From Lacinutrix sp. Bg11-31 (GTDB lineage Bacteria > Bacteroidota > Bacteroidia > Flavobacteriales > Flavobacteriaceae): a stretch of DNA of 64,000 nt. A model generated the notes under the pieces. It did not search any database. It was not told the origin of the DNA and saw nothing but the letters and a program-made list of their open reading frames with translations. Numbering within the stretch: the stretch's first letter is position 1; each line of letters begins with the position of its first letter. A program made the position numbers and the translations under genes. Of this stretch, positions 1-64,000 are shown piece by piece. The stretch covers positions 2,232,001-2,296,000 of the forward strand of contig NZ_CP025118.1 of the NCBI RefSeq assembly GCF_002831665.1. The letters run 5' to 3'.

Positions 1-1105
1 GAGGACACCCTAAGTAAATTTACAGAAAGATTATATGGGCTTCCGGATAAAACTGATTGTACAAAACCTGTTGTAATAGTTCCATCATAATAAATATGAC
101 CTGTTGCAACCTCATCTGAATCTATAGGTATTCTAGGATAATCTACTGTCCATGTATTATTAAAACTACATCCTGCAAACGAGCCAGTAGTGTACTTTTT
201 AACATACTGTGTACTAGTTCCTCTAAAACTAACATTTGAAAATACTTCGTTTTCCTCTACAGGATTGCTACTAACATCTAATCCAATGGTAGAGCCGTTT
301 ACTTCAGAGAAACCACCTTGTTTTTCAAGATTAGTAAATGTTTCGTAAGTTCCTAAGTTATTAGGAAACCATCCCATATTACTCAATAATAAATCTGTAT
401 CATTATTATATGTTATCCCTGTTATATTTCCTGAAAACTGAACAATACTTAAAAAAAAACAATCCAAATCCATCGATAGTACCTACTGATAGAAAATTTG
501 CGACAATAGAATCTCTAAACAGCAAATTTTATGCATCACTTCCGGTCATATTAAAAATAGTTTCTCATGGCGCAGTAATTGTTATTCCATTTATACTACC
601 TCCAAAAAGCTCCAACAAACATTGTTTATCCAGATTTTAATAAAACATCTTCATTAGTGTCTAACCCTAATGTAGACATTATTTAAATCTATTGAGTACA
701 CCAAAGTAATTATCCCATTTATTACATATAAGGTATTTACTGTTAATAAAGACTCACTACCTCCTCCAGTTACAAGCTCATCACTTAAATCTGCAACAAA
801 TTTAATTAGCTTATGATTATTTCGTTTTTCTACAGCCATTCTTCCCCAACCACTTGAATCGTAAAAAAAAAGCTACTTTCTGTCATATCGTACGCCAACA
901 AACCACCTGCAAGACTTGTTATTGCTGATTTTTGAGCCGTAGTCATCCTTGGCGCTAACACTCCTTTATCTGTTGAACTAATATCTAAAATTGAAGAAAG
1001 CTCAGAACCAGAAGTGCAAACTCCTACTTGAGAGAATGCACAATAATTAAAACAAATAACTGTAACTAATAAAAGCGTTTTTAAATGAGGTTTTAAATTT
1101 TAAAA
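1..1105 (-). pseudogene. Decayed secreted repeat-type protein gene, runs off the left edge
   Basis: Read on the minus strand, this stretch decodes in pieces to one protein of a kind common in flavobacteria: a hydrophobic export-like start (TLLLVTVICFNYCAFSQ), then the motif GVLAPRMTTAQKSAI, then a beta-rich region. It is broken many times. No ATG precedes the hydrophobic segment. The frame is lost in the A9 run at 863-871, where one more A would restore FFFYDSSGWGRMAVEK. It shifts again near 661-668 and near 598-610, and stops occur at 626-628, 565-567 and 529-531. From 528 to base 1 the frame is open (for example NNDTDLLLSNMGWFPNN) and continues outside the window. The family resemblance is recognised from memory and the function is unknown. 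A single homopolymer shift could be a sequencing error, but the number of lesions argues for a true pseudogene. Confidence 0.75.
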
Positions 1106-1390
1106 AATTAAGCAGGTTAAGATTGTTTGCAATTTTGGTTTATTATTAATGGTTTTAAAAGCCTAAAACAGAACTATTATCGCGTGTTAACTTCATGCTT
1201 ACTAGTAATATTATTTTAAAAATGTATTCCAATACAAATACCAAAAACTCATTTACAAACAAAAAAAATCACAAAACACTAATTGCTAGATATTTGTGAT
1301 TTAAATACAATTTTATTGAACACTATGAAATATCGACGTACCGCATTTTTAAAGACGAACTACTATAATTAGTGGTATTACATTAATTTA
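1106..1390. other. AT-rich intergenic region without a gene
   Basis: No coding frame with sense is visible on either strand. It lies downstream of the sigma54-activator gene and upstream of the decayed gene. A weak inverted repeat (ACTA...TAGT) near 1355-1375 is too short to call a terminator. Confidence 0.5.
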
Positions 1391-4300
1391 TTACGCTTTT
1401 GTTATCTCTAATTTAGTAATTCTATCTCTCAATGTACTGGGCTTTAAATTTAGTATTATTGCCGCTCCTTTGGGACCACTAATTTTCCAATTGCATTGCT
1501 CTAGAATCTGTATTATATGATTACGCTGCACAGAATCTAAGGACAAATCTTTTTTACTAATTGACTTAGATTTTTGCGTAGAAGACTCAAAACCTGGAAT
1601 TAACAAAGTATCGCTAGTCGATACTATTGAGGCGCGTTCTATTAAATTTTCTAATTCTCTAATATTTCCTGGCCAATTATATGCTTTTAACTTACTCATA
1701 GCATCATCTGGAATATACTTAATACTTTTTCCATAAGCTTTATTAAATTTATCTACAAAATGCTCAACCAATAAAGGAATATCGTCTTTTCGCTTTCTTA
1801 AAGGCGGCACTTCTATAGGAAACACATTAAGTCTAAAATATAAATCTTCTCTAAACTGTTTCTTTTCTACCTCTGCTTTAAGATCTCTGTTTGTTGCCGC
1901 AATTACTCTAACATCTAATTTTTTTAACCCAGTAGTACCACCAACAACTTCAATTTCTCCTTCTTGTAAGAATCTTAATATTTTGGGTTGCATATCTAGT
2001 GGCAACTCACCTATTTCATCTAAAAACAAAGTACCTCCATCTGCTAACTCAAATTTTCCTATTTTATCATTAATCGCTCCTGTAAAGGATCCCTTTTTAT
2101 GACCAAACAACTCACTTTCAATTAACTCTCGAGGTATAGCTGAGCAATTAACTTTAATTAATGGTTTTTTATTACGTAAACTTGTATTATGTACTGCTCT
2201 AGCTAAAAGCTCTTTTCCTGTGCCAGATTCTCCTAACAACAGAACTGTTGCTGTTGTTGGTGCGACTTTTTCAACCTCTGATAGCACATTACTAAACTCT
2301 ATACTACCATATACCATCTCTTCATAGTTAAAAACTAAATCTAACTCATTTCTTAGATACATGTTTTCTTGCTCTAATTGGTTTCTTAATACGTTTAACT
2401 CTTTATTAGCTTCTGTTAATTTCTGATTAGCAATTGAAGTTTTATTTTCAGCTACTTTTCGTTCTGTACTCTCAACCATTAACGATACTATACTTGCAAT
2501 AGAAGTTGAAAACGCTTGATCCTCGACAGACCAATCTCTTAAATCGTCACCAACATGCTCGAAGCAAACTATACCATAATGCCCGTTTGCACTATTAATA
2601 ACAACATCCATAAGGGATTTAATATTATTTGGGATTAAATACTCTTTTGCTAACCGTTTTGTAATACTATCTTTTTCTGCATTAGAGACTAGAACTGCTT
2701 GTTTACTTTCTAGAGCTTGAAAATACTTTGGGTTCTCAATCTGTTTTAAAACACCACCAATTTCGTACTTCTTGTTTTTTAGCAAATATAATTTCTCGCA
2801 ATACAACTCGCTCTTATCCTTGTTAAAACTCCAAATACTAACTCTTTCTACATCTAAAGTTTTAGCAGCTAGATGCGTTATCTTATTAAATGTTATATTA
2901 ATATTTTCACCAACAAGGTTAGCTAATTCTAAAATAACATCTTTCTTTTCTTTAGATTTAGCAGCATTGTTCTCTAAAATTCTTTTTGCTTTTTCTTCTT
3001 CGGATATGTCTTTCACGGTCGCAAATATTGCTATAACCTCTCCATTATCATCTTTTATATTTCCTGCTAAAAACGAGGCCATAAATTGCTCTCCATTTTT
3101 TCTTGTAAATTCAAATTGAAATGATGGAGCTTCACCTTTAGATACTTTTGTCTCAATTCCTTGCATTTCACTAAGATCCTCTGCTTTAGCAAATGGATAC
3201 GGCAACTCAAGACCAATTAGTTCTTTTTCTGAATAGCCTAAAATTTCACATAAAGAATCGTTTACTTTTATAATTCTTCCAGACATATCAAGCATAAGCA
3301 TCCCTTCTTGCATAGATTCAATAAGCTTGTCATTAAATTCTTTTGCAAGTTTTAAGTCTATTTCTGCTTTTTTACGCTCGGTAATATCTTGAATAGTAGC
3401 AAAATTTGCGGTTTTTACACCATTCTCATCATATATACTTGAAACTAAAACATGCACAGGAAAACGATTCCCGTTTTTATGCATGTAAGTGTTTTCATAA
3501 TCTTTTTTATTTTTATTTTGCATTAATAAGTTATAACGCTCATTATTCTCTTTTTTTAATTCTGGAGGAGAAAATGGATATGGACGTCTAATACCTATTA
3601 ATTCTTTTTCTGAAAAACCTGTCATTTCACAAAATGATGGGTTTGCACTAATTATTTCTGAATCTAAATTTATAGCAAATAAACCCTCGCTCATTGACTT
3701 TAAAATACTTGATGAGAACTTATTAGCTATTATTAAATCTAATTCTGCTTTTTTACGTTCAGTAATATCTTGAATAATCCCTATAAAATTTACAGCTACT
3801 CCATTAGCATAAATAATTTCTCCTAAACCATGTACCCAAATTTCTTCTTTGGTATCTTCCTTTAAAACTCTATACTCTTTATTAAATCTAATCTTATTTG
3901 TAATACCATCCATCAAGCAACTTAGCACCTCCTCTCTTTCATTTGCATGAATAAGACTACTCCAACCTTTAATCGATTTTTCGAACGATTCATTTATGCC
4001 AAAAATTTTATCTAACACTTCAGTGCCCTGCCAAGTCATTGTATTCAAGTCTAATATATAAGACCCAATATTAGCAACTACTTGAGATTGCTTTAAACTG
4101 TATTCGCTCTCCTGAAGTTCTATTTCTACTTTTTTACGACTTGTAATATCTTGTATTGTACCAATTAATTTTATTGGATTTTCTTCACTGTCAAAAATCA
4201 GTTCTCCAATACCATGCACCCACACCTCCTCTTTAGTATCCAGCTTTATAACCCTGTATTCTTTATTAAATTTTTTATTCTTTATAATACAGTTTTCAAA

Positions 4301-6274
4301 ATAACCTAGTAACTCTGCTCTTTCTTCTGGATGAATACGGTTATTCCAACTTTCAACTGTTTTTACATACGACTCATTTATACCCAAAATACCATCTAAT
4401 ACCACAGAACCCTCCCAAGTCATTGTATTCAAGTCCACCTCATAAGACCCTATATTAGCAACTACTTGAGATTGCCTTAATCTGTATTCGCTTTCTAAAA
4501 GTTTAATTTCTGATTGTTTTCGATCGGTAATATCCTGTATAGTACCAATCATTTTTACAGAGTTCCCTTCGGTATCAAAAAGCAACTCTCCTAAACCATG
4601 GACCCAAATTTCCTCATTAGTCTTTAGTTTTAAAACTCTATATTCCTTGTTAAATTTTCTATGGTTTACTACACAATATTCAAAATAACTTAGCACTCCT
4701 TCTCTGTCGTCTGGATGCATACGTGCACCCCAATTTCCTATCGTCTTTAAATAAGATTGATCATTTTTATCAATACCAAAAATATTAAATAACACAACAG
4801 AACCTTCCCAAGTCATGGTACTTATATCTATAACATAAGACCCGATGTTACCAACTATTTGAGACTGCCTTAAATTATATTCACTTTCTAAAAGTTTTAT
4901 TTCTGCTTTTTTACGCTCTGTTATATCTCTGGAAATAGCAACTATCTTACCATCCTTTCGTAATTTTGAAGATATTTCTACATCTATAACAGATTTATCT
5001 TTGCATTTGAACCGCCTGGCAGAAATTATAGACTCTCCATTAAGTATTTTTTTAAGATTATCCGGATTTTGAATAAGATCACCAGTATTAAAATCTTGAA
5101 TTTTTAATTTTAAAAACTCTTTTTTAGTATAGCCTAAATTTCTATAAGCTGCTTTATTAAAATCATATATTGTGCCATCTAATGAATAGGATACTATAGA
5201 ATCACTTGCTTGATCTATTAAGGATTTATAGGACTCATCTTTCTTTTTAATTTCTGCAAGTATTCGATATCTTTCTATTGCAATATTAGCCAAACTTACA
5301 GCAAAATCAAGTTCTTGAATATCATCTAAAGTAGGCGTATTTACAGACTTACTATAAATTGAAAAAGTCCCTAAAACAGCATTGTCCTTCGATAAAATGG
5401 GTATAGACCAACACGACTTTAAACCATGACTTAAGGCTAAGTCTTTATGTTTAACCCACAACTTATCTATACTTATATCTTTAACTATTACAGGTTTTTT
5501 AGTATACGCCGATGTAGGACATGAGCCTGTATTATTTTCGATAGCTAATTCTTCTAAGGCCAAATTGTATGATTTTGGCAATGATGGTGCAGATGCCAAA
5601 AGGAGAAACTTACCTTCCTCGTCCACTAAGCTAATAGAACCAAAATAATTTGGGTGTACAGACTCGTAGTTTAATAGTAATTGCTTAAAAACCTTCTTTA
5701 AAGGTGTGTTTACAGCAATTAAATCTAATATCTCGTTTTTATTAATTAATAATTGCTCTGCTCTTTTACGCTCTACAACCTCTTTACCCAAGTCTAAACT
5801 CTTCTTTTCTAGTTTATTAACAAGCCTTTCGCTGTAAAGCTTTAAAACTTCGCCTTCAGAGATTCTTATTTTTTTATTATATTTTGGCTTAGTTCTTACT
5901 GTTTTTAAAATATCCTTTACAGTAGTAAGCAACTCGTCATGCTCTATTGGTTTTCTTAAAAACTTTGCTGCTCCTAATTTTAACGCAAAATCTTCATCTA
6001 ATTTTTCAATATAATTTGAGGTATAAAAAACAAATGGTATTCTTTTAAATAGGTTTTCCTTTTTACATGCTTGACAAAACAGATACCCATCCATTACAGG
6101 CATTAAAATATCTGAAATAATAAGATCTACATTATTATTCTCATACAACCTTTTTAGCCCCTCACTACCATCGCCTGCCTCAATAATATTAAAACCTGCT
6201 TCTTCAAGTATTACTCTAAGTAGGTATAAGTTCTCGAAAGTATCGTCTACTATTAAAATAGTTTTATTAGTCAT
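1391..6274 (-). CDS. Receiver / GAF / six-PAS / GAF sigma54-dependent transcription activator
   Basis: A 1627-residue cytoplasmic regulator. Domains in order: receiver (about 1-125, acidic pair D10-D11, predicted phosphoacceptor D55 in SDILMP), a coiled stretch, GAF (about 175-335), six PAS domains (about 345-1085, each ending in a DITERKKAE-type linker), a second GAF (about 1090-1260), a coiled coil, an AAA+ sigma54-interaction domain (Walker A GESGTGKE at 1348-1355, GSFTGA loop at 1395-1400, Walker B GTLFLDE at 1414-1420), and a Fis-type helix-turn-helix (about 1583-1625). The GAFTGA loop, which contacts sigma54 in this family, is GSFTGA here. No membrane segments are seen. The start lies 2 bases after the stop of the single-domain receiver, so the two are probably co-transcribed. 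The input signal and target promoters are unknown; a role as output of the neighbouring kinase is inferred. Confidence 0.9.
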   Translation of the reverse strand: MTNKTILIVDDTFENLYLLRVILEEAGFNIIEAGDGSEGLKRLYENNNVDLIISDILMPVMDGYLFCQACKKENLFKRIPFVFYTSNYIEKLDEDFALKLGAAKFLRKPIEHDELLTTVKDILKTVRTKPKYNKKIRISEGEVLKLYSERLVNKLEKKSLDLGKEVVERKRAEQLLINKNEILDLIAVNTPLKKVFKQLLLNYESVHPNYFGSISLVDEEGKFLLLASAPSLPKSYNLALEELAIENNTGSCPTSAYTKKPVIVKDISIDKLWVKHKDLALSHGLKSCWSIPILSKDNAVLGTFSIYSKSVNTPTLDDIQELDFAVSLANIAIERYRILAEIKKKDESYKSLIDQASDSIVSYSLDGTIYDFNKAAYRNLGYTKKEFLKLKIQDFNTGDLIQNPDNLKKILNGESIISARRFKCKDKSVIDVEISSKLRKDGKIVAISRDITERKKAEIKLLESEYNLRQSQIVGNIGSYVIDISTMTWEGSVVLFNIFGIDKNDQSYLKTIGNWGARMHPDDREGVLSYFEYCVVNHRKFNKEYRVLKLKTNEEIWVHGLGELLFDTEGNSVKMIGTIQDITDRKQSEIKLLESEYRLRQSQVVANIGSYEVDLNTMTWEGSVVLDGILGINESYVKTVESWNNRIHPEERAELLGYFENCIIKNKKFNKEYRVIKLDTKEEVWVHGIGELIFDSEENPIKLIGTIQDITSRKKVEIELQESEYSLKQSQVVANIGSYILDLNTMTWQGTEVLDKIFGINESFEKSIKGWSSLIHANEREEVLSCLMDGITNKIRFNKEYRVLKEDTKEEIWVHGLGEIIYANGVAVNFIGIIQDITERKKAELDLIIANKFSSSILKSMSEGLFAINLDSEIISANPSFCEMTGFSEKELIGIRRPYPFSPPELKKENNERYNLLMQNKNKKDYENTYMHKNGNRFPVHVLVSSIYDENGVKTANFATIQDITERKKAEIDLKLAKEFNDKLIESMQEGMLMLDMSGRIIKVNDSLCEILGYSEKELIGLELPYPFAKAEDLSEMQGIETKVSKGEAPSFQFEFTRKNGEQFMASFLAGNIKDDNGEVIAIFATVKDISEEEKAKRILENNAAKSKEKKDVILELANLVGENINITFNKITHLAAKTLDVERVSIWSFNKDKSELYCEKLYLLKNKKYEIGGVLKQIENPKYFQALESKQAVLVSNAEKDSITKRLAKEYLIPNNIKSLMDVVINSANGHYGIVCFEHVGDDLRDWSVEDQAFSTSIASIVSLMVESTERKVAENKTSIANQKLTEANKELNVLRNQLEQENMYLRNELDLVFNYEEMVYGSIEFSNVLSEVEKVAPTTATVLLLGESGTGKELLARAVHNTSLRNKKPLIKVNCSAIPRELIESELFGHKKGSFTGAINDKIGKFELADGGTLFLDEIGELPLDMQPKILRFLQEGEIEVVGGTTGLKKLDVRVIAATNRDLKAEVEKKQFREDLYFRLNVFPIEVPPLRKRKDDIPLLVEHFVDKFNKAYGKSIKYIPDDAMSKLKAYNWPGNIRELENLIERASIVSTSDTLLIPGFESSTQKSKSISKKDLSLDSVQRNHIIQILEQCNWKISGPKGAAIILNLKPSTLRDRITKLEITKA

Positions 6275-6276
6275 TT

Positions 6277-6648
6277 TTATTTCTTCTTAATGATATTTTC
6301 CATTTCGTTTACAAATGTTTCTGGGTTTATTGGTTTTTCTAAATAACCATCTGCACCAGCCCCTATTGCCTTCTCTCTATCTCCACTCATTGCACAAGAT
6401 GTTACAACTATTATTGTAGTGCCTTTAGGAAGGCCTTTATGTCTTAATTTATTGCATATTTCATAACCATCCATATCTGGAAGATGAATATCTATTAAAA
6501 CAATTTCCGGATTATGTTCATGCGCCAATCTAAACCCATCTAACCCATTAAATGCTTCAATTACATTATAATTGCTTCTAGTAAGCAGGTAAGATAGCAT
6601 ATACATATTCTGCTCGTTATCTTCGATTATTAAAATTGTTGACTTCAT
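6277..6648 (-). CDS. Single-domain response regulator (CheY/DivK-like)
   Basis: A 123-residue receiver with no output domain. The acidic pocket is E9-D10, the predicted phosphoacceptor is D53 (VLIDIHLPDMDG), and the conserved lysine is in YLEKPI near the C-terminus. It sits between the giant kinase and the giant activator, with 2 bases to the next gene, so it could shuttle phosphate in a relay or act by protein contact. No histidine phosphotransfer domain is visible nearby, so the relay order is an inference. The call as a receiver is secure. Confidence 0.93.
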   Translation of the reverse strand: MKSTILIIEDNEQNMYMLSYLLTRSNYNVIEAFNGLDGFRLAHEHNPEIVLIDIHLPDMDGYEICNKLRHKGLPKGTTIIVVTSCAMSGDREKAIGAGADGYLEKPINPETFVNEMENIIKKK

Positions 6649-6738
6649 AAATTTAGTTATAAATATTTTACAAACAGTAAATTAACCTCTAGCTATACTA
6701 AAATACTATAAGCATTTTAACATTGTGCTTTTTCTAAG

Positions 6739-9700
6739 TTATTTATTATCAATAGGCTCTAATGGTAATTTAAAAGTAAAATTACTTCCTTCTTTTAATT
6801 TACTTTGCACCTTAATTGTACCTCCTAATTTTTCTATTAAACTTTTACAAATTGCTAATCCTAAACCTGTGCCTTCATGACTTCTATTTAATCCTCCATC
6901 TAACTGAATGAAAGGATGAAATAGTTTATTAAGATCTTTTTTACTAACACCTATTCCTTGATCTATTATTTGCGTTACAAGCAAATTATCTATAACATCT
7001 ACTTTTACTATAATAGTTCCTTGTCTAGAAAATTTAATAGCATTAGAAAATAGATTTAGTAATACTTGTTCAACTCTTCTCTCATCACTATTTAAAGTAA
7101 TATCTATTCTAGCTATTTCTGAATTAATAACAAGCCCTTTTTTAGACGCTTGTGGCAATAAGAAGTCTATAGTATTTTTTAATGTTGTTAAATAATTAAA
7201 AGGAGAAATAGACATATTTAATTTTCCTGCTTCAATTTTAGAGATATCCAAAACATCATTAATTAACCCTAGCAAGTTCTGCCCACTACTTTTAACCATG
7301 GTTAACTGCTTCTTTTGCTCTGTATTTAAAGGTCCAGCAAATTCTTTTAATAGAATGCCAGTAAACCCAATAATAGAGTTCATAGGTGTTCTTAATTCAT
7401 GCGACATGGTTGCTAAAAAGGCCGATTTCAATAAATCTGCAGACTGCGCTTTCACTTTTTCTTTTTCTAATTCTGAAGTTCTTAACCTCACTAGCTCTTC
7501 AAGATTATTTCTATGTTTTTCTAATTCTTTTTCAATATTTTTCTTTTCAGTTATATCTACAATAGTTAACAAAATATGACCTTCATTATTTAGCTCAAGT
7601 GCTTCCAAAGAAATTAATACATAAAGTTCTCTTTCTGCTTTCATTAGGTATTTTAATTCAATATTTGAGACATATCCTTTTTCACTAAATTCACTCCATA
7701 GCTTATTTTCATTTTCTTTGTTTTTTTCACTGTCAAAATTAAACAGCCCTATTTCTTCTGCTATATTACCTAACAAGTCTTCTCTTTTAAATCCAACAAT
7801 GCCTGCTAGCACCTCGTTTACTTCAATAATTTTTTTTTCTTTATTAAGTATCGCTTTTCCTATAGCATGAGAATTAAAAGCTTTAGAGAATTTTTCTTCA
7901 TTCTCTTTTAGTGCTATTTCTGCATTTTCCTTATCTGTAATATCAATTGCTGCACTAAGAAAGTGAGGAACACCTTGTATTTCTATAAGCTCTACAGAAA
8001 CCAAGGTAGTTATCTTTTTTCCACTTATTAAGGTCCTGTAAACTGTTTCATTACTTAAGAAACCATTCTTTTTAATTTTTTCTTCGAACCTATTTTTTTG
8101 CTCATAGAAAGCAGCATTCAATACATCTACTCCTGACTCTTCTCCTGTTTTACCAAGTAAATGCTCTCGTGTTGACTCTAACAGCTTTGCCATAGCATCA
8201 TTAACTTCAACCCTAACGTGGTCTAAATCTGTAATAGAAAAACCTATTACACTTGATTTAAATACTTTAGAGAACTTCTCCTCGCTTTCCTTTAATTCAA
8301 TTTCTGCTTTTTTTCTTTCTGTAATATCTCTTATTACTCCAATTATAAATTTATCTCCACTATTATCAATAAATCGCGTTTTTTTTGTAGAAATAGTTCG
8401 AATATCACTGGTCTTTTTACCTAAACTCAACGTTTCTTCTATTACGTTTTCAATACCTGTTAAAAGCACTTGCTTATCATTACTTAAAAAACGATTTCTT
8501 TCTTCTAAAGGCACGTTTTCGGCTAATGTTTTTCCAACAATAGCATCTCTAGACATACCAAACATGGAACAAAGCGCATTATTTACTAATAACATTCGGC
8601 TTTTATCATCCTTTACAAATACAGGGTCACCAATACTATTTAATATATTCTCTAAATACTTTTCGCTTTTAATAATTTGCTCTTCAGATTTTTTACGATT
8701 GGTAATATCTATAAGTGTTCCTATATAGCCATACAACTCTTTGTTAGCATTATACAAACTGACAACTTTAACTGAAAGCCAAGTTGTTATCCCCTTTTTT
8801 TCATTAAGAAACCTTAAATCTGTTGCAAACTCTGTTTCTGTAGAAATAGCACTTTGCCACTTTTTAAGAACTCCATCTCTATCTTCTGGATGTATAGCAT
8901 TTGACCAACCAAAGCCTAAAGTTTCATCAAAGTTTAATCCAGAATATTTTATCCATTCTTTATTTACATAGTTACAAACACCATCTTTGTCTGTCTGAAA
9001 AATTCCAACAGGAGCATTAGATGACAATCGTCTAAATAACTGTTCACTATTTATTAAATTCTCTACAGCTTCTTTACGCTCGGTAACATCTACAAATGTA
9101 CCTATATATCCATATAATTGATTATTAGAATCATATAAACTAGTTGATTTCGCTGAAAGCCATTTTGTGTTCCCATTTTTATTTAACAACCTAAAGTCCG
9201 AAACGAATCCATTCCTACTAGAAGCAGCTTGTTCCCACTCACTTAAAACCCTATCTCTATCCTCCGGATGAATAGCATTTAACCAACCAGAACCTAAAGA
9301 CTCGCTAAAAGTTAGTCCAGAATATTTTATCCATTCTTGATTAACATAATTACAAACTCCTTCTTTGTCGGTTTCAAAAATGCCAACAGGTGCATTAGCT
9401 GATAATCGTCTAAATAATTGCTCACTATTTATTAACTTTTCTTCAGCTTTCTTGCGTTCAGTAATATCTAATTGCATTCCTATATAGCCATATAATATTT
9501 TGTTAGCATCACGCAAACCAACTGCTTTAATTGAAACCCAGGTTTTTTTGCCTCTTTTGTCTACAAACCTAGTATCTATAGTGAAATTTTTACCAGATAA
9601 TAGAGCTGCTTTCCAGCCATTAATTACTCTTTCTTTATCTTCTGAACACAAACCTTCAACCCAGCCAAATCCCATTGCTTCCTCAAAAGTTAATCCAGAA

Positions 9701-11685
9701 CACTTCATCCATTCTTCGTTAACATAATTGAAAGCGCCATCTTTGTCTGTTTGAAAAATACCAACTGGTGCATTAGAAGATAATCGCCTAAATAATTGCT
9801 CGCTTTTTATTAATTCTTCTTCAGCTTTCTTACGTTCAGTAATATCTAATTGCATTCCTATATAACCAGATAAATTATTTTGAGCATCGTACGTGGCAAC
9901 AGTAGTTACAGATACATAGGTACACTTATTATTTTTACATAAAAATCTAAATTCATTTTCAAGTTCTTTATCTCCTGATAAAACATATGCTTCCCATTGT
10001 TTAGCGACTCTTTCTTTGTCTTCAGGATGAATATTTGCAGCCCAACCATAACCCATAGCTTCTTCATAAGATAACCCTGCATTTTCAAGCCACTTTTCAT
10101 TTACATAATTACAAGAACCGTTTGCGTCCGTTTGAAATATTCCGGTTGGCGCTTTAGATGTTAGCCCTCTAAAAAGTTGCTCACTATTTATTAACTTTTC
10201 TTCCGCTTCTTTACGTTTAGAAATATCTGAAGCAACAATACCTAGTGCTATTGGTTTATTTGTCTCTTTATGTTTAATTAAAAACCCAGACATTTCAATT
10301 GGTATTAAATCACCTGTTTTAAAATTTTTAAAGTGCGCTTCTCCATTCCAATATTGTTTACTAAAAATAGCAGGTAAATGTTTATTTACTATTATATCAT
10401 GATAATTCTCAGAGAAAAAATCTTTAATAGAAATTGGCAGTTTCTCATATGCTCCCAACCCTACTAATTGCCTACCATTATCATTTAAATAAATAGGGTC
10501 GCCTTCTAAGGTTGCCAAGCCAATAAAATCGTCACTAGTTTCTACTAAAGAACGTAGCATTTGATTATTAGCATCTGCCTTTTTTTGTTCTGTTATATCT
10601 GTAAAATAAATAGTTAAACCTTGTGGTGACGGATAAACTCTACTATTAATCCACCTACCTAACACTTCATGAAACTCTTCAATATATTGTGTTTCTTGGC
10701 TATTTAAAGCTTTGTAGTATGCATTATAAAAAGGTGTATTAATCCCTTGAGGTAATTCTGTCCATATATGTTTACCAATTAAACTTTCGGGTAACCTTCC
10801 AATAAACTCCCCTGCTTTTTTATTAACAAAAGTAAAACACCATTTAGTATCTAAAGATATAAACCCATCAGAAATATTATTTAAAGAAGCTTCTAATTGA
10901 GAGGCTATATTTTCTTCTAACTGCTGTTTCTCAGCCTTTATTTTTAAATATTCTTTTTCATACCTCAATATTGAAAAACCATTTCGCTCTTTATTAGGTG
11001 TTAAATAAGTATTACTTTTCTCATTATCTATATACTTTAAATAGACATATAAAACCAAAGAAAACACCAATGCGGCAAAAACATTAGCTACAACACTACC
11101 TAATAGCAAATTAACAAAATCAGCAGAACCATAATATAGTGTTACATTAAAAATAAGTGCATCAAAAACAAAAACTATAAATAACGAAATAAAGAGTATA
11201 AAAAAGAAATATTGTTTACTAGTTTTTGAAATTAAAAATTGATAGATTATTATCAATAGCAGAAAATCTAGTAGCAATAAAATAGTACCCAAAATGAAAT
11301 ATTTATCATTTATTAAAAAAGCAAATGATGACTCTATGTTGTCCAAATTTGGCATATGCGCAATACCAAACAATGCAGATAAAAGGAGGTTTGAAATGAT
11401 AATTCCTAAAATAAGAGCTCTAGCACTAGAAACACCTTCTTTAATATAGATTAATAAAACCGCAAATAGAAGAGAACTAAATATTACAACAGATACTGGG
11501 TAAATTGTTATTCCTTCTAAGTCGGTAAAACTTATCCTTGTAACCGAAAGCACCTGTAGGTATCTCACAGCACCCAAAAAAAGATAAAGAGGAGCTAAAC
11601 CTAATAATTTTCTAAGCTTAAACAACAAAAGGATACTAGAGGATATGAATAAAAACTCTACAAGTACTATAGTATATGTATTCAT
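6739..11685 (-). CDS. Multi-PAS membrane sensor histidine kinase
   Basis: A 1648-residue kinase. The first 225 residues hold about seven hydrophobic helices with short loops, typical of an integral-membrane sensor module. Nine PAS domains follow (about 262-1380); PAS 3 to 6 are close copies that each begin SEQLFR and carry NAPVGIF or a variant. The HisKA box SHELRTP places the phosphorylated histidine at H1429. The HATPase has an N-box near N1548 (NAIKFS), then DQGIG and GTGLGLAI. There is no attached receiver. It heads a three-gene locus with a receiver and a sigma54 activator, the likely partners. The ligand is unknown. The start MNTYTIV precedes the first helix directly and no better start is seen. 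Confidence 0.93.
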   Translation of the reverse strand: MNTYTIVLVEFLFISSSILLLFKLRKLLGLAPLYLFLGAVRYLQVLSVTRISFTDLEGITIYPVSVVIFSSLLFAVLLIYIKEGVSSARALILGIIISNLLLSALFGIAHMPNLDNIESSFAFLINDKYFILGTILLLLDFLLLIIIYQFLISKTSKQYFFFILFISLFIVFVFDALIFNVTLYYGSADFVNLLLGSVVANVFAALVFSLVLYVYLKYIDNEKSNTYLTPNKERNGFSILRYEKEYLKIKAEKQQLEENIASQLEASLNNISDGFISLDTKWCFTFVNKKAGEFIGRLPESLIGKHIWTELPQGINTPFYNAYYKALNSQETQYIEEFHEVLGRWINSRVYPSPQGLTIYFTDITEQKKADANNQMLRSLVETSDDFIGLATLEGDPIYLNDNGRQLVGLGAYEKLPISIKDFFSENYHDIIVNKHLPAIFSKQYWNGEAHFKNFKTGDLIPIEMSGFLIKHKETNKPIALGIVASDISKRKEAEEKLINSEQLFRGLTSKAPTGIFQTDANGSCNYVNEKWLENAGLSYEEAMGYGWAANIHPEDKERVAKQWEAYVLSGDKELENEFRFLCKNNKCTYVSVTTVATYDAQNNLSGYIGMQLDITERKKAEEELIKSEQLFRRLSSNAPVGIFQTDKDGAFNYVNEEWMKCSGLTFEEAMGFGWVEGLCSEDKERVINGWKAALLSGKNFTIDTRFVDKRGKKTWVSIKAVGLRDANKILYGYIGMQLDITERKKAEEKLINSEQLFRRLSANAPVGIFETDKEGVCNYVNQEWIKYSGLTFSESLGSGWLNAIHPEDRDRVLSEWEQAASSRNGFVSDFRLLNKNGNTKWLSAKSTSLYDSNNQLYGYIGTFVDVTERKEAVENLINSEQLFRRLSSNAPVGIFQTDKDGVCNYVNKEWIKYSGLNFDETLGFGWSNAIHPEDRDGVLKKWQSAISTETEFATDLRFLNEKKGITTWLSVKVVSLYNANKELYGYIGTLIDITNRKKSEEQIIKSEKYLENILNSIGDPVFVKDDKSRMLLVNNALCSMFGMSRDAIVGKTLAENVPLEERNRFLSNDKQVLLTGIENVIEETLSLGKKTSDIRTISTKKTRFIDNSGDKFIIGVIRDITERKKAEIELKESEEKFSKVFKSSVIGFSITDLDHVRVEVNDAMAKLLESTREHLLGKTGEESGVDVLNAAFYEQKNRFEEKIKKNGFLSNETVYRTLISGKKITTLVSVELIEIQGVPHFLSAAIDITDKENAEIALKENEEKFSKAFNSHAIGKAILNKEKKIIEVNEVLAGIVGFKREDLLGNIAEEIGLFNFDSEKNKENENKLWSEFSEKGYVSNIELKYLMKAERELYVLISLEALELNNEGHILLTIVDITEKKNIEKELEKHRNNLEELVRLRTSELEKEKVKAQSADLLKSAFLATMSHELRTPMNSIIGFTGILLKEFAGPLNTEQKKQLTMVKSSGQNLLGLINDVLDISKIEAGKLNMSISPFNYLTTLKNTIDFLLPQASKKGLVINSEIARIDITLNSDERRVEQVLLNLFSNAIKFSRQGTIIVKVDVIDNLLVTQIIDQGIGVSKKDLNKLFHPFIQLDGGLNRSHEGTGLGLAICKSLIEKLGGTIKVQSKLKEGSNFTFKLPLEPIDNK

Positions 11686-11956
11686 ATAATGATTTGGTTA
11701 AGCAAGGGGCTTAAAATACAATTTTAGTTTAAAACTAAAAAATAAATTTAAAAACTATAAATTAAAAAAAACAACACTAATTATTAGTCAACTACACAAA
11801 GCACAATACTATAATTCGAATGGAAACAATAAAAAAAGCACAAACTGTTTTTAACTGTTAAAAATAAGCATCTTAACAAGAAATTAAAACCAAAAACTTC
11901 TAATACTTACCCTTATTACGTAAAATAGATTAATTTAAATCGTGATTTTATTTTTA
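11686..11956. promoter_or_regulatory. Upstream region of the sensor kinase, with a 9-bp palindrome
   Basis: AT-rich and without a gene. It separates the kinase from the upstream gene on the same strand. TTTTAGTTT at 11722-11730 is mirrored by AAACTAAAA at 11732-11740, an inverted repeat with a one-base centre about 40 bases upstream of the kinase start. It could be an operator, but in such AT-rich sequence it may also be chance. Confidence 0.3.
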
Positions 11957-13501
11957 TTATGTTTTTTTCAAATATTTAGATCTAATAATTTGACTTACCG
12001 GTTTATTCTCTATTTTACTTTCTAACCAAGAAATAATATCTAAGTACAAAAACGCACGACGCTCATAAGGGTGATCTTCGTATGTTTTTAAAGTATCTCG
12101 TAAAGTTCTAAATGCGTTTTTTAAATCTTGAGGATAAAGACCCTGTAAGCCTTTAATAAATTTTATCATCTCCTTCTGTACTTCGTGAAGATCATTCATC
12201 TTAATTAAAAACTTATAAGTACTTCTTAGCAAAGCGTCTAAATGGTAATCTAATCCTGCTTCATAGTGCGCTACCAAATTTAGCACTCGAGAAAAACACA
12301 ACAAATCCTCTCGCATAGAAAGCGATTTATTAGAAATAATCTTATCTAAATATTTTATGCACTCCTTATTGTTACCAACTCCAAAATGCAAACTAGCAAA
12401 CTTGTAATAGAATATCATTGTATGATGCTCGTCTACCCTATCTTTAAATTGAATTAAATCTATTTCAATTTTAGGTATTAATGCTAACCCATCTTGAAAA
12501 CTACCATCTATAAAATGTTTATTTATATCATGAAAGTTAAGATACAGAAACGTTAATGACTGTACATTTTCGTCTTTTGGAAAACTTGACACTTCAATTC
12601 TTGATTTTAATTTTGAAAACGCTTCTAAAAATTTTGACTTGTTATTTATAAAGAAAATAGATTCTAACAAATAGTTACTTCCTTTTAAAAAGAATACAGG
12701 ATTCAAATTCACCATATCTGGATATTGATAAAATAAATCGACCCATTTTGAAGCGTATTTATAGCAATTTAAAAAATCTTGCATTAAAAAACTGTACCAT
12801 AAATGAGCTTGATAAAACCACAATTTTTCTCTAAAACCAACCTTAGATATCTTAAATTTTGGCAATCTATCCTTAAAATATTTGGTTACTTCATTGCTTT
12901 CTTGCTCATTTTTTACATAACCCGTTTTTAATATTATCCCATATAATTGAAGCGACAGGTTGGACAACTTACTAGTAATTACATTTAACTCGCTTAATTC
13001 TTTTGCCTGAATAGTAAGCTCATCTGCTCTAGTACTTATACTCCTAGTTATGTATTGTGCTTCAATAATTTTCTCTAGCTCTACAATTTCAAAGGCTAGA
13101 TTTTTTTCCTCATTAGCAATAGCAACATCTTTTGCTTTATCTAAAATTTTTAAACTCTGTTTATAAAGCCCCTTATGGTATAATATTGAAGCAAAATCTA
13201 ACTGCTCCCTAATTTGTAACCTAATATTTTGATGTGATGGGTTTAGTTTTAAGCTAATAAGAATCTGTTTATACAAATGTGCTTTTACATTTGCTAATTG
13301 CTGTTTTTTTATTTGGGTAGACTTTAATATAGAAGCCTCATCATAGTTTTTAGACTTGTCTAAAACTGTAAATAAGTTTAAAAATTTAGAATCGGAATTT
13401 ACACCCAATCTTCCAACATACAATTTGAATTGGCGTTTTTCAGACTTGTTTAAAGACTTAACTAAGGCGAATAAATTATCTTTTTGATCTTTAGTCATCA
13501 A
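11957..13501 (-). CDS. Conserved helical protein of unknown function
   Basis: 514 residues, almost entirely predicted helical, rich in Lys, Leu and Asn, with no signal peptide or membrane span. The pattern of paired amphipathic helices (for example ASILYHKGLYKQSLKILDKA) looks like tetratricopeptide-type repeats, so a scaffold or protein-binding role is plausible. I recognise the type as conserved in flavobacteria but know no function. It begins MMTKDQ, so either Met may be used (13501 or 13498). It is divergent from leuA across 145 bases, so the two promoters share that gap. It does not look foreign in base composition. Confidence 0.7.
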   Translation of the reverse strand: MMTKDQKDNLFALVKSLNKSEKRQFKLYVGRLGVNSDSKFLNLFTVLDKSKNYDEASILKSTQIKKQQLANVKAHLYKQILISLKLNPSHQNIRLQIREQLDFASILYHKGLYKQSLKILDKAKDVAIANEEKNLAFEIVELEKIIEAQYITRSISTRADELTIQAKELSELNVITSKLSNLSLQLYGIILKTGYVKNEQESNEVTKYFKDRLPKFKISKVGFREKLWFYQAHLWYSFLMQDFLNCYKYASKWVDLFYQYPDMVNLNPVFFLKGSNYLLESIFFINNKSKFLEAFSKLKSRIEVSSFPKDENVQSLTFLYLNFHDINKHFIDGSFQDGLALIPKIEIDLIQFKDRVDEHHTMIFYYKFASLHFGVGNNKECIKYLDKIISNKSLSMREDLLCFSRVLNLVAHYEAGLDYHLDALLRSTYKFLIKMNDLHEVQKEMIKFIKGLQGLYPQDLKNAFRTLRDTLKTYEDHPYERRAFLYLDIISWLESKIENKPVSQIIRSKYLKKT

Positions 13502-13646
13502 CTAATAACTGCTTTAAGTAATTGATTACTAGTATTTTATGCTCTATTTTAAAGATTGAACATCGTAACACTATAAATTGTGATTACTAGTAACGAATAA
13601 CCAAAGTATAAATTAGTCTTTCAATAGAAAAATAAAACACCCTTAA

Positions 13647-14822
13647 ATGTCAAATAATAACATACAAATTTTCGATACAACGCTTCGTGATGGAGAACAA
13701 GTTCCTGGTTGCAAACTAAATACTGAACAAAAAGTAGTCATCGCAGCACAATTAGATTTATTAGGAGTGGATGTTATAGAAGCTGGCTTTCCTGTCTCTA
13801 GTCCAGGTGATTTTAAATCTGTTGAAGCGATTTCAAAAATAGTAAAAAACGCAACTGTTTGTGGTTTAACACGAGCTGTAGAAAATGACATAAAAGTGGC
13901 TTCGGAAGCATTAAAACATGCTAAAAAACCGAGAATACATACTGGTATTGGGACTTCAGATTCTCATATTGTTCATAAATTCAAATCTAATAGAGAAACA
14001 ATTATCGAGCGTGCTTTTCAAGCCGTAAAGTATGCTAAGTCTTTTGTTGAAGATGTTGAGTTTTATGCAGAAGATGCTGGTCGTACAGAAAACGAATACC
14101 TAGCCAGAGTTTGCGAAGCAGCGATAAAAGCTGGAGCAACAGTATTAAATATTCCAGACACAACAGGTTACTGCTTACCAAGTGAATATGGTGCAAAAAT
14201 TAAATACTTAAAAGAAAACGTAAAAGGTATTGAAAAAGCTATTTTATCTTGTCATTGCCATAACGATTTAGGCTTAGCAACTGCAAATTCTATTGAAGGT
14301 GTAATAAATGGAGCAAGACAAATTGAGTGTACTATTAATGGTATTGGAGAACGTGCAGGAAATACAGCTTTAGAAGAAGTTGTTATGGTTTTAAAACAAC
14401 ATCCTTATCTTAATTTAGATACTAATATTAAAACCGAAATGTTATACGGAATGAGCCAGTTGGTCTCAGATAGCATGGGAATTTACACGCAACCTAACAA
14501 AGCAATTGTTGGCGCAAATGCTTTTGCCCACAGTTCTGGAATTCACCAAGATGGTGTGATTAAAAACCGCGAAACTTACGAAATTATAAACCCTAAAGAT
14601 GTTGGCGTAACAGAATCTGCTATTGTTTTAACAGCAAGAAGCGGTCGTGCTGCTTTAGCTTACAGAGCTAAAAATGTTGGTTACGAATTAACCAAGCTAC
14701 AATTAGATGATGTTTATGCAAATTTTTTAAGCTTTGCAGATAGAAAGAAAGAAGTAAACGATAAAGATATTCACCAAATTATCGAAACTAGTAACATGTA
14801 TAGAGAAATTATATCTGCCTAA
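13647..14822 (+). CDS. leuA: 2-isopropylmalate synthase, short form
   Basis: Condenses acetyl-CoA with 2-oxoisovalerate, the first step of leucine synthesis. At 391 residues it is a DRE-TIM-type barrel: [13 protein letters not shown] (R14, D15), metal-binding H203/H205 in CHCHNDLGL, and the glycine-rich [13 protein letters not shown]. The common bacterial enzyme is about 510-520 residues with a C-terminal leucine-binding regulatory domain. Here the protein ends shortly after the helical subdomain, so that domain is absent. Homocitrate or citramalate synthase would be alternatives by fold alone, but leuC, leuD and leuB follow directly. The start ATG at 13647 places the catalytic motif at the expected distance. 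Confidence 0.93.
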
Positions 14823-14830
14823 TTAAATTA

Positions 14831-14855
14831 GATTTCTGCCTATGCAGGAATAACA
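14831..14855. repeat. Short hairpin repeat between leuA and leuC
   Basis: CTGC and GCAG arms around a small loop, ending in GAATAACA. It belongs to the same style of intercistronic hairpin as 42012-42036 (CCTGCCTTCGCAGG followed by AATGACA). Confidence 0.5.
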
Positions 14856-14859
14856 AAAT

Positions 14860-16260
14860 ATGAGTAAAAAAACATTATTCGATAAAGTCTGGGATGCACA
14901 CGTGGTCGACAGTATAGAAAACGGTCCACAGATACTTTATATAGACAAACACTTAATACACGAAGTAACAAGCCCGCAAGCTTTTAATGAATTAGAAGAT
15001 CGCGGAATTGCTGTTTTTAGACCAAATCAAATTGTAGCAACTGCAGATCACAACACACCAACAGAAAATCAACATTTGCCAATTAAGGACTTACAGTCTA
15101 GAAATCAATTAGAGCAACTGTCTACAAACTGTAAAAAAAACAATATTACACTATACGAATTAGGGCACAAATACAATGGTATTGTACACGTAATGGCTCC
15201 AGAGCTAGGATTTACACAACCAGGAATGACAATGGTTTGTGGAGATAGCCACACCTCAACACATGGTGCTTTTGGTACTATCGCTTTTGGTATTGGAACT
15301 AGCCAAGTAGCACAGGTTTTTGCAAGCCAATGCCTACTACTTACAAAACCAAAAAGCTTACGAGTTACCGTTAATGGCAAGCTTAAAAATGGCGTATTAC
15401 CTAAAGATGTTATTCTTTATATTATATCAAAATTAGGCACCAATTCTGGTACTGGTTATTTTTGTGAGTATGCAGGAGATGTTTTTGAAAACATGACTAT
15501 GGAAGGCAGAATGACAGTTTGTAATATGAGTATAGAAATGGGAGCTCGTGGTGGCATGATTGCTCCAGACCAAACTACTTTCGATTATGTTCAAGGACGC
15601 GAATACGCACCAAAAGGAGATGCTTTCGATAAAAAAGTAGCTTATTGGAAAACATTACCAACAGACGAAGGTGCTGCTTTTGATAAAGAATACACTTTTG
15701 ATGCTGAAGATATAGAACCTATGATTACCTACGGAACAAATCCAGGTATGGGAATTAAAATCTCAGAAAACATCCCAAATAATAAAGACACTTCATTTGT
15801 AAAGTCTTTAGAGTACATGAATTTTGAAGCTGGCGAAAGCTTAATTAACAAGCAAATAAATTATGTATTTATTGGTAGTTGCACCAACTCTAGAATCGAA
15901 GATTTTAGAGTAGCAGCAAAATATATAGATGGTAAACAAAAAGCAGATAATGTAACTGCATGGTTGGTTCCTGGAAGCAAGCAAGTAGAAACACAAATTA
16001 TTAACGAAGGCCTAAAAGACATTTTTGATGCTGCTGGATTCGAGCTAAGGCAACCTGGTTGCTCTGCTTGTTTAGCAATGAACGACGATAAAATACCACA
16101 AGGCGAATATTGCGTATCAACTTCAAATAGAAATTTTGAGGGCAGACAAGGTCAAGGTTCTAGAACCATTTTAGCAAGCCCTTTAGTAGCAGCTGCAGCA
16201 GCAATTGCTGGAAAAATAGTAGATGTAACAGAAAATATTGAAACATTAGAATTCGCATAG
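14860..16260 (+). CDS. leuC: 3-isopropylmalate dehydratase large subunit
   Basis: With LeuD it isomerises 2-isopropylmalate to 3-isopropylmalate through an aconitase-type 4Fe-4S cluster. 466 residues, the usual family length. Cluster cysteines are visible in [12 protein letters not shown] and in GCSACLAMN. The substrate region [14 protein letters not shown] and the C-terminal [10 protein letters not shown] are typical. It starts 37 bases after leuA, with a small hairpin in the gap, and its stop lies one base before the leuD start. Confidence 0.97.
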
Positions 16261-16261
16261 C

Positions 16262-16843
16262 ATGGAAAAATTTACAACATTAACATCGAGAGCAATACCT
16301 TTAGATATTGCGAATGTAGATACAGACCAAATTATTCCTGCGCGTTTTTTAAAAGCGACAGATAAAAAAGGTTTTGGAGATAACGTTTTTAGAGATTGGC
16401 GTTATAATAAAGATGGCTCTGAAAATTCTAAATTCTCTTTAAACAATACAAATTACTCTGGAAGCATATTAGTTGCTGGAGATAATTTTGGTTGCGGCTC
16501 TAGTCGTGAGCATGCAGCGTGGGCTTTAGTTGGTTATGGCCTTAAAGTAATTGTATCTAGCTTTTTCGCAGATATTTTTAAAGGAAATGCACTTAACAAT
16601 GGATTGTTACCTGTTCAGGTTACCGAGGATTTTTTAAATAAATTACTAAATACAGTAAAAAACAATCCTGACACAAAAATTATAGTTAATTTAGAATTAC
16701 AAACTATTTCTGCAGGTGATAAATTGGAAACTTTTGACATTGACCCATACAAAAAAACATGTATGATTAATGGTTACGACGACATCGATTACTTGCTTAG
16801 TAAAAAGACAGAGATTGAAGCGTTTGAAAATGCACTTGGTTAA
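16262..16843 (+). CDS. leuD: 3-isopropylmalate dehydratase small subunit
   Basis: 193 residues. The partner of LeuC contributes the swivel domain. The signature [17 protein letters not shown] is intact, as is [13 protein letters not shown] near the N-terminus. The one-base gap to leuC points to tight co-translation. The operon continues to leuB after a 139-base gap that holds a repeat element. Confidence 0.97.
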
Positions 16844-16848
16844 TTAGT

Positions 16849-16923
16849 GCGTTAAGGATAGAACGGCATGTTTGAGCTCCTTGAAAAGAGCGAGTAGTGA
16901 AAGCCTGACCTTTAGGTAACGCC
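16849..16923. repeat. GCGTTA...TAACGC intergenic repeat element, copy 1
   Basis: A 75-base element between leuD and leuB. Its ends are inverted: GCGTTA at 16849-16854 and TAACGC at 16917-16922. The reverse complement aligns with 37264-37391: both start GGCGTTACC, continue with a GTC...GCTTTC block, and end TGCCGTTC...TAACGC. It is GC-richer than its surroundings and folds as a hairpin. Confidence 0.75.
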
Positions 16924-16982
16924 AAAAAAATATAATAATAAAAATATTTCCATTTACATGGAAATAAAAAAATAAATTTTCT

Positions 16983-18101
16983 ATGAAATTAAACATTGCA
17001 GTTTTACCAGGAGATGGCATTGGTCCAGAAGTAACCAAGCAAGCGATTAAAGTTTTAAAAGCAATTGCTTTAGAATTTGACCATACGTTTTTATTTAAAG
17101 AAGCATTGGTTGGTGCAGTTGCTATAGACGAACACAACAATCCTTTACCAGATAACACTTTAGAGCTTTGCAAAACGAGTGACGCTATTTTATTTGGCGC
17201 TATTGGTCATCCAAAATACGACAACGATCCAAGTGCTAAAGTGAGACCAGAACAAGGCTTACTTAAACTTAGAAAAGAATTAGGCTTATATGCAAATATT
17301 AGACCTGTAAAAGCATACGATACGTTACTAGACAAATCGCCTTTAAAAAGAGAGATTATTGAAGGCACAGATATTAGTATTTATAGAGAATTAACTGGTG
17401 GCATCTATTTTGGTGAAAAGAAACTAAGTGAAGATGGAAATACAGCTTCAGATTTATGTGAGTATTCTCGTGGAGAGATTGAACGCATTGCGCACCTAGC
17501 TTTTAAAGCTGCGCAAAGCAGAAGCAAAAAAGTAACATTGGTTGACAAAGCTAACGTTTTAGAAACATCGCGTTTATGGCGAAGAGTTGTTACCGAACTA
17601 GCAACGCAATATCCAGATGTAACATTAGAATATTTATTTGTTGATAATGCTGCTATGCAAATGATTTTAAACCCAAAACAGTTTGATGTTATTTTAACCG
17701 AAAACTTATTTGGCGATATAATTAGCGATGAAGCTAGTGTTACTGGTGGTTCTATTGGCTTATTAGCTTCAGCTTCGGTTGGAGACAAATATGCAATGTT
17801 CGAACCTATTCATGGATCGTATCCACAAGCAACTGGAAAAGGCATTGCTAATCCTGTAGCTTCTATTTTAAGTGCTACTATGTTATTGGAGCATTTTGAT
17901 TTACATGAAGAGGCAGAATTAATTAAAGAGGCTGTAGAAAAATCTCTAAAACTGAATGTTACTACTCCAGATTTAAATACTATTTACGATAACGTTTCTA
18001 CTTCTAAAGTTGGTGATTTTATTGCAGATTTTATTAGCAATCCTAAAGATTCGAACCTTAATTTTACAAATATCCATTTAGGACAATCCACAATTATTTA
18101 A
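16983..18101 (+). CDS. leuB: 3-isopropylmalate dehydrogenase
   Basis: Oxidatively decarboxylates 3-isopropylmalate with NAD+. 372 residues. LPGDGIGPEV at the N-terminus, the substrate arginines in LLKLRKELGLYANIRP, the metal aspartates in NLFGDIISDEAS, and the NAD loop EPIHGSYPQATGKGIANP are all present. The last 20 or so residues (after KVGDFIADFIS) form a tail longer than usual. Its final bases, 18070-18099, are nearly repeated after gltD (30107-30136). Last gene of the leu operon. Confidence 0.96.
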   Translation: MKLNIAVLPGDGIGPEVTKQAIKVLKAIALEFDHTFLFKEALVGAVAIDEHNNPLPDNTLELCKTSDAILFGAIGHPKYDNDPSAKVRPEQGLLKLRKELGLYANIRPVKAYDTLLDKSPLKREIIEGTDISIYRELTGGIYFGEKKLSEDGNTASDLCEYSRGEIERIAHLAFKAAQSRSKKVTLVDKANVLETSRLWRRVVTELATQYPDVTLEYLFVDNAAMQMILNPKQFDVILTENLFGDIISDEASVTGGSIGLLASASVGDKYAMFEPIHGSYPQATGKGIANPVASILSATMLLEHFDLHEEAELIKEAVEKSLKLNVTTPDLNTIYDNVSTSKVGDFIADFISNPKDSNLNFTNIHLGQSTII

Positions 18102-18141
18102 GTTACAGCTTTTAAAGCAATTAAAGAATAACATATATTTT

Positions 18142-18181
18142 AATCCTTTTTATTTGAGAATTCTCAAATAAAAAGGGATTA
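18142..18181 (+). terminator. Long perfect palindrome after leuB
   Basis: ATTTGAGAA at 18151-18159 abuts its complement TTCTCAAAT; arms extend outward through T-runs to AATCC/GGGATT with one unpaired base. About 19 base pairs with almost no loop. It closes the leu operon, probably as a terminator or 3'-end stabiliser. Confidence 0.7.
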
Positions 18182-18266
18182 ATTTGGAAATTTGTAATTA
18201 ACACGTGGTTCCTATTTATTCTAGAAATACTTCACTATTTTTAATTTCATTTTTCACAATAAAACA

Positions 18267-20846
18267 ATGCCTATACAACCAAAACTTACACGGTTTAATC
18301 AAAATGTTTTAGCAAAGTATCAAATATACAATAGTATATTTATGACACTTCCTTTCGATACCATAACAAAAACAGGCGCACTTTTACCACTCTTTCATGA
18401 GACTTGCAAAAAAGGTTTTGCAAAGCAAGATAACCCAACAGCTATTGTTGAGACGTTTTTTAAAAAGTACCAATCTAGTCGCTCTCCAGAGAGTCAGACC
18501 AATTTACTATTTAAATTTATTCAATATATAGAACGCCAAGTTGTATTGTTTGATGCTATTGAAGATGCTGCTTTTCCATTAGTAAACAACATGGATGGTA
18601 TTGGAACCTTACGTAGTTTAAAAGAAAGTGCTACAGCCGAAAATAAACTAGAAACACTTAAAGCGTATTTAGAAGAGTTTAAAGTTCGTATTGTACTAAC
18701 CGCACATCCAACACAATTTTACCCAGGTTCGGTTTTAGGTATTATTACAGATTTAACCGAAGCTATTCGTGAAAATGATTTACTTAAAATAAATGATTTA
18801 TTAGCACAACTAGGGAAAACACCATTTTTTAAACATGAAAAACCAACGCCTTACGATGAGGCTGTGAGTTTAATATGGTATTTAGAAAATGTGTTCTACA
18901 AATCTTTTGGATCTATTTACGATTACATTCAACAAAATATTTTCGACGGAGCACATATTGATAACGATATTATTAATATTGGTTTTTGGCCTGGAGGAGA
19001 CAGAGATGGAAATCCATTTGTAACTCCAGAAATAACTTTAAAAGTTGCCAATAGATTACGCGAAACAGTTATTAAAAATTATTATCGCGACGTAAGACGT
19101 TTAAAAAGAAAATTATCTTTTCAAGGTGTCGAAGAACGTGTGACTATTTTAGAGCGTGAGCTTTACAAAATGATTACGAATCAAGAACCTAACTTAACTT
19201 TAGATTCATTTACTTCGGAATTAAAAGAAATAAAAGAAATAATTATAGATAAGCATCAATCACTTTATGTTACAGAAGTGAACAGTTTATTAAATAAAGT
19301 TCATCTCTTCGGATTTCATTTTGCTAATCTAGATATTCGTCAAGATAGTAGAAAGCATGAGCAGTATTTTAACGATATGGTAAACACCCTAATTGAAAGC
19401 GGTAGCACTATATTCCCGAAAAACTATCATGATTTACCAGAAAATGAACAAGTGCAAATTTTATCTAAAGTTGAAGGTGAAGTTGATTTATCTTTAATTA
19501 AAGATGAAGAAACCTTGAAAGCTTTAAACACAATGAAAGCTATAAAAACCATTCAAACCACGAATGGCGAAGTAGCTGCAAACCGTTATATTATTAGTAA
19601 CAACCAAACAACACTGCATGTTATGCAATTGTTTGCTATGCTAAAACTAGTAGCATTTCAAGATAAATTAACAGTTGATGTTGGACCTTTATTCGAAACT
19701 ATTACCGATTTAGAGAATGCACCTCAAGTCATGGAAGAGCTATATACTAATCCACAATATGCTGCACACTTAAAATCAAGAGGAAACAAGCAAACTATTA
19801 TGCTTGGTTTTAGTGATGGAACTAAAGATGGTGGCTATTTAATGGCAAATTGGGCAATCTATAAAGCCAAAGAAAACCTAACTACAATCTCAAGACAACA
19901 CGGTATTACTGTTATTTTCTTTGATGGTCGTGGTGGACCTCCAGCACGTGGTGGCGGAAAAACTCATAATTTCTATGCCTCTCTTGGACCAACAATTGAA
20001 GATAAAGAAGTACAATTAACAATACAAGGACAAACGATTAGTTCTAATTTTGGAACTTTAGATTCGTCTCAATACAACTTAGAGCAATTAATTAGTTCTG
20101 GTATTCACAACAGTTTAAGCGATAAAGATTTGAGCATGCTTCCTGAAAACAGAGCAGTAATGACCGATTTATCTGAGCGTAGCTACGAAGCTTACTCTGC
20201 ATTTAAAGCACACCCAAAATTTATTTCGTATTTAGAACACATGAGCACTTTAAAATATTATGCAAAAACTAATATTGGAAGCCGCCCATCTAAACGAGGA
20301 AAAGCAGAAGGTTTAGTATTCGAAGATTTAAGAGCCATACCATTTGTTGGCTCTTGGAGCCAGTTAAAACAAAATGTACCAGGATTTTTTGGTGTTGGTA
20401 CAGCACTTAAGCATTACGAAGACACTAATACATTTGAAAAAGCTCAGAAATTATTTAAAACTTCAGACTTCTTTAAGACCCTTATTGAAAATAGTATGAT
20501 GTCTTTATCTAAATCATTTTTCGATTTAACAAAATACATGAGCGAAGATGAAGAATATGGTGGATTTTGGAATGTTATTTATGAAGAATACAAAACGTCT
20601 AAACGCTTACTTTTAAAGCTTACTGGATACACAGAACTTATGCAAGAAGAACCTGCAGGAAGCGCATCTATTGCAGTTAGAGAATCTATTGTTTTACCAT
20701 TATTAACGATACAACAATTTGCATTGAAAAAAATTCAGGAACTTGAAAAAGCTGAAGTTAGAGATGATGCTCAGATTGCTATTTATGAAAAATTAGTAAC
20801 GCGTTCGTTGTTTGGTAATATTAATGCTAGTCGTAATTCCGCTTAA
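18267..20846 (+). CDS. ppc: Phosphoenolpyruvate carboxylase
   Basis: Carboxylates PEP to oxaloacetate to refill the citrate cycle, supplying carbon skeletons for the surrounding amino-acid pathways. 859 residues, close to the bacterial norm. Catalytic-region motifs are LTAHPTQF (the essential His region), FWPGGDRDGNPFV, and the glycine loop DGRGGPPARGGGKT. The protein ends in an Asn-rich tail (NINASRNSA), in keeping with the conserved C-terminal Asn of the family. A Met at residue 26 (MTLPFD) is an alternative start. Strong terminators stand on both sides, so it is probably transcribed alone. Confidence 0.95.
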   Translation: MPIQPKLTRFNQNVLAKYQIYNSIFMTLPFDTITKTGALLPLFHETCKKGFAKQDNPTAIVETFFKKYQSSRSPESQTNLLFKFIQYIERQVVLFDAIEDAAFPLVNNMDGIGTLRSLKESATAENKLETLKAYLEEFKVRIVLTAHPTQFYPGSVLGIITDLTEAIRENDLLKINDLLAQLGKTPFFKHEKPTPYDEAVSLIWYLENVFYKSFGSIYDYIQQNIFDGAHIDNDIINIGFWPGGDRDGNPFVTPEITLKVANRLRETVIKNYYRDVRRLKRKLSFQGVEERVTILERELYKMITNQEPNLTLDSFTSELKEIKEIIIDKHQSLYVTEVNSLLNKVHLFGFHFANLDIRQDSRKHEQYFNDMVNTLIESGSTIFPKNYHDLPENEQVQILSKVEGEVDLSLIKDEETLKALNTMKAIKTIQTTNGEVAANRYIISNNQTTLHVMQLFAMLKLVAFQDKLTVDVGPLFETITDLENAPQVMEELYTNPQYAAHLKSRGNKQTIMLGFSDGTKDGGYLMANWAIYKAKENLTTISRQHGITVIFFDGRGGPPARGGGKTHNFYASLGPTIEDKEVQLTIQGQTISSNFGTLDSSQYNLEQLISSGIHNSLSDKDLSMLPENRAVMTDLSERSYEAYSAFKAHPKFISYLEHMSTLKYYAKTNIGSRPSKRGKAEGLVFEDLRAIPFVGSWSQLKQNVPGFFGVGTALKHYEDTNTFEKAQKLFKTSDFFKTLIENSMMSLSKSFFDLTKYMSEDEEYGGFWNVIYEEYKTSKRLLLKLTGYTELMQEEPAGSASIAVRESIVLPLLTIQQFALKKIQELEKAEVRDDAQIAIYEKLVTRSLFGNINASRNSA

Positions 20847-20871
20847 AATACTTATTTAATATATTACTATT

Positions 20872-20909
20872 AAGGCTTGCCAATTTAAAATTCGGCAAGC
20901 CTTTTTTTT
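20872..20909 (+). terminator. Rho-independent terminator of ppc
   Basis: AAGGCTTGCC, an 11-base loop, then GGCAAGCCTT followed by a T-run. It stands 25 bases after the ppc stop. Confidence 0.92.
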
Positions 20910-20939
20910 GCAACAGAATTCAAAAAAATATAGACATAA

Positions 20940-20977
20940 AAAAACCTCGAAGTCATAACAGCTTCGAGGTTTTCTAC
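20940..20977 (-). terminator. Rho-independent terminator of the porin-PII-amt operon
   Basis: On the minus strand, AACCTCGAAG, a short loop, CTTCGAGGTT and a T-run. It lies 18 bases past the amt stop and faces the ppc terminator. Confidence 0.92.
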
Positions 20978-20994
20978 ATAAAACTAACTAAATT

Positions 20995-22296
20995 CTAATG
21001 TTCATTTAATCTAAAATCTGGATAAGCATCCATACCATGTTCATGAGCATCTAGACCTTCTAATTCTTCTCTTTCAGAAACTCGTATTCCAACTATTTTC
21101 TTCATTGTAAAAATGATTAAAAATGAAGATACTACACAAATTACAGCATAAGCCAATACTCCGTATAACTGTGGTAAAAATGACAAACTATTTGCTGCTT
21201 CAGATAAAGTAGCAACAACATCTCCATTAGCATTTAAAAATGCACCAGATTCATTAGTTACTGCACTAAACCCAAAGATTCCTACTGCTAATGTTCCCCA
21301 AATACCACAAACCAAGTGTACAGCTATTGCTCCAACTGGATCATCTAATTTTAATTTATCTATAAAGGCAACTGCAAATACAATTAATATACCAGCTATT
21401 GCTCCTATTACAATTGCACTTGTTGGAGACATAACATCTGCTCCAGCAGTAATACCAACTAATCCACCAAGAATACCGTTTAAAAACATAGTTAAATCTA
21501 AGTTTTTATACATAATAGTAGAAGCTATTGCAGATACAACTCCACCAGCTGCTGCTGCTAAACATGTTGTAACCAATACTAAAGATGTTAATTCTGGATC
21601 TGCAGATAATACCGATCCTCCATTAAACCCAAACCATCCTAACCATAAGATTAAAACACCTGCTGTAGCTAAAGGAATATTATGTCCTGGAATAGCCTGA
21701 GGTTTTCCATTTTTATATTTTCCAATTCTTGCACCTAATAAACAAACCGCTACTAAAGCTGCCCATCCACCAACTGAATGCACTAATGTAGATCCTGCAA
21801 AATCATAAAACCCTAATTGATCTAAAAATCCGCCTCCCCATTTCCATGAGCCAGCAATTGGATAAATTAACCCAACGTAGATTACTGTGAACAACATAAA
21901 TGGTCCAATTTTCATACGCTCTGCAACTGCTCCAGAAACTATAGTTGCCGCTGTTGCTGCAAACATTCCTTGAAATAAGAAATCTGTCCAATATGTATAA
22001 CCTTCACTATAAGTTAAATCTAAACCTCCTGCTGCTGTAAGCGGAGCATCTAATCCAAATCCTGCAAAACCTAATATTCCCATATCACCAGATTCGAAAC
22101 CTGGATACATAAGATTAAATCCTACTAAGCAGTATAGCAACAAACCAACTGTTATAATAAATATGTTTTTAAATAAAATGTTTAATGTGTTTTTTTGTCT
22201 TGTTAATCCTATTTCTAAAAGCGCAAACCCTAAGTGCATAAAGAAAACGAGTGCTGTACAGATCATCATCCATACATTATTTGTAAGTAATTCCAT
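20995..22296 (-). CDS. amt: Ammonium transporter
   Basis: 433 residues with about eleven membrane helices in the inner membrane. It conducts ammonium or ammonia inward when external nitrogen is low. Typical Amt features are FALLEIGLTRQKNT, GSTLVHSVGGWAALVAV (pore histidine) and AVHLVCGIWGTLAVGIFG (second pore histidine), with a charged cytoplasmic tail (SEREELEGLDAHEHG). It follows the PII gene by 5 bases, so the channel and its regulator are made together. In the family, PII blocks the channel when glutamine is abundant. Confidence 0.96.
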   Translation of the reverse strand: MELLTNNVWMMICTALVFFMHLGFALLEIGLTRQKNTLNILFKNIFIITVGLLLYCLVGFNLMYPGFESGDMGILGFAGFGLDAPLTAAGGLDLTYSEGYTYWTDFLFQGMFAATAATIVSGAVAERMKIGPFMLFTVIYVGLIYPIAGSWKWGGGFLDQLGFYDFAGSTLVHSVGGWAALVAVCLLGARIGKYKNGKPQAIPGHNIPLATAGVLILWLGWFGFNGGSVLSADPELTSLVLVTTCLAAAAGGVVSAIASTIMYKNLDLTMFLNGILGGLVGITAGADVMSPTSAIVIGAIAGILIVFAVAFIDKLKLDDPVGAIAVHLVCGIWGTLAVGIFGFSAVTNESGAFLNANGDVVATLSEAANSLSFLPQLYGVLAYAVICVVSSFLIIFTMKKIVGIRVSEREELEGLDAHEHGMDAYPDFRLNEH

Positions 22297-22301
22297 GTTT
22301 T

Positions 22302-22640
22302 TTATTTTAAAGTGTTTCCTCCTTTTTCTCCTGTTCTTATTCTGTAAACCTCATCTATATTTGAGACAAAAATTTTACCATCTCCAACATCTCCAGTTGA
22401 GCCAGATTCTAAAATGGCTTTTATAGTTACGGCTTCAAAATCATCGTTAACTACAATAGATAAATAACGCCTTTGAATATCGCTGGTACTATAACTCACG
22501 CCACGATAAACATGACCTTCTTGTTCGTTCCCTAATCCTGTAACATCCCAATACGAAAAGAAATTAACACCAACTTCGTGTAGCGCTTCTTTTACTGCAG
22601 AAAACTTAGCTTTTCTGATGATTGCTTCAACTTTTTTCAT
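22302..22640 (-). CDS. glnB: PII nitrogen signal protein
   Basis: 112 residues, the standard PII length. The N-terminus MKKVEAIIRKAKFSAVKEAL and the B-loop TGDVGDGKIFV (about 82-92), which binds ATP/ADP, are clear. The T-loop (about 36-56) carries Y45 and Y50; it differs from the enterobacterial sequence, so uridylylation cannot be assumed. It reads nucleotide and 2-oxoglutarate levels. Placed between porin and amt, its most direct partner is the transporter, so it may be a GlnK-type protein. Confidence 0.93.
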   Translation of the reverse strand: MKKVEAIIRKAKFSAVKEALHEVGVNFFSYWDVTGLGNEQEGHVYRGVSYSTSDIQRRYLSIVVNDDFEAVTIKAILESGSTGDVGDGKIFVSNIDEVYRIRTGEKGGNTLK

Positions 22641-22652
22641 AATTTGTTTTAG

Positions 22653-23636
22653 TTAAAATTTATATATAGCTGCAACTACAAAAGAACCTAAACTCTTTGT
22701 AGCCATTAAATCTGTATCAATAAACATATCTTCCGACCCATTGTCTAATCTAAACTCAGGTTTGATAATTAAATCGTCTATAGTATAACTTCCTGTTAGA
22801 GTTACTGCAAAAACACTTGGATCATCATCTATTGCATCACTCTGCGTTTGAAAATATTCACCTCTAAGACCTAAACTAAAAGCTTCGCTTAAAGTATATT
22901 GAGGATATAAATCAACACCATAAAAACCTTCACCATCATTATCTGCATATGCTGCGTTAATACCTACAAAGAAATCATCTGTAGCATCAAAACCACCTGT
23001 ATAATCCACTTCGAAACCTAATCCAGCAGCATCATATAATAAATTTAAAAACTGACCATCATAACCTAATTGAGCTCCTACTGCGTAGCTTCCGTCTGGA
23101 TTAAACTCAGTAACATCTGTCTGGTTAAATACACCAAGCATTAAGCTAAAATCTTCAGATAATGTAAAATCTGCTTTTATACCTGTATGAGAAAATGGTC
23201 CATTAGAAAACAAATAAGAAGTACTATAGTTAAAGTTTCCTACAGGAGAAATAACCTCATATCCTAAATAAGTATTGAACTTACCAAAAGTCAACTTTGT
23301 ATTTTCGCTAATATTATAATAAGCGAATAACTGATTTAATACTGTTGCACTAGCCACTTCTCCTCTTGGTCCAAAAACTAAATCTGCTACTGCTCCTACT
23401 TTTCCTTTTTCGTAAGACGCAATAATATTTGCCATCCCTAATGAGAAACCTGATTTATCTGCAAAAGATGTTGGAGGAGCTATTTGAGTTGTATCGTTTG
23501 GGGCTGTTAAATTGGCTCTATAATACGCATCTACACTTCCTTCAAAAGAAAACTTCTTCTCAGCAGCTTCTTCTTTGTTTTGAGCGATAATTATTGATGT
23601 TATTAACAACATAATGGTTAGTGTAATTTTCTTCAT
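22653..23636 (-). CDS. Outer-membrane beta-barrel porin linked to ammonium uptake
   Basis: About 327 residues from the chosen start: MKKITLTIMLLITSIIIAQ is a clear signal peptide. A longer reading from 23669 would add 11 residues, but those codons overlap the TAGATTTG promoter box, so 23636 is preferred. The mature protein is built of alternating hydrophobic and aromatic strands (for example TKLTFGKFNTYLGYEV) and ends in VVAAIYKF, a C-terminal aromatic residue as expected for outer-membrane barrels. First gene of the porin-PII-amt operon; it probably lets small nitrogen compounds cross the outer membrane. The substrate is inferred from context only. Confidence 0.85.
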   Translation of the reverse strand: MKKITLTIMLLITSIIIAQNKEEAAEKKFSFEGSVDAYYRANLTAPNDTTQIAPPTSFADKSGFSLGMANIIASYEKGKVGAVADLVFGPRGEVASATVLNQLFAYYNISENTKLTFGKFNTYLGYEVISPVGNFNYSTSYLFSNGPFSHTGIKADFTLSEDFSLMLGVFNQTDVTEFNPDGSYAVGAQLGYDGQFLNLLYDAAGLGFEVDYTGGFDATDDFFVGINAAYADNDGEGFYGVDLYPQYTLSEAFSLGLRGEYFQTQSDAIDDDPSVFAVTLTGSYTIDDLIIKPEFRLDNGSEDMFIDTDLMATKSLGSFVVAAIYKF

Positions 23637-23666
23637 AATAAACTTATTTTTAATGGTTATAAAAAT

Positions 23667-23674
23667 CAAATCTA
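23667..23674 (-). promoter_or_regulatory. Predicted -7 box of the porin-PII-amt promoter
   Basis: TAGATTTG on the minus strand matches the Bacteroidota consensus TAnnTTTG exactly, about 30 bases before the porin start. No TTG is seen at the -33 position; a palindrome (23692-23709) is there instead, which suggests activator dependence. Confidence 0.65.
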
Positions 23675-23691
23675 TATAAAATGAAAATACA

Positions 23692-23773
23692 CCCTATTAA
23701 AAAATAGGGCTAAAAGTTAATTTTTATGAATTTAAACAATTACACCCTAAAAATTTTAGGGTTAAATTGTTTT
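23692..23773. promoter_or_regulatory. Two CCCTA/TAGGG palindromes between the nitrogen operons
   Basis: Palindrome 1 is CCCTATTAAAAAATAGGG (23692-23709), centred about 40 bases before the predicted porin-operon start. Palindrome 2 spans 23734-23773: CCCTAAAA at 23745-23752 and TTTTAGGG at 23754-23761, flanked by AACAATT and AATTGTT. The shared CCCTA half-sites suggest binding by one dimeric regulator acting on the porin operon and perhaps on gltBD. The remaining 24 region to gltB (23774-24076) is AT-rich with no gene. Confidence 0.5.
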
Positions 23774-24076
23774 TTAGTCTTTTTTTGTTAATTTCACAAT
23801 GATGATTTTCAAGAATTATCATGTTTTTGATAAATTCAATGCATTATTTCTAATCAACACTATTTAACGCAAACGTTTTCGCAATAAATAACCATTAATC
23901 AATAAAATATTATCATTACCTATTATGTATTATATGACTAGATAATTGCTGAATTTTCATTTAGAACACCCTTAATTATCAATATCGGAAAAGTGTTTCC
24001 TTCTTTTTTTTAATCGAGAAATAGCATCTATATTACAGATGTAATAAGGCGTAAAAACCTTTAAATTTTCTGAATT

Positions 24077-27000
24077 ATGTTGAAAAAACAAGGACTTTAT
24101 TTACCAGAATTTGAACACGATAATTGTGGCGCTGGATTTATATGTAGTTTAACTGGAAAACGCTCAAATGATATTATTCATAAAGCGCTTGAAATCCTAG
24201 TAAAATTAGAACATCGAGGCGCTGTAAGTTCCGATGGCGTTACTGGTGATGGAGCTGGTATCTTGATAGATATTCCACATAAATTTTTTAAGATATTTTG
24301 CGAATTCGATTTACCCGAAGCTGGAGAATATGCAGTAAGTAATGTGTTTCTTCCAAAAAAGGAAAATCAACGTCAATATTGTATAGATGTATTCGAAAAA
24401 GAAATCGAAAAACAAGGACTAAAACTTATTGGCTGGAGAGATGTACCAGTAAATAGCGAAGTATTAGGTAGAGTTGCTAAAGTAACAGAACCTTTTGTTA
24501 AGCAAATTTTTATAGGAAAAGCTAACGATAAGCAAACAGACAGAGCATTTAATTTAAAATTATTCGCTGCAAGAAAAATTTCAGAACACACCATATATGG
24601 TTCTAAATTATCTGAAGCAAAATTCTTTTATCTTCCTAGTCTTTCAACTAAAATTATAATATTTAAAGGGCTTTTAATGCCTGAACATATAAATGAATAT
24701 TATTTAGATTTATTCAATTCGGCTTTAGATACAAGATTAGCATTGGTTCACCAACGTTTTTCTACCAACACATTCCCAACTTGGGATTTAGCACAACCGT
24801 TTAGATACATTTGTCATAATGGTGAAATAAATACTGTAAGAGGTAATGTTTCTAGAATGTTTTCTCGTGAAGAAATCATGGAAAGCCCATTATTTGGAGA
24901 CGATATTAAAAAAATAATCCCTACAATTTTAAGAGGGAAATCGGATTCTGCAACCTTAGACATGGTTGTCGAATTATTATTAATGACAGGTCGTTCGTTA
25001 CCAGAAGCCATGATGATGCTTGTTCCAGAAGCTTGGGAAAAAAACCCAAACATGTCTGATGCTAAAAAAGCATTCTACGAATTTAACTCGTGCTTAATGG
25101 AGCCTTGGGATGGACCAGCCTCAATACCATTTACAGATGGTAATTTTATTGGCGCTGTTTTAGACAGAAACGGTTTACGCCCTTCGCGTTACACAGTAAC
25201 AAAAAAAGGTAATGTAATTATGTCTTCGGAAACTGGAGTTGTAGACATTAAACCTGAAAATATTGAGTATCACGGTCGTTTAGAGCCTGGAAAAATGTTT
25301 TTAGTAGACATGAACCAAGGCCGAATTGTTAACGATGAAGAAATTAAAGAAGACATAGCTTCTAGACATCCTTACAGAGAGTGGTTAGACAAAAACCTAA
25401 TCCACCTAAGAGACCTAAAAGCTAAAAAAGGACATATTGATTACGATGAAATCGACTTAAAAAAGCGTAAAATCGCTTTTGGATATACAGAAGAAGACTT
25501 AAATACTATTATTCGTCCAATGGCCCAATTAGGAAAAGAACCTATTGGATCTATGGGAAGCGATACTCCAATTGCTATTTTATCTGAACGTCCGCAATTA
25601 ATATATAATTATTTTAAACAGATATTCGCACAAGTTACCAATCCGCCTTTAGATGGTATTCGCGAAGAATTAGTTACAGATATTAGTTTAACTTTAGGAA
25701 GCGATGTTAATATATTCGATGTTAATGCAGACCATTGTAAAAAACTAAAAATACAGAATCCAGTTATTTCAAAGCACGATTTAGATAAAATTAGAGACTA
25801 CGATACAAATCCTGATTTTAAAGTTGAATCTATCTCAATGTTATATGAAGTAAACCGCGGATTAAACCAATTAGAAGTTGCACTTGAAGGCTTAGTGACT
25901 AAAGCATCAAAAGCAATTGATAATGGTGCAAATATTATTATTCTTTCAGATAGATACGTAGATAATGATCATGCACCAATTCCAGCATTATTAGCATGTT
26001 CTTATTTAAACCACGCACTACACAAATTAGAAAAACGCTCTAGAATTAGCTTGGTTATAGAATCTGCAGAACCTAGAGAAGTACATCACTTCGCCTTATT
26101 ATTTGGCTATGGAGCAAGTGCTATAAATCCCTATATAGTAAACGAAATTGTTCAAGAACAGATTAATAATTTAGACCTAACAGATTTAGAATATTTAGCT
26201 GCTATTAAAAATTACAATAAAGCTGTTGGAAAAGGCATCTTAAAAGTGATGAACAAAATCGGAATTTCAACATTAAATTCTTATCGTGGATCGCAACTAT
26301 TTGAATGCATTGGAATTAACACTAAAACTGTTGAAAAATACTTCCCAAATACACCAACACGTATTCAAGGTATTGGCTTAAGAGAGATTGAGCAAGAAAT
26401 TGTAAAGCGTCACAAAAGAGCATTTCAAACCAACGAAACTAATACAGATATTGAAATTGGAGGAGAATACAGATGGAGACGTGGCCAAGAAAAGCATATG
26501 TTTAACCCATTAACTGTTGCAAAACTCCAAGAGTCTGTTCGCACAAATAAAGCATCAACTTTTAAAGAATTTTCAGATTTGGTAAATAATCAATCTGAAC
26601 AATTAATGACCATTAGAGGTTTATTTGAATTCGACCAATTCGATCCTATTCCTTTAGAAGAAGTAGAACCTTGGACAGAAATTGTAAAACGTTTTAAAAC
26701 TGGAGCCATGTCTTATGGTTCTATTAGTAAAGAAGCACACGAAAACTTAGCAATTGCCATGAATAGAATTGGAGGGAAATCTAATTCTGGTGAAGGTGGA
26801 GAAGATCAAGAACGTTTTTACAAAAGTTCTCAAGGCGATTGGAGAAACTCTGCTATTAAGCAAGTCGCTTCAGGTCGTTTTGGAGTAACCTCAAACTACT
26901 TAACAAGTGCAAGCGAAATTCAAATAAAAATTGCACAAGGTGCTAAACCTGGTGAAGGCGGACAATTACCTGGACCAAAGGTGAATAAAGAAATTGCTAA

Positions 27001-28576
27001 AACAAGAAATTCTACACCTTATGTAGGTTTAATTTCTCCGCCACCACATCACGATATTTATTCTATTGAAGATTTATCACAATTAATTTACGATGTAAAA
27101 TCCGCAAATAGATCAGCAAGAATTAATGTTAAATTAGTTTCAGAAATTGGCGTAGGAACAGTTGCAGCAGGAGTTGCTAAAGCAAAAGCAGATGTTATTT
27201 TAATAGCAGGTTTTGATGGCGGAACAGGAGCAACGCCTTTAACTTCACAAAAACATTGTGGTTTACCTTGGGAATTAGGAATTGCAGAAGCGCAACAAAC
27301 TTTAGTGATGAACGATCTTAGAAATCGTATTGTTTTAGAGTGCGATGGGCAATTAAAAACTGGTAGAGATGTAGCAATCGCATGTTTATTAGGAGCCGAA
27401 GAATTTGGTTTTGCCACTGCTCCTTTAGTAGCCTCAGGCTGTATTATGATGCGTGTTTGCCATTTAAACACGTGTCCAGTTGGAATCGCTACTCAGAATC
27501 CAGACCTACGTAAAAAGTTTAAAGGCAAGCCAGAACACGTTGTTAACTACATGTATTTTGTAGCTCAAGAATTACGTGAGATTATGGCCAAACTTGGATT
27601 TAGAACTATCAATGAAATGGTAGGACAATCGCAGAAATTAAATAGAAACAAAGCAATAGAGCACTATAAAGCTTCAGGTCTTGACTTATCACCTATTTTA
27701 CACAAGGTAGATGTTGCAGACGATGTACAATTGTACAATACGTATTGCCAAGATCACAACTTGAATGTGCATTTAGATTTCAAGATCATTAAACAAGCAC
27801 ATCAAGCATTATTTAGAAGACAGAAAACACATTTAGAAATGCCTATCACTAATATAGATAGAGCAGTTGGTGCAGTTATAAGTAATGAAATCTCAAAAAT
27901 CTATGGAGCAGATGGTTTACCAGACGACACCATTAATATTGATTTTACTGGTTCTGCTGGACAAAGTTTTGGAGCTTTTGCTACAAAAGGATTATCCTTT
28001 ACAGTTCATGGAAACACCAACGATTACTTAGGTAAAGGCTTATCTGGAGCAAAATTAATTATTAAAGTACCAGAAAAATGTACGATTGTTCCAGAAGATA
28101 ATATTATTACTGGAAACGTAACATTATATGGCGCAACTGCTGGAGAGGTTTACATAAACGGAAAAGCAGGAGAGCGTTTTTGTGTTAGAAATTCTGGCGC
28201 AGAAGCAGTTGTAGAAGGCATAGGAGATCACGGTTGTGAATATATGACTGGTGGAGTTGCCGTTATTCTTGGAGATGTAGGAAGAAACTTTGGAGCTGGA
28301 ATGAGTGGAGGAGTTGCTTACGTCTTAGATAAAGATGGCAAATTCGAACAAAACTGTAATGGCGACGAATTAAATATCGATCCTATTGAAAGTGACGAAG
28401 ACAAGCTTCAACTAAAACAATTGATCGAAAATCATTTTGAAGCTACTGGAAGCCCGTTAGCTGAACGTATTTTAAAAGACTGGAACAATTACCTTCCTCA
28501 GTTTAAAAAAGTATTACCAGAAGAGTACAGACAAGCCTTAGTGAGATTAGAACAAGAACAATTAGAAACAGCTTAG
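24077..28576 (+). CDS. gltB: Glutamate synthase large subunit
   Basis: 1499 residues. Transfers the amide of glutamine to 2-oxoglutarate, giving two glutamates. The N-terminal amidotransferase nucleophile is C17 in HDNCGAGF, which implies removal of a 16-residue propeptide. Later come the central domain, the FMN-binding synthase domain ([35 protein letters not shown]), the 3Fe-4S cysteines in [14 protein letters not shown], and the C-terminal glycine-rich beta-helix (GAKLIIK...[20 protein letters not shown]). All expected parts are intact. gltD follows by 3 bases. Confidence 0.97.
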
Positions 28577-28579
28577 ATT

Positions 28580-30046
28580 ATGGGAAAGATAACAGGATTT
28601 TTAGAGTATAAGCGTCAAGACGAAAGTTACATTGCGCCAGAAAAGCGTATTGAAAACTATAAGGAATTTACAATTCCCTTAGAAGAAGAAAAACTAAAAG
28701 ATCAAGGTGCACGTTGTATGGATTGCGGTATTCCGTTTTGCCATAGTGGTTGTCCTCTTGGTAATTTTATTCCAGATTTTAACGATAAAGTTTATAAAGG
28801 TAAGTGGAAAGAAGCTGCCGAAATTTTACATAAAACCAATAACTTCCCAGAGTTTACAGGTAGATTATGCCCAGCACCATGCGAAGAAGCATGTGTATTA
28901 GGTATTAATGAAGATCCTGTAACGATTGAAAACATTGAAAAAAACATAGTTGAAACTGCTTTTAACGAAGGTTGGATTACAGCAAATCCTCCAAAAATAA
29001 GAACAGAAAAAACAGTAGCCATTATTGGTTCTGGTCCTGCAGGTTTAGCGGCTGCACAACAATTAAACCGTGCAGGACATACTATTACTGTTTTTGAACG
29101 TGATGAAAAAGTTGGCGGATTATTACGTTATGGAATTCCAGATTTTAAAATGGAAAAAAACGTAATCGATAGACGTGTAAAAGTTTTAGAAGAAGAAGGC
29201 ATTACGTTTACAACCAATGCACACGTTGGTAAAAACATAGACGCAAACAAACTTAAAGACGATTTTGATGCTGTTGTTTTATGTGGTGGAGCAACGGTAA
29301 GACGTAGTATTCCAATTCCTGGATCAGATTTAAAAGGCGTAACGCAAGCCATGGATTTCTTAAAACTAAATAACCAATATGTTGATGGTTTAGTTGATTT
29401 CAAAGACGTAATTTCTGCAGAAAAGAAAAACGTAATCGTAATTGGTGGTGGAGATACAGGAAGTGATTGTATAGGAACTTCTAATCGTCATGGCGCAACT
29501 TCAGTTACAAATTTCGAAATACTTAGCAAACCATCTGAAGGTCGTCCAGCTCATCAACCTTGGCCATATTGGCCAATGAAGCTAAAAACAACATCTTCTC
29601 ACAAAGAAGGTGTAGAACGTTTTTTTAGCGTGTCGACCAAAGAATTTCTTGGAGACAAAAAAGGAAACTTAACAGGCTTAAAAACAATTCAAGTTGAGTG
29701 GATTTTTAAAGCAGGAGAAAGACCTCAACTAAAAGAAGTTGGAGGCACAGAAAAGGAATGGAAATGCGATTTAGCTTTATTAGCCTTAGGATTTACAGGA
29801 GCTGAAAAAACATTAGCAGACCAGTTTGGTTTAAATATGGATTTTAGAACCAATATTGAAGCTTCAACTAAAGATTACGCAACTAATGTTCCTGGTGTAT
29901 TTGCAGCTGGAGACATGCGTAGAGGACAATCGTTAATTGTTTGGGCAATATCCGAAGGAAGACAAGCAGCGTATCATGTAGACACGTTTTTAAGGGGAGA
30001 ATCTCATCTACCTTTAAAGGATGATAATGATTTACCTAGAGCTTAA
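28580..30046 (+). CDS. gltD: Glutamate synthase small subunit
   Basis: 488 residues. Passes electrons from NAD(P)H through FAD and 4Fe-4S clusters to GltB. Cluster cysteines are in RCMDCGIPFCHSGCPLGN and LCPAPCEEAC. The FAD motif is GSGPAGLAAAQQL and the second dinucleotide motif is VIGGGDTGSDC. A C-terminal FAD contact, GVFAAGDMRRGQSLIVWA, is complete. Co-transcribed with gltB. Its operon ends at a strong terminator facing the second proC gene. Confidence 0.97.
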   Translation: MGKITGFLEYKRQDESYIAPEKRIENYKEFTIPLEEEKLKDQGARCMDCGIPFCHSGCPLGNFIPDFNDKVYKGKWKEAAEILHKTNNFPEFTGRLCPAPCEEACVLGINEDPVTIENIEKNIVETAFNEGWITANPPKIRTEKTVAIIGSGPAGLAAAQQLNRAGHTITVFERDEKVGGLLRYGIPDFKMEKNVIDRRVKVLEEEGITFTTNAHVGKNIDANKLKDDFDAVVLCGGATVRRSIPIPGSDLKGVTQAMDFLKLNNQYVDGLVDFKDVISAEKKNVIVIGGGDTGSDCIGTSNRHGATSVTNFEILSKPSEGRPAHQPWPYWPMKLKTTSSHKEGVERFFSVSTKEFLGDKKGNLTGLKTIQVEWIFKAGERPQLKEVGGTEKEWKCDLALLALGFTGAEKTLADQFGLNMDFRTNIEASTKDYATNVPGVFAAGDMRRGQSLIVWAISEGRQAAYHVDTFLRGESHLPLKDDNDLPRA

Positions 30047-30106
30047 TACTAGTGAAAGCAAGAATTTAAAAAAGAATCACCCAAATTATAAGAATATTGA
30101 TTTTAT

Positions 30107-30136
30107 AATATTCATTTAGGACTATCTACAATTATT
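30107..30136. repeat. 30-base segment resembling the 3' end of leuB
   Basis: ATAT, then CATTTAGGAC and ACAATTATTT, match 18070-18099 with about three mismatches. In leuB the segment encodes the C-terminal tail; here it is noncoding, after gltD. Confidence 0.4.
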
Positions 30137-30156
30137 TTATTTTAGTCTATAGTACT

Positions 30157-30187
30157 GAAAAAGCACCTTGAAAAAGGTGCTTTTTTT
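30157..30187 (+). terminator. Rho-independent terminator of gltBD
   Basis: AAAGCACCTT, a GAAA loop, AAGGTGCTTT and a T-run. The A-run on its other side would also let it act for the arginine operon arriving on the minus strand. Confidence 0.92.
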
Positions 30188-30210
30188 ATATAACAAGTAG
30201 CTTAATAGCA

Positions 30211-31008
30211 CTAAGTCCTATCCTTAATCCCATTAATCTTCTCAAAAGAAGCAACCATACCTTGAATTAAAGAAGAACTCAAACCTTGGTGCTCCATTTC
30301 GTTTAAACCTTCAATGGTACAACCTCTAGGTGTTGTTACTTTATCTATTTCTTCTTCTGGATGATTACCTGTAGTAATTAGTAAACCCGCAGCACCTTCT
30401 GCTGTATGCATTGCTAATAACTGAGCTTCCTTAGCATCAAAACCAAGCTGTATTGCTGCTTGCGTTGTAGCTCTAATTAATCGCATCCAAAAAGCAATTC
30501 CGCTTGCACAAACTACTGTTGCTGCTTGCATTTGCTTTTCTGGAATCACTAAAGTTGCACCCAAAAGATCGAATATTTTTATGGCAGTATTTAACTTTAA
30601 TTGTGCTTTTTCGTTACTACAAATACAGGTCATAGATTTACCAACTGCGATTGCTGTATTTGGCATGGCACGAATTACAGAATACTCAGCTCCAATAATA
30701 GCTTCAATTTTTTCTATAGAAAAACCTGTAATCGTAGAAATTAAAGTATGCTTCTGTGAAATAAACTGTTTGTTTTTACGCAATACAGCTCCTAAATGAC
30801 TTGGTTGAACAGCAAAAATAATAATATCTGAATTTGCTATTGCTTCTCCATTATCACTTGTAATAATTACTTTTTTTTCAGATTTTAATCCTTCCAATTC
30901 GTTAATATGACGCTTTGTTAAGTATAACGATGTCGTAATATCACTTGATAATAATCCTTTTGCGATAGATAACCCAAGGTTACCAACTCCTATAATTGCT
31001 ATTTTCAT
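30211..31008 (-). CDS. proC: Pyrroline-5-carboxylate reductase, second copy
   Basis: 265 residues. Family reaction: reduction of pyrroline-5-carboxylate to proline with NAD(P)H. The nucleotide motif IAIIGVGNLGLSIAKGL and the C-terminal helical signature (VTTPRGCTIEGLNEME) are intact. It closes the arginine gene string, 133 bases after argH, and is a paralog of the proC at 36447-37247. The C-terminal halves of the two are nearly identical in protein but differ at many synonymous sites in DNA, so this is an old duplication with both copies under selection, not a recent one. Confidence 0.9.
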   Translation of the reverse strand: MKIAIIGVGNLGLSIAKGLLSSDITTSLYLTKRHINELEGLKSEKKVIITSDNGEAIANSDIIIFAVQPSHLGAVLRKNKQFISQKHTLISTITGFSIEKIEAIIGAEYSVIRAMPNTAIAVGKSMTCICSNEKAQLKLNTAIKIFDLLGATLVIPEKQMQAATVVCASGIAFWMRLIRATTQAAIQLGFDAKEAQLLAMHTAEGAAGLLITTGNHPEEEIDKVTTPRGCTIEGLNEMEHQGLSSSLIQGMVASFEKINGIKDRT

Positions 31009-31024
31009 AAAATTTATTTTTTCT

Positions 31025-31043
31025 TTTCCGCAAAGACGGAAAT
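31025..31043. repeat. Short hairpin between argH and proC
   Basis: TTCCG, loop CAAAGA, CGGAA. Same style as the other intercistronic hairpins of the window (14831, 42012, 53089). Confidence 0.4.
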
Positions 31044-31141
31044 CTCTTTAAATTAAAATTAATGTAATTTGACTGCTATGTCGAACCTAAAAAAAATCAG
31101 GTAGACAAAATTCTGCTTTTCTTCAAAACCAAAGGTAACTT

Positions 31142-32416
31142 CTATTTCGGAAACTTTTCTCTAATGTTATCCAAACACAAATTACCAATACTACCAACAT
31201 GTGTATGTTTTTTAGATGTGTCTGGCTTATATGTTCCGTTTTCAACCTCACCTCCTATTTTTTGATATGCTTCTCTAAAAGGCATACCTCCAACAACCAA
31301 TGTATTAATATTATCTACCGTAAAAAGGTATTGATATTTAGCATCGTTTAAGTCAATATGTTTTACTATAACTTGTTGAATAGCGTAATTAAAAATATCT
31401 AATAAATCTTTCACATCTTCAATTGCAGCAATTATATTTTCTTTTAACAACTGAAAATCTCTGTGATAACCACTTGGCAAATTATTTGTAATTAACACCA
31501 TTTCGGTATGCAAGGCTTGTATTTTATTAGCTTTTCCTCTAATAAGCTCAAACACATCAGGATTCTTTTTGTGTGGCATAATACTACTTCCTGTTGTTAG
31601 CTCGTCTGGGAACGCTATAAAGCCAAAATTCTGACTATTATACACGCAAATATCCATTGCAAAACGCGCTAATGTATTACACACACTTCCTAAAGCTAAA
31701 GCAATAGTACGCTCGCTTTTACCTCTACTCATTTGCGCTGCAACAACGTTATATTTTAAAGTTGAAAAGCCCAATTCTTTAGTCGTTAATTCTCTATCAA
31801 TAGGAAATGAACTTCCATAACCAGCCGCAGAACCTAACGGATTTTGGTCTACCGTTTGTATAGCTGCATTTAACAAGTATACATCGTCAATTAATACTTC
31901 TGCATACGCAGAAAACCATAATCCAAATGATGATGGCATTGCTACCTGTAAATGTGTATAACCAGGAAGCAGAGCTTCTTTATTAGTCTCAGCCAGATCT
32001 AAAAGTGTATCAAAAAACATTTTTGTTTTAGCACTAATTTCTTTTAAATTTTCTTTATAATAAAGATGAAGCGCTACTAAAACTTGATCATTTCTAGAAC
32101 GTGCTGTATGAATTTTTTTCCCAACATCACCTAATGTTTTTGTTAGCTCATATTCAATTTTAGAGTGCACATCTTCAAAAGACTCTTCTATTACAAATGT
32201 TCCATTTTCTATGGTTTCCGCAATAGCGTTTAATCCGCTTTTAAGTTGTTTTAATTCTTCCGAAGAAATTATATCTATAGATTCTAACATAATAGCATGC
32301 GCTAAGGATGCTTGTACATCGTACTTTGCAATATGTAAATCAATTTCCCTATCGTTACCAACAGTAAACTGTTCTATTTTTTTATCGATACTTATTCCTT
32401 TGTCCCAGAGTTTCAT
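31142..32416 (-). CDS. argH: Argininosuccinate lyase
   Basis: Splits argininosuccinate to arginine and fumarate, the last step. From the chosen start (MKLWDKGISIDK) it has 424 residues. A GTG at 32452 would add 12 residues, but those codons lie at the edge of an intergenic repeat, so 32416 is preferred. The superfamily signature GSSIMPHKKNPD and the substrate motif HTARSRNDQV are present. The protein is shorter than the usual 450-460 residues at the C-terminus, as is seen in related bacteria. Confidence 0.95.
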   Translation of the reverse strand: MKLWDKGISIDKKIEQFTVGNDREIDLHIAKYDVQASLAHAIMLESIDIISSEELKQLKSGLNAIAETIENGTFVIEESFEDVHSKIEYELTKTLGDVGKKIHTARSRNDQVLVALHLYYKENLKEISAKTKMFFDTLLDLAETNKEALLPGYTHLQVAMPSSFGLWFSAYAEVLIDDVYLLNAAIQTVDQNPLGSAAGYGSSFPIDRELTTKELGFSTLKYNVVAAQMSRGKSERTIALALGSVCNTLARFAMDICVYNSQNFGFIAFPDELTTGSSIMPHKKNPDVFELIRGKANKIQALHTEMVLITNNLPSGYHRDFQLLKENIIAAIEDVKDLLDIFNYAIQQVIVKHIDLNDAKYQYLFTVDNINTLVVGGMPFREAYQKIGGEVENGTYKPDTSKKHTHVGSIGNLCLDNIREKFPK

Positions 32417-32446
32417 GTTCTTTAGTTTATCTGTTAATTTATTCCT

Positions 32447-32547
32447 TGTCACTTCGAGTTATTCTGATTTTTTATCAGAATTCTATCGAGAAGTATTTTC
32501 TTGTTTTCGATACATTTCTCCTTGCAATCGAAACACTCAAACTGACA
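32447..32547. repeat. TGTCA...TCGAG...TGACA hairpin repeat, copy 1
   Basis: Begins TGTCACTTCGAG and ends CACTCAAACTGACA, with inner ATCGAGAA / TTTTCGATA arms. It fills the gap between argE and argH. Related copies are at 37308-37361, 48575-48678 and 52462-52577. Confidence 0.65.
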
Positions 32548-32553
32548 AAAATG

Positions 32554-33615
32554 CTACAATACTTTTTCAAGTAATTCAATATAAATTTTAATACCTTCTT
32601 CTATTTCATTCAAATAAATAAACTCATCTGCAGAATGTGATCGAGTGCTATCTCCTGGCCCTAATTTTAACGATGGACAATTCAAAACTGCTTGATCGGA
32701 TAATGTTGGCGAACCATACGTGCTCCTGCCAATTTCTACTCCTGCAACCACCAATGGATGATCGATTGGAATAGACGATGAATTTAATTTTATGCTTCGT
32801 GGAATGATACTACCACAAGGCGATTCTTTTTGTAAAATATTCACGATTTCTTGGTTTGAATATTTGTCGTTAACACGAACATCTACAACTAATTTTACAT
32901 CTGCAGGAACTGCATTATGCTGTTTTCCTGCATTAATTTGAGTAATAGTCATTTTTACTTCGCCTAAGGCTTCAGATCTTTTATCAAACTTGTAATTTTT
33001 AAACCATTCTAAAACTGAAATCGTATTATAAATAGCATTATCGTTATTTGGATGTGCTGCATGACCTGGCGTTCCTTTTACTACTGCATCGAACACAACT
33101 AAACCTTTTTCGGCAACTGCTAAATTCATTAAAGTTGGTTCACCAACAATAGCAACATCTACTTTTGGGATAACACTTAACATACTATTTAAACCATTAT
33201 CTCCACTACTCTCTTCTTCTGCAGAAGCAACAATAACAATATTATAATTTAAACCTTTTTTGTTGTAGAAATACGCAAACGTTGCCAACAAACTTACTAA
33301 ACATCCTCCAGCATCATTACTTCCTAAACCATATAATTTCCCATCCTCTACAATAGCTTTAAATGGGTCTTTAGTGTAACCATTATTGGGCTTTACAGTA
33401 TCGTGATGGGAGTTTAATAATAAAGTTTGCTTACTATCATCAAAATATTTATTGGTTGCCCAAACATTATGCTGCGTACGATTAAAAGGAATGTTTTGTT
33501 CGATAAACCACTGCTCGATATGCGCTGCTGCTGGACCTTCTTCTGAAGAAAAAGATTGCGTTTCTATAAGCTGCTTTAATAAAGCAATTGCTTTTGTTGT
33601 TAGTTTTTCTATCAT
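32554..33615 (-). CDS. argE: Acylornithine deacylase, M20 metallopeptidase family
   Basis: 353 residues. The zinc-binding pattern is intact: LLNSHHDTVKP, GSNDAGGC, and the catalytic acid pair in SAEEESSGDNG. The dimerisation lid domain is in the middle (PGHAAHPNN). Context sets the substrate: an N-acylornithine or N-acylcitrulline. Because the carbamoyltransferase here is of the acyl-ornithine type, the true substrate is probably an acylcitrulline. It overlaps argB by 4 bases. Confidence 0.88.
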   Translation of the reverse strand: MIEKLTTKAIALLKQLIETQSFSSEEGPAAAHIEQWFIEQNIPFNRTQHNVWATNKYFDDSKQTLLLNSHHDTVKPNNGYTKDPFKAIVEDGKLYGLGSNDAGGCLVSLLATFAYFYNKKGLNYNIVIVASAEEESSGDNGLNSMLSVIPKVDVAIVGEPTLMNLAVAEKGLVVFDAVVKGTPGHAAHPNNDNAIYNTISVLEWFKNYKFDKRSEALGEVKMTITQINAGKQHNAVPADVKLVVDVRVNDKYSNQEIVNILQKESPCGSIIPRSIKLNSSSIPIDHPLVVAGVEIGRSTYGSPTLSDQAVLNCPSLKLGPGDSTRSHSADEFIYLNEIEEGIKIYIELLEKVL

Positions 33616-34388
33616 TTGGTAATGGTTGTGTGTTTACTATTTGTCTTAAAAAGCATGCTTGATTTCCCAATACAAACTTTTTGCACTTGATGATTTACAG
33701 CATGAAAACAATTGTTTAATTTTGGTAACATACCTTCATAAATAATTCCGTTTTCGATTAATGACGGATAGCTTTCTGTGTTGATATTTTCGATAACAGA
33801 ATCGTCATTATCCACATTTTCTAAAACACCATTTTTTTCGAAACAATAATATAATTCGGTGTTATAAATTGAAGCAAAGCCAATTGCTAATTCCGAAGAA
33901 ATAGTATCTGCATTAGTATTTAACAACTGCCCTTTTCCATCGTGCGTAATAGCACAAAAAACAGGAGTCACATTATTATTTAAAAGCAATTCTAACGTAG
34001 CTGTATTTACTTGTTTTACATCTCCCGCAAAACCATAATCGATAGGCTTTGATGGTCTCAAATCTGAAACAATAGTATTACCGTCTGCTCCCGAAAAACC
34101 AATTGAATTACATTTATTAGCTTGTAATTGCGCTACAATATTCTTATTAATTTTTCCTGCATAAACCATAGTAATAACATCCAACGTTTCTTGATCTGTA
34201 ATACGTCTTCCATCAATCATTTTAACCTCAACTTGCATTTGTTGCGCTAATTTTGTTGCCAACTTTCCACCTCCATGAACTAAGATTTTAGGAGAATCTA
34301 TAGTTGAGAAGGCTTTTAGAAATTGTTTCAAGACAGTATCATCATCGATGATGTTTCCTCCAATTTTTATGATTTTTAGTGTTTTCAT
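33612..34388 (-). CDS. argB: Acetylglutamate (acylglutamate) kinase
   Basis: 258 residues. Phosphorylates N-acylglutamate. The N-terminal IIKIGGNIIDD and ILVHGGGKLATKLAQ motifs bind phosphate and substrate. The length matches the arginine-insensitive form: it lacks the extra N-terminal helix of feedback-inhibited kinases, so control may lie in transcription. Two bases after argF' and overlapping argE. Confidence 0.94.
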   Translation of the reverse strand: MKTLKIIKIGGNIIDDDTVLKQFLKAFSTIDSPKILVHGGGKLATKLAQQMQVEVKMIDGRRITDQETLDVITMVYAGKINKNIVAQLQANKCNSIGFSGADGNTIVSDLRPSKPIDYGFAGDVKQVNTATLELLLNNNVTPVFCAITHDGKGQLLNTNADTISSELAIGFASIYNTELYYCFEKNGVLENVDNDDSVIENINTESYPSLIENGIIYEGMLPKLNNCFHAVNHQVQKVCIGKSSMLFKTNSKHTTITK

Positions 34389-34390
34389 AA

Positions 34391-35326
34391 TTATAAATCC
34401 TCTAAAATTTGTTTCAGTACTATTTGCGCAGCAAATGTTCTGTTATTTGCCTGCTTAATTACTACTGAATTATCACCATCTAAAACAGCATCTTCTACTA
34501 CAACATTTCTTCTAACTGGTAAACAATGCATAAATTTTGCTTGCCCTAGTTTGGCTTTAGTCATCATCCAATTTTTATCTTGACTTAAAATTTTTCCGTA
34601 ATCGCTATAGCTACTCCAGTTTTTAACGTAAATAAAATCTGCATCTTTTAAAGCATCTTCTTGGTTGTAGTTTATTGGTGTATTCTTCGTTATTTCCTGT
34701 CTCAACTCATAACCTTCTGGATGTGTAATTATTAAATTTACATCCATATTTTGCATCATTCCTACAAATGAATTGGCAACAGCTTGTGGTAATGCTTTTG
34801 GATGTGGTGCCCAAGACAATACTACTTTTGGTTTTACTTTTTTAGTTAGTTCACTAATAGTAATCGCATCTGTTAACGCTTGTAAAGGATGAGCAGTTGC
34901 GCTTTCCATATTTACTATTGGCACAGTTGCGTATTTTATAAAGCTATTTATTACAAATTCGCTTTCGTCTTTTTGTTTATCTAATAAACCTGGAAATGCT
35001 CTAACAGCAATAACATCTGCATATTGCGAAATAACTTGCGCTGCTTCTTTTATATGCTCAGACGTATTAGCGTTCATAACTGTTCCATCTTCAAACTCTA
35101 GATTCCATGCATCATTTACATTTAAAATAACGACATCCATACCAAGATTTTTTGCTGCTTTTTCGGTACTCAATCGTGTTCGTAAACTAGAATTAAAGAA
35201 CAACATCACCAAGGTTTTGTTTTTTCCTAAGTCTGAAAACTGAAAAGGATTCGCTTTTAATAAAATAGCTTCCTTTATGGTTTCCTTGAGATTTCCTATA
35301 TCTTTTATGTTTGTATATTTTTTCAT
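34391..35326 (-). CDS. argF': N-acylornithine carbamoyltransferase (acetyl or succinyl type)
   Basis: 311 residues. It transfers the carbamoyl group to an acylated ornithine, not to free ornithine. The carbamoyl-phosphate motif is FFNSSLRTR (44-52), then MHCLPVRRN near the C-terminus. It closely resembles the Bacteroides succinylornithine enzyme as I remember it. In that enzyme the residue that sets succinyl specificity is Pro90 (in KPEH); the acetylornithine enzyme of Xanthomonas has Glu. Here the aligned residue is S89 in NANTSEH, so the acyl group cannot be assigned. The start overlaps the argD stop by one base. Confidence 0.9.
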   Translation of the reverse strand: MKKYTNIKDIGNLKETIKEAILLKANPFQFSDLGKNKTLVMLFFNSSLRTRLSTEKAAKNLGMDVVILNVNDAWNLEFEDGTVMNANTSEHIKEAAQVISQYADVIAVRAFPGLLDKQKDESEFVINSFIKYATVPIVNMESATAHPLQALTDAITISELTKKVKPKVVLSWAPHPKALPQAVANSFVGMMQNMDVNLIITHPEGYELRQEITKNTPINYNQEDALKDADFIYVKNWSSYSDYGKILSQDKNWMMTKAKLGQAKFMHCLPVRRNVVVEDAVLDGDNSVVIKQANNRTFAAQIVLKQILEDL

Positions 35327-36450
35327 TATAACTCACTTTTTAAAGCCTCAAAAAACAAATCGACATGTTCTTTTTTAATCGTTAATGGCGGAAGGATTCT
35401 TAATAAGTTAGGATTCTTAGCGCTTCCTGTAAATATTTTATGTGTGAAAATTAGTTTTTTGCGCAACTCTGCAATTGGAAAATCAAATTCCAATCCTAAC
35501 ATTAAACCACGTCCTTTTATATTTTTTATTGCTGAAATTTCTTTTGCTCTTTCAATAAAATAAGCTGAAATTTCTTTTACATTTTGCATGAGTTTTTCAT
35601 CTTCTATAACCTCTAAAACTGTCGATGATGCTACACACGCTAAATGATTTCCGCCAAATGTTGTACCTAACAAACCAAAAGACGCTTTAATATTTGGGTG
35701 AATTAAAATACCACCAATTGGAAAACCATTTCCCATACCTTTGGCGATAGAAATTATATCTGGAGTCACATTATACTTCTGGAATGCAAAAAAATCACCA
35801 GTTCTTCCAAAACCAGATTGCACCTCATCTGCAATAAAACAAGCATTGTATTTTTTACACAAGGCTTCAATACCTATATAAAATTCTGCTGTGCTTTCAT
35901 CCAATCCACCAACTCCTTGAATGCACTCTATAATTACAGCGCAAACATCGTTTTTTACAAGTGCTTTTTCTAAAGCTATTAAATCTCCTAATTCTAAAAT
36001 CTCAACCTCTTGCTGCGCGTTAATAGGTGCAATTATTTTAGCATTATCTGTTGCTGCAACAGCTGCAGATGTACGACCATGAAATCCATTTTTAAAAGCC
36101 ACAATTTTTTTCTTTCCGTTATAGAATGACGCTAGCTTTAATGCGTTTTCATTGGCTTCTGCTCCAGAATTACATAAAAATAACTGATAATCTTTACAAC
36201 CTGACAACTTACCTAACTTATTAGCTAACTCAACTTGTAATGGATTTTGAATTGAGTTGCTATAAAAACCTAGCTTAGCAACTTGCTCGCTAATATTCTT
36301 AACATATTTAGGATGCGAGTGTCCAATAGAAATCACTGCGTGACCTCCATATAAATCTAAATATCTGGTGTTGTTTTCATCAAAAACAAAAACATCTTCT
36401 GCTTTTATAGGCGTGATGTCGAATAATGGATACACGTTGAATAAATTCAT
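35326..36450 (-). CDS. argD: Acylornithine aminotransferase
   Basis: 374 residues. A PLP enzyme that makes N-acylornithine from the semialdehyde. GGHAVISIGHSHP near the N-terminus, the cofactor-contact NSGAEANENALKLA, and the Schiff-base lysine in ISIAKGMGNGFPIG are present. Start MNLFNVYPLFDI overlaps the proC stop by 4 bases, showing translational coupling in the operon. Confidence 0.95.
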   Translation of the reverse strand: MNLFNVYPLFDITPIKAEDVFVFDENNTRYLDLYGGHAVISIGHSHPKYVKNISEQVAKLGFYSNSIQNPLQVELANKLGKLSGCKDYQLFLCNSGAEANENALKLASFYNGKKKIVAFKNGFHGRTSAAVAATDNAKIIAPINAQQEVEILELGDLIALEKALVKNDVCAVIIECIQGVGGLDESTAEFYIGIEALCKKYNACFIADEVQSGFGRTGDFFAFQKYNVTPDIISIAKGMGNGFPIGGILIHPNIKASFGLLGTTFGGNHLACVASSTVLEVIEDEKLMQNVKEISAYFIERAKEISAIKNIKGRGLMLGLEFDFPIAELRKKLIFTHKIFTGSAKNPNLLRILPPLTIKKEHVDLFFEALKSEL

Positions 36451-37247
36451 ATTTGATCTTGTTTGATGTTGTTAATTTTATTAAAAGAAGTAATCATTCC
36501 TTGAATTAAAGAAGAACTTAGTCCTTTATGTTCCATTTCGTTTAAACCTTCAATAGTGCAGCCTTTTGGTGTTGTTACGCGATCTATTTCCTCCTCTGGA
36601 TGATTTCCATTTGTAATTAACAAACTCGCTGCTCCTTCACTTGTATACATTGCCAATTCTTGCGCTTCTTTTGCATCGAAACCTAACTGAATAGCCGCTT
36701 GTGTTGTTGCTCTAATCAAGCGCATCCAAAAGGCTACTCCACTTGCACAAACAACTGTTGCTGCCTGCATTTGGTTTTCTGGAATACTTAAAGAATGACC
36801 TAATCGATTAAAAATAGCTTCGGCAATTTTAATACGTTTTTTCCCTTGCGCGTTACTACACAAACAGGTCATAGATTTACCAACAGCAATTGCTGTATTT
36901 GGCATAGCACGAATTATAAATTTATCTATACCAACAATGGCTTCAATCTTAGGAATTAAGAAACCTGTTATTGTAGAAATAAGCACGTGTTTATCTGTTA
37001 AATACGATTTAACATCATTTAAAATAACTTCGAAATGAGAAGGTTGTACTGCAAAAATTATAATATCAGATTGCTTAACAGCCTCTGCATTATCTGTAGT
37101 TAAATACACATTTTTATAGCCATCAAATTCTTGAATATCTTCTAAATTTCTTTTAGTTAAATACAAACTTGTAATGGCATTATTAGTTATCAATCCTTTT
37201 GCAATGGATTTCCCTAAGTTCCCAGTTCCTATAATTGCTATTTTCAT
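36447..37247 (-). CDS. proC: Pyrroline-5-carboxylate reductase, first copy
   Basis: 266 residues. Rossmann motif IAIIGTGNLGKSIAKGL and signature VTTPKGCTIEGLNEME. It is embedded between argC and argD, overlapping argD by 4 bases. Semialdehydes of the proline and arginine routes are chemically alike, so a reductase inside the arginine operon may scavenge cyclised glutamate semialdehyde or simply tie proline synthesis to arginine control. The second copy is at 30211-31008. Confidence 0.92.
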   Translation of the reverse strand: MKIAIIGTGNLGKSIAKGLITNNAITSLYLTKRNLEDIQEFDGYKNVYLTTDNAEAVKQSDIIIFAVQPSHFEVILNDVKSYLTDKHVLISTITGFLIPKIEAIVGIDKFIIRAMPNTAIAVGKSMTCLCSNAQGKKRIKIAEAIFNRLGHSLSIPENQMQAATVVCASGVAFWMRLIRATTQAAIQLGFDAKEAQELAMYTSEGAASLLITNGNHPEEEIDRVTTPKGCTIEGLNEMEHKGLSSSLIQGMITSFNKINNIKQDQI

Positions 37248-37263
37248 AATTATTTATTTTTTT

Positions 37264-37391
37264 GGCGTTACCACAAGGGTCGCGCTTTCCACTATATCTT
37301 TTTTGTCTTGTTCTCGATACAAATTTGCTCATACTTCACAAATTCACTCGAACTGACACAAAAAAAAGGATGCCGTTCCAATCGCTAACGC
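37264..37391. repeat. GCGTTA...TAACGC repeat element, copy 2, carrying a nested hairpin repeat
   Basis: Starts GGCGTTACC and ends CGCTAACGC. It aligns, in opposite orientation, with 16849-16923. Its loop is expanded by a TCTCGATACAAATT...CACTCGAACTGACA segment (about 37308-37361) that belongs to the second repeat family. It fills the argC-proC gap. Confidence 0.75.
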
Positions 37392-37404
37392 AGCTGCAGT
37401 ACTT

Positions 37405-38388
37405 TTAAAAATAATTTGCTTTTAATTTTAAACCTTCAGATTCTTCAAAACCATACATTAAATTCATATTTTGGACCGCTTGTCCAGAAGCACCTTTTAA
37501 TAAATTATCAATGATACTTGTTACTAGTAATTTGTTTTCATGCTTATGTAAATGAAGAATACATTTATTAGTATTAACAACCTGTTTTAAATGAATCTCT
37601 TCATCTGAAACCACAGTAAAAGCAGCTTCTTTATAAAATTCTGAATACATTTTTTTAGCATCTTCTAAACTGCCTTCAAATTTGGTATAAAGTGTAGCAA
37701 AAATCCCTCTTGAAAAATCGCCTCGATTAGGCATAAAATTTATTTCTGAAGAGAAATCAGATTGTAATTGATTTACTGTCTGGTTAATTTCACCTAAATG
37801 CTGGTGTGTAAATGCTTTGTAATGCGAAAAATTATTATCTCTCCATGTAAAATGTGTAGTTGCAGATAATGATGTTCCTGCTCCAGTTGCCCCAGTTACT
37901 GCATTAATATGCACATCGTTTTTTAAAACTTTAGCTTTAGCTAATGGTAATAATGCAGATTGAATTGCTGTGGCAAAACAACCTGGATTTGCTATATAAT
38001 TAGCTTTTTTAATTGCCTCTTTATTTAATTCTGGCAAACCGTAAACAAATGTTTTACCTTCAAAAATCTCATCTTTATTCAATCTGAAATCATTACTTAA
38101 ATCAATAATTTTAGTGTTTTCTGAAAAGGTGTTTTTCTCTAAAAAGGCTTTTGAATTTCCATGTCCAAGACACAAGAATAACACATCTACTTCAGTATTT
38201 ATTTCGCTTGAAAACACTAAATCTGTACTGCCAATTAAATCCTGGTGTATCTTATATATTTTATTGCCTGCATTAGATGTACTGTATACAAAATTGAGGT
38301 TTACTTTATTATGATTTAACAACAACCTAATCAACTCACCAGCTGTATAACCTGCTCCACCAATGATTCCTGTTTCTAATTTTTTCAT
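37405..38388 (-). CDS. argC: N-acetyl-gamma-glutamyl-phosphate reductase
   Basis: 327 residues. Reduces the acylglutamyl phosphate to the semialdehyde. NADPH motif GIIGGAGYTAGELIRLL, catalytic cysteine in ANPGCFATAIQ, and the substrate-site motif NAVTGATGAGTSL. Full length for the type I family. It lies between argG (53 bases upstream) and proC (157 bases downstream, across a repeat element). Confidence 0.95.
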   Translation of the reverse strand: MKKLETGIIGGAGYTAGELIRLLLNHNKVNLNFVYSTSNAGNKIYKIHQDLIGSTDLVFSSEINTEVDVLFLCLGHGNSKAFLEKNTFSENTKIIDLSNDFRLNKDEIFEGKTFVYGLPELNKEAIKKANYIANPGCFATAIQSALLPLAKAKVLKNDVHINAVTGATGAGTSLSATTHFTWRDNNFSHYKAFTHQHLGEINQTVNQLQSDFSSEINFMPNRGDFSRGIFATLYTKFEGSLEDAKKMYSEFYKEAAFTVVSDEEIHLKQVVNTNKCILHLHKHENKLLVTSIIDNLLKGASGQAVQNMNLMYGFEESEGLKLKANYF

Positions 38389-38404
38389 TTTGATTCTTTT
38401 ACTT

Positions 38405-38433
38405 TGAGATTCTTCGCTTAGCTCTGAATGACA
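38405..38433. repeat. Short hairpin in the argG-argC gap
   Basis: GAGATTCTTCGCTTAGCTC followed by TGAATGACA. It ends in the AATGACA tail shared by other small hairpins here. Confidence 0.35.
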
Positions 38434-38441
38434 ATTAATCT

Positions 38442-39623
38442 TTAAGAGTTTACTTGTTGATAGATTTTATTTTGATTCCCTATAATTTTAATAAATCCTT
38501 TTGCCTCATCTGCAGTCCAACCTTTATTTTCTTCGCCATAACTTCCAAATTTTGCATTCATTAAATCGTGCTTAGAAATAATTCCATCTACGGTAAAATG
38601 ATATGGTTTAAGTGTTACAAAAACATCTCCAGAAACTTTATCTTGACTGCTCTGCAAAAAGGCCTCCATGTCTCGCATTACAGGATCTAAATACTGACCT
38701 TCATGTAGATGCATTCCGTAGAAACTTGATAGATAATCTTTGTGCTGTAATTGCCACTTGGTCAACGTATGCTTCTCTAATAAATGATGCGCTTTTATAG
38801 TAATTAATGCTGCTGCTGCTTCAAAACCAACACGTCCTTTAATACCTACAATAGTATCTCCAACATGAATATCTCTTCCAATAGCGTAAGCAGAAGCTAA
38901 ATTATTTAGAAGCTCTATGTTCTTTTCTGCAGAAGCTGCCTTTCCGTTTAAAGCGACTAATTCTCCTTTATCAAAACTTAATACCACCTTATCTTCTCCT
39001 TCTTTTTTTAATTGCGACGGATAAGCCGTTTCTGGTAATGGTTTTTCAGAAGTTAAAGTTTCTTCTCCACCAACACTTGTTCCCCAAAGTCCTTTGTTAA
39101 CAGAGTACTTTGCTTTTTCCCAAGAGGCTTCAATACCATTTTCTTTTAGGTAATCAATTTCTTGTTGTCTACTTAAACTTCCATCTCTAATTGGCGTGAT
39201 AATTTTAATATTAGGAGCTAAGGTTTGAAAAATCATATCAAAACGTACTTGATCATTTCCAGCTCCTGTACTACCATGTGCGATAAATTCGGCATCAATA
39301 CTTTTTGCGTATTCAATAATCTCGATAGCCTGAATAATACGCTCTGCACTTACAGATAATGGATACGAATTATTTTTAAGCACATTCCCAAAAATTAAAT
39401 ACTTTACAACTTTTTTATAAAAAGTGGCAACTGCGTCAATATTTTTATAGGTAGAAACACCCATTTTATATGCATTGCTTTCAATCTCTTTTATTTCTTC
39501 TGAAGTAAAACCTCCTGTATTTACACTAACAGCGTGCACATCGTATCCTGCCTTACTTAAACTTACTGCGCAATATGAAGTATCTAATCCTCCACTATAT
39601 GCTATAACTAGTTTTTTACTCAT
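38442..39623 (-). CDS. argG: Argininosuccinate synthase
   Basis: 393 residues. Joins citrulline and aspartate using ATP. The PP-loop AYSGGLDTSY at the N-terminus and the ATP-site THGSTGAGNDQVRF-type motif (here AHGSTGAGNDQVRFD) are present. It overlaps the preceding acyltransferase gene by 8 bases, so it is the second cistron of the operon. Confidence 0.96.
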   Translation of the reverse strand: MSKKLVIAYSGGLDTSYCAVSLSKAGYDVHAVSVNTGGFTSEEIKEIESNAYKMGVSTYKNIDAVATFYKKVVKYLIFGNVLKNNSYPLSVSAERIIQAIEIIEYAKSIDAEFIAHGSTGAGNDQVRFDMIFQTLAPNIKIITPIRDGSLSRQQEIDYLKENGIEASWEKAKYSVNKGLWGTSVGGEETLTSEKPLPETAYPSQLKKEGEDKVVLSFDKGELVALNGKAASAEKNIELLNNLASAYAIGRDIHVGDTIVGIKGRVGFEAAAALITIKAHHLLEKHTLTKWQLQHKDYLSSFYGMHLHEGQYLDPVMRDMEAFLQSSQDKVSGDVFVTLKPYHFTVDGIISKHDLMNAKFGSYGEENKGWTADEAKGFIKIIGNQNKIYQQVNS

Positions 39624-40245
39624 CTCTCTTTTCTTTTTTAAGGAACATAGATTGCTTAATGTTTTTCAATCTGGTCCATACTTTTTTATCATGATTATTT
39701 ACTTCTGGCTTTGTAACCTCCTTTTTAGAAGAATCATACAACATACCAGTACATAAGCACATTTTCTGCTCTGTTCTTGTTAAGACATCGAAATTTTTGC
39801 AAGTCTGACAGCCATTCCAAAAGGATTGATCGTCTGTTAATTCTGAAAACGTAACCGGTTTATAACCTAAATCACTATTCATTTTCATAACCGCTAAACC
39901 AGTAGTAATACTAAACACTTTCGCGTCTGGAAACTTGGTTCTAGAGTGCTCGAATATTCGTTGTTTAATCTGCTTGGCTAAACCCATATTTCTAAAATCT
40001 GGATGTACAATTAAACCAGAATTTGCAACAAATTTGCCATGACTCCATTGTTCGATATAGCAAAATCCAGCAAATTTATCATCATCTAAAGCGATAACAG
40101 CATTACCATTTTCCATTTTGGTAATGACGTATTCTGGTTTACGTTTTGCAATACCAGTTCCTCTAACTTGGGCAGCCTCTGCAATAGTTTCGCAAATAAT
40201 GTTTGCGTAAATACTATGCGATTTATTAGCAATAACAATTTCCAT
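39616..40245 (-). CDS. GNAT acyltransferase, candidate N-acylglutamate synthase
   Basis: 209 residues and the first structural gene of the arginine operon. The acetyl-CoA core is visible at about 75-130 (LIVHPDFRNMGLAKQIKQRI is the P-loop helix region). No classical argA and no argJ is seen in the window, and this operon has every other step, so it is the best candidate to acylate glutamate. A C-terminal extension carries two cysteine pairs, C146/C149 and C163/C165, resembling a small metal site. The activity itself is inferred from position; only the GNAT fold is read from sequence. Confidence 0.75.
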   Translation of the reverse strand: MEIVIANKSHSIYANIICETIAEAAQVRGTGIAKRKPEYVITKMENGNAVIALDDDKFAGFCYIEQWSHGKFVANSGLIVHPDFRNMGLAKQIKQRIFEHSRTKFPDAKVFSITTGLAVMKMNSDLGYKPVTFSELTDDQSFWNGCQTCKNFDVLTRTEQKMCLCTGMLYDSSKKEVTKPEVNNHDKKVWTRLKNIKQSMFLKKEKRDE

Positions 40246-40478
40246 TGTAATTGAGTTTTAAATTAAAAAATGTGATAATTTTTGTTTTTGAAAGCAGAAC
40301 CGGACTCACCTTAGTTCTATAAATAGAAGTACACCCTAAGGGCGACGACGGAAAATTGGACGTATGTACAACCAATTATTATTTCTAATAACTGTATTTA
40401 AAAATGTAAATATTTGTGATGGATTGTTCAATGTGAAAAAAAATAAAAACTATTAACTAAAAAGCTGAAGTATGCGTA
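40246..40478 (-). promoter_or_regulatory. Structured 5' leader RNA of the arginine operon
   Basis: A 233-base untranslated stretch between the Arg leader peptide and the first operon gene. On the minus strand it contains a hairpin AATTGG...CCAATT, the palindrome CCCTTAGGG, and TTCTATTTATAGAA nested inside CCTTA...TAAGG. CGTCGTC at 40344-40350 is the exact complement of GACGACG within the Arg codons at 40486-40492, 136 bases away. No hairpin followed directly by a T-run is obvious, so control might act on translation or through Rho. The mechanism is inferred. Confidence 0.5.
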
Positions 40479-40499
40479 TTAGCGACGTCGTCTGCGCAT
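40479..40499 (-). CDS. Arginine leader peptide (MRRRRR)
   Basis: A six-codon reading frame, ATG CGC AGA CGA CGT CGC TAA, encoding Met and five Arg. It is GC-rich in an AT-rich intergenic region and lies 233 bases upstream of the first gene of the arginine operon, on the same strand. Using four different Arg codons makes a stall depend on overall arginyl-tRNA supply. This is the hallmark of leader-peptide control, as known for trp, his and ilv operons. A weak promoter-like TAGATTTA is at 40546-40553. Translation is not shown by the sequence alone, but chance is an unlikely explanation. Confidence 0.8.
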   Translation of the reverse strand: MRRRRR

Positions 40500-40681
40500 T
40501 GGCAAACTTGTGGGTCTTTCGTTTTTATTTTTAATTAACATATAGTAAATCTATAAATTTATTTAATACTTAAGCTTATTAAATCTGATTATTAACTAAT
40601 TTTTATGTGATTCATAAAATTTTGACTGTTAGCTAATTATAATCGTGATTTTTATCAAAAAAAAAATAAAAAATATTCTAA

Positions 40682-41950
40682 CTAAACTAAGAATTGAAAT
40701 AAATCTGGCTTATCATTTAGGTAATCTCCATAGAAGTTATGAAGTTTCATTTTGGTAATTAAAGGCTCTAAATCTGCAGGTGATTTAAGCTCCAATCCAA
40801 CAACAGCGACGTCATTTTCACGGTTTGCTTTTTTTGTATATTCAAAATGAGTGATATCATCGTTTGGACCAAGAATATCTACTACAAAATCTCTTAAAGC
40901 TCCCGAACGTTGTGGAAACTTTACAATAAAATAGTGTTTTAAATTGGCATACAATAATGCACGTTCCTTGATTTCGGCAGTACGCGTGATATCGTTATTA
41001 CTTCCGCTAATTACGCAAACCACGTTTTTTCCTTTTATTTCTTCGGAAAACTGTTCTAATGCAGAAAGACTTAAAGCTCCTGCAGGCTCTACAATAATAG
41101 CATCTTTATTATATAAATCTAAAATGGTTTGACACACCTTACCTTCATCTACCGTAACCACGCGATGCAAAGTTTCTTTACATATTGCGAAATTTAAATC
41201 GCCAACACGTTTAACAGCAGCTCCATCTACAAAACTATCTATAGTCTTTAACTCTGTATTTTTATTATTTCTAATAGAAGTTAACATTGCTGGCGCTCCT
41301 TTTGGCTCCACACTAATAATCTTTGTTTCTGGTGATAAAATTTTAAAAATTGATGATAATCCAGCGGCAAGTCCGCCACCACCAACTGGTACAAAAACAT
41401 AATGAATTGGATGCTCCTTAGCCTGATCTATAATCTCTAAACCAACAGTTGCCTGGCCTTCAATAACTTTCTCATCATTAAAAGGATGAATAAATGTTTT
41501 ATTCAGCGCTTCGCACTGTTTCATCGCTGCATGATAAGCGTCATCAAAAGTATCACCTACCAAAACAACATCTACATAGTCCTCTCCAAACATTTTAACC
41601 TGCTCCACCTTTTGATTTGGTGTAGGAGATGGCATAAATATGGTTCCTTTAATTTTTAGAAGCTTACACGAAATAGCCACTCCTTGGGCATGATTACCTG
41701 CACTTGCACATACAATTTCATTTTCTATTTGAGTCGCATTCAAAGATGAAATCTTATTATAAGATCCTCGAATTTTATACGAACGTACTTCTTGTAAATC
41801 CTCTCTTTTAAAAAATATATTAGCTCCAAAATGCTTAGAATAGCGCGCATTCCTCATAAGAGGCGTTACAGTTGCAATGCCTTTTAGTTTATTTGCGGCA
41901 GCTTCTACAGCTTCTAGAGTAGGTCTATATGTTGTTTTAGTTTCTTCCAT
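40682..41950 (-). CDS. ilvA: Threonine dehydratase
   Basis: 422 residues. Deaminates threonine to 2-oxobutanoate, the entry to isoleucine. PLP lysine in EVRSYKIRGSYN, cofactor glycine loop PVGGGGLAAGL, and SAGNHAQGVA. The C-terminal 85 residues form a single ACT-like regulatory domain (LKHYFIVKFPQRSGALRDFV), shorter than the two-domain E. coli enzyme, so isoleucine control may be simpler. Last gene of the ilv operon. No clear terminator is seen between it and the arginine leader. Confidence 0.94.
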   Translation of the reverse strand: MEETKTTYRPTLEAVEAAANKLKGIATVTPLMRNARYSKHFGANIFFKREDLQEVRSYKIRGSYNKISSLNATQIENEIVCASAGNHAQGVAISCKLLKIKGTIFMPSPTPNQKVEQVKMFGEDYVDVVLVGDTFDDAYHAAMKQCEALNKTFIHPFNDEKVIEGQATVGLEIIDQAKEHPIHYVFVPVGGGGLAAGLSSIFKILSPETKIISVEPKGAPAMLTSIRNNKNTELKTIDSFVDGAAVKRVGDLNFAICKETLHRVVTVDEGKVCQTILDLYNKDAIIVEPAGALSLSALEQFSEEIKGKNVVCVISGSNNDITRTAEIKERALLYANLKHYFIVKFPQRSGALRDFVVDILGPNDDITHFEYTKKANRENDVAVVGLELKSPADLEPLITKMKLHNFYGDYLNDKPDLFQFLV

Positions 41951-41956
41951 GTTTAA

Positions 41957-42037
41957 ATCCTACAAAAGCAGGAGTTTAATCCTGCTTTCTCATAATTTCA
42001 TTCTATTTATAGATTCCTGCCTTCGCAGGAATGACAC
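41957..42037. repeat. Two adjacent hairpins between ilvC and ilvA
   Basis: AAGCAGGA...TCCTGCTTT at 41966-41988, and CCTGCCTTCGCAGG followed by AATGACA at 42016-42036. They may process or stabilise the ilv transcript. Confidence 0.6.
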
Positions 42038-42042
42038 TATAT

Positions 42043-43545
42043 TTATGCTAAAACTGAATCTTCAGTCTTTACATCCGATTTTATAATTTTCATTGCTGTC
42101 ATTGCAGCTCTTAATCGTTTTCCGACTGCTTCGATTGGATGGTTTCTAATCGCATCGTTTATTGCAATTAATTCAATATTATCTACTCCATTTTCCTTAG
42201 AAAATGATTTACCAATAATATCTGTATCTACCGTTTTCATGAAATCTGTTAATAACGGTTTACAAGCATGATCAAATAAATAACAACCATATTCTGCAGT
42301 ATCCGAAATTACTCTGTTCATTTCAAATAATTTCTTTCTAGCAATTGTGTTTGCTATTAATGGTAATTCGTGAAGTGATTCGTAATAAGCAGAATCTTCA
42401 ATAATCCCTGCACTTACCATAGTTTCGTAAGCTAGCTCTACACCAGATTTCACAAATGCTACTAATAATGTACCGTGATCAAAATACTCTTGCTCAGAAA
42501 TATGATTAGGTGTTAAAGCTGTTTTTTCAAAAGCAGTTTCACCTGTTGCAGCTCTCCATTTTAAAAGGTTTACATCATCATTTGCCCAATCTTCCATCAT
42601 TGTTTTTGAGAAATGACCAGAAATAATATCATCCATATGCTTTTCGAATAACGGACGCATGATATCTTTTAATTCTTCAGATAATTGGTAAGCTTTTACT
42701 TTTGCTGGATTAGATAAACGATCCATCATGTTTGTAATTCCACCATGCTTTAAAGCTTCGGTAATTGTTTCCCAACCAAACTGAATTAATTTCCCAGCAT
42801 AACCAGGCTCAATACCTTGTGCTACCATTTTATCAAACGATAAAATCGCACCTGTTTGTAACAAACCACACAAAATAGTTTGCTCTCCCATTAAATCACT
42901 TTTCACCTCAGCTACAAAAGAAGATTCTAAAACTCCTGCTCGATGACCTCCTGTTGCAGCAGCATAGGCTTTTGCTTGAGCCCAACCTTTATTTTCAGGA
43001 TCGTTTTCTGGATGTACAGCAATTAATGTTGGCACACCAAAACCACGCTTATACTCTTCTCTAACCTCTGTTCCTGGACACTTTGGAGCGACCATAATAA
43101 CAGTAATATCTTTTCTTACCTCAGTACCTTCTTCTACAATATTAAATCCGTGAGAATAGCTTAATGTCGCTCCTTTTTTCATTAAAGGCATCACCGCTTT
43201 TACCACGTTTGTATGTTGCTTATCTGGTGTTAAGTTTAAAACTAAATCTGCAGTTGGAATTAACTCTTGATAAGTACCCACTATAAACCCGTTAGAATTT
43301 GCATTTTTAAAAGACTCACGTTGTTCATCAATTGCAACTTGTCTTAATGTGTACGAAATATCTAAGCCAGAATCTCTCATATTTAATCCTTGGTTTAAAC
43401 CTTGCGCTCCGCAACCAACAATTACAATTTTTTTTCCTTTTAATGCATTTACACCATCTTCAAATTCTGAAGCATCCATGAACCTACATTTACCTAATTG
43501 ATCTAATTGATTTCTTAATGATAATGTGTTAAAGTAATTTGACAT
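42043..43545 (-). CDS. ilvC: Ketol-acid reductoisomerase, long class II form
   Basis: 500 residues, the long form as in E. coli (short class I enzymes have about 330). Rearranges and reduces acetolactate or acetohydroxybutyrate with NADPH. Rossmann motif [21 protein letters not shown]; metal-site motifs in the duplicated helical domain ([27 protein letters not shown]). ilvN lies 11 bases upstream. Confidence 0.96.
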
Positions 43546-43556
43546 TGTATTGTTTT

Positions 43557-44084
43557 TTATTGATTAAATGCTACAAGCATTTTTGATATTTCCATTGGTT
43601 CTTTAGTCACAGCAATACGTCCTGAACGTGTAAATTGAAGGATCCCAAAAACCGTTAATTCTCTATGTAATAAATCTATTTCTTCTTTTCTACCAGACTT
43701 TTCAATAACAAAAAAGGCTTTGTTAACTGTAACAATTCTGGAATTACTCTCTTTAATTATATTCTGAATTTGGCGTTCATCAAACAATAAATCAGATTTC
43801 ATTTTAAAGATGCATGATTCTTGATAAATTGTTTCGTCTTCTGTATGATAGTACGCTTTAATAACTTCGACTTGTTTCTCTATTTGACCAATAATTTTTT
43901 TCATTTGATCTTCAGAAAGCCCAACTACCATAGTCCATTTAGTAACATTTTCAATTTCTGAAACTGAAGAATTAATACTTTCAATATTAATATGTCTTCT
44001 TTGAAAAATAGCTGAAATCCTATTTAATAACCCGATATTATTTTCGGTATAAATGGAAACGGTGTATAAATTATTTTCATTCAT
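43557..44084 (-). CDS. ilvN: Acetolactate synthase regulatory subunit
   Basis: 175 residues. An N-terminal ACT domain ([24 protein letters not shown]) that binds valine in homologs, followed by the C-terminal small-subunit domain. It starts one base after the ilvB stop, as usual for this pair. The name ilvH would be equally valid. Confidence 0.94.
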
Positions 44085-44085
44085 A

Positions 44086-45819
44086 TTATTCTAATCTTAT
44101 ATCTGAAACTGACGCTCCTGTTGGTATCATTGGAAAAACTTTCCCTTCTTTTTCTACACAAACCTCTAAAAAATAAGGTCCATCTGTGTTTATCATTTTA
44201 GCAACTGCGTCTTTAAGCTCTTCTCTTTTTGTTACTTTTTGCGCATCTATGTAATAGCCTTTTGCAATAGCGACAAAGTCTGGATTTGTCATTTCTGTAG
44301 ATGCATAACGTCTATCAAAAAACATTTCTTGCCATTGCCTTACCATTCCTAAAAACTCGTTGTTTAAAACAACAATTTTAACAGGTACTTTTTGTTGGAA
44401 AATAGTGCCCAATTCCTGAATAGTCATTTGATAGCCACCATCTCCAGAGATAGAAATCACCTCACGTTCTGGTGCTGCCATTTTTGCTCCAATTGCAGCA
44501 GGAAGACCAAAGCCCATTGTCCCTAAACCTCCAGATGTAATATTGCTTCTAGTTTTGTTGAAATTTGCATAACGACAAGCTATCATTTGGTGCTGCCCAA
44601 CATCGCTAACAATTGCTGCATCTCCTTTTGTTTGTATATTAATTTCTTTTAAAACCTCAGCCATTGTTAATCCTTCTTTGGTAGGATACAAATCGTCTTT
44701 TATAACTTTTTCATATTCAATAGCATATAAATCTTTGAATTTTTGATGCCATTCTGGATGTGTTTTTTCTTCTAAAAGCGGCAATAAGGCAGCTAAACTT
44801 TCTTTTGCATCCCCTAAAACTGCTACTTCTGTTTTTACATTTTTATCTATTTCGGCTGGATCAATTTCAAAATGAATCACTTTTGCTTGCTTTGCATATG
44901 TCGATAAACTTCCTGTTACACGATCGTCAAAACGCATTCCTATTGCAATTAGAACATCACAGTCGTTAGTTAAAACATTTGGCGCATAATTACCATGCAT
45001 ACCAACCATACCAATATTTAAAGGATGCGACGTTGGAATTGCTCCTGCACCTAAAATAGTCCAAGCCGAAGGGATTCCTGCTTTTTCAACTACTGCTTTA
45101 AATTGCGCTTCTGCCTCACCTAAAGAAACACCTTGTCCCCAAACTATCATTGGTTTTTTTGCTTCATTAATTATTTTTGCAGCAGCTTGAATTGAATCCG
45201 TATCTATTTTTGGAATAGGAATATAACTCCTTATGCCTTTACATTTTTCGTATTTAAAATCGAATTCTTCAAACTGAGCATCCTTTGTAATGTCTATTAA
45301 AACTGGTCCTGGACGTCCGCTTCTAGCGATGTAAAAGGCTTTCGCCATTGCTTCCGGAATCTGCGATGCTTTAGTAACCTGACAATTCCATTTTGTAACT
45401 GGAGTAGAAATACCAACAATATCAGTTTCTTGAAAAGCATCACTTCCTAATAAATGCGAAGCCACTTGTCCTGTTATGCAAACCATTGGCGTGCTGTCTA
45501 TCTGCGCATCTGCAATACCAGTTATTAAATTAGTAGCTCCAGGTCCTGAGGTTGCAATGCAAACTCCAACTTTTCCAGAAATACGAGCATAACCTTGTGC
45601 AGAATGTGTTGCGCCTTGTTCATGACGTGTTAATACGTGATGAATTTTATCTTGATATTTATAAAGCTCATCATAAACAGGCATTATAGCTCCTCCTGGA
45701 TAACCATAAAGGATATCTACTCCTTCTGCTAATAAACATTTTATGACTGCTTCACTACCAGAAATACGCTCTGTAGTTTGCGTGTTGTTTGCTTCTTTTT
45801 TTATTGCTTTTGTATCCAT
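44086..45819 (-). CDS. ilvB: Acetolactate synthase catalytic subunit
   Basis: 577 residues. ThDP enzyme joining two pyruvates, or pyruvate and 2-oxobutanoate. The catalytic glutamate is in YPGGAIMPVYDELY...RHEQGATHSAQGYAR order, and the ThDP-metal motif GDGGYQMTIQELGT...NNEFLGMVRQWQ is intact. Between it and ilvD is a 134-base gap with a repeat. Confidence 0.96.
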   Translation of the reverse strand: MDTKAIKKEANNTQTTERISGSEAVIKCLLAEGVDILYGYPGGAIMPVYDELYKYQDKIHHVLTRHEQGATHSAQGYARISGKVGVCIATSGPGATNLITGIADAQIDSTPMVCITGQVASHLLGSDAFQETDIVGISTPVTKWNCQVTKASQIPEAMAKAFYIARSGRPGPVLIDITKDAQFEEFDFKYEKCKGIRSYIPIPKIDTDSIQAAAKIINEAKKPMIVWGQGVSLGEAEAQFKAVVEKAGIPSAWTILGAGAIPTSHPLNIGMVGMHGNYAPNVLTNDCDVLIAIGMRFDDRVTGSLSTYAKQAKVIHFEIDPAEIDKNVKTEVAVLGDAKESLAALLPLLEEKTHPEWHQKFKDLYAIEYEKVIKDDLYPTKEGLTMAEVLKEINIQTKGDAAIVSDVGQHQMIACRYANFNKTRSNITSGGLGTMGFGLPAAIGAKMAAPEREVISISGDGGYQMTIQELGTIFQQKVPVKIVVLNNEFLGMVRQWQEMFFDRRYASTEMTNPDFVAIAKGYYIDAQKVTKREELKDAVAKMINTDGPYFLEVCVEKEGKVFPMIPTGASVSDIRLE

Positions 45820-45857
45820 ATTAATCTTGTTAGGATTATTACATTTCTTTAATTGAA

Positions 45858-45906
45858 ATCCTTCGATACTTCGACTGCGCTCAGCACAGACTTACTCAGG
45901 ATGACA
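45858..45906. repeat. CTTCGA...GGATGACA repeat between ilvD and ilvB
   Basis: ATCCTTCGATACTTCGACTG through CTCAGGATGACA: inverted ATCCT/AGGAT ends and GCGCTCAGC in the middle. It shares the ATGACA end of the other small elements. Confidence 0.5.
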
Positions 45907-45953
45907 TGTATTTTAACTTTAGTTTCTCTGTAAAGAGATTATTACGCATTAGT

Positions 45954-47633
45954 TTATTCGTCGGTAATACATCCTTTAGATGCAGACGCTACCATTTTTG
46001 CGTATTTATATAAAATCCCTTTGTTATGTTTTAATGGCGGAGCAACCCATTTTGCTTTTCTTTCTGCTAATTCTTCTTCAGAAATTAAAACGTTTATTGA
46101 GTTATCTTCTGCACTAATTCTAATTTTATCACCAGTTTTTAATATCCCAATAGCGCCTCCAGATTGTGCTTCTGGTGTTATGTGTCCAACCACAAATCCG
46201 TGAGTTCCTCCAGAAAAACGACCATCAGTTATTAAAGCTACAGATTTACCTAATCCGGCTCCCATAATTAGAGACGTTGGCTTTAACATTTCTGGCATTC
46301 CCGGACCTCCTTTTGGACCTACATATCTAATTACAACAACATCACCACGCTCTACTTCTCCATTAGAAATACCTGTATTTGCTGCTTGTTCTCCATCATA
46401 AACCACTGCTTTTCCTTCAAAAAGCAATCCTTCATTTCCGGAAATTTTTGCTACAGCACCTTCTTCTGCAAGATTTCCATACATAATTTGAATATTTCCT
46501 GATGTTTTTAACGCTTTATCTTTTGGATAAATAACATCTTGATCTTCAAACTCCATTGCTTCAACATCTGCCAAATTCTCTGCTAATGTTTTTCCTGTAA
46601 CAGTTAGACAATCACCATGTAAATAACCATTATCTAATAAATATTTCATTATTGCTGGAGTACCTCCAACACTATGAACATCTTCCATTAAGTATTTTCC
46701 TGATGGCTTTAAGTCTGCAATTAAAGGTGTCCTATCGCTTACTTTTTGAAAATCTTCTAAAGTAAATTCGATATCTGCCGCATGTGCAATAGCTAAAAAG
46801 TGTAATACTGCATTAGTAGAACCACCTAATGCATTTACTAAAGCAATTGCATTTTCTAAAGCTTTTTTAGAAATAATATCTAGTGGTTTTAAATCTAATT
46901 CCAATAAGTTTTTAATTGCAATTGCAGTTCTTTCTGATTCTGATAGTTTATTAGGGTTTTCAGCTGGAATAGAAGAGTTATAAGGTAAAGCAAAACCCAT
47001 ACATTCTATCGCAGAAGCCATAGTGTTAGCGGTATACATACCACCACAAGCTCCTGCTCCTGGAATGGCTCTTTTTATGATTTCTCTATATTCTTCTTCT
47101 TCAATTTCTCCAGCTACCTTTTGACCTAAAGCCTCAAATGCTGATACTATATTTAGTTTTTTACCTTTATAATTTCCAGAAGCAATGGTACCACCATACA
47201 TCATAATTGATGGACGATTTAAACGCAACATGGCAATAACTGCTCCTGGCATATTCTTATCACAACCTACAACAGATATTAATGCATCGTAACTTTGCGC
47301 ATTCATAACAGTTTCAATAGAATCTGCGATTATATCCCTTGACGCTAATGAATAATTCATACCAGAGGTACCCATAGAAATACCGTCTGAAACACCAATA
47401 GTGTTAAATCCTAAACCGACTAAGCCAGCAATTTTACATTCTATTTTCACCTCTCCAGCCAATCCATTTAAATGCATATTACAAGGATTACCATCGTAAC
47501 CTGTACTTGCAATACCAATTTGCGCTTTCTGCATGTCTTCATCCGTCAAACCCACTGCATATAGCATTGCTTGTGATGCTGGTTGAGATTGGTCTTGTGT
47601 TAATCTGCTACTGTGTTTATTTAATTTACTCAT
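45954..47633 (-). CDS. ilvD: Dihydroxy-acid dehydratase
   Basis: 559 residues. Dehydrates the dihydroxy acids to the keto acids of valine and isoleucine with an Fe-S cluster. Cysteines in [14 protein letters not shown] and [15 protein letters not shown], and the C-terminal [15 protein letters not shown]. First structural gene of ilvDBNCA. A leader peptide and terminator precede it, so it is the direct target of attenuation. Confidence 0.96.
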
Positions 47634-47795
47634 AATTTTATTTGCTAAATCTAAAGTACTTGTTTGTTTTCTTTGACAATTAGTGGTTCTTATTTTTACG
47701 CTAAACTCAATACTTATAACATTTATTTAAACCGCTGATTTACAATCAATTAAGCAGCCTCTTTTATGATGTTCAATAGCCTTAATTTTTTATAT

Positions 47796-47828
47796 AAAAA
47801 AAGCCTTCCGAAATTAAGGAAGGCTTTA
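47796..47828 (-). terminator. Attenuator-type terminator in the ilv leader
   Basis: On the minus strand AAGCCTTCC, a short loop, GGAAGGCTT and seven T. It lies 25 bases after the leader-peptide stop and 170 bases before ilvD, i.e. inside the transcript. TTCCTT of its left arm (47816-47821) can pair with AAGGAA near the end of the leader frame (47861-47866), giving a possible antiterminator. Confidence 0.88.
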
Positions 47829-47852
47829 AATAAATTATATTTTTTTAATTCA

Positions 47853-47927
47853 TCATAGCATTCCTTGGCTTCGTGAAATAATCACGATGCTAATAATAGA
47901 AATGATATTAATGACTTGTTTTTTCAT
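47853..47927 (-). CDS. Ile-rich leader peptide of the ilv operon
   Basis: A 24-residue frame that starts MKKQVINIISIISIVIIS and ends at 47853. Eight of 24 residues are Ile and two are Val, most packed at positions 5-17. A TATATTTG promoter box precedes it and a strong terminator follows. This is the classical arrangement for attenuation: a ribosome stalled at the Ile/Val codons leaves the last codons free, while one that reaches the stop covers AAGGAA and lets the terminator form. Too short for routine gene finders. That it is translated is inferred. Confidence 0.85.
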   Translation of the reverse strand: MKKQVINIISIISIVIISRSQGML

Positions 47928-47935
47928 TGATAAGT

Positions 47936-47943
47936 CAAATATA
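47936..47943 (-). promoter_or_regulatory. Predicted -7 box of the ilv operon
   Basis: TATATTTG fits TAnnTTTG exactly. It ends 8 bases before the leader-peptide ATG, so the transcript would be nearly leaderless. No good TTG is seen at -33. Confidence 0.6.
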
Positions 47944-48097
47944 GAAATTAATTTTTAGTTTACTAATTTCACAAATGAAATACCTCAAAATTAACATTAA
48001 AAACTAAGTGTAACGATTGTTATTAATAGATTTTGACTAAATAATTAATAACAAAAAATGGTATATTAGCTTGTTCTAAAAAAATGAAACACACAAA

Positions 48098-48571
48098 ATG
48101 AGTAATAAAGATCAATTTATGAAAGAAGCTGTCAACGCAGCTCTAAAAGGAATGAATAACAACGAAGGTGGACCATTTGGCTGCGTCGTTGTTAAAGACG
48201 GAAAAATTGTAGGACGCGGAAACAATAAAGTAACCTCTACTAACGACCCAACAGCCCACGCAGAAGTTACTGCTATTAGAGATGCTTGCAAAAACTTAGA
48301 TTCGTTTCAATTAGATGGATGTGAAATTTACACTTCTTGCGAGCCTTGCCCAATGTGTTTAGGTGCTATTTATTGGGCACGACCAGACAAAGTCTATTAT
48401 GGTAGTAATCAAGTTGATGCTGCTAATATTGGTTTTGACGATGAGTTTATTTACAAAGAAATTCCGTTGCCATATTCAGAACGAAGCATACCGTTTGAGC
48501 AATTAGCACGTGAAATTGCTTTAGAACCTTTTCAAGAATGGACTAAGAAAATTGATAAGACAGAGTATTAA
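48098..48571 (+). CDS. guaD: Guanine deaminase
   Basis: 157 residues. A cytidine-deaminase-fold enzyme converting guanine to xanthine. Zinc site H54/E56 (TAHAEV) and C84/C87 (EPCPMC). It resembles the Bacillus subtilis GuaD closely, including the C-terminal swapped tail (PFQEW...KTEY), rather than tRNA adenosine deaminase. The xanthine dehydrogenase genes follow, giving guanine to urate in one locus. The start ATG at 48098 matches the family. Confidence 0.9.
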   Translation: MSNKDQFMKEAVNAALKGMNNNEGGPFGCVVVKDGKIVGRGNNKVTSTNDPTAHAEVTAIRDACKNLDSFQLDGCEIYTSCEPCPMCLGAIYWARPDKVYYGSNQVDAANIGFDDEFIYKEIPLPYSERSIPFEQLAREIALEPFQEWTKKIDKTEY

Positions 48572-48574
48572 ATT

Positions 48575-48678
48575 AGTTCGAGTGTTTTGACCTTAAAAGC
48601 TCAATCTATTTAAAACCTTTAGATAACAAAGCTTCTCGATACAAAATTCCTAAAAAAGGAATTTCACTCGAAGTGACA
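48575..48678. repeat. TCGAG...TGACA hairpin repeat, copy 3
   Basis: Opens AGTTCGAGTG just after the guaD stop and closes TTTCACTCGAAGTGACA, with CTTCTCGATACAAAATT inside. Confidence 0.65.
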
Positions 48679-48721
48679 ACATCGTTACATTTTTAATACA
48701 TTTATAATTGAAATAATTAAC

Positions 48722-50131
48722 ATGATTACCTTCATCCTAAATAACAAAACCATTAAAACGTCGGAGCATTCCGGAACCACTTTATTGGATTTTGTACGCT
48801 ACCAACAACGCTTAACAGGAACCAAAATTGGTTGTCGAGAAGGCGATTGTGGTGCTTGTACACTTTTGGTCGGCACACTTAATGGAGATACTATGGAATA
48901 CCAAAGTATCACCTCGTGTATTTCTCCTTTAGGAAATGCGCATGGCAAACACATTGTAACGGTTGAAGGCACAAATTTAAAAGGCAAACTAACCGCAACT
49001 CAAGAAGCCATGAAAGCAAATTACGCCACACAATGCGGATTTTGCACACCAGGTTTTGTGGTTGCACTTACGGGTTTTGCGTTGTCGAATTCTGAAAACA
49101 ATTACAGCAATGCAATAGATGCTATTAGTGGAAACATTTGCAGATGTACTGGCTACAAAGCAATTGAAAAAGCAGCGCATCAAGTCGTTAAAAAACTAGA
49201 TAATCAAGAAAAAAATTCGTTTGAATGGTTAATTGAAAATGAATTTATTCCTAACTATTTTGAAAGCATTCCACAACGCTTAAAAGACATTGAAGCCAAA
49301 GAACTAAATCAACCTAAGGGAAAATATGTTTCTGGAGGAACCGATTTATACGTACAACAAGCAGATAACTTAACGGATAACACTGTACATCTTATTGCTG
49401 ATAAAACGTATTTAAAGGGTATTATTATTGAAAATGGCATTTGCACGATTGGCACAAATACTACGGTTTCCGATTTATGGAATCATAAAAAATTAAACAG
49501 CGTTTTACCAAACTTAAGAAGACATTTAAAACTGGTCTCTTCAGAACAAATTAGAAACATGGCATCCTTAGGAGGCAACCTTGTTAATGCATCTCCAATT
49601 GGTGACATGACCATTCTCTTTTTAGCTCTTAATAGTGAAGTTACAGTAATAAATTCTGAAGAAAAAGAACGCGCAATTCTCCTTAAAAACTTTTATCAAG
49701 GTTACAAAACATACGACTTAAAAGATGGCGAATTATTAAAAACGATTCGTTTTAAATTACCAGCAAAGCATTCTTTTTTCAATTTTGAAAAAGTGTGCAA
49801 ACGAACACATTTAGATATTGCAAGTGTAAATTCTGCTATACATATTTCATTAGAAAACGAGACTATTACAGAAGCTCATGTATCTATTGGAGGAGTTGCT
49901 GCAATCCCAAAATATTTACATGACACTTCAGCTTTCTTAACAGGAAAATTATTGACAACGGAAACTATATTAGAAGCTAACGCAATGCTTCAAAAGGAAA
50001 TTGCTCCTATTAGTGATGTTCGTGGTACTAGCGACTACAAGCGCTTACTAGCAAGACAATTATTTTTTGCACATTTCACGGAGTTATTCCCAAATAGTTT
50101 CACCTTAAAAGATTTTGTTCAGCATGCATAA
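48722..50131 (+). CDS. xdhA: Xanthine dehydrogenase small subunit (2Fe-2S and FAD)
   Basis: 469 residues. N-terminal 2Fe-2S ferredoxin domain with C38, C43, C46 (GCREGDCGACTLLVG), then the second cluster domain (QCGFCTPGFVV and GNICRCTGYKAIE), then the FAD domain (KYVSGGTDLYVQQ; NMASLGGNLVNASPIGD). This fusion of iron-sulfur and FAD parts is the XdhA type. It overlaps xdhB by 8 bases (ATGCATAA). It passes electrons from the molybdenum centre to NAD+. Confidence 0.93.
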   Translation: MITFILNNKTIKTSEHSGTTLLDFVRYQQRLTGTKIGCREGDCGACTLLVGTLNGDTMEYQSITSCISPLGNAHGKHIVTVEGTNLKGKLTATQEAMKANYATQCGFCTPGFVVALTGFALSNSENNYSNAIDAISGNICRCTGYKAIEKAAHQVVKKLDNQEKNSFEWLIENEFIPNYFESIPQRLKDIEAKELNQPKGKYVSGGTDLYVQQADNLTDNTVHLIADKTYLKGIIIENGICTIGTNTTVSDLWNHKKLNSVLPNLRRHLKLVSSEQIRNMASLGGNLVNASPIGDMTILFLALNSEVTVINSEEKERAILLKNFYQGYKTYDLKDGELLKTIRFKLPAKHSFFNFEKVCKRTHLDIASVNSAIHISLENETITEAHVSIGGVAAIPKYLHDTSAFLTGKLLTTETILEANAMLQKEIAPISDVRGTSDYKRLLARQLFFAHFTELFPNSFTLKDFVQHA

Positions 50132-52454
50132 AACCAAAACAAATAAAGTCTTAAACTCAAAATTAGATGCCGTTTCTATTGCTTTAAAACAAAGCATAAG
50201 GAACTTGGATTCTTACACACATGTTCGAGGAGAATCATTGTATGTAGATGATATAAATATTAGACAAGGCACATTTCACGGCGTTGTTTTTGATTCGCCA
50301 AAAGCACACGGAAAAATAAAAAGTATTGATTATTCGAAAGCACTAGCTTTAGAAGGTGTAGAGCGTATTTTCACCTACAAAGATGTTCCTGGTAAAAATG
50401 AAATTGGAGGTATTATTCCAGATGAACCTTTATTTGCTGAAGATGAAGTTCATTTTTGGGGAATGCCAATTGCTTTAATTGTCGCGGAATCAGAATTTAT
50501 TGCACGAAAAGCAAGAGATTTAATAGAAATAGACATTGAAGATTTACCAGTAATTACAACAGCAAAAGAAGCAAAAGCAAAAGGCAGTTTTATTAATGCT
50601 CCAAGATCTTTTAGTTTAGGTAATACGGAAAAAGCATTCGCAGATTGCGACTATGTTTTTGAAGGCGAGACCTTTTCTAACGGACAAGAACATTTATACA
50701 TTGAAGCTCAAGGTGCTTATGCAGAACCTTTAGAAAACGGAAATATAAAAGCAACATCCTCTACACAAGGACCAACTTCTGTACAGAAAACAATTGCTCA
50801 AGTTTTAGGTCTTGCTATGCATAAAATTGAAGTGGATGTTACACGACTTGGTGGAGGTTTTGGCGGTAAAGAAGACCAAGCAACACCATGGGCTGTAATG
50901 GCTGCTTTGGCTACTTATCACTTAAATCAATCGGTAAAATTAATATTGAATCGTCATGACGATTTACGCATGACTGGAAAACGTCATCCGTATGAAAGCA
51001 CGTATAAAATAGGCTTATCTAAGGACTTAAAAATTCTAGCCTATCAAACTGAATTTTTACAAAATTCTGGTGCAGCAGCAGATTTATCTCCTGCAATTGC
51101 AGAGCGCACATTGTTTCATGCTACCAATAGTTATTATGTGCCAAATGTGACTACAAAAGTATTGAGTTGTAAAACCAACTTACCACCAAACACGGCTTTT
51201 AGAGGTTTTGGCGGACCACAAGGCATGTTTGTAATTGAATCTGCTATTGCAAAAGCAGCTTCCGAAATTGGAGTAAGCGCAAGACAAATTCAGGAAATAA
51301 ATTTATTAGATGAAGACGATACGTTTTCTTACGGACAAATTGCAAAAAAAGTAGAAGCCAAAAATACATGGCATTCTGCTAAAAGCATCTTTAATAGTGA
51401 TGCTTTAGAACAAGGTGTTGTAGACTTCAACAAAAACAATAAAGCATTTAAAAAAGGCTTATCGTTTATGCCAATTACCTTTGGTATTTCATTTACCAAT
51501 ACTCCCATGAATCATGCGCGTGCTTTGGTTCATATTTATTTAGATGGAAGCATCGGAATTAGTACTGCTGCCGTAGAAATGGGACAAGGTGTAAACACAA
51601 AAATGATGCAAATTGCTGCAGATGTATTTTCTATTTCTATCGAAAAAATAAAGATAGAAACTACCAATACCACTCGTGTTGCAAACACATCTCCTTCTGC
51701 TGCAAGTTCTACTGCCGATTTAAATGGAAAAGCAACGCTAATGGCTTGTAATTCACTTTTAGAACGTTTGAAAATAGTAGCTTCGGAAGACTTAAATATT
51801 TCTAATAACAACATCACCTTAAAAGAAGAAGCTGTTTTTGTAAACGGAAAGAAATCCGAATTATCATGGACAAAACTCATAAGTAGTGCTATGCTAAAAC
51901 GTGTCGCTTTAACAGAAAATGCACATTATGCAACACCAGAAATTCACTTTGATAAAACCAAAGAAAAAGGACATCCTTTTGCTTATCATGTTTACGGAAC
52001 AGCTATTACGACTGTAACTATTGATTGCACACGTGGCACTTACGAATTTGACTCTGTAAAAATTGTGCACGATTACGGAAAAAGCATGAGCGAAGGTATT
52101 GACTTAGGTCAAGTTGAAGGTGCATTAATTCAAGGAATTGGCTGGATGACCATGGAAGAAATTGCGTATAATAAAGATGGAAGATTACTATCGAATGCAC
52201 TATCTACATATAAAATTCCGGATATATTTTCCGTTCCAAAAACAGTAGAAGTTATTCCTGTCGAAACCGAAGGAAATGACATGGCTATTTTAAAATCTAA
52301 AGCCGTTGGTGAACCTCCTTTAATGTATGGCATTGGTGCTTATTTTGCACTTCAAAATGCTATTAAAGCGTTTAACCCTAATTATGATTTAGAATTCCAT
52401 GCTCCTATGACACCTGAAAAGGTTTTGATGGGTTTGTATGAAAACACAAAATAA
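50124..52454 (+). CDS. xdhB: Xanthine dehydrogenase molybdenum-binding subunit
   Basis: About 776 residues. Oxidises hypoxanthine or xanthine at the molybdenum cofactor. Signatures: RLGGGFGGKEDQATPWA, FRGFGGPQGMFVIE (catalytic arginine region), EMGQGVNTKMMQIAA, and the catalytic glutamate near the C-terminus in AVGEPPLMYGIGA. ATG at 50124 is preferred to the upstream TTG at 50115. No cofactor-synthesis genes are in the window. The accessory xdhC is in the facing operon. Confidence 0.94.
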   Translation: MHKTKTNKVLNSKLDAVSIALKQSIRNLDSYTHVRGESLYVDDINIRQGTFHGVVFDSPKAHGKIKSIDYSKALALEGVERIFTYKDVPGKNEIGGIIPDEPLFAEDEVHFWGMPIALIVAESEFIARKARDLIEIDIEDLPVITTAKEAKAKGSFINAPRSFSLGNTEKAFADCDYVFEGETFSNGQEHLYIEAQGAYAEPLENGNIKATSSTQGPTSVQKTIAQVLGLAMHKIEVDVTRLGGGFGGKEDQATPWAVMAALATYHLNQSVKLILNRHDDLRMTGKRHPYESTYKIGLSKDLKILAYQTEFLQNSGAAADLSPAIAERTLFHATNSYYVPNVTTKVLSCKTNLPPNTAFRGFGGPQGMFVIESAIAKAASEIGVSARQIQEINLLDEDDTFSYGQIAKKVEAKNTWHSAKSIFNSDALEQGVVDFNKNNKAFKKGLSFMPITFGISFTNTPMNHARALVHIYLDGSIGISTAAVEMGQGVNTKMMQIAADVFSISIEKIKIETTNTTRVANTSPSAASSTADLNGKATLMACNSLLERLKIVASEDLNISNNNITLKEEAVFVNGKKSELSWTKLISSAMLKRVALTENAHYATPEIHFDKTKEKGHPFAYHVYGTAITTVTIDCTRGTYEFDSVKIVHDYGKSMSEGIDLGQVEGALIQGIGWMTMEEIAYNKDGRLLSNALSTYKIPDIFSVPKTVEVIPVETEGNDMAILKSKAVGEPPLMYGIGAYFALQNAIKAFNPNYDLEFHAPMTPEKVLMGLYENTK

Positions 52455-52461
52455 AAACAAT

Positions 52462-52577
52462 TGTCAGTTCGAGTGATTTGAGGAACGAAAATTGTATCGA
52501 GAGCCTATTGAAACTAAATTCTTATTCTCGATACAAATTTTACTCATTTTCAATCGTAAAACTCACTCGAATTGACA
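52462..52577. repeat. TGTCA...TCGAG...TGACA hairpin repeat, copy 4
   Basis: Begins TGTCAGTTCGAGTGATTTG and ends TCACTCGAATTGACA; inner ATTGTATCGAGA is mirrored by TCTCGATACAAAT. The longest and most complete copy. Its last six bases (TTGACA) are also the apparent TTG start of the next gene. Confidence 0.75.
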
Positions 52578-53081
52578 AATTTAATTAAACCATTTTTTTT
52601 GCATTGTAAAAAACAAAACATCCTTAAAGGCGCACTAATTTACAGTGCTGGAGATACTATTGCTGCACTTTTATTAGATGAGTTTTCTTGGCATCGTTTA
52701 TTAGGAATGATTTTTATTGGAGCCACTTTTTACGCTTTTGAAATTCCAAATTATTTTGATTGGATTGTAAAAAAGACTAAAAACCTTCAAGGTTTAAAAG
52801 CAACTTTAACCAAAACCGTTTTAGCCATTGCCTATTTTAACCCTTTATGGATTGCTAGACATTTACTATTTATAAAACTGTTTTCCGGGAATTTTGAAGC
52901 TATTGGTTTTAATCTTTTAGAGATTGCCTTTTGGTCCTTTTTGGTAAATATCCCTATTTCATTTATCGCAAATTATATTATTCAAAATCGATTTAAATTG
53001 AAATGGCGATTTATAGGAAGTGCTGTTTTCTCTGCTATAATGGCAATCTATTATGCTTTGAGCGAGACTATTTTTAGTTAA
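52572..53081 (+). CDS. Four-helix membrane protein, possibly Mpv17/PMP22-like
   Basis: About 169 residues with four hydrophobic helices. GALIYSAGDTIAALLLDEF and the late NIPISFIANYIIQNRFKLKW recall the Mpv17/PMP22 family (GD near the N-terminus; Y.V/IQ..F in the last third), but the match is by eye. The start is uncertain: the TTG at 52572 lies in the repeat, and no ATG occurs before the second helix; TTG at 52599 is another option. It follows xdhB on the same strand but across a repeat, so it may be a separate unit. Confidence 0.6.
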   Translation: MTNLIKPFFLHCKKQNILKGALIYSAGDTIAALLLDEFSWHRLLGMIFIGATFYAFEIPNYFDWIVKKTKNLQGLKATLTKTVLAIAYFNPLWIARHLLFIKLFSGNFEAIGFNLLEIAFWSFLVNIPISFIANYIIQNRFKLKWRFIGSAVFSAIMAIYYALSETIFS

Positions 53082-53083
53082 GA

Positions 53084-53113
53084 AGTGGATTCCGCATCAA
53101 GTGCGGAATGACA
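53084..53113. repeat. TTCCGCA...TGCGGAA hairpin
   Basis: TTCCGCA, loop TCAAG, TGCGGAA, then TGACA. It sits between two converging genes and could serve as a shared terminator. Confidence 0.55.
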
Positions 53114-53118
53114 GTACC

Positions 53119-53601
53119 TTATAGTTTTTCTAAATCTTCTTTTTTCAAAGTTAGATATTGAGAGATGTTGTACTTTATCAAAACGTCTTCCAATAAATAA
53201 TCACGAACTACCAAAATGAGATGTTCACTTTTATTGAATTCATATTCTGGAATTATTTTTTCAGCAGAACAATGCAAGCCTTCGTTTTTCAATTCCAGTT
53301 TTCCTAATTCATCTATTATCAAATAGCTGTTTTTAGCTTCCGAAGCAGTTACTATTAAATAATCATTCGCAGTACTAAAAGCTGATTTCAAAAATTTAAA
53401 GCTTCCTATTTTAATGATTTCTTCAGTTTCAAGTTCAGTTTCAAGTTCAAATTCTTCTTTGGTTTTCACTTTCAGAAAATAGCGTTTTCCTACTTCATTA
53501 TCCGGACATAATAATCCATCGACATCGTTTCTATTTTCAATCCATTTTTTTAATGCTGAAGTTTTCCCTGAACGAATTTTACCTGTAAGAATGTAAATCA
53601 T
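53119..53601 (-). CDS. Small P-loop NTPase, THEP1-like
   Basis: 160 residues. Walker A GKIRSGKT at 7-14 and a Walker B-type LIIDELGKLEL in the middle fit the THEP1 family of nucleoside triphosphatases, as does the size. The biological role of that family is not settled. Its ATG overlaps the stop of the upstream membrane-protein gene (TAATG), so the two are translationally coupled and may work together. A role in cofactor handling for xanthine dehydrogenase is only suggested by position. Confidence 0.7.
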   Translation of the reverse strand: MIYILTGKIRSGKTSALKKWIENRNDVDGLLCPDNEVGKRYFLKVKTKEEFELETELETEEIIKIGSFKFLKSAFSTANDYLIVTASEAKNSYLIIDELGKLELKNEGLHCSAEKIIPEYEFNKSEHLILVVRDYLLEDVLIKYNISQYLTLKKEDLEKL

Positions 53602-54605
53602 TAATAAGGAGTTTTAAAATGAATACAATTAGAAATGCTATTCGCTATAAAATATTTAAACCTCACGTAGCCTTTTAAAGACTTTGTTTCATTCCAAGTA
53701 AATGAAATTATCTGTCGGAAATAAGGAAATAAATCCATAGCATTTGTAATATCTGCTTGGTATTTAGATTCTTTTTTACGCAGGTATCTTTGTACTACTT
53801 TCAATAAAAAAGGACCTATAAACAAATACCAAAGCATTAGAATTAGGAAACTTCTTAATACAATGTAAATAGCTTTTTGCCATCCAAAAAGAGGGCCTCC
53901 AAATATTGAAAATGCTAAAACAATAATGGCAATCGTAATTAGCCAAACCCAAATAACTTTTGTTTTAAAGGCTATTTTTCCATTTTTATTATCGCTTTCA
54001 CTCTTTTCTAGTTTAAGGTAAAAGTCGGTTTCTGTTTTATTTGAAATAATTTTGATGGTATTTTTTATAAAAATCCCAGCTAGAATTCCGCAAATCCCAT
54101 AAACCAAAAGATAGGACACCACTAAAACAGATGTTGTAGACGTTTCGGTTATGAAATTTATTTTTTTTTGAACCCAAGCACCATAAATATCAATAGCTTC
54201 CCAGAGATTGGTTCCGTAAACAATAGTTAATATTATTAATTTCTGCAGTGCAGATTCCAAAAATGTCACCATTCCTAAAACAATTATCGTTAAACCTTTC
54301 CATGAGAAATTGGAAAATAAAAAAGCACCTAAAATAGCTTGAAAACTTACTGCTACATAAGCTCCGAATGGAGAGTATGGACTTACGGCCATTTTTATAA
54401 TCAATACAATTACTAGAGCTTTTAAAATTGTTTGCCATTTGTTTTTAGCATAAAACGCAATTAAACTAATAAGTAGAATGGATATTCCTCCAACAATTAA
54501 CCCTGTAAAAGGTGAATTAAATACATGTAGAAAACCACCTAAACCAGATTCGTTTAAAGCCCAAAGAGCAGTTAATTTATCTATAATGGATTTGTTGCTT
54601 TTCAT
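53601..54605 (-). CDS. Multi-pass membrane protein of unknown function
   Basis: 334 residues with about eight to ten hydrophobic helices. The N-terminal half (LTALWALNESGLGGFLHVF, then SPFTGLIVGGIS) looks like a substrate-binding component of small-molecule transporters (ECF S-component type). The C-terminal part (FGWQKAIYIVLRSFLILMLW and a basic tail) is different. I do not recognise a firm family. It lies between xdhC and a coupled NTPase gene, so import of a purine, molybdate or cofactor precursor is possible but unproven. Confidence 0.6.
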   Translation of the reverse strand: MKSNKSIIDKLTALWALNESGLGGFLHVFNSPFTGLIVGGISILLISLIAFYAKNKWQTILKALVIVLIIKMAVSPYSPFGAYVAVSFQAILGAFLFSNFSWKGLTIIVLGMVTFLESALQKLIILTIVYGTNLWEAIDIYGAWVQKKINFITETSTTSVLVVSYLLVYGICGILAGIFIKNTIKIISNKTETDFYLKLEKSESDNKNGKIAFKTKVIWVWLITIAIIVLAFSIFGGPLFGWQKAIYIVLRSFLILMLWYLFIGPFLLKVVQRYLRKKESKYQADITNAMDLFPYFRQIISFTWNETKSLKGYVRFKYFIANSISNCIHFKTPY

Positions 54606-54649
54606 AAGAAAAAAATTCTTCGCTATGCTTTTAATGACAGCTACTATTT

Positions 54650-55432
54650 TTATGCTTTATTTACAGACTGATAATGCACTTGAAGTAACTGTGCAACAAC
54701 GCTAATGGCTATTTCTTTTGGTGTATCTCCTCCAATGTCTAATCCTATTGGGCAAACGACATTACTCATCCCTTCAGGAATATTCATCTCTTTAATGAGC
54801 ATATTATTAAAACGCACTTTTTTGGTTTTACTTCCTATTAATCCAAGAAATTTGGTTTCATTTTGCAAAGCCATTGTTATAATATCAAAATCGATAGCAT
54901 GATTATGTGTGAGTACCAAAATATAACTATTGCTTCCCCATTTAACAACATCTTTAAATGTTTTAAAATCCGTTTCGGTAGCTTGATGCGTGCTAATACT
55001 TTCATCTAATTTTAAATTAGAAAACCAATTTTCACGAGAGTCTATAAAATTCACTTTAAAAGGTGTGTCTATTAAAAGCTTGCAGATTTCAACACCAATA
55101 TGTCCTGCTCCAAATAAAAATAATTCTGGTGATTGATTCATAGGCTCTATTATAAATTCTACTTTTCCTCCACAACATTGTTCAAATTCTGGCCCTAAAG
55201 TATAACTGGATTCAATAATTCTATTTTCTTGCAATGCTATAATGGCTTCATCAATTGCTTTAAATTCTAACTTTCCTCCTCCAATTGTTCCATGAATTTC
55301 TTTGTTTTTAGTTACTAGCATTCTAGAACCAACTATACAAGGTGTTGACCCTAAACATTTGGTAACTGTAACAAAAGCAACAGGAATTTGTTGTTCTTGA
55401 AATTTTGATAAAAGAGTAATCCAGTTTTGCAT
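54650..55432 (-). CDS. xdhC: Xanthine dehydrogenase accessory protein XdhC
   Basis: 260 residues. In the family it binds molybdenum cofactor, helps its sulfuration and inserts it into the enzyme. GTIGGGKLEFKAIDEA, QCCGGKVEFI, the Rossmann motif LFLFGAGHIGVEICKLL, and the C-terminal CPIGLDIGGDTPKEIAISVVAQLL are typical. It is on the strand opposite to xdhAB, in an operon with an antiporter (5 bases upstream). Confidence 0.92.
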   Translation of the reverse strand: MQNWITLLSKFQEQQIPVAFVTVTKCLGSTPCIVGSRMLVTKNKEIHGTIGGGKLEFKAIDEAIIALQENRIIESSYTLGPEFEQCCGGKVEFIIEPMNQSPELFLFGAGHIGVEICKLLIDTPFKVNFIDSRENWFSNLKLDESISTHQATETDFKTFKDVVKWGSNSYILVLTHNHAIDFDIITMALQNETKFLGLIGSKTKKVRFNNMLIKEMNIPEGMSNVVCPIGLDIGGDTPKEIAISVVAQLLQVHYQSVNKA

Positions 55433-55437
55433 AAAAA

Positions 55438-56679
55438 TTATTTCACTTCTAATTTTTTAATTAGCTTACCAACCGTCATTCCTTGAAATAGTATAGAAAA
55501 CACAACAACGACATAAGTGATTACTAAAAACAAATCGCGTTCCATTATTTGCGTAAGACCTAAGGCTAAAGCAATAGAAATTCCACCACGTAATCCTCCC
55601 CAAGTCATGATTAAATTAGTCTTTGGCACAAAGTTTAATTTCTTTTCAAAGAATTTTATAGGCACTAATAATGAAAGGTATCTACACGCTAACACTAAAG
55701 GGATTGCTATTAAACCAGCCATTAAATACTCCATTTTAAAAGTAAGCACTAGCATTTCCATTCCTATTAATACAAATAGAATGGTGTTTAAAAGAATATC
55801 TATTAATTCCCAAAACTTATCTACATAAGTCTCTGTGGTTTCCGACATGGCATTCTCCCTAACTGTATCATTACCTACTACTAATCCAGCAGTAACCATT
55901 GCTAAAGGCGCAGAAATATGAAGCTTTTGTGCTAATACTGTTCCTGCCATAACTGCAGCTAGTGTAATAATTACTTCAATATCATAATCGTCGATAGACT
56001 TCATTAATCTATAAGTAATCCATCCTAAAATTAAACCTAAAGCAATACCACCAATAACTTCTAAACCAAATAATTCTACTACTTCTAACGCGCTAACATT
56101 TTCAATTCCTAAGTCTGCTATTTTATAAATGGTTAAAAATATAACGACTCCAACACCATCATTAAATAAGGACTCTCCTACAATCTTGGTTTCTAATCTT
56201 TTTGGTGCGCCAGCTTTTTTTAGAATACCTAAAACAGCAATAGGATCTGTTGGTGATATTAAGGCTCCAAATAGTAAGCAGTAAATAAAATCTACATGCA
56301 AGCCAACAATAGGAAGCGTATAAAACATTATAAAACCAACTAAAAACGTAGATAGTAAAACACCCAATGTAGCAAAAACCAAAACCGGCCAACGCTGTAC
56401 TTTAAGCTGTTCGAAATTAGTGTGTAATGCACCTGCAAAAAGCAGAAAACTTAGCATAACATCAAGTAAAACGGACTTAAAATCTATTTGCGTAATAATA
56501 AATCGCTCTGCATTAAGCAATGTATCGTCAAAATAACTTAGTACAAATACCACAAATGTAAATACAATTGTAATTAGCATTAAGCCAATAGTATTAGGCA
56601 TTTTTAAAAATCGCACATTTAAATAGCCAAAAACAGCAGCCATAAGCACTAATACAGAAGCGATTAAAAAATAGTCCAT
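55438..56679 (-). CDS. CPA1-family sodium/proton antiporter
   Basis: 413 residues, about twelve membrane helices. The transport-site acidic pair is in FGALISPTDPIAVLG and ESLFNDGVGVVIFL, and the C-terminal GGLRGGISIALAL is conserved. It exchanges cytoplasmic protons for Na+ (or K+) across the inner membrane and helps salt and pH balance, which suits a marine bacterium. First gene of a four-gene operon (antiporter, xdhC, membrane protein, NTPase), although it has no obvious link to purines. Confidence 0.93.
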   Translation of the reverse strand: MDYFLIASVLVLMAAVFGYLNVRFLKMPNTIGLMLITIVFTFVVFVLSYFDDTLLNAERFIITQIDFKSVLLDVMLSFLLFAGALHTNFEQLKVQRWPVLVFATLGVLLSTFLVGFIMFYTLPIVGLHVDFIYCLLFGALISPTDPIAVLGILKKAGAPKRLETKIVGESLFNDGVGVVIFLTIYKIADLGIENVSALEVVELFGLEVIGGIALGLILGWITYRLMKSIDDYDIEVIITLAAVMAGTVLAQKLHISAPLAMVTAGLVVGNDTVRENAMSETTETYVDKFWELIDILLNTILFVLIGMEMLVLTFKMEYLMAGLIAIPLVLACRYLSLLVPIKFFEKKLNFVPKTNLIMTWGGLRGGISIALALGLTQIMERDLFLVITYVVVVFSILFQGMTVGKLIKKLEVK

Positions 56680-56742
56680 AGAAAAATATATTTATTGCTA
56701 AATTATAAATTTATATCTTTTAACTATCATTAATTCATTATT

Positions 56743-56859
56743 ATGAAAAAGACTTATTTAGCTTTGCGTTATCACCTTGCATTTAATGCTTATAGTTTTA
56801 AATACGAACCAATGACGCAAGATACTGATTACAAACACTTTAATTTAACCATAAAATAG
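56743..56859 (+). CDS. Possible 38-residue small protein
   Basis: ATG AAA AAG opening and a TAG stop at 56857. Begins MKKTYLALRYHLAFNAYSF, with no signal peptide or known motif. It lies alone in an intergenic region between divergent genes. An AT-rich promoter-like stretch precedes it. No coding evidence other than the open frame; it may be a remnant or not a gene. The rest of 56680-57050 holds nothing that I can identify. Confidence 0.25.
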   Translation: MKKTYLALRYHLAFNAYSFKYEPMTQDTDYKHFNLTIK

Positions 56860-57050
56860 TTTCGACTCCCAAAAGAAAGACTATCATTACTAATTTCAAA
56901 TTAAAAACCTTCATTAATTCGGCTAATGTTTAATTAATTTATTCATTGCAATTAGTTTTTACAATTAGAGAATAAATTTTTATTATGAATAAAAACATAG
57001 GAATCGATTATATTTTGTTATTTTGTGATTTAAATACAAAAAAGAATTTT

Positions 57051-57275
57051 ATGGAAACGTTACTTATAGAGGCTCAAGAATTTGAAGATATGAAAATGAG
57101 CAATATGTCAACTAGTGATCGTGTTAAAGCCTCAAGAAAAGGGAAGTCAATAATATTGGGTTTAAATGAGTTTTATAAAGAAACTAAAGATGAAAAGATT
57201 ATGGACGTTATGAAAAGAGTAACTGAAAAAAAACAAAAAATCGAAAAACGTCTTAAAGGAAGACCTTCTTCTTAA
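57051..57275 (+). CDS. Small basic helical protein of unknown function
   Basis: 74 residues from METLLIEAQEF; an ATG at 56985 would add 22 residues (MNKNIGIDYILLF...), but that stretch overlaps promoter-like TATATTTTG at 57009, so the inner start is favoured. It is highly charged, with a Lys/Arg-rich C-terminal helix (VTEKKQKIEKRLKGRP). No family recognised; nucleic-acid binding is possible. A terminator follows, which supports a real transcription unit. Confidence 0.6.
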   Translation: METLLIEAQEFEDMKMSNMSTSDRVKASRKGKSIILGLNEFYKETKDEKIMDVMKRVTEKKQKIEKRLKGRPSS

Positions 57276-57297
57276 TAAAAGAGACTACTAAATTTAC

Positions 57298-57339
57298 AAA
57301 TGGATTTGACTTTATATTAAAAGTTAAATCCATTTTTTT
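57298..57339 (+). terminator. Rho-independent terminator
   Basis: AAATGGATTT and AAATCCATTT arms with inner GACTT/AAGTT pairing, then a T-run. Follows the small gene at 57051-57275. Confidence 0.9.
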
Positions 57340-57405
57340 GTTAGGAATAACATTTACTTCCGACAACAAACTATAGATTTATATATTAGCATAAATTAAA
57401 TTATA

Positions 57406-57741
57406 ATGAGCAAAACATACTACGATCCTGCAGACCTTAGAAAATTTGGAAAAATAAGTGAATGGAATCAGGAATTAGGTGAAAAGTTTTTCGATTATTA
57501 TGGAAAAGTATTCGAAGAAGGCGCGCTAACTGCTCGTGAAAAATCGCTTATAGCTTTAGCTGTTGCACATACAGAACAATGTCCATACTGCATAGATGCT
57601 TACACTAAAGACGGTTTACAACGAGGTATTACAAAAGAAGAAATGATGGAAGCTTTACATGTTGGAGCAGCTATTAAAAGTGGTGCAACTTTAGTTCATG
57701 GAGTACAAATGATGAATAAAGTAAATAAGTTAGAAATGTAA
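57406..57741 (+). CDS. Carboxymuconolactone-decarboxylase-family protein of the arsenosugar cluster
   Basis: 111 residues. AhpD/CMD fold with the redox pair C59/C62 in HTEQCPYCIDAYTKDG. Members next to arsS are known as arsenosugar-biosynthesis-associated peroxidase-like proteins. The CxxC may reduce an arsenical or a peroxide; the exact reaction is not known. A TATAGATTTA box stands about 30 bases upstream of the start, so this gene probably opens the cluster transcript. Confidence 0.85.
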   Translation: MSKTYYDPADLRKFGKISEWNQELGEKFFDYYGKVFEEGALTAREKSLIALAVAHTEQCPYCIDAYTKDGLQRGITKEEMMEALHVGAAIKSGATLVHGVQMMNKVNKLEM

Positions 57742-57906
57742 GCAGAGAACCAGTTTTTGCTTTTGCTAAAATTGTATGAATCGCTTATACTGAGTTCGTC
57801 TTAAGATCCCTTTAAACTAAGAGATTATAAATAACACTTTAAGAATCATTAAAACTACAAAACTTAAACCTCAAATTTTACGTAAACAGCACAGTTAAAC
57901 TTTACA

Positions 57907-58971
57907 ATGGGTAAATTAAAAACACAATCATTACAAAAACGTGATAGCGATTTAGCAAAAAGTAACAAGCAATTAGATATTTTATCTAATGGTATTTTTG
58001 CAGATGGTGAATTACCAACATTTAAGACTAAAATCTCTGAAACTAATCAGTTTCCTTTAAAAGCAAAAAAGCTTGAAATACTACAAATTAACGTTGGTTA
58101 TATGTGCAATCAAGTTTGCGAACATTGCCATGTTGATGCTGGTCCAGACAGAAAGGAAATTATGACACGTGAGACCATGCAACAAATTCTAGACGTCATT
58201 AAAACTACTGGAGCACACACGTTAGATTTAACTGGTGGAGCACCCGAAATGAACCCAAACTTTAGATGGTTTGTTGAAGAAGCTTCTAAAATTGGTGTAA
58301 AAGATTTTATTGTCCGTTCTAATTTAACCATTATTCGCGCAAATAAAAAGCATTACGACTTACCAGATTTCTTTAAAAAGCATAATATCCATGTTGTGTC
58401 TTCTATGCCGCATTGGACACGAGGAAAAACAGATAAACAAAGAGGCGAAGGTGTTTTCGACATGTCTATAAAAGCCTTGCAAGAATTAAACAATCGTGGT
58501 TATGGTATGCCTGGCAGCGATTTAAAACTAGATTTAGTTTACAACCCAAGTGGTGCTTTTTTACCAGGTAATCAAGCAGCTATGGAAAAAGATTTTAAAA
58601 AGGCACTATTGGAGGATTTCGGTATTAAATTTCATAGTCTATTTGCAATCACTAATTTACCTATTGCACGATTTTTAGATTATTTAATTGCTTCGGAAAA
58701 CTACGAAGACTATATGTATTCTTTAGTTGAAGCCTACAACCCTGCAGCTGTGGAAAACGTAATGTGTACAAACACACTTTCTGTAAGTTGGGATGGTTAT
58801 TTATTTGATTGCGATTTTAACCAAATGCTAGAATTACCAGTTAATAGCAAAGCAAAACATATTAGCGAATACAAAGAAGAATTATTAGAAGGTAGAAATA
58901 TAGTAATTTCACAACATTGTTACGGTTGTACTGCAGGAGCAGGAAGTAGCTGTCAAGGTATTGTAGCTTAA
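57907..58971 (+). CDS. arsS: Radical SAM arsenosugar enzyme ArsS
   Basis: 354 residues. Radical SAM cluster C67, C71, C74 (CNQVCEHC), followed by HVDAGPDRKE, and a C-terminal domain with extra cysteines (HCYGCTAGAGSSCQG) typical of ArsS. In characterised homologs it adds the 5'-deoxyadenosyl group of SAM to dimethylarsinous acid, the first arsenosugar step. arsM is 2.1 kb downstream. The 165-base gap to the CMD gene contains nothing notable. Confidence 0.92.
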   Translation: MGKLKTQSLQKRDSDLAKSNKQLDILSNGIFADGELPTFKTKISETNQFPLKAKKLEILQINVGYMCNQVCEHCHVDAGPDRKEIMTRETMQQILDVIKTTGAHTLDLTGGAPEMNPNFRWFVEEASKIGVKDFIVRSNLTIIRANKKHYDLPDFFKKHNIHVVSSMPHWTRGKTDKQRGEGVFDMSIKALQELNNRGYGMPGSDLKLDLVYNPSGAFLPGNQAAMEKDFKKALLEDFGIKFHSLFAITNLPIARFLDYLIASENYEDYMYSLVEAYNPAAVENVMCTNTLSVSWDGYLFDCDFNQMLELPVNSKAKHISEYKEELLEGRNIVISQHCYGCTAGAGSSCQGIVA

Positions 58972-59003
58972 TTAATTATTGAAAAATTAGGAATCTTTAT
59001 ATT

Positions 59004-59513
59004 ATGAAAAACAAAATTCTATACCTATTTATATTTTTTTCGAGCATTACTTTTGCTCAAGAATCTATTTCAGATTTACTAAAAAAGTATAATGATAATG
59101 GAGTACCTTATATTTCTGTTGAAGAATTAGCGATGCCTAAAAACCAAGCTATTATTTTTGATACTCGAGAGCCAAAAGAATACCAAGTCAGTCATTTAAA
59201 AGATGCTATATGTGTTGGTTATGATAATTTCGATATTGCTTCAGTTGAAAAACTACACCTTAATAAAGATGAGAAAATAGTAGTCTATTGTTCATTAGGT
59301 ATTCGCTCTGAGACTATTGGCAAAAAACTAAAAAAAGAAGGATACACTAACGTCTACAATTTATATGGTGGCATTTTTGAGTGGAAAAATAAAAATTTCT
59401 GCGTTATAGATTCCGAAGAAAAAGAAACAAATAAAGTGCATACTTTTAATAAAGCCTGGAGTAAGTGGTTAGTAAAAGGAGAAAAGATTTATGAAGCTGA
59501 AAATAAGAAATAA
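59004..59513 (+). CDS. Exported rhodanese-like protein
   Basis: 169 residues. Signal peptide MKNKILYLFIFFSSITFAQ, then one rhodanese domain with active-site C96 in the loop YCSLGIRS, and FDTREPKEY. It would act in the periplasm on sulfur or, given the cluster, on arsenic (rhodanese and Cdc25/arsenate-reductase folds are related). It starts 33 bases after arsS. Confidence 0.87.
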   Translation: MKNKILYLFIFFSSITFAQESISDLLKKYNDNGVPYISVEELAMPKNQAIIFDTREPKEYQVSHLKDAICVGYDNFDIASVEKLHLNKDEKIVVYCSLGIRSETIGKKLKKEGYTNVYNLYGGIFEWKNKNFCVIDSEEKETNKVHTFNKAWSKWLVKGEKIYEAENKK

Positions 59514-59614
59514 GTTTTCAGAATTTACAAAAATAAAGTCAAGAGTGATCACACAACAATGTCTTTTCCTTCGAAAAAGAGTCAGAAAAGAAATTACTCA
59601 AAAAAAACATACAA

Positions 59615-60229
59615 TTGAATTCTAAAAACCTCATCATAACATTTACTCGTAATCCTGAATTAGGCAAATGCAAAACACGTTTAGCTAAAACAGTTGGTGA
59701 TGAAGCTGCATTACGCATTTACAAATATTTGCTACAACACACAGAACAAGTAATAAAACAGATTGATGCCGATAAAGCAGTTTATTACTCGGTAAAAACT
59801 AGAGATAATGATATTTGGGATTCTAAGGCTTACCAAAAACACCAACAAGTTGGAAATGATTTAGGTGAACGCATGCAAAAAGCTTTCGAAAATGGATTTA
59901 ATAGTTTATATGAAAAGATTATTATTGTTGGTAGTGATCTATTCGATTTGGAACCTAGACATATAGATGAAGCTTTTAAAGCATTAAATAAAAACGATGT
60001 TGTTATTGGTCCTGCAGAAGATGGAGGCTATTATCTTTTAGGCATGAAAACGATGCACACTTCGGTATTTAAAAATAAAAATTGGGGAACAGAATCTGTT
60101 TGTTACGATACGCTTCAAAATTTAAAAAATCAAAAAACCTCTTTACTCGAAACCCTAAACGACATTGATTTATACGAAGATTTGGAGCACATTGAGGCTT
60201 TACAAAATATTATAAAACAGAATGATTAA
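59615..60229 (+). CDS. DUF2064-type glycosyltransferase
   Basis: 204 residues. Nucleotidyl/glycosyltransferase A-like fold: FTRNPELGKCKTRLAKTVGDE at the N-terminus, metal site GSDLFDLEPRHIDEAF, and GPAEDGGYYLLGM. The family is often found in arsenosugar clusters and is thought to extend or decorate the sugar. The start is taken as TTG at 59615, because it gives the family N-terminus and no ATG is in frame upstream. It overlaps the phosphorylase gene by 8 bases. Confidence 0.87.
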   Translation: MNSKNLIITFTRNPELGKCKTRLAKTVGDEAALRIYKYLLQHTEQVIKQIDADKAVYYSVKTRDNDIWDSKAYQKHQQVGNDLGERMQKAFENGFNSLYEKIIIVGSDLFDLEPRHIDEAFKALNKNDVVIGPAEDGGYYLLGMKTMHTSVFKNKNWGTESVCYDTLQNLKNQKTSLLETLNDIDLYEDLEHIEALQNIIKQND

Positions 60230-61034
60230 ATACATAAACAAAACAGTAGAATACTTGCAAGAAAAAGGCTTTAACAAGCCTGAAGTTGGTATTATTTTAG
60301 GCACAGGTTTAGGGCAACTAACTAAGGAAATTGAAATTATTGCAGAAGTTAGTTACAACCACATTCCGCATTTTCCAACTGCAACGGTAGAGTTTCATAA
60401 AGGAAAATTAATATATGGAATATTAGAAGGCAAAATGGTAATAGTTATGCAAGGTCGTTTTCATTTATATGAAGGTTACACATTGCAAGACGTAACGTAT
60501 CCTGTTCGTGTAATGGAAAAATTAGGTATAAAAACATTACTGGTTTCTAATGCGTCTGGAGCTATAAACCTAAATTATAATAAAGGAGAATTAATGCTTA
60601 TTGACGACCATATTAACTTGCAAGGTAGTTCGCCTTTGGCTTTTAAAGGTGTCGAGAAATTAGGCGAGCGTTTTACAGATATGAGTGCGCCATACAATTT
60701 GGAGATTAACTCTAAATTTAAAGCCATTGCAAAAGCCAATAACATCACCTTACACGAAGGTGTTTACGCAAGTGTTGTTGGGCCTCAATTAGAAACGAGA
60801 GCAGAATATAGAATGCTTAAAATTATAGGTGCAGACGCTGTTGGTATGAGTACTGTTCCAGAAATTATAGTTGCAAATCACTTAAATTTAAAAGTAGCGG
60901 CAGTTTCTGTATTGACAGATGAATGCGACCCAGAAAACCTGAAACCTGTAGATATTAGCGAAATAATCGCTATGGCTGGAAAGGCCGAACCAAACATGAT
61001 TACATTATTTAAAGCATTAATAAAAACAATTTAA
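60222..61034 (+). CDS. Trimeric-type purine nucleoside phosphorylase
   Basis: 270 residues. Phosphate loop GIILGTGLGQL, the ribose/phosphate-site VSNASGAIN, and VGPQLETRAEYRML are typical. The base-recognition residue, Asn in human and Bacillus 6-oxopurine enzymes, is Asp here (D233 in SVLTDECDP), which in the family points to 6-aminopurine (adenosine-like) substrates. Within this cluster it could release adenine from the adenosyl-arsenical made by ArsS. It may equally serve general purine salvage. Confidence 0.88.
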   Translation: MIKYINKTVEYLQEKGFNKPEVGIILGTGLGQLTKEIEIIAEVSYNHIPHFPTATVEFHKGKLIYGILEGKMVIVMQGRFHLYEGYTLQDVTYPVRVMEKLGIKTLLVSNASGAINLNYNKGELMLIDDHINLQGSSPLAFKGVEKLGERFTDMSAPYNLEINSKFKAIAKANNITLHEGVYASVVGPQLETRAEYRMLKIIGADAVGMSTVPEIIVANHLNLKVAAVSVLTDECDPENLKPVDISEIIAMAGKAEPNMITLFKALIKTI

Positions 61035-61105
61035 ACATTGAACATTTATCAATAAACAATTATCAACTAAACCGATAATTGATAACTGATAATTAATAAT
61101 TGAAA
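61035..61105. repeat. AT-rich imperfect repeat in the gap before arsM
   Basis: AATTATCAAC and repeated GATAATT/TGATAA units (61050-61104) form degenerate direct and inverted repeats directly before the arsM start. Confidence 0.4.
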
Positions 61106-61107
61106 AC

Positions 61108-62076
61108 ATGAGCTACTTAGACGCAACAAACGATTTATACAAAGAAGCAGCACTAACACCAGATGTTGGATTATGCTGTACAACTAATCCTATTTGGGAG
61201 TTACCAGGTTTAAAAATCCCTCGCATTATGCAGGAAATGAACTATGGTTGTGGTAGCACAGTAAATGCTCGCGATTTAACCAACAACCCAAAAATGCTTT
61301 ACGTTGGCGTTGGTGGCGGAATGGAATTATTACAGTTCGCCTATTTTAATCGCCAAAAAGGAGGTGTAATAGGTATTGATGTTGTAGATGAAATGCTAGA
61401 AGCCTCTCGCAAGAATTTTATTGAAGCCGAAGCACAAAACGATTGGTTTAAAAGTGACTTTGTAGATCTTATAAAAGGAGATGCATTAAACTTAAATGTT
61501 CCAGATAACTCTATTGATGTTGCTGCACAAAACTGCTTATTTAATATTTTTAAAGCTGAAGACTTAAAGAAAGCTATAGCAGAAATGTATCGCGTTTTAA
61601 AGCCTAATGGAAAATTAGTAATGAGCGATCCTACTTGTGAGCAACCAATGAATGATACTTTACGTAACGATGATAGATTACGTGCTTTATGTTTAAGTGG
61701 AAGTTTACCAATTGACGAGTACGTAAAAGCGTTAACAGATGCTGGTTTTGGAACTATAGAAATTAGAGCTCGTAAACCTTACAGAATCTTAGACCCTAAA
61801 AATTATCCTACTGAAGAATTAATCTACATAGAATCTATAGAAGTTGCAGCCATTAAAGATCCTATGCCAGAAGATGGACCTTGTATCTTTACCGGAAAAG
61901 CAGCTATTTATTTTGGTGACCAAGATTATTTTGATGACAAAAAAGGTCATATTTTACTAAAAAATCAACCTATTGCTATTTGCGATAAAACTGCAGGTGA
62001 TATAGCAACTTTAGGAAGAGACGATATTTTTATTAGCGAATCTACCTACCATTACGATGGTGGAGGATGTTGTTAG
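61108..62076 (+). CDS. arsM: Arsenite methyltransferase of the arsenosugar cluster
   Basis: 322 residues. SAM-binding MLYVGVGGGMELL and the class I methyltransferase core. Candidate arsenic-binding cysteines are C23/C24 (GLCCTT), C48 (NYGCGS) and the C-terminal C321/C322 (GGGCC). It methylates trivalent arsenic to the dimethylated acceptor used by ArsS. It is distinct from detoxification ArsM by the long C-terminal part. A terminator follows, so it closes the cluster transcript. Confidence 0.9.
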   Translation: MSYLDATNDLYKEAALTPDVGLCCTTNPIWELPGLKIPRIMQEMNYGCGSTVNARDLTNNPKMLYVGVGGGMELLQFAYFNRQKGGVIGIDVVDEMLEASRKNFIEAEAQNDWFKSDFVDLIKGDALNLNVPDNSIDVAAQNCLFNIFKAEDLKKAIAEMYRVLKPNGKLVMSDPTCEQPMNDTLRNDDRLRALCLSGSLPIDEYVKALTDAGFGTIEIRARKPYRILDPKNYPTEELIYIESIEVAAIKDPMPEDGPCIFTGKAAIYFGDQDYFDDKKGHILLKNQPIAICDKTAGDIATLGRDDIFISESTYHYDGGGCC

Positions 62077-62097
62077 CAAGCAACCTTAAATAAAAAC

Positions 62098-62136
62098 AAA
62101 GCCCAATATGTAAATTACGTATTGGGCTTTATTTTT
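62098..62136 (+). terminator. Rho-independent terminator after arsM
   Basis: AAAGCCCAATA and TATTGGGCTTT around an 11-base loop, with a T-rich tail. Confidence 0.92.
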
Positions 62137-62155
62137 ATATAGATTTTTATAATTC

Positions 62156-62641
62156 TTAAAACTTGATTTTTAATACTTCAAACAAATGGCTCATTGTCCA
62201 GGCAGGACCAATCATTAAAAATTGAACATCTTTTAAAAATGATGGTTTTTTTCCTTCGTGGTTATGTCCAACAAATTGTACAATCCAAGCAATCACAAAA
62301 ATAGCAACCATTATCACCCAAACAGGTGCAATATTAGCGTTTGCAATTACATTTATTCCCAACAAGACTAAAGCCGAAAAAACCAACATCCCAACAAAAA
62401 GCGTCACAGATAAACGTAAGTAATAAAACAAACCCAAAACTATAATTAAAGTTCCTATATGCATAAAAGGAGCTAACCCAGTTGGCACAACTTCCTGTAA
62501 AGATAAACCTATTGGTATAGCAGAAAATAATCCTATTAGACTAAAGAAAATAGCAGGAACACAAAAATAATGTACAATTTTATTAAATTTTGTTTGGTGG
62601 CTTTCTCCATATTCTGATAAAAGACTATCTATTTTTCTCAT
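62156..62641 (-). CDS. Mpo1-like (DUF962) membrane protein
   Basis: 161 residues, four hydrophobic helices. Conserved histidines are present: HQTKFNKIVHYFCVP at the N-terminus and FVGHNHEGKKPS near the C-terminus. The yeast homolog Mpo1 is an iron dioxygenase that shortens 2-hydroxy fatty acids; whether the bacterial proteins do the same is not established. It converges on arsM and is divergent from the next gene. Confidence 0.85.
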   Translation of the reverse strand: MRKIDSLLSEYGESHQTKFNKIVHYFCVPAIFFSLIGLFSAIPIGLSLQEVVPTGLAPFMHIGTLIIVLGLFYYLRLSVTLFVGMLVFSALVLLGINVIANANIAPVWVIMVAIFVIAWIVQFVGHNHEGKKPSFLKDVQFLMIGPAWTMSHLFEVLKIKF

Positions 62642-62727
62642 ACTACTATTTATTAAATGAATGGTTTCAAAATAACCTCCAACAAAAATATGTTATTTTT
62701 ACTTTAAATCTACGACAGAACTTTTAC

Positions 62728-63609
62728 ATGGAAAAGTATTTAAACATTATAAAAAACGCCTATTCTGGGTATTGGAATTACCTTAAAAATGAGATAATAA
62801 CCATTAACCATTGGGATAACTATTTCTATGGACTAATTGTTATTTCCATTTTAGTTTGGACTCTTGAAATTGCATTTCCATGGCGAAAAGACCAATCTAT
62901 TTTCAGAAAAGACTTTTGGCTAGACACTTTTTATATGTTCTTCAATTTTTTTATTCTAAATCTCATTATACTTATCGCGCTAACAGATACTACTTCTGCA
63001 TTTTTTAATGATATTCTTGGCTTGATTGGGCTTTCGGTTTCAAGTTTCCAGTTATTTGATATTGATGCGCTACCATTATGGTTAGGCTTGCTAATATTTT
63101 TTATTATTAGCGATTTCACCCAGTGGAATACACACAGGCTATTACATCGTGTTCCAATGCTTTGGAATTTCCACAAAGTACATCATAGTGTTAAAGAAAT
63201 GGGCTTTGCGGCGCATTTGCGTTATCATTGGGCAGAACCTATACTATACAAATCGTTACTTTACATTCCTATTGCTATAATTGGTGGTTTCGATGCGCAA
63301 CACGTTGCTATTGTTCATTTCTTTAGCATTACAATTGGTCATTTAAACCATGCAAACTTAGGCTGGGATTATGGTGTTTTAAAATATATTTTTAATAATC
63401 CGAAGATGCATATTTGGCATCATGCAAAAGAACTACCAGAGCATGCAAGGTTTGGAGTTAATTATGGACTAACATTAAGTACTTGGGATTATCTTTTTAA
63501 GACTAACTATATACCACATAGTGGAAGAGATATAGAACTTGGTTTTGATGGAGATGAAACATTCCCCAAAGATTTTATTAGTCAAGAATTATACCCATTA
63601 AAAAAATGA
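62728..63609 (+). CDS. Sterol-desaturase / fatty-acid-hydroxylase family protein
   Basis: About 293 residues from MEKYLNIIKNAYSGYW; a longer frame from 62590 would overlap the divergent gene and its promoter and is not favoured. Several membrane helices and the histidine boxes of the family, including HRLLHRVPMLWNFHKVHHS and the later IWHHAKELPEHARF. A di-iron, membrane-bound oxygenase; the substrate is unknown. It overlaps the next gene by 4 bases (ATGA). Confidence 0.88.
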   Translation: MEKYLNIIKNAYSGYWNYLKNEIITINHWDNYFYGLIVISILVWTLEIAFPWRKDQSIFRKDFWLDTFYMFFNFFILNLIILIALTDTTSAFFNDILGLIGLSVSSFQLFDIDALPLWLGLLIFFIISDFTQWNTHRLLHRVPMLWNFHKVHHSVKEMGFAAHLRYHWAEPILYKSLLYIPIAIIGGFDAQHVAIVHFFSITIGHLNHANLGWDYGVLKYIFNNPKMHIWHHAKELPEHARFGVNYGLTLSTWDYLFKTNYIPHSGRDIELGFDGDETFPKDFISQELYPLKK

Positions 63610-64000
63610 AACATTTAATATTATTAGTATTTGCTTTAGTTTTATCATCGTGTTTTAGCACAAAAAAAATAGCAGAGAGTACTCCAAAAGAAGAGCCTAA
63701 ACAAGTGATTGAAGTTAAAACTGAAACGGCACCACAAGCTGAAGAAACTCCTGTTACAATTGCAATTCCAGAAGAAGCTGAAGTTACTCCCGAAGTTAAA
63801 GAGACTGTAGTACAAGAAACCATTATTGCAAGCCCAGAAGCTTTTAGTCATAATGAATGGAATAAACTTCTAAAACAACATGTTTCTGAAGCTGGAAATG
63901 TAGACTACAAAAGCATTAAAACCAACAGAAAATCTTTAACTAATTACATTATATCACTAGGAGAAAACATACCTAATGACACCTGGAAAAAGGAAAACAA
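63606..64000 (+). CDS. DUF547 lipoprotein, cut by the right edge
   Basis: 132 residues visible. MKHLILLVFALVLSSCFS is a lipoprotein signal with the lipobox cysteine. A Glu/Pro/Thr-rich linker follows (about 25-78), then the start of a DUF547 domain (HNEWNKLLKQHVSEAGNVDY). It continues beyond the window. DUF547 proteins have a predicted transglutaminase-like fold without known function and are often near arsenosugar genes in flavobacteria, as I recall. Confidence 0.83.
   Translation, partial: MKHLILLVFALVLSSCFSTKKIAESTPKEEPKQVIEVKTETAPQAEETPVTIAIPEEAEVTPEVKETVVQETIIASPEAFSHNEWNKLLKQHVSEAGNVDYKSIKTNRKSLTNYIISLGENIPNDTWKKEN

Follow-up and report, generated by a model that had tools for sequence, protein, structure and literature searches.

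Attenuators of the classical ilv, trp and his kind combine a promoter-proximal leader frame, rich in codons for the end product and placed before a biosynthesis operon, with an intrinsic terminator and its U-tract. Arg codons also serve in leaders of other kinds. The Salmonella orf34-speF leader has a short upstream frame with consecutive Arg codons, and pausing of the ribosome when arginine is absent is reported to determine how the mRNA folds, with Rho and RNase G taking part in the readout (PMC6386406). In Staphylococcus aureus, rbfL-rbf has a leader peptide with Arg codons through which arginine is sensed via tRNA charging; this leader is reported to have eight residues and AGA/AGG codons, for which tRNA-Arg(UCU) is the reader, and to act by covering the ribosome site of the next gene (PMC13009471). 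The actinobacterial LEU element is a different case in the excerpts available, concerning leucine and leuA and having a base stem that involves the Shine-Dalgarno box (PMC1262725). Bacteroidota are described as naturally without a Shine-Dalgarno box (PMC6847099), and leaderless mRNAs are a minority in the two flavobacteria studied (PMC9723704, PMC6847099). For one flavobacterium, Flavobacterium psychrophilum, attenuation by leader peptides is stated to be strongly indicated upstream of amino-acid operons (PMC9723704). In the main texts of the open-licence literature, we found no arginine leader in Bacteroidota and no arginine control for Flavobacteriaceae that lack ArgR.

Here we describe a leader upstream of the arginine operon of Lacinutrix sp. 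Bg11-31 that probably works in cis as a leader-peptide sensor of arginine, via ribosome stalling. It resembles the classical attenuators in the position and codon content of its leader, but has two hairpins, H1 and H2, where those attenuators, including the ilv leader in the same window (the whole 64-kb stretch of DNA analysed), have an intrinsic terminator and U-tract. It differs from orf34-speF, which, in the passages available, controls ornithine decarboxylase and not arginine synthesis, has one leader and has no H1/H2 (PMC6386406); the HIRRT core of the orf34 DUF2618 peptide was present in 0 of 127 leader peptides here. Compared with rbfL, it uses CGY codons and has a gap of about 90 nt with hairpins. 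Judged from sequence, what appears to be new is that, in a family without ArgR, two Arg leaders in tandem, the first of them (LP1) predicted to be leaderless, are combined with a new RNA module and with no standard terminator.

The arginine codon run is the end of a longer leader frame

As the initial annotation reported, positions 40499-40479 of the minus strand read ATG CGC AGA CGA CGT CGC TAA, with four different Arg codons, and 233 nt separate the stop of this MRRRRR frame from the ATG of the first gene at 40245. The ten-gene arginine operon that it placed downstream is also there, the GNAT-led gene set being recovered by NCBIfam and PF00583 matches, although several of the NCBIfam matches used for naming score under the curated cut-off. 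The main features of the locus are as follows.

39616..40245, minus strand: first operon gene, GNAT acetyltransferase (PF00583; homologue in 197 of 299 family genomes)
30211..39623, minus strand: argG, argC, proC, argD, acetylornithine carbamoyltransferase, argB, argE/dapE-type deacylase, argH and proC (NCBIfam)
40546..40553, minus strand: Bacteroidota -7 promoter-like element TAGATTTA (TAnnTTTR), from sequence and spacing to the LP1 start
40479..40541, minus strand: LP1, first leader peptide, MLIKNKNERPTSLPMRRRRR-stop, which holds MRRRRR (40479-40499), from its open frame and Arg content
40336..40431, minus strand: LP2, second leader peptide, TTG start, LNNPSQIFTFLNTVIRNNNWLYIRPIFRRRP-stop (ending IRPIFRRRP-stop), from frame openness and Arg content
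40332..40344, minus strand: H1, CGCCC-UUA-GGGUG, made up of the terminal Arg and Pro codons of LP2 together with its stop, from model R2 and pair exchange
40296..40318, minus strand: H2, AGAACU-AA-GG-UGAGU-CC-GGUUCU, with a bulge and a UGNGU loop, from covariation and model R2

Two proC paralogues occur in this one operon (36447-37247 and 30211-31008, minus strand). At the gathering score, Rfam 15 gave no match in the arginine leader; its sole match in the window was a Flavo-1 RNA (RF01705) at 37274-37399 on the minus strand, within the operon between argC and proC.

Across the six frames of the window, MRRRRR was the only run of at least five Arg codons. When 64 kb was simulated 200 times with a first-order Markov model, 7 simulations gave at least one such run (about 0.035), so the run is unusual, as had been claimed, but chance is not decisively excluded by this figure alone, and conservation settles the matter. 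For comparison, we read the DNA upstream of 110 GNAT matches (the window's own included), 80 named loci and two more, some named loci coming from the same genomes as other sampled loci. Identity reduction took these 192 upstreams to 177, of which the pattern placed 169 and missed 8; all tests across sequences ignore kinship. Leader starts were required to have a -7-like element, which gave 94 sequences of type A (91 of them used in the type A analyses), 33 called type B and 42 with none. Ten of the 33 type B calls were set aside by judgement (L013, L015, L025, L040, L059, L140, L149, L166, L194, L204); in most, the matched element lay inside the U-tract before LP2, while L194 may be a true single leader.

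The frame of MRRRRR continues upstream without a stop as far as an ATG at 40541; it encodes the 20-residue LP1, of which MRRRRR is the C-terminal end. An internal ATG at that position was present in only 6 of 91 type A sequences, and a separate MRRRRR ORF, as initially annotated, was therefore rejected. That reading was right in kind, an Arg leader, but gave the wrong frame and extent and missed the second leader and the two downstream hairpins. The -7-like element (40553-40546) ends 4 nt upstream of the LP1 ATG, a spacing that was exactly 4 nt in 77 of 91 type A sequences; with no ORF selection, 77 of 152 ATGs located 0-14 nt behind such an element were at 4 nt. In the available account of F. 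johnsoniae, 4-5 nt separate the -7 element of probable promoters from the start site (PMC6847099). Because its start codon follows the -7-like element by 4 nt, the LP1 mRNA is predicted to be leaderless; the minority share of leaderless mRNAs in the two flavobacteria mentioned above speaks against this.

An Arg-rich leader frame upstream of the homologous operon was indeed found when relatives were aligned: LP1 contained RR in 86, RRR in 66 and RRRRR in 14 of 91 sequences, in frames picked partly by Arg content, and typically ended in Arg codons, as in MKNLKNKIRCTIPGLPVRSRRRF-stop. Over the 91 sequences, Arg accounted for 445 of 2014 codons in the LP1 frame, the two alternative frames having 42 and 88 of 1923; this comparison is biased, since LP1 was chosen for being open and in part for its Arg content. 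In other genera there is a single leader, directly behind the promoter, for example MKGQNYITTTISTTAQVRPFSPRRRRP-stop. The locus thus has a short promoter-proximal leader frame rich in codons for the regulated amino acid, as expected of an attenuator.

A second leader frame closes before the H2 hairpin

LP2 lies between LP1 and the hairpins, and its start column in relatives holds TTG, GTG or ATG, as read by eye. Over the 24 codons before H1 in 91 sequences, we counted one in-frame stop in 2184 codons, compared to 136 and 210 in 2093 codons of the other frames, and Arg occupied 303 of 2184 codons in frame versus 39 and 36 of 2093. These counts bear on the possibility that MRRRRR arose by chance or as a structural by-product of GC-rich stems that use Arg codons. 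Five-Arg runs do appear in some simulated windows, and both H1 and P1, a hairpin inside LP1, do use Arg codons, but the Arg codons are kept in frame across the 91 sequences, stops are avoided only in the frame of LP2, and the spacing from start codon to promoter element is fixed, making this explanation scarcely credible.

The leader frame closed before the H2 core in 168 of 169 sequences, versus 88 and 76 of 169 in the shifted frames. The stop was away from its usual codon in 32 of 169 leaders (two of which, L067 and L186, appear to be misplaced anchors), and 31 of these 32 also closed before the H2 core; such unusual ends, for example RRPLGV-stop and RRTFVRA-stop, retained H1-type pairing. 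H2 is therefore kept untranslated. A third frame starting from GUG/AUG inside H2 was rejected, as its lengths scatter (median 15 codons) and the +2 frame is equally open (median 19).

H1 and H2 form a covarying RNA module

H2 sits between LP2 and the first gene, 10-15 nt beyond H1, and was found by pattern in 104 of 110 loci, the invariance of the pattern positions being by construction. In these rows, selected with a pattern in which most of the loop is fixed, the UGNGU loop was present in 104 of 104 and the bulged A in 100 of 104; the bulge ends in A and is followed by two G-C pairs. The H1 stem has 4-5 bp (4 bp in 34 of 104). A first alignment gave only two pairs with RNAalifold because of bulge-length misalignment, and the resulting model, R1, was discarded. 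Model R2 was built from 35 of the 104 sequences, those having a two-nt bulge and a four-nt H1 loop.

Both hairpins show compensatory changes. In H1, a C-G pair is exchanged for A-U in 5 of 104 sequences and, in the model alignment, in 5 of 35, and in H2, GG/CC is replaced by GA/UC in 3 of 104. Over the 35 aligned sequences, 97.4% of H1 and H2 cells pair and 7 of 13 pairs are changed on both sides, 6 of 8 for H2 taken separately; the covariation score was reached by 0 of 500 shuffles. The G-C to A-U exchange inside H2 (3 of 104) would break a Shine-Dalgarno-like site, and H2 was rejected as such. It was likewise rejected as a terminator: at least five T in the 8 nt after H2 occurred in 13 of 104 sequences, under the 22% background.

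With the H2 loop and bulge as its most conserved part, albeit in pattern-chosen rows, the module could be taken for an arginine riboswitch or a protein-bound operator, the leader frames being there only incidentally. For a riboswitch, however, H2 is small, and the LP2 frame and its Arg codons are kept outside H1 and H2. Since that frame is kept and ends before H2 in 168 of 169 leaders, translation matters, and we regard such a riboswitch or operator as very improbable.

Further pairings were seen in the leader.

40490..40507, minus strand: P1, hairpin inside LP1 (GUUUGC/GCAGAC), ending in Arg codons, from the MFE fold
40373..40394, minus strand: H0, hairpin inside LP2, from the fold
40521..40532, minus strand: S0 5' arm, A-rich, LP1 codons 4-7, pairing with 40439-40450
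40439..40450, minus strand: S0 3' arm, U-rich tract immediately ahead of the LP2 start, pairing with 40521-40532

In the 91 sequences, the best stem near the end of LP1 averaged 5.46 bp versus 4.56 bp after codon shuffling, and the corresponding values for H0 were 6.78 and 5.28 bp. The native S0 duplex had -9.4 kcal/mol compared to -7.2 kcal/mol for arms swapped between species (91 sequences, kinship ignored), and 27.5% of swapped arms paired at least as well as native ones. The whole leader of the window folds little better than shuffles (z -1.04).

Standard terminators are rare in the arginine leaders

The initial annotation had taken the Arg run as the classic sign of ribosome-mediated control. 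The promoter-proximal leader and its Arg codons bear this out, but only 4 of 169 leaders have an intrinsic terminator of the standard form (stem of at least 6, 6 of 8 T), located at H1 in three cases, though the ilv leader in the same window passes the same criterion. That leader, MKKQVINIISIISIVIISRSQGML-stop (8 Ile; 47927-47853, minus strand), directly follows TATATTTG and lies upstream of the ilvD operon, whose first gene is ilvD (45954-47633, minus strand; branched-chain gene names assigned by eye). Its terminator, AAGCCTTCC-TTAATTTC-GGAAGGCTTTTTTT, comes directly after the leader, making it a classical attenuator.

A weaker terminator scan of the window does flag H1, with CGCCCTTAGGGTG followed by TACTTCTATT (1 found versus 0.1 in shuffles), and at least five T in the 8 nt after H1 occurred in 57 of 104 leaders versus 22% of random positions. 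H1 might thus be the intrinsic terminator of a classical attenuator in which a stalled ribosome covers the 5' arm of H1 directly, no antiterminator being needed. There is a parallel in Actinobacteria, where, in the available part of that description, runs of Ile, Val and Leu codons overlap terminators before ilvB (PMC1262725). We nevertheless consider this arrangement unlikely; H1 has only 4-5 bp, few leaders qualify where the ilv leader passes, and the conservation of H2 would go unexplained.

The fold of the window suggested an antiterminator hairpin between the linker and the H2 5' arm, which was rejected for showing no excess over shuffled or swapped linkers, and RNAalifold on two clade alignments found no conserved pairing of H2 to the start of the first gene. 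By elimination, and by analogy with speF, the readout may instead be termination of the Rho type or decay of the mRNA, with a factor binding H2, a tentative proposal whose odds we would put well short of even.

Codon content points to tRNA charging

Among 20 genes of the window, AGA is the commonest Arg codon (125 of 267), and it made up 359 of 559 Arg codons in the GNAT genes of the 80 named loci. In the leaders, by contrast, CGC and CGT together contributed 289 of 384 Arg codons in LP1, 209 of 274 in LP2 and 75 of 76 in 23 sequences with a single leader; the AGA counts were 43 of 384, 11 of 274 and 1 of 76, respectively. With leaders rich in CGY and genes rich in AGA, the sensor points to the tRNA that reads CGU/CGC, which we take to be tRNA-Arg(ICG). 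The preference for CGY could partly stem from the RNA stems.

The leader peptides themselves drift. Clear purifying selection on their sequence was not detected, amino-acid changes being close to random placement, and the synonymous excess was small (21.8% versus 17.6% expected for LP1, 20.6% versus 16.7% for LP2), rising to 32% versus 22% in the last 8 codons of LP1. Given this drift and the varied stops, selection appears to see codons and RNA more than the finished peptide. A frame and Arg codons that are kept in a weakly constrained peptide favour codon sensing, that is, tRNA charging, over nascent-peptide arrest, while the small synonymous excess does not exclude some selection at the peptide level.

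Arrest of the ribosome by the RRP-stop end of the leader in response to free arginine deserves mention, as TnaC also ends in RP-stop. Of 169 leaders, 161 have Pro at codon +1, 85 have Phe at -3 and 51 have Pro at -2, where it is encoded by all four Pro codons; the small synonymous excess is in line with arrest too. On the other hand, the 32 leaders that stop elsewhere, with the two apparently misplaced anchors counted among them, have differing ends and keep H1-type pairing, and amino-acid changes fall nearly at random. Peptide arrest of this kind is highly unlikely, and we favour codon sensing.

The module is widespread in the Flavobacteriaceae

In the window, model R2 matched 40294-40350, covering H1 and H2, with an E-value of 4e-13, and this was the only match in the genome at E <= 1. 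All 80 named loci matched, in every case in the DNA ahead of the GNAT gene, as did 78 of the 80 loci L031-L110, 24 of which had helped build R2. Five of the 8 upstreams missed by the pattern (L043, L047, L147, L185 and L190) also matched, L047 weakly (E 0.0019). Among 299 Flavobacteriaceae genomes, 181 had a match, at one place each at E <= 0.01, though two of these (G074 and G254; E 0.005-0.009) are weak and may be chance, and 118 had none; in the genus of the window, 10 of 13 genomes matched and 3 did not. Wherever the module was present and the surrounding DNA was read, it preceded the arginine operon. This includes G084 and G152, where the first gene encodes another protein, yet the module still precedes argG-argC. 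The replacement first genes (L214:854-1438 and L215:955-1548) are 48% identical to each other; a GNAT domain was found in L215 only, and the G084 first protein had no similarity to the GNAT of the window.

A phylum sample of 395 genomes gave 23 matches to R2, 16 inside the family and 7 weak ones outside. Occurrence outside the family was rejected, these 7 having E-values of 0.025-0.08, within chance, with further weak ones at E 0.02-1. None of 12 argG loci from the genus Flavobacterium matched R2, and the available passages on F. psychrophilum name no arginine leader (PMC9723704); among the phylum-sample misses, 19 genomes of genus g127, inferred from its size and number of species to be Flavobacterium, were also without a match. 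The Flavobacterium-type arginine leader, MNKISLHITSLSRTNSPITSPEVRMLSL-stop and its kin, has 2-3 CGG codons in 11 of 11 loci (L218-L226, L228, L229) and no H1/H2. Beyond the family, a full-length argG match was found in 8 of 20 order-level genomes; in 3 of these 8, two from one genus, an Arg-rich frame lies no more than about 120 nt upstream of the GNAT gene. These leaders (L233 and L235 of family f2, L239 of family f15), for example VINTIAHTNITPAGFPTRRCAMNLRRRRPVRR-stop, precede GNAT-argG and have no H2-like site. With Arg-rich frames beyond the family and no H2, the Arg leader would either predate the family or have arisen repeatedly, and H1/H2 seems to have originated within the family.

The suggestion that an ArgR is lacking also held up. 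PF01316 had no match in the Lacinutrix genome and matched 2 of 299 family genomes, one just over the cut-off; as controls, Bacteroides ihuae and E. coli gave matches.

Discussion

We propose the following course for sensing by leader translation. When charged CGU/CGC-reading tRNA is low, ribosomes would stall on the leader Arg codons; with ample arginine they would go on to the stop codon that lies shortly ahead of H2. Depending on whether ribosomes have stalled or finished, H1 would be left in one state or another beside an H2 that is always untranslated, and this would affect whether the long transcript of the operon is completed or retained. The most likely route would be Rho-type termination or mRNA decay, as for Salmonella orf34-speF, and less likely H1 as a weak terminator. 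In the two-leader type, S0 may join the LP1 region to the U-rich entry to LP2, and translation of LP1 would probably also set LP2 initiation. Whether this amounts to a new Bacteroidota class of control, in which tandem Arg leaders, the first leaderless, are joined to the module and a factor reading H2, not a terminator, decides mRNA fate and replaces the missing ArgR, is a bolder idea, which we consider possible but the less probable outcome.

The analysis defines a testable cis element in 181 of 299 sampled family genomes and a covarying RNA family without an Rfam 15 match, and describes an arginine leader system without the standard terminator that the neighbouring ilv operon uses. The inversion of CGY for AGA bears on which tRNA a sensor should read, and LP1 would provide a naturally occurring test case for the translation of leaderless mRNA in a phylum with no reliance on Shine-Dalgarno pairing. 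For the family, the H2 hairpin points to a putative reader factor.
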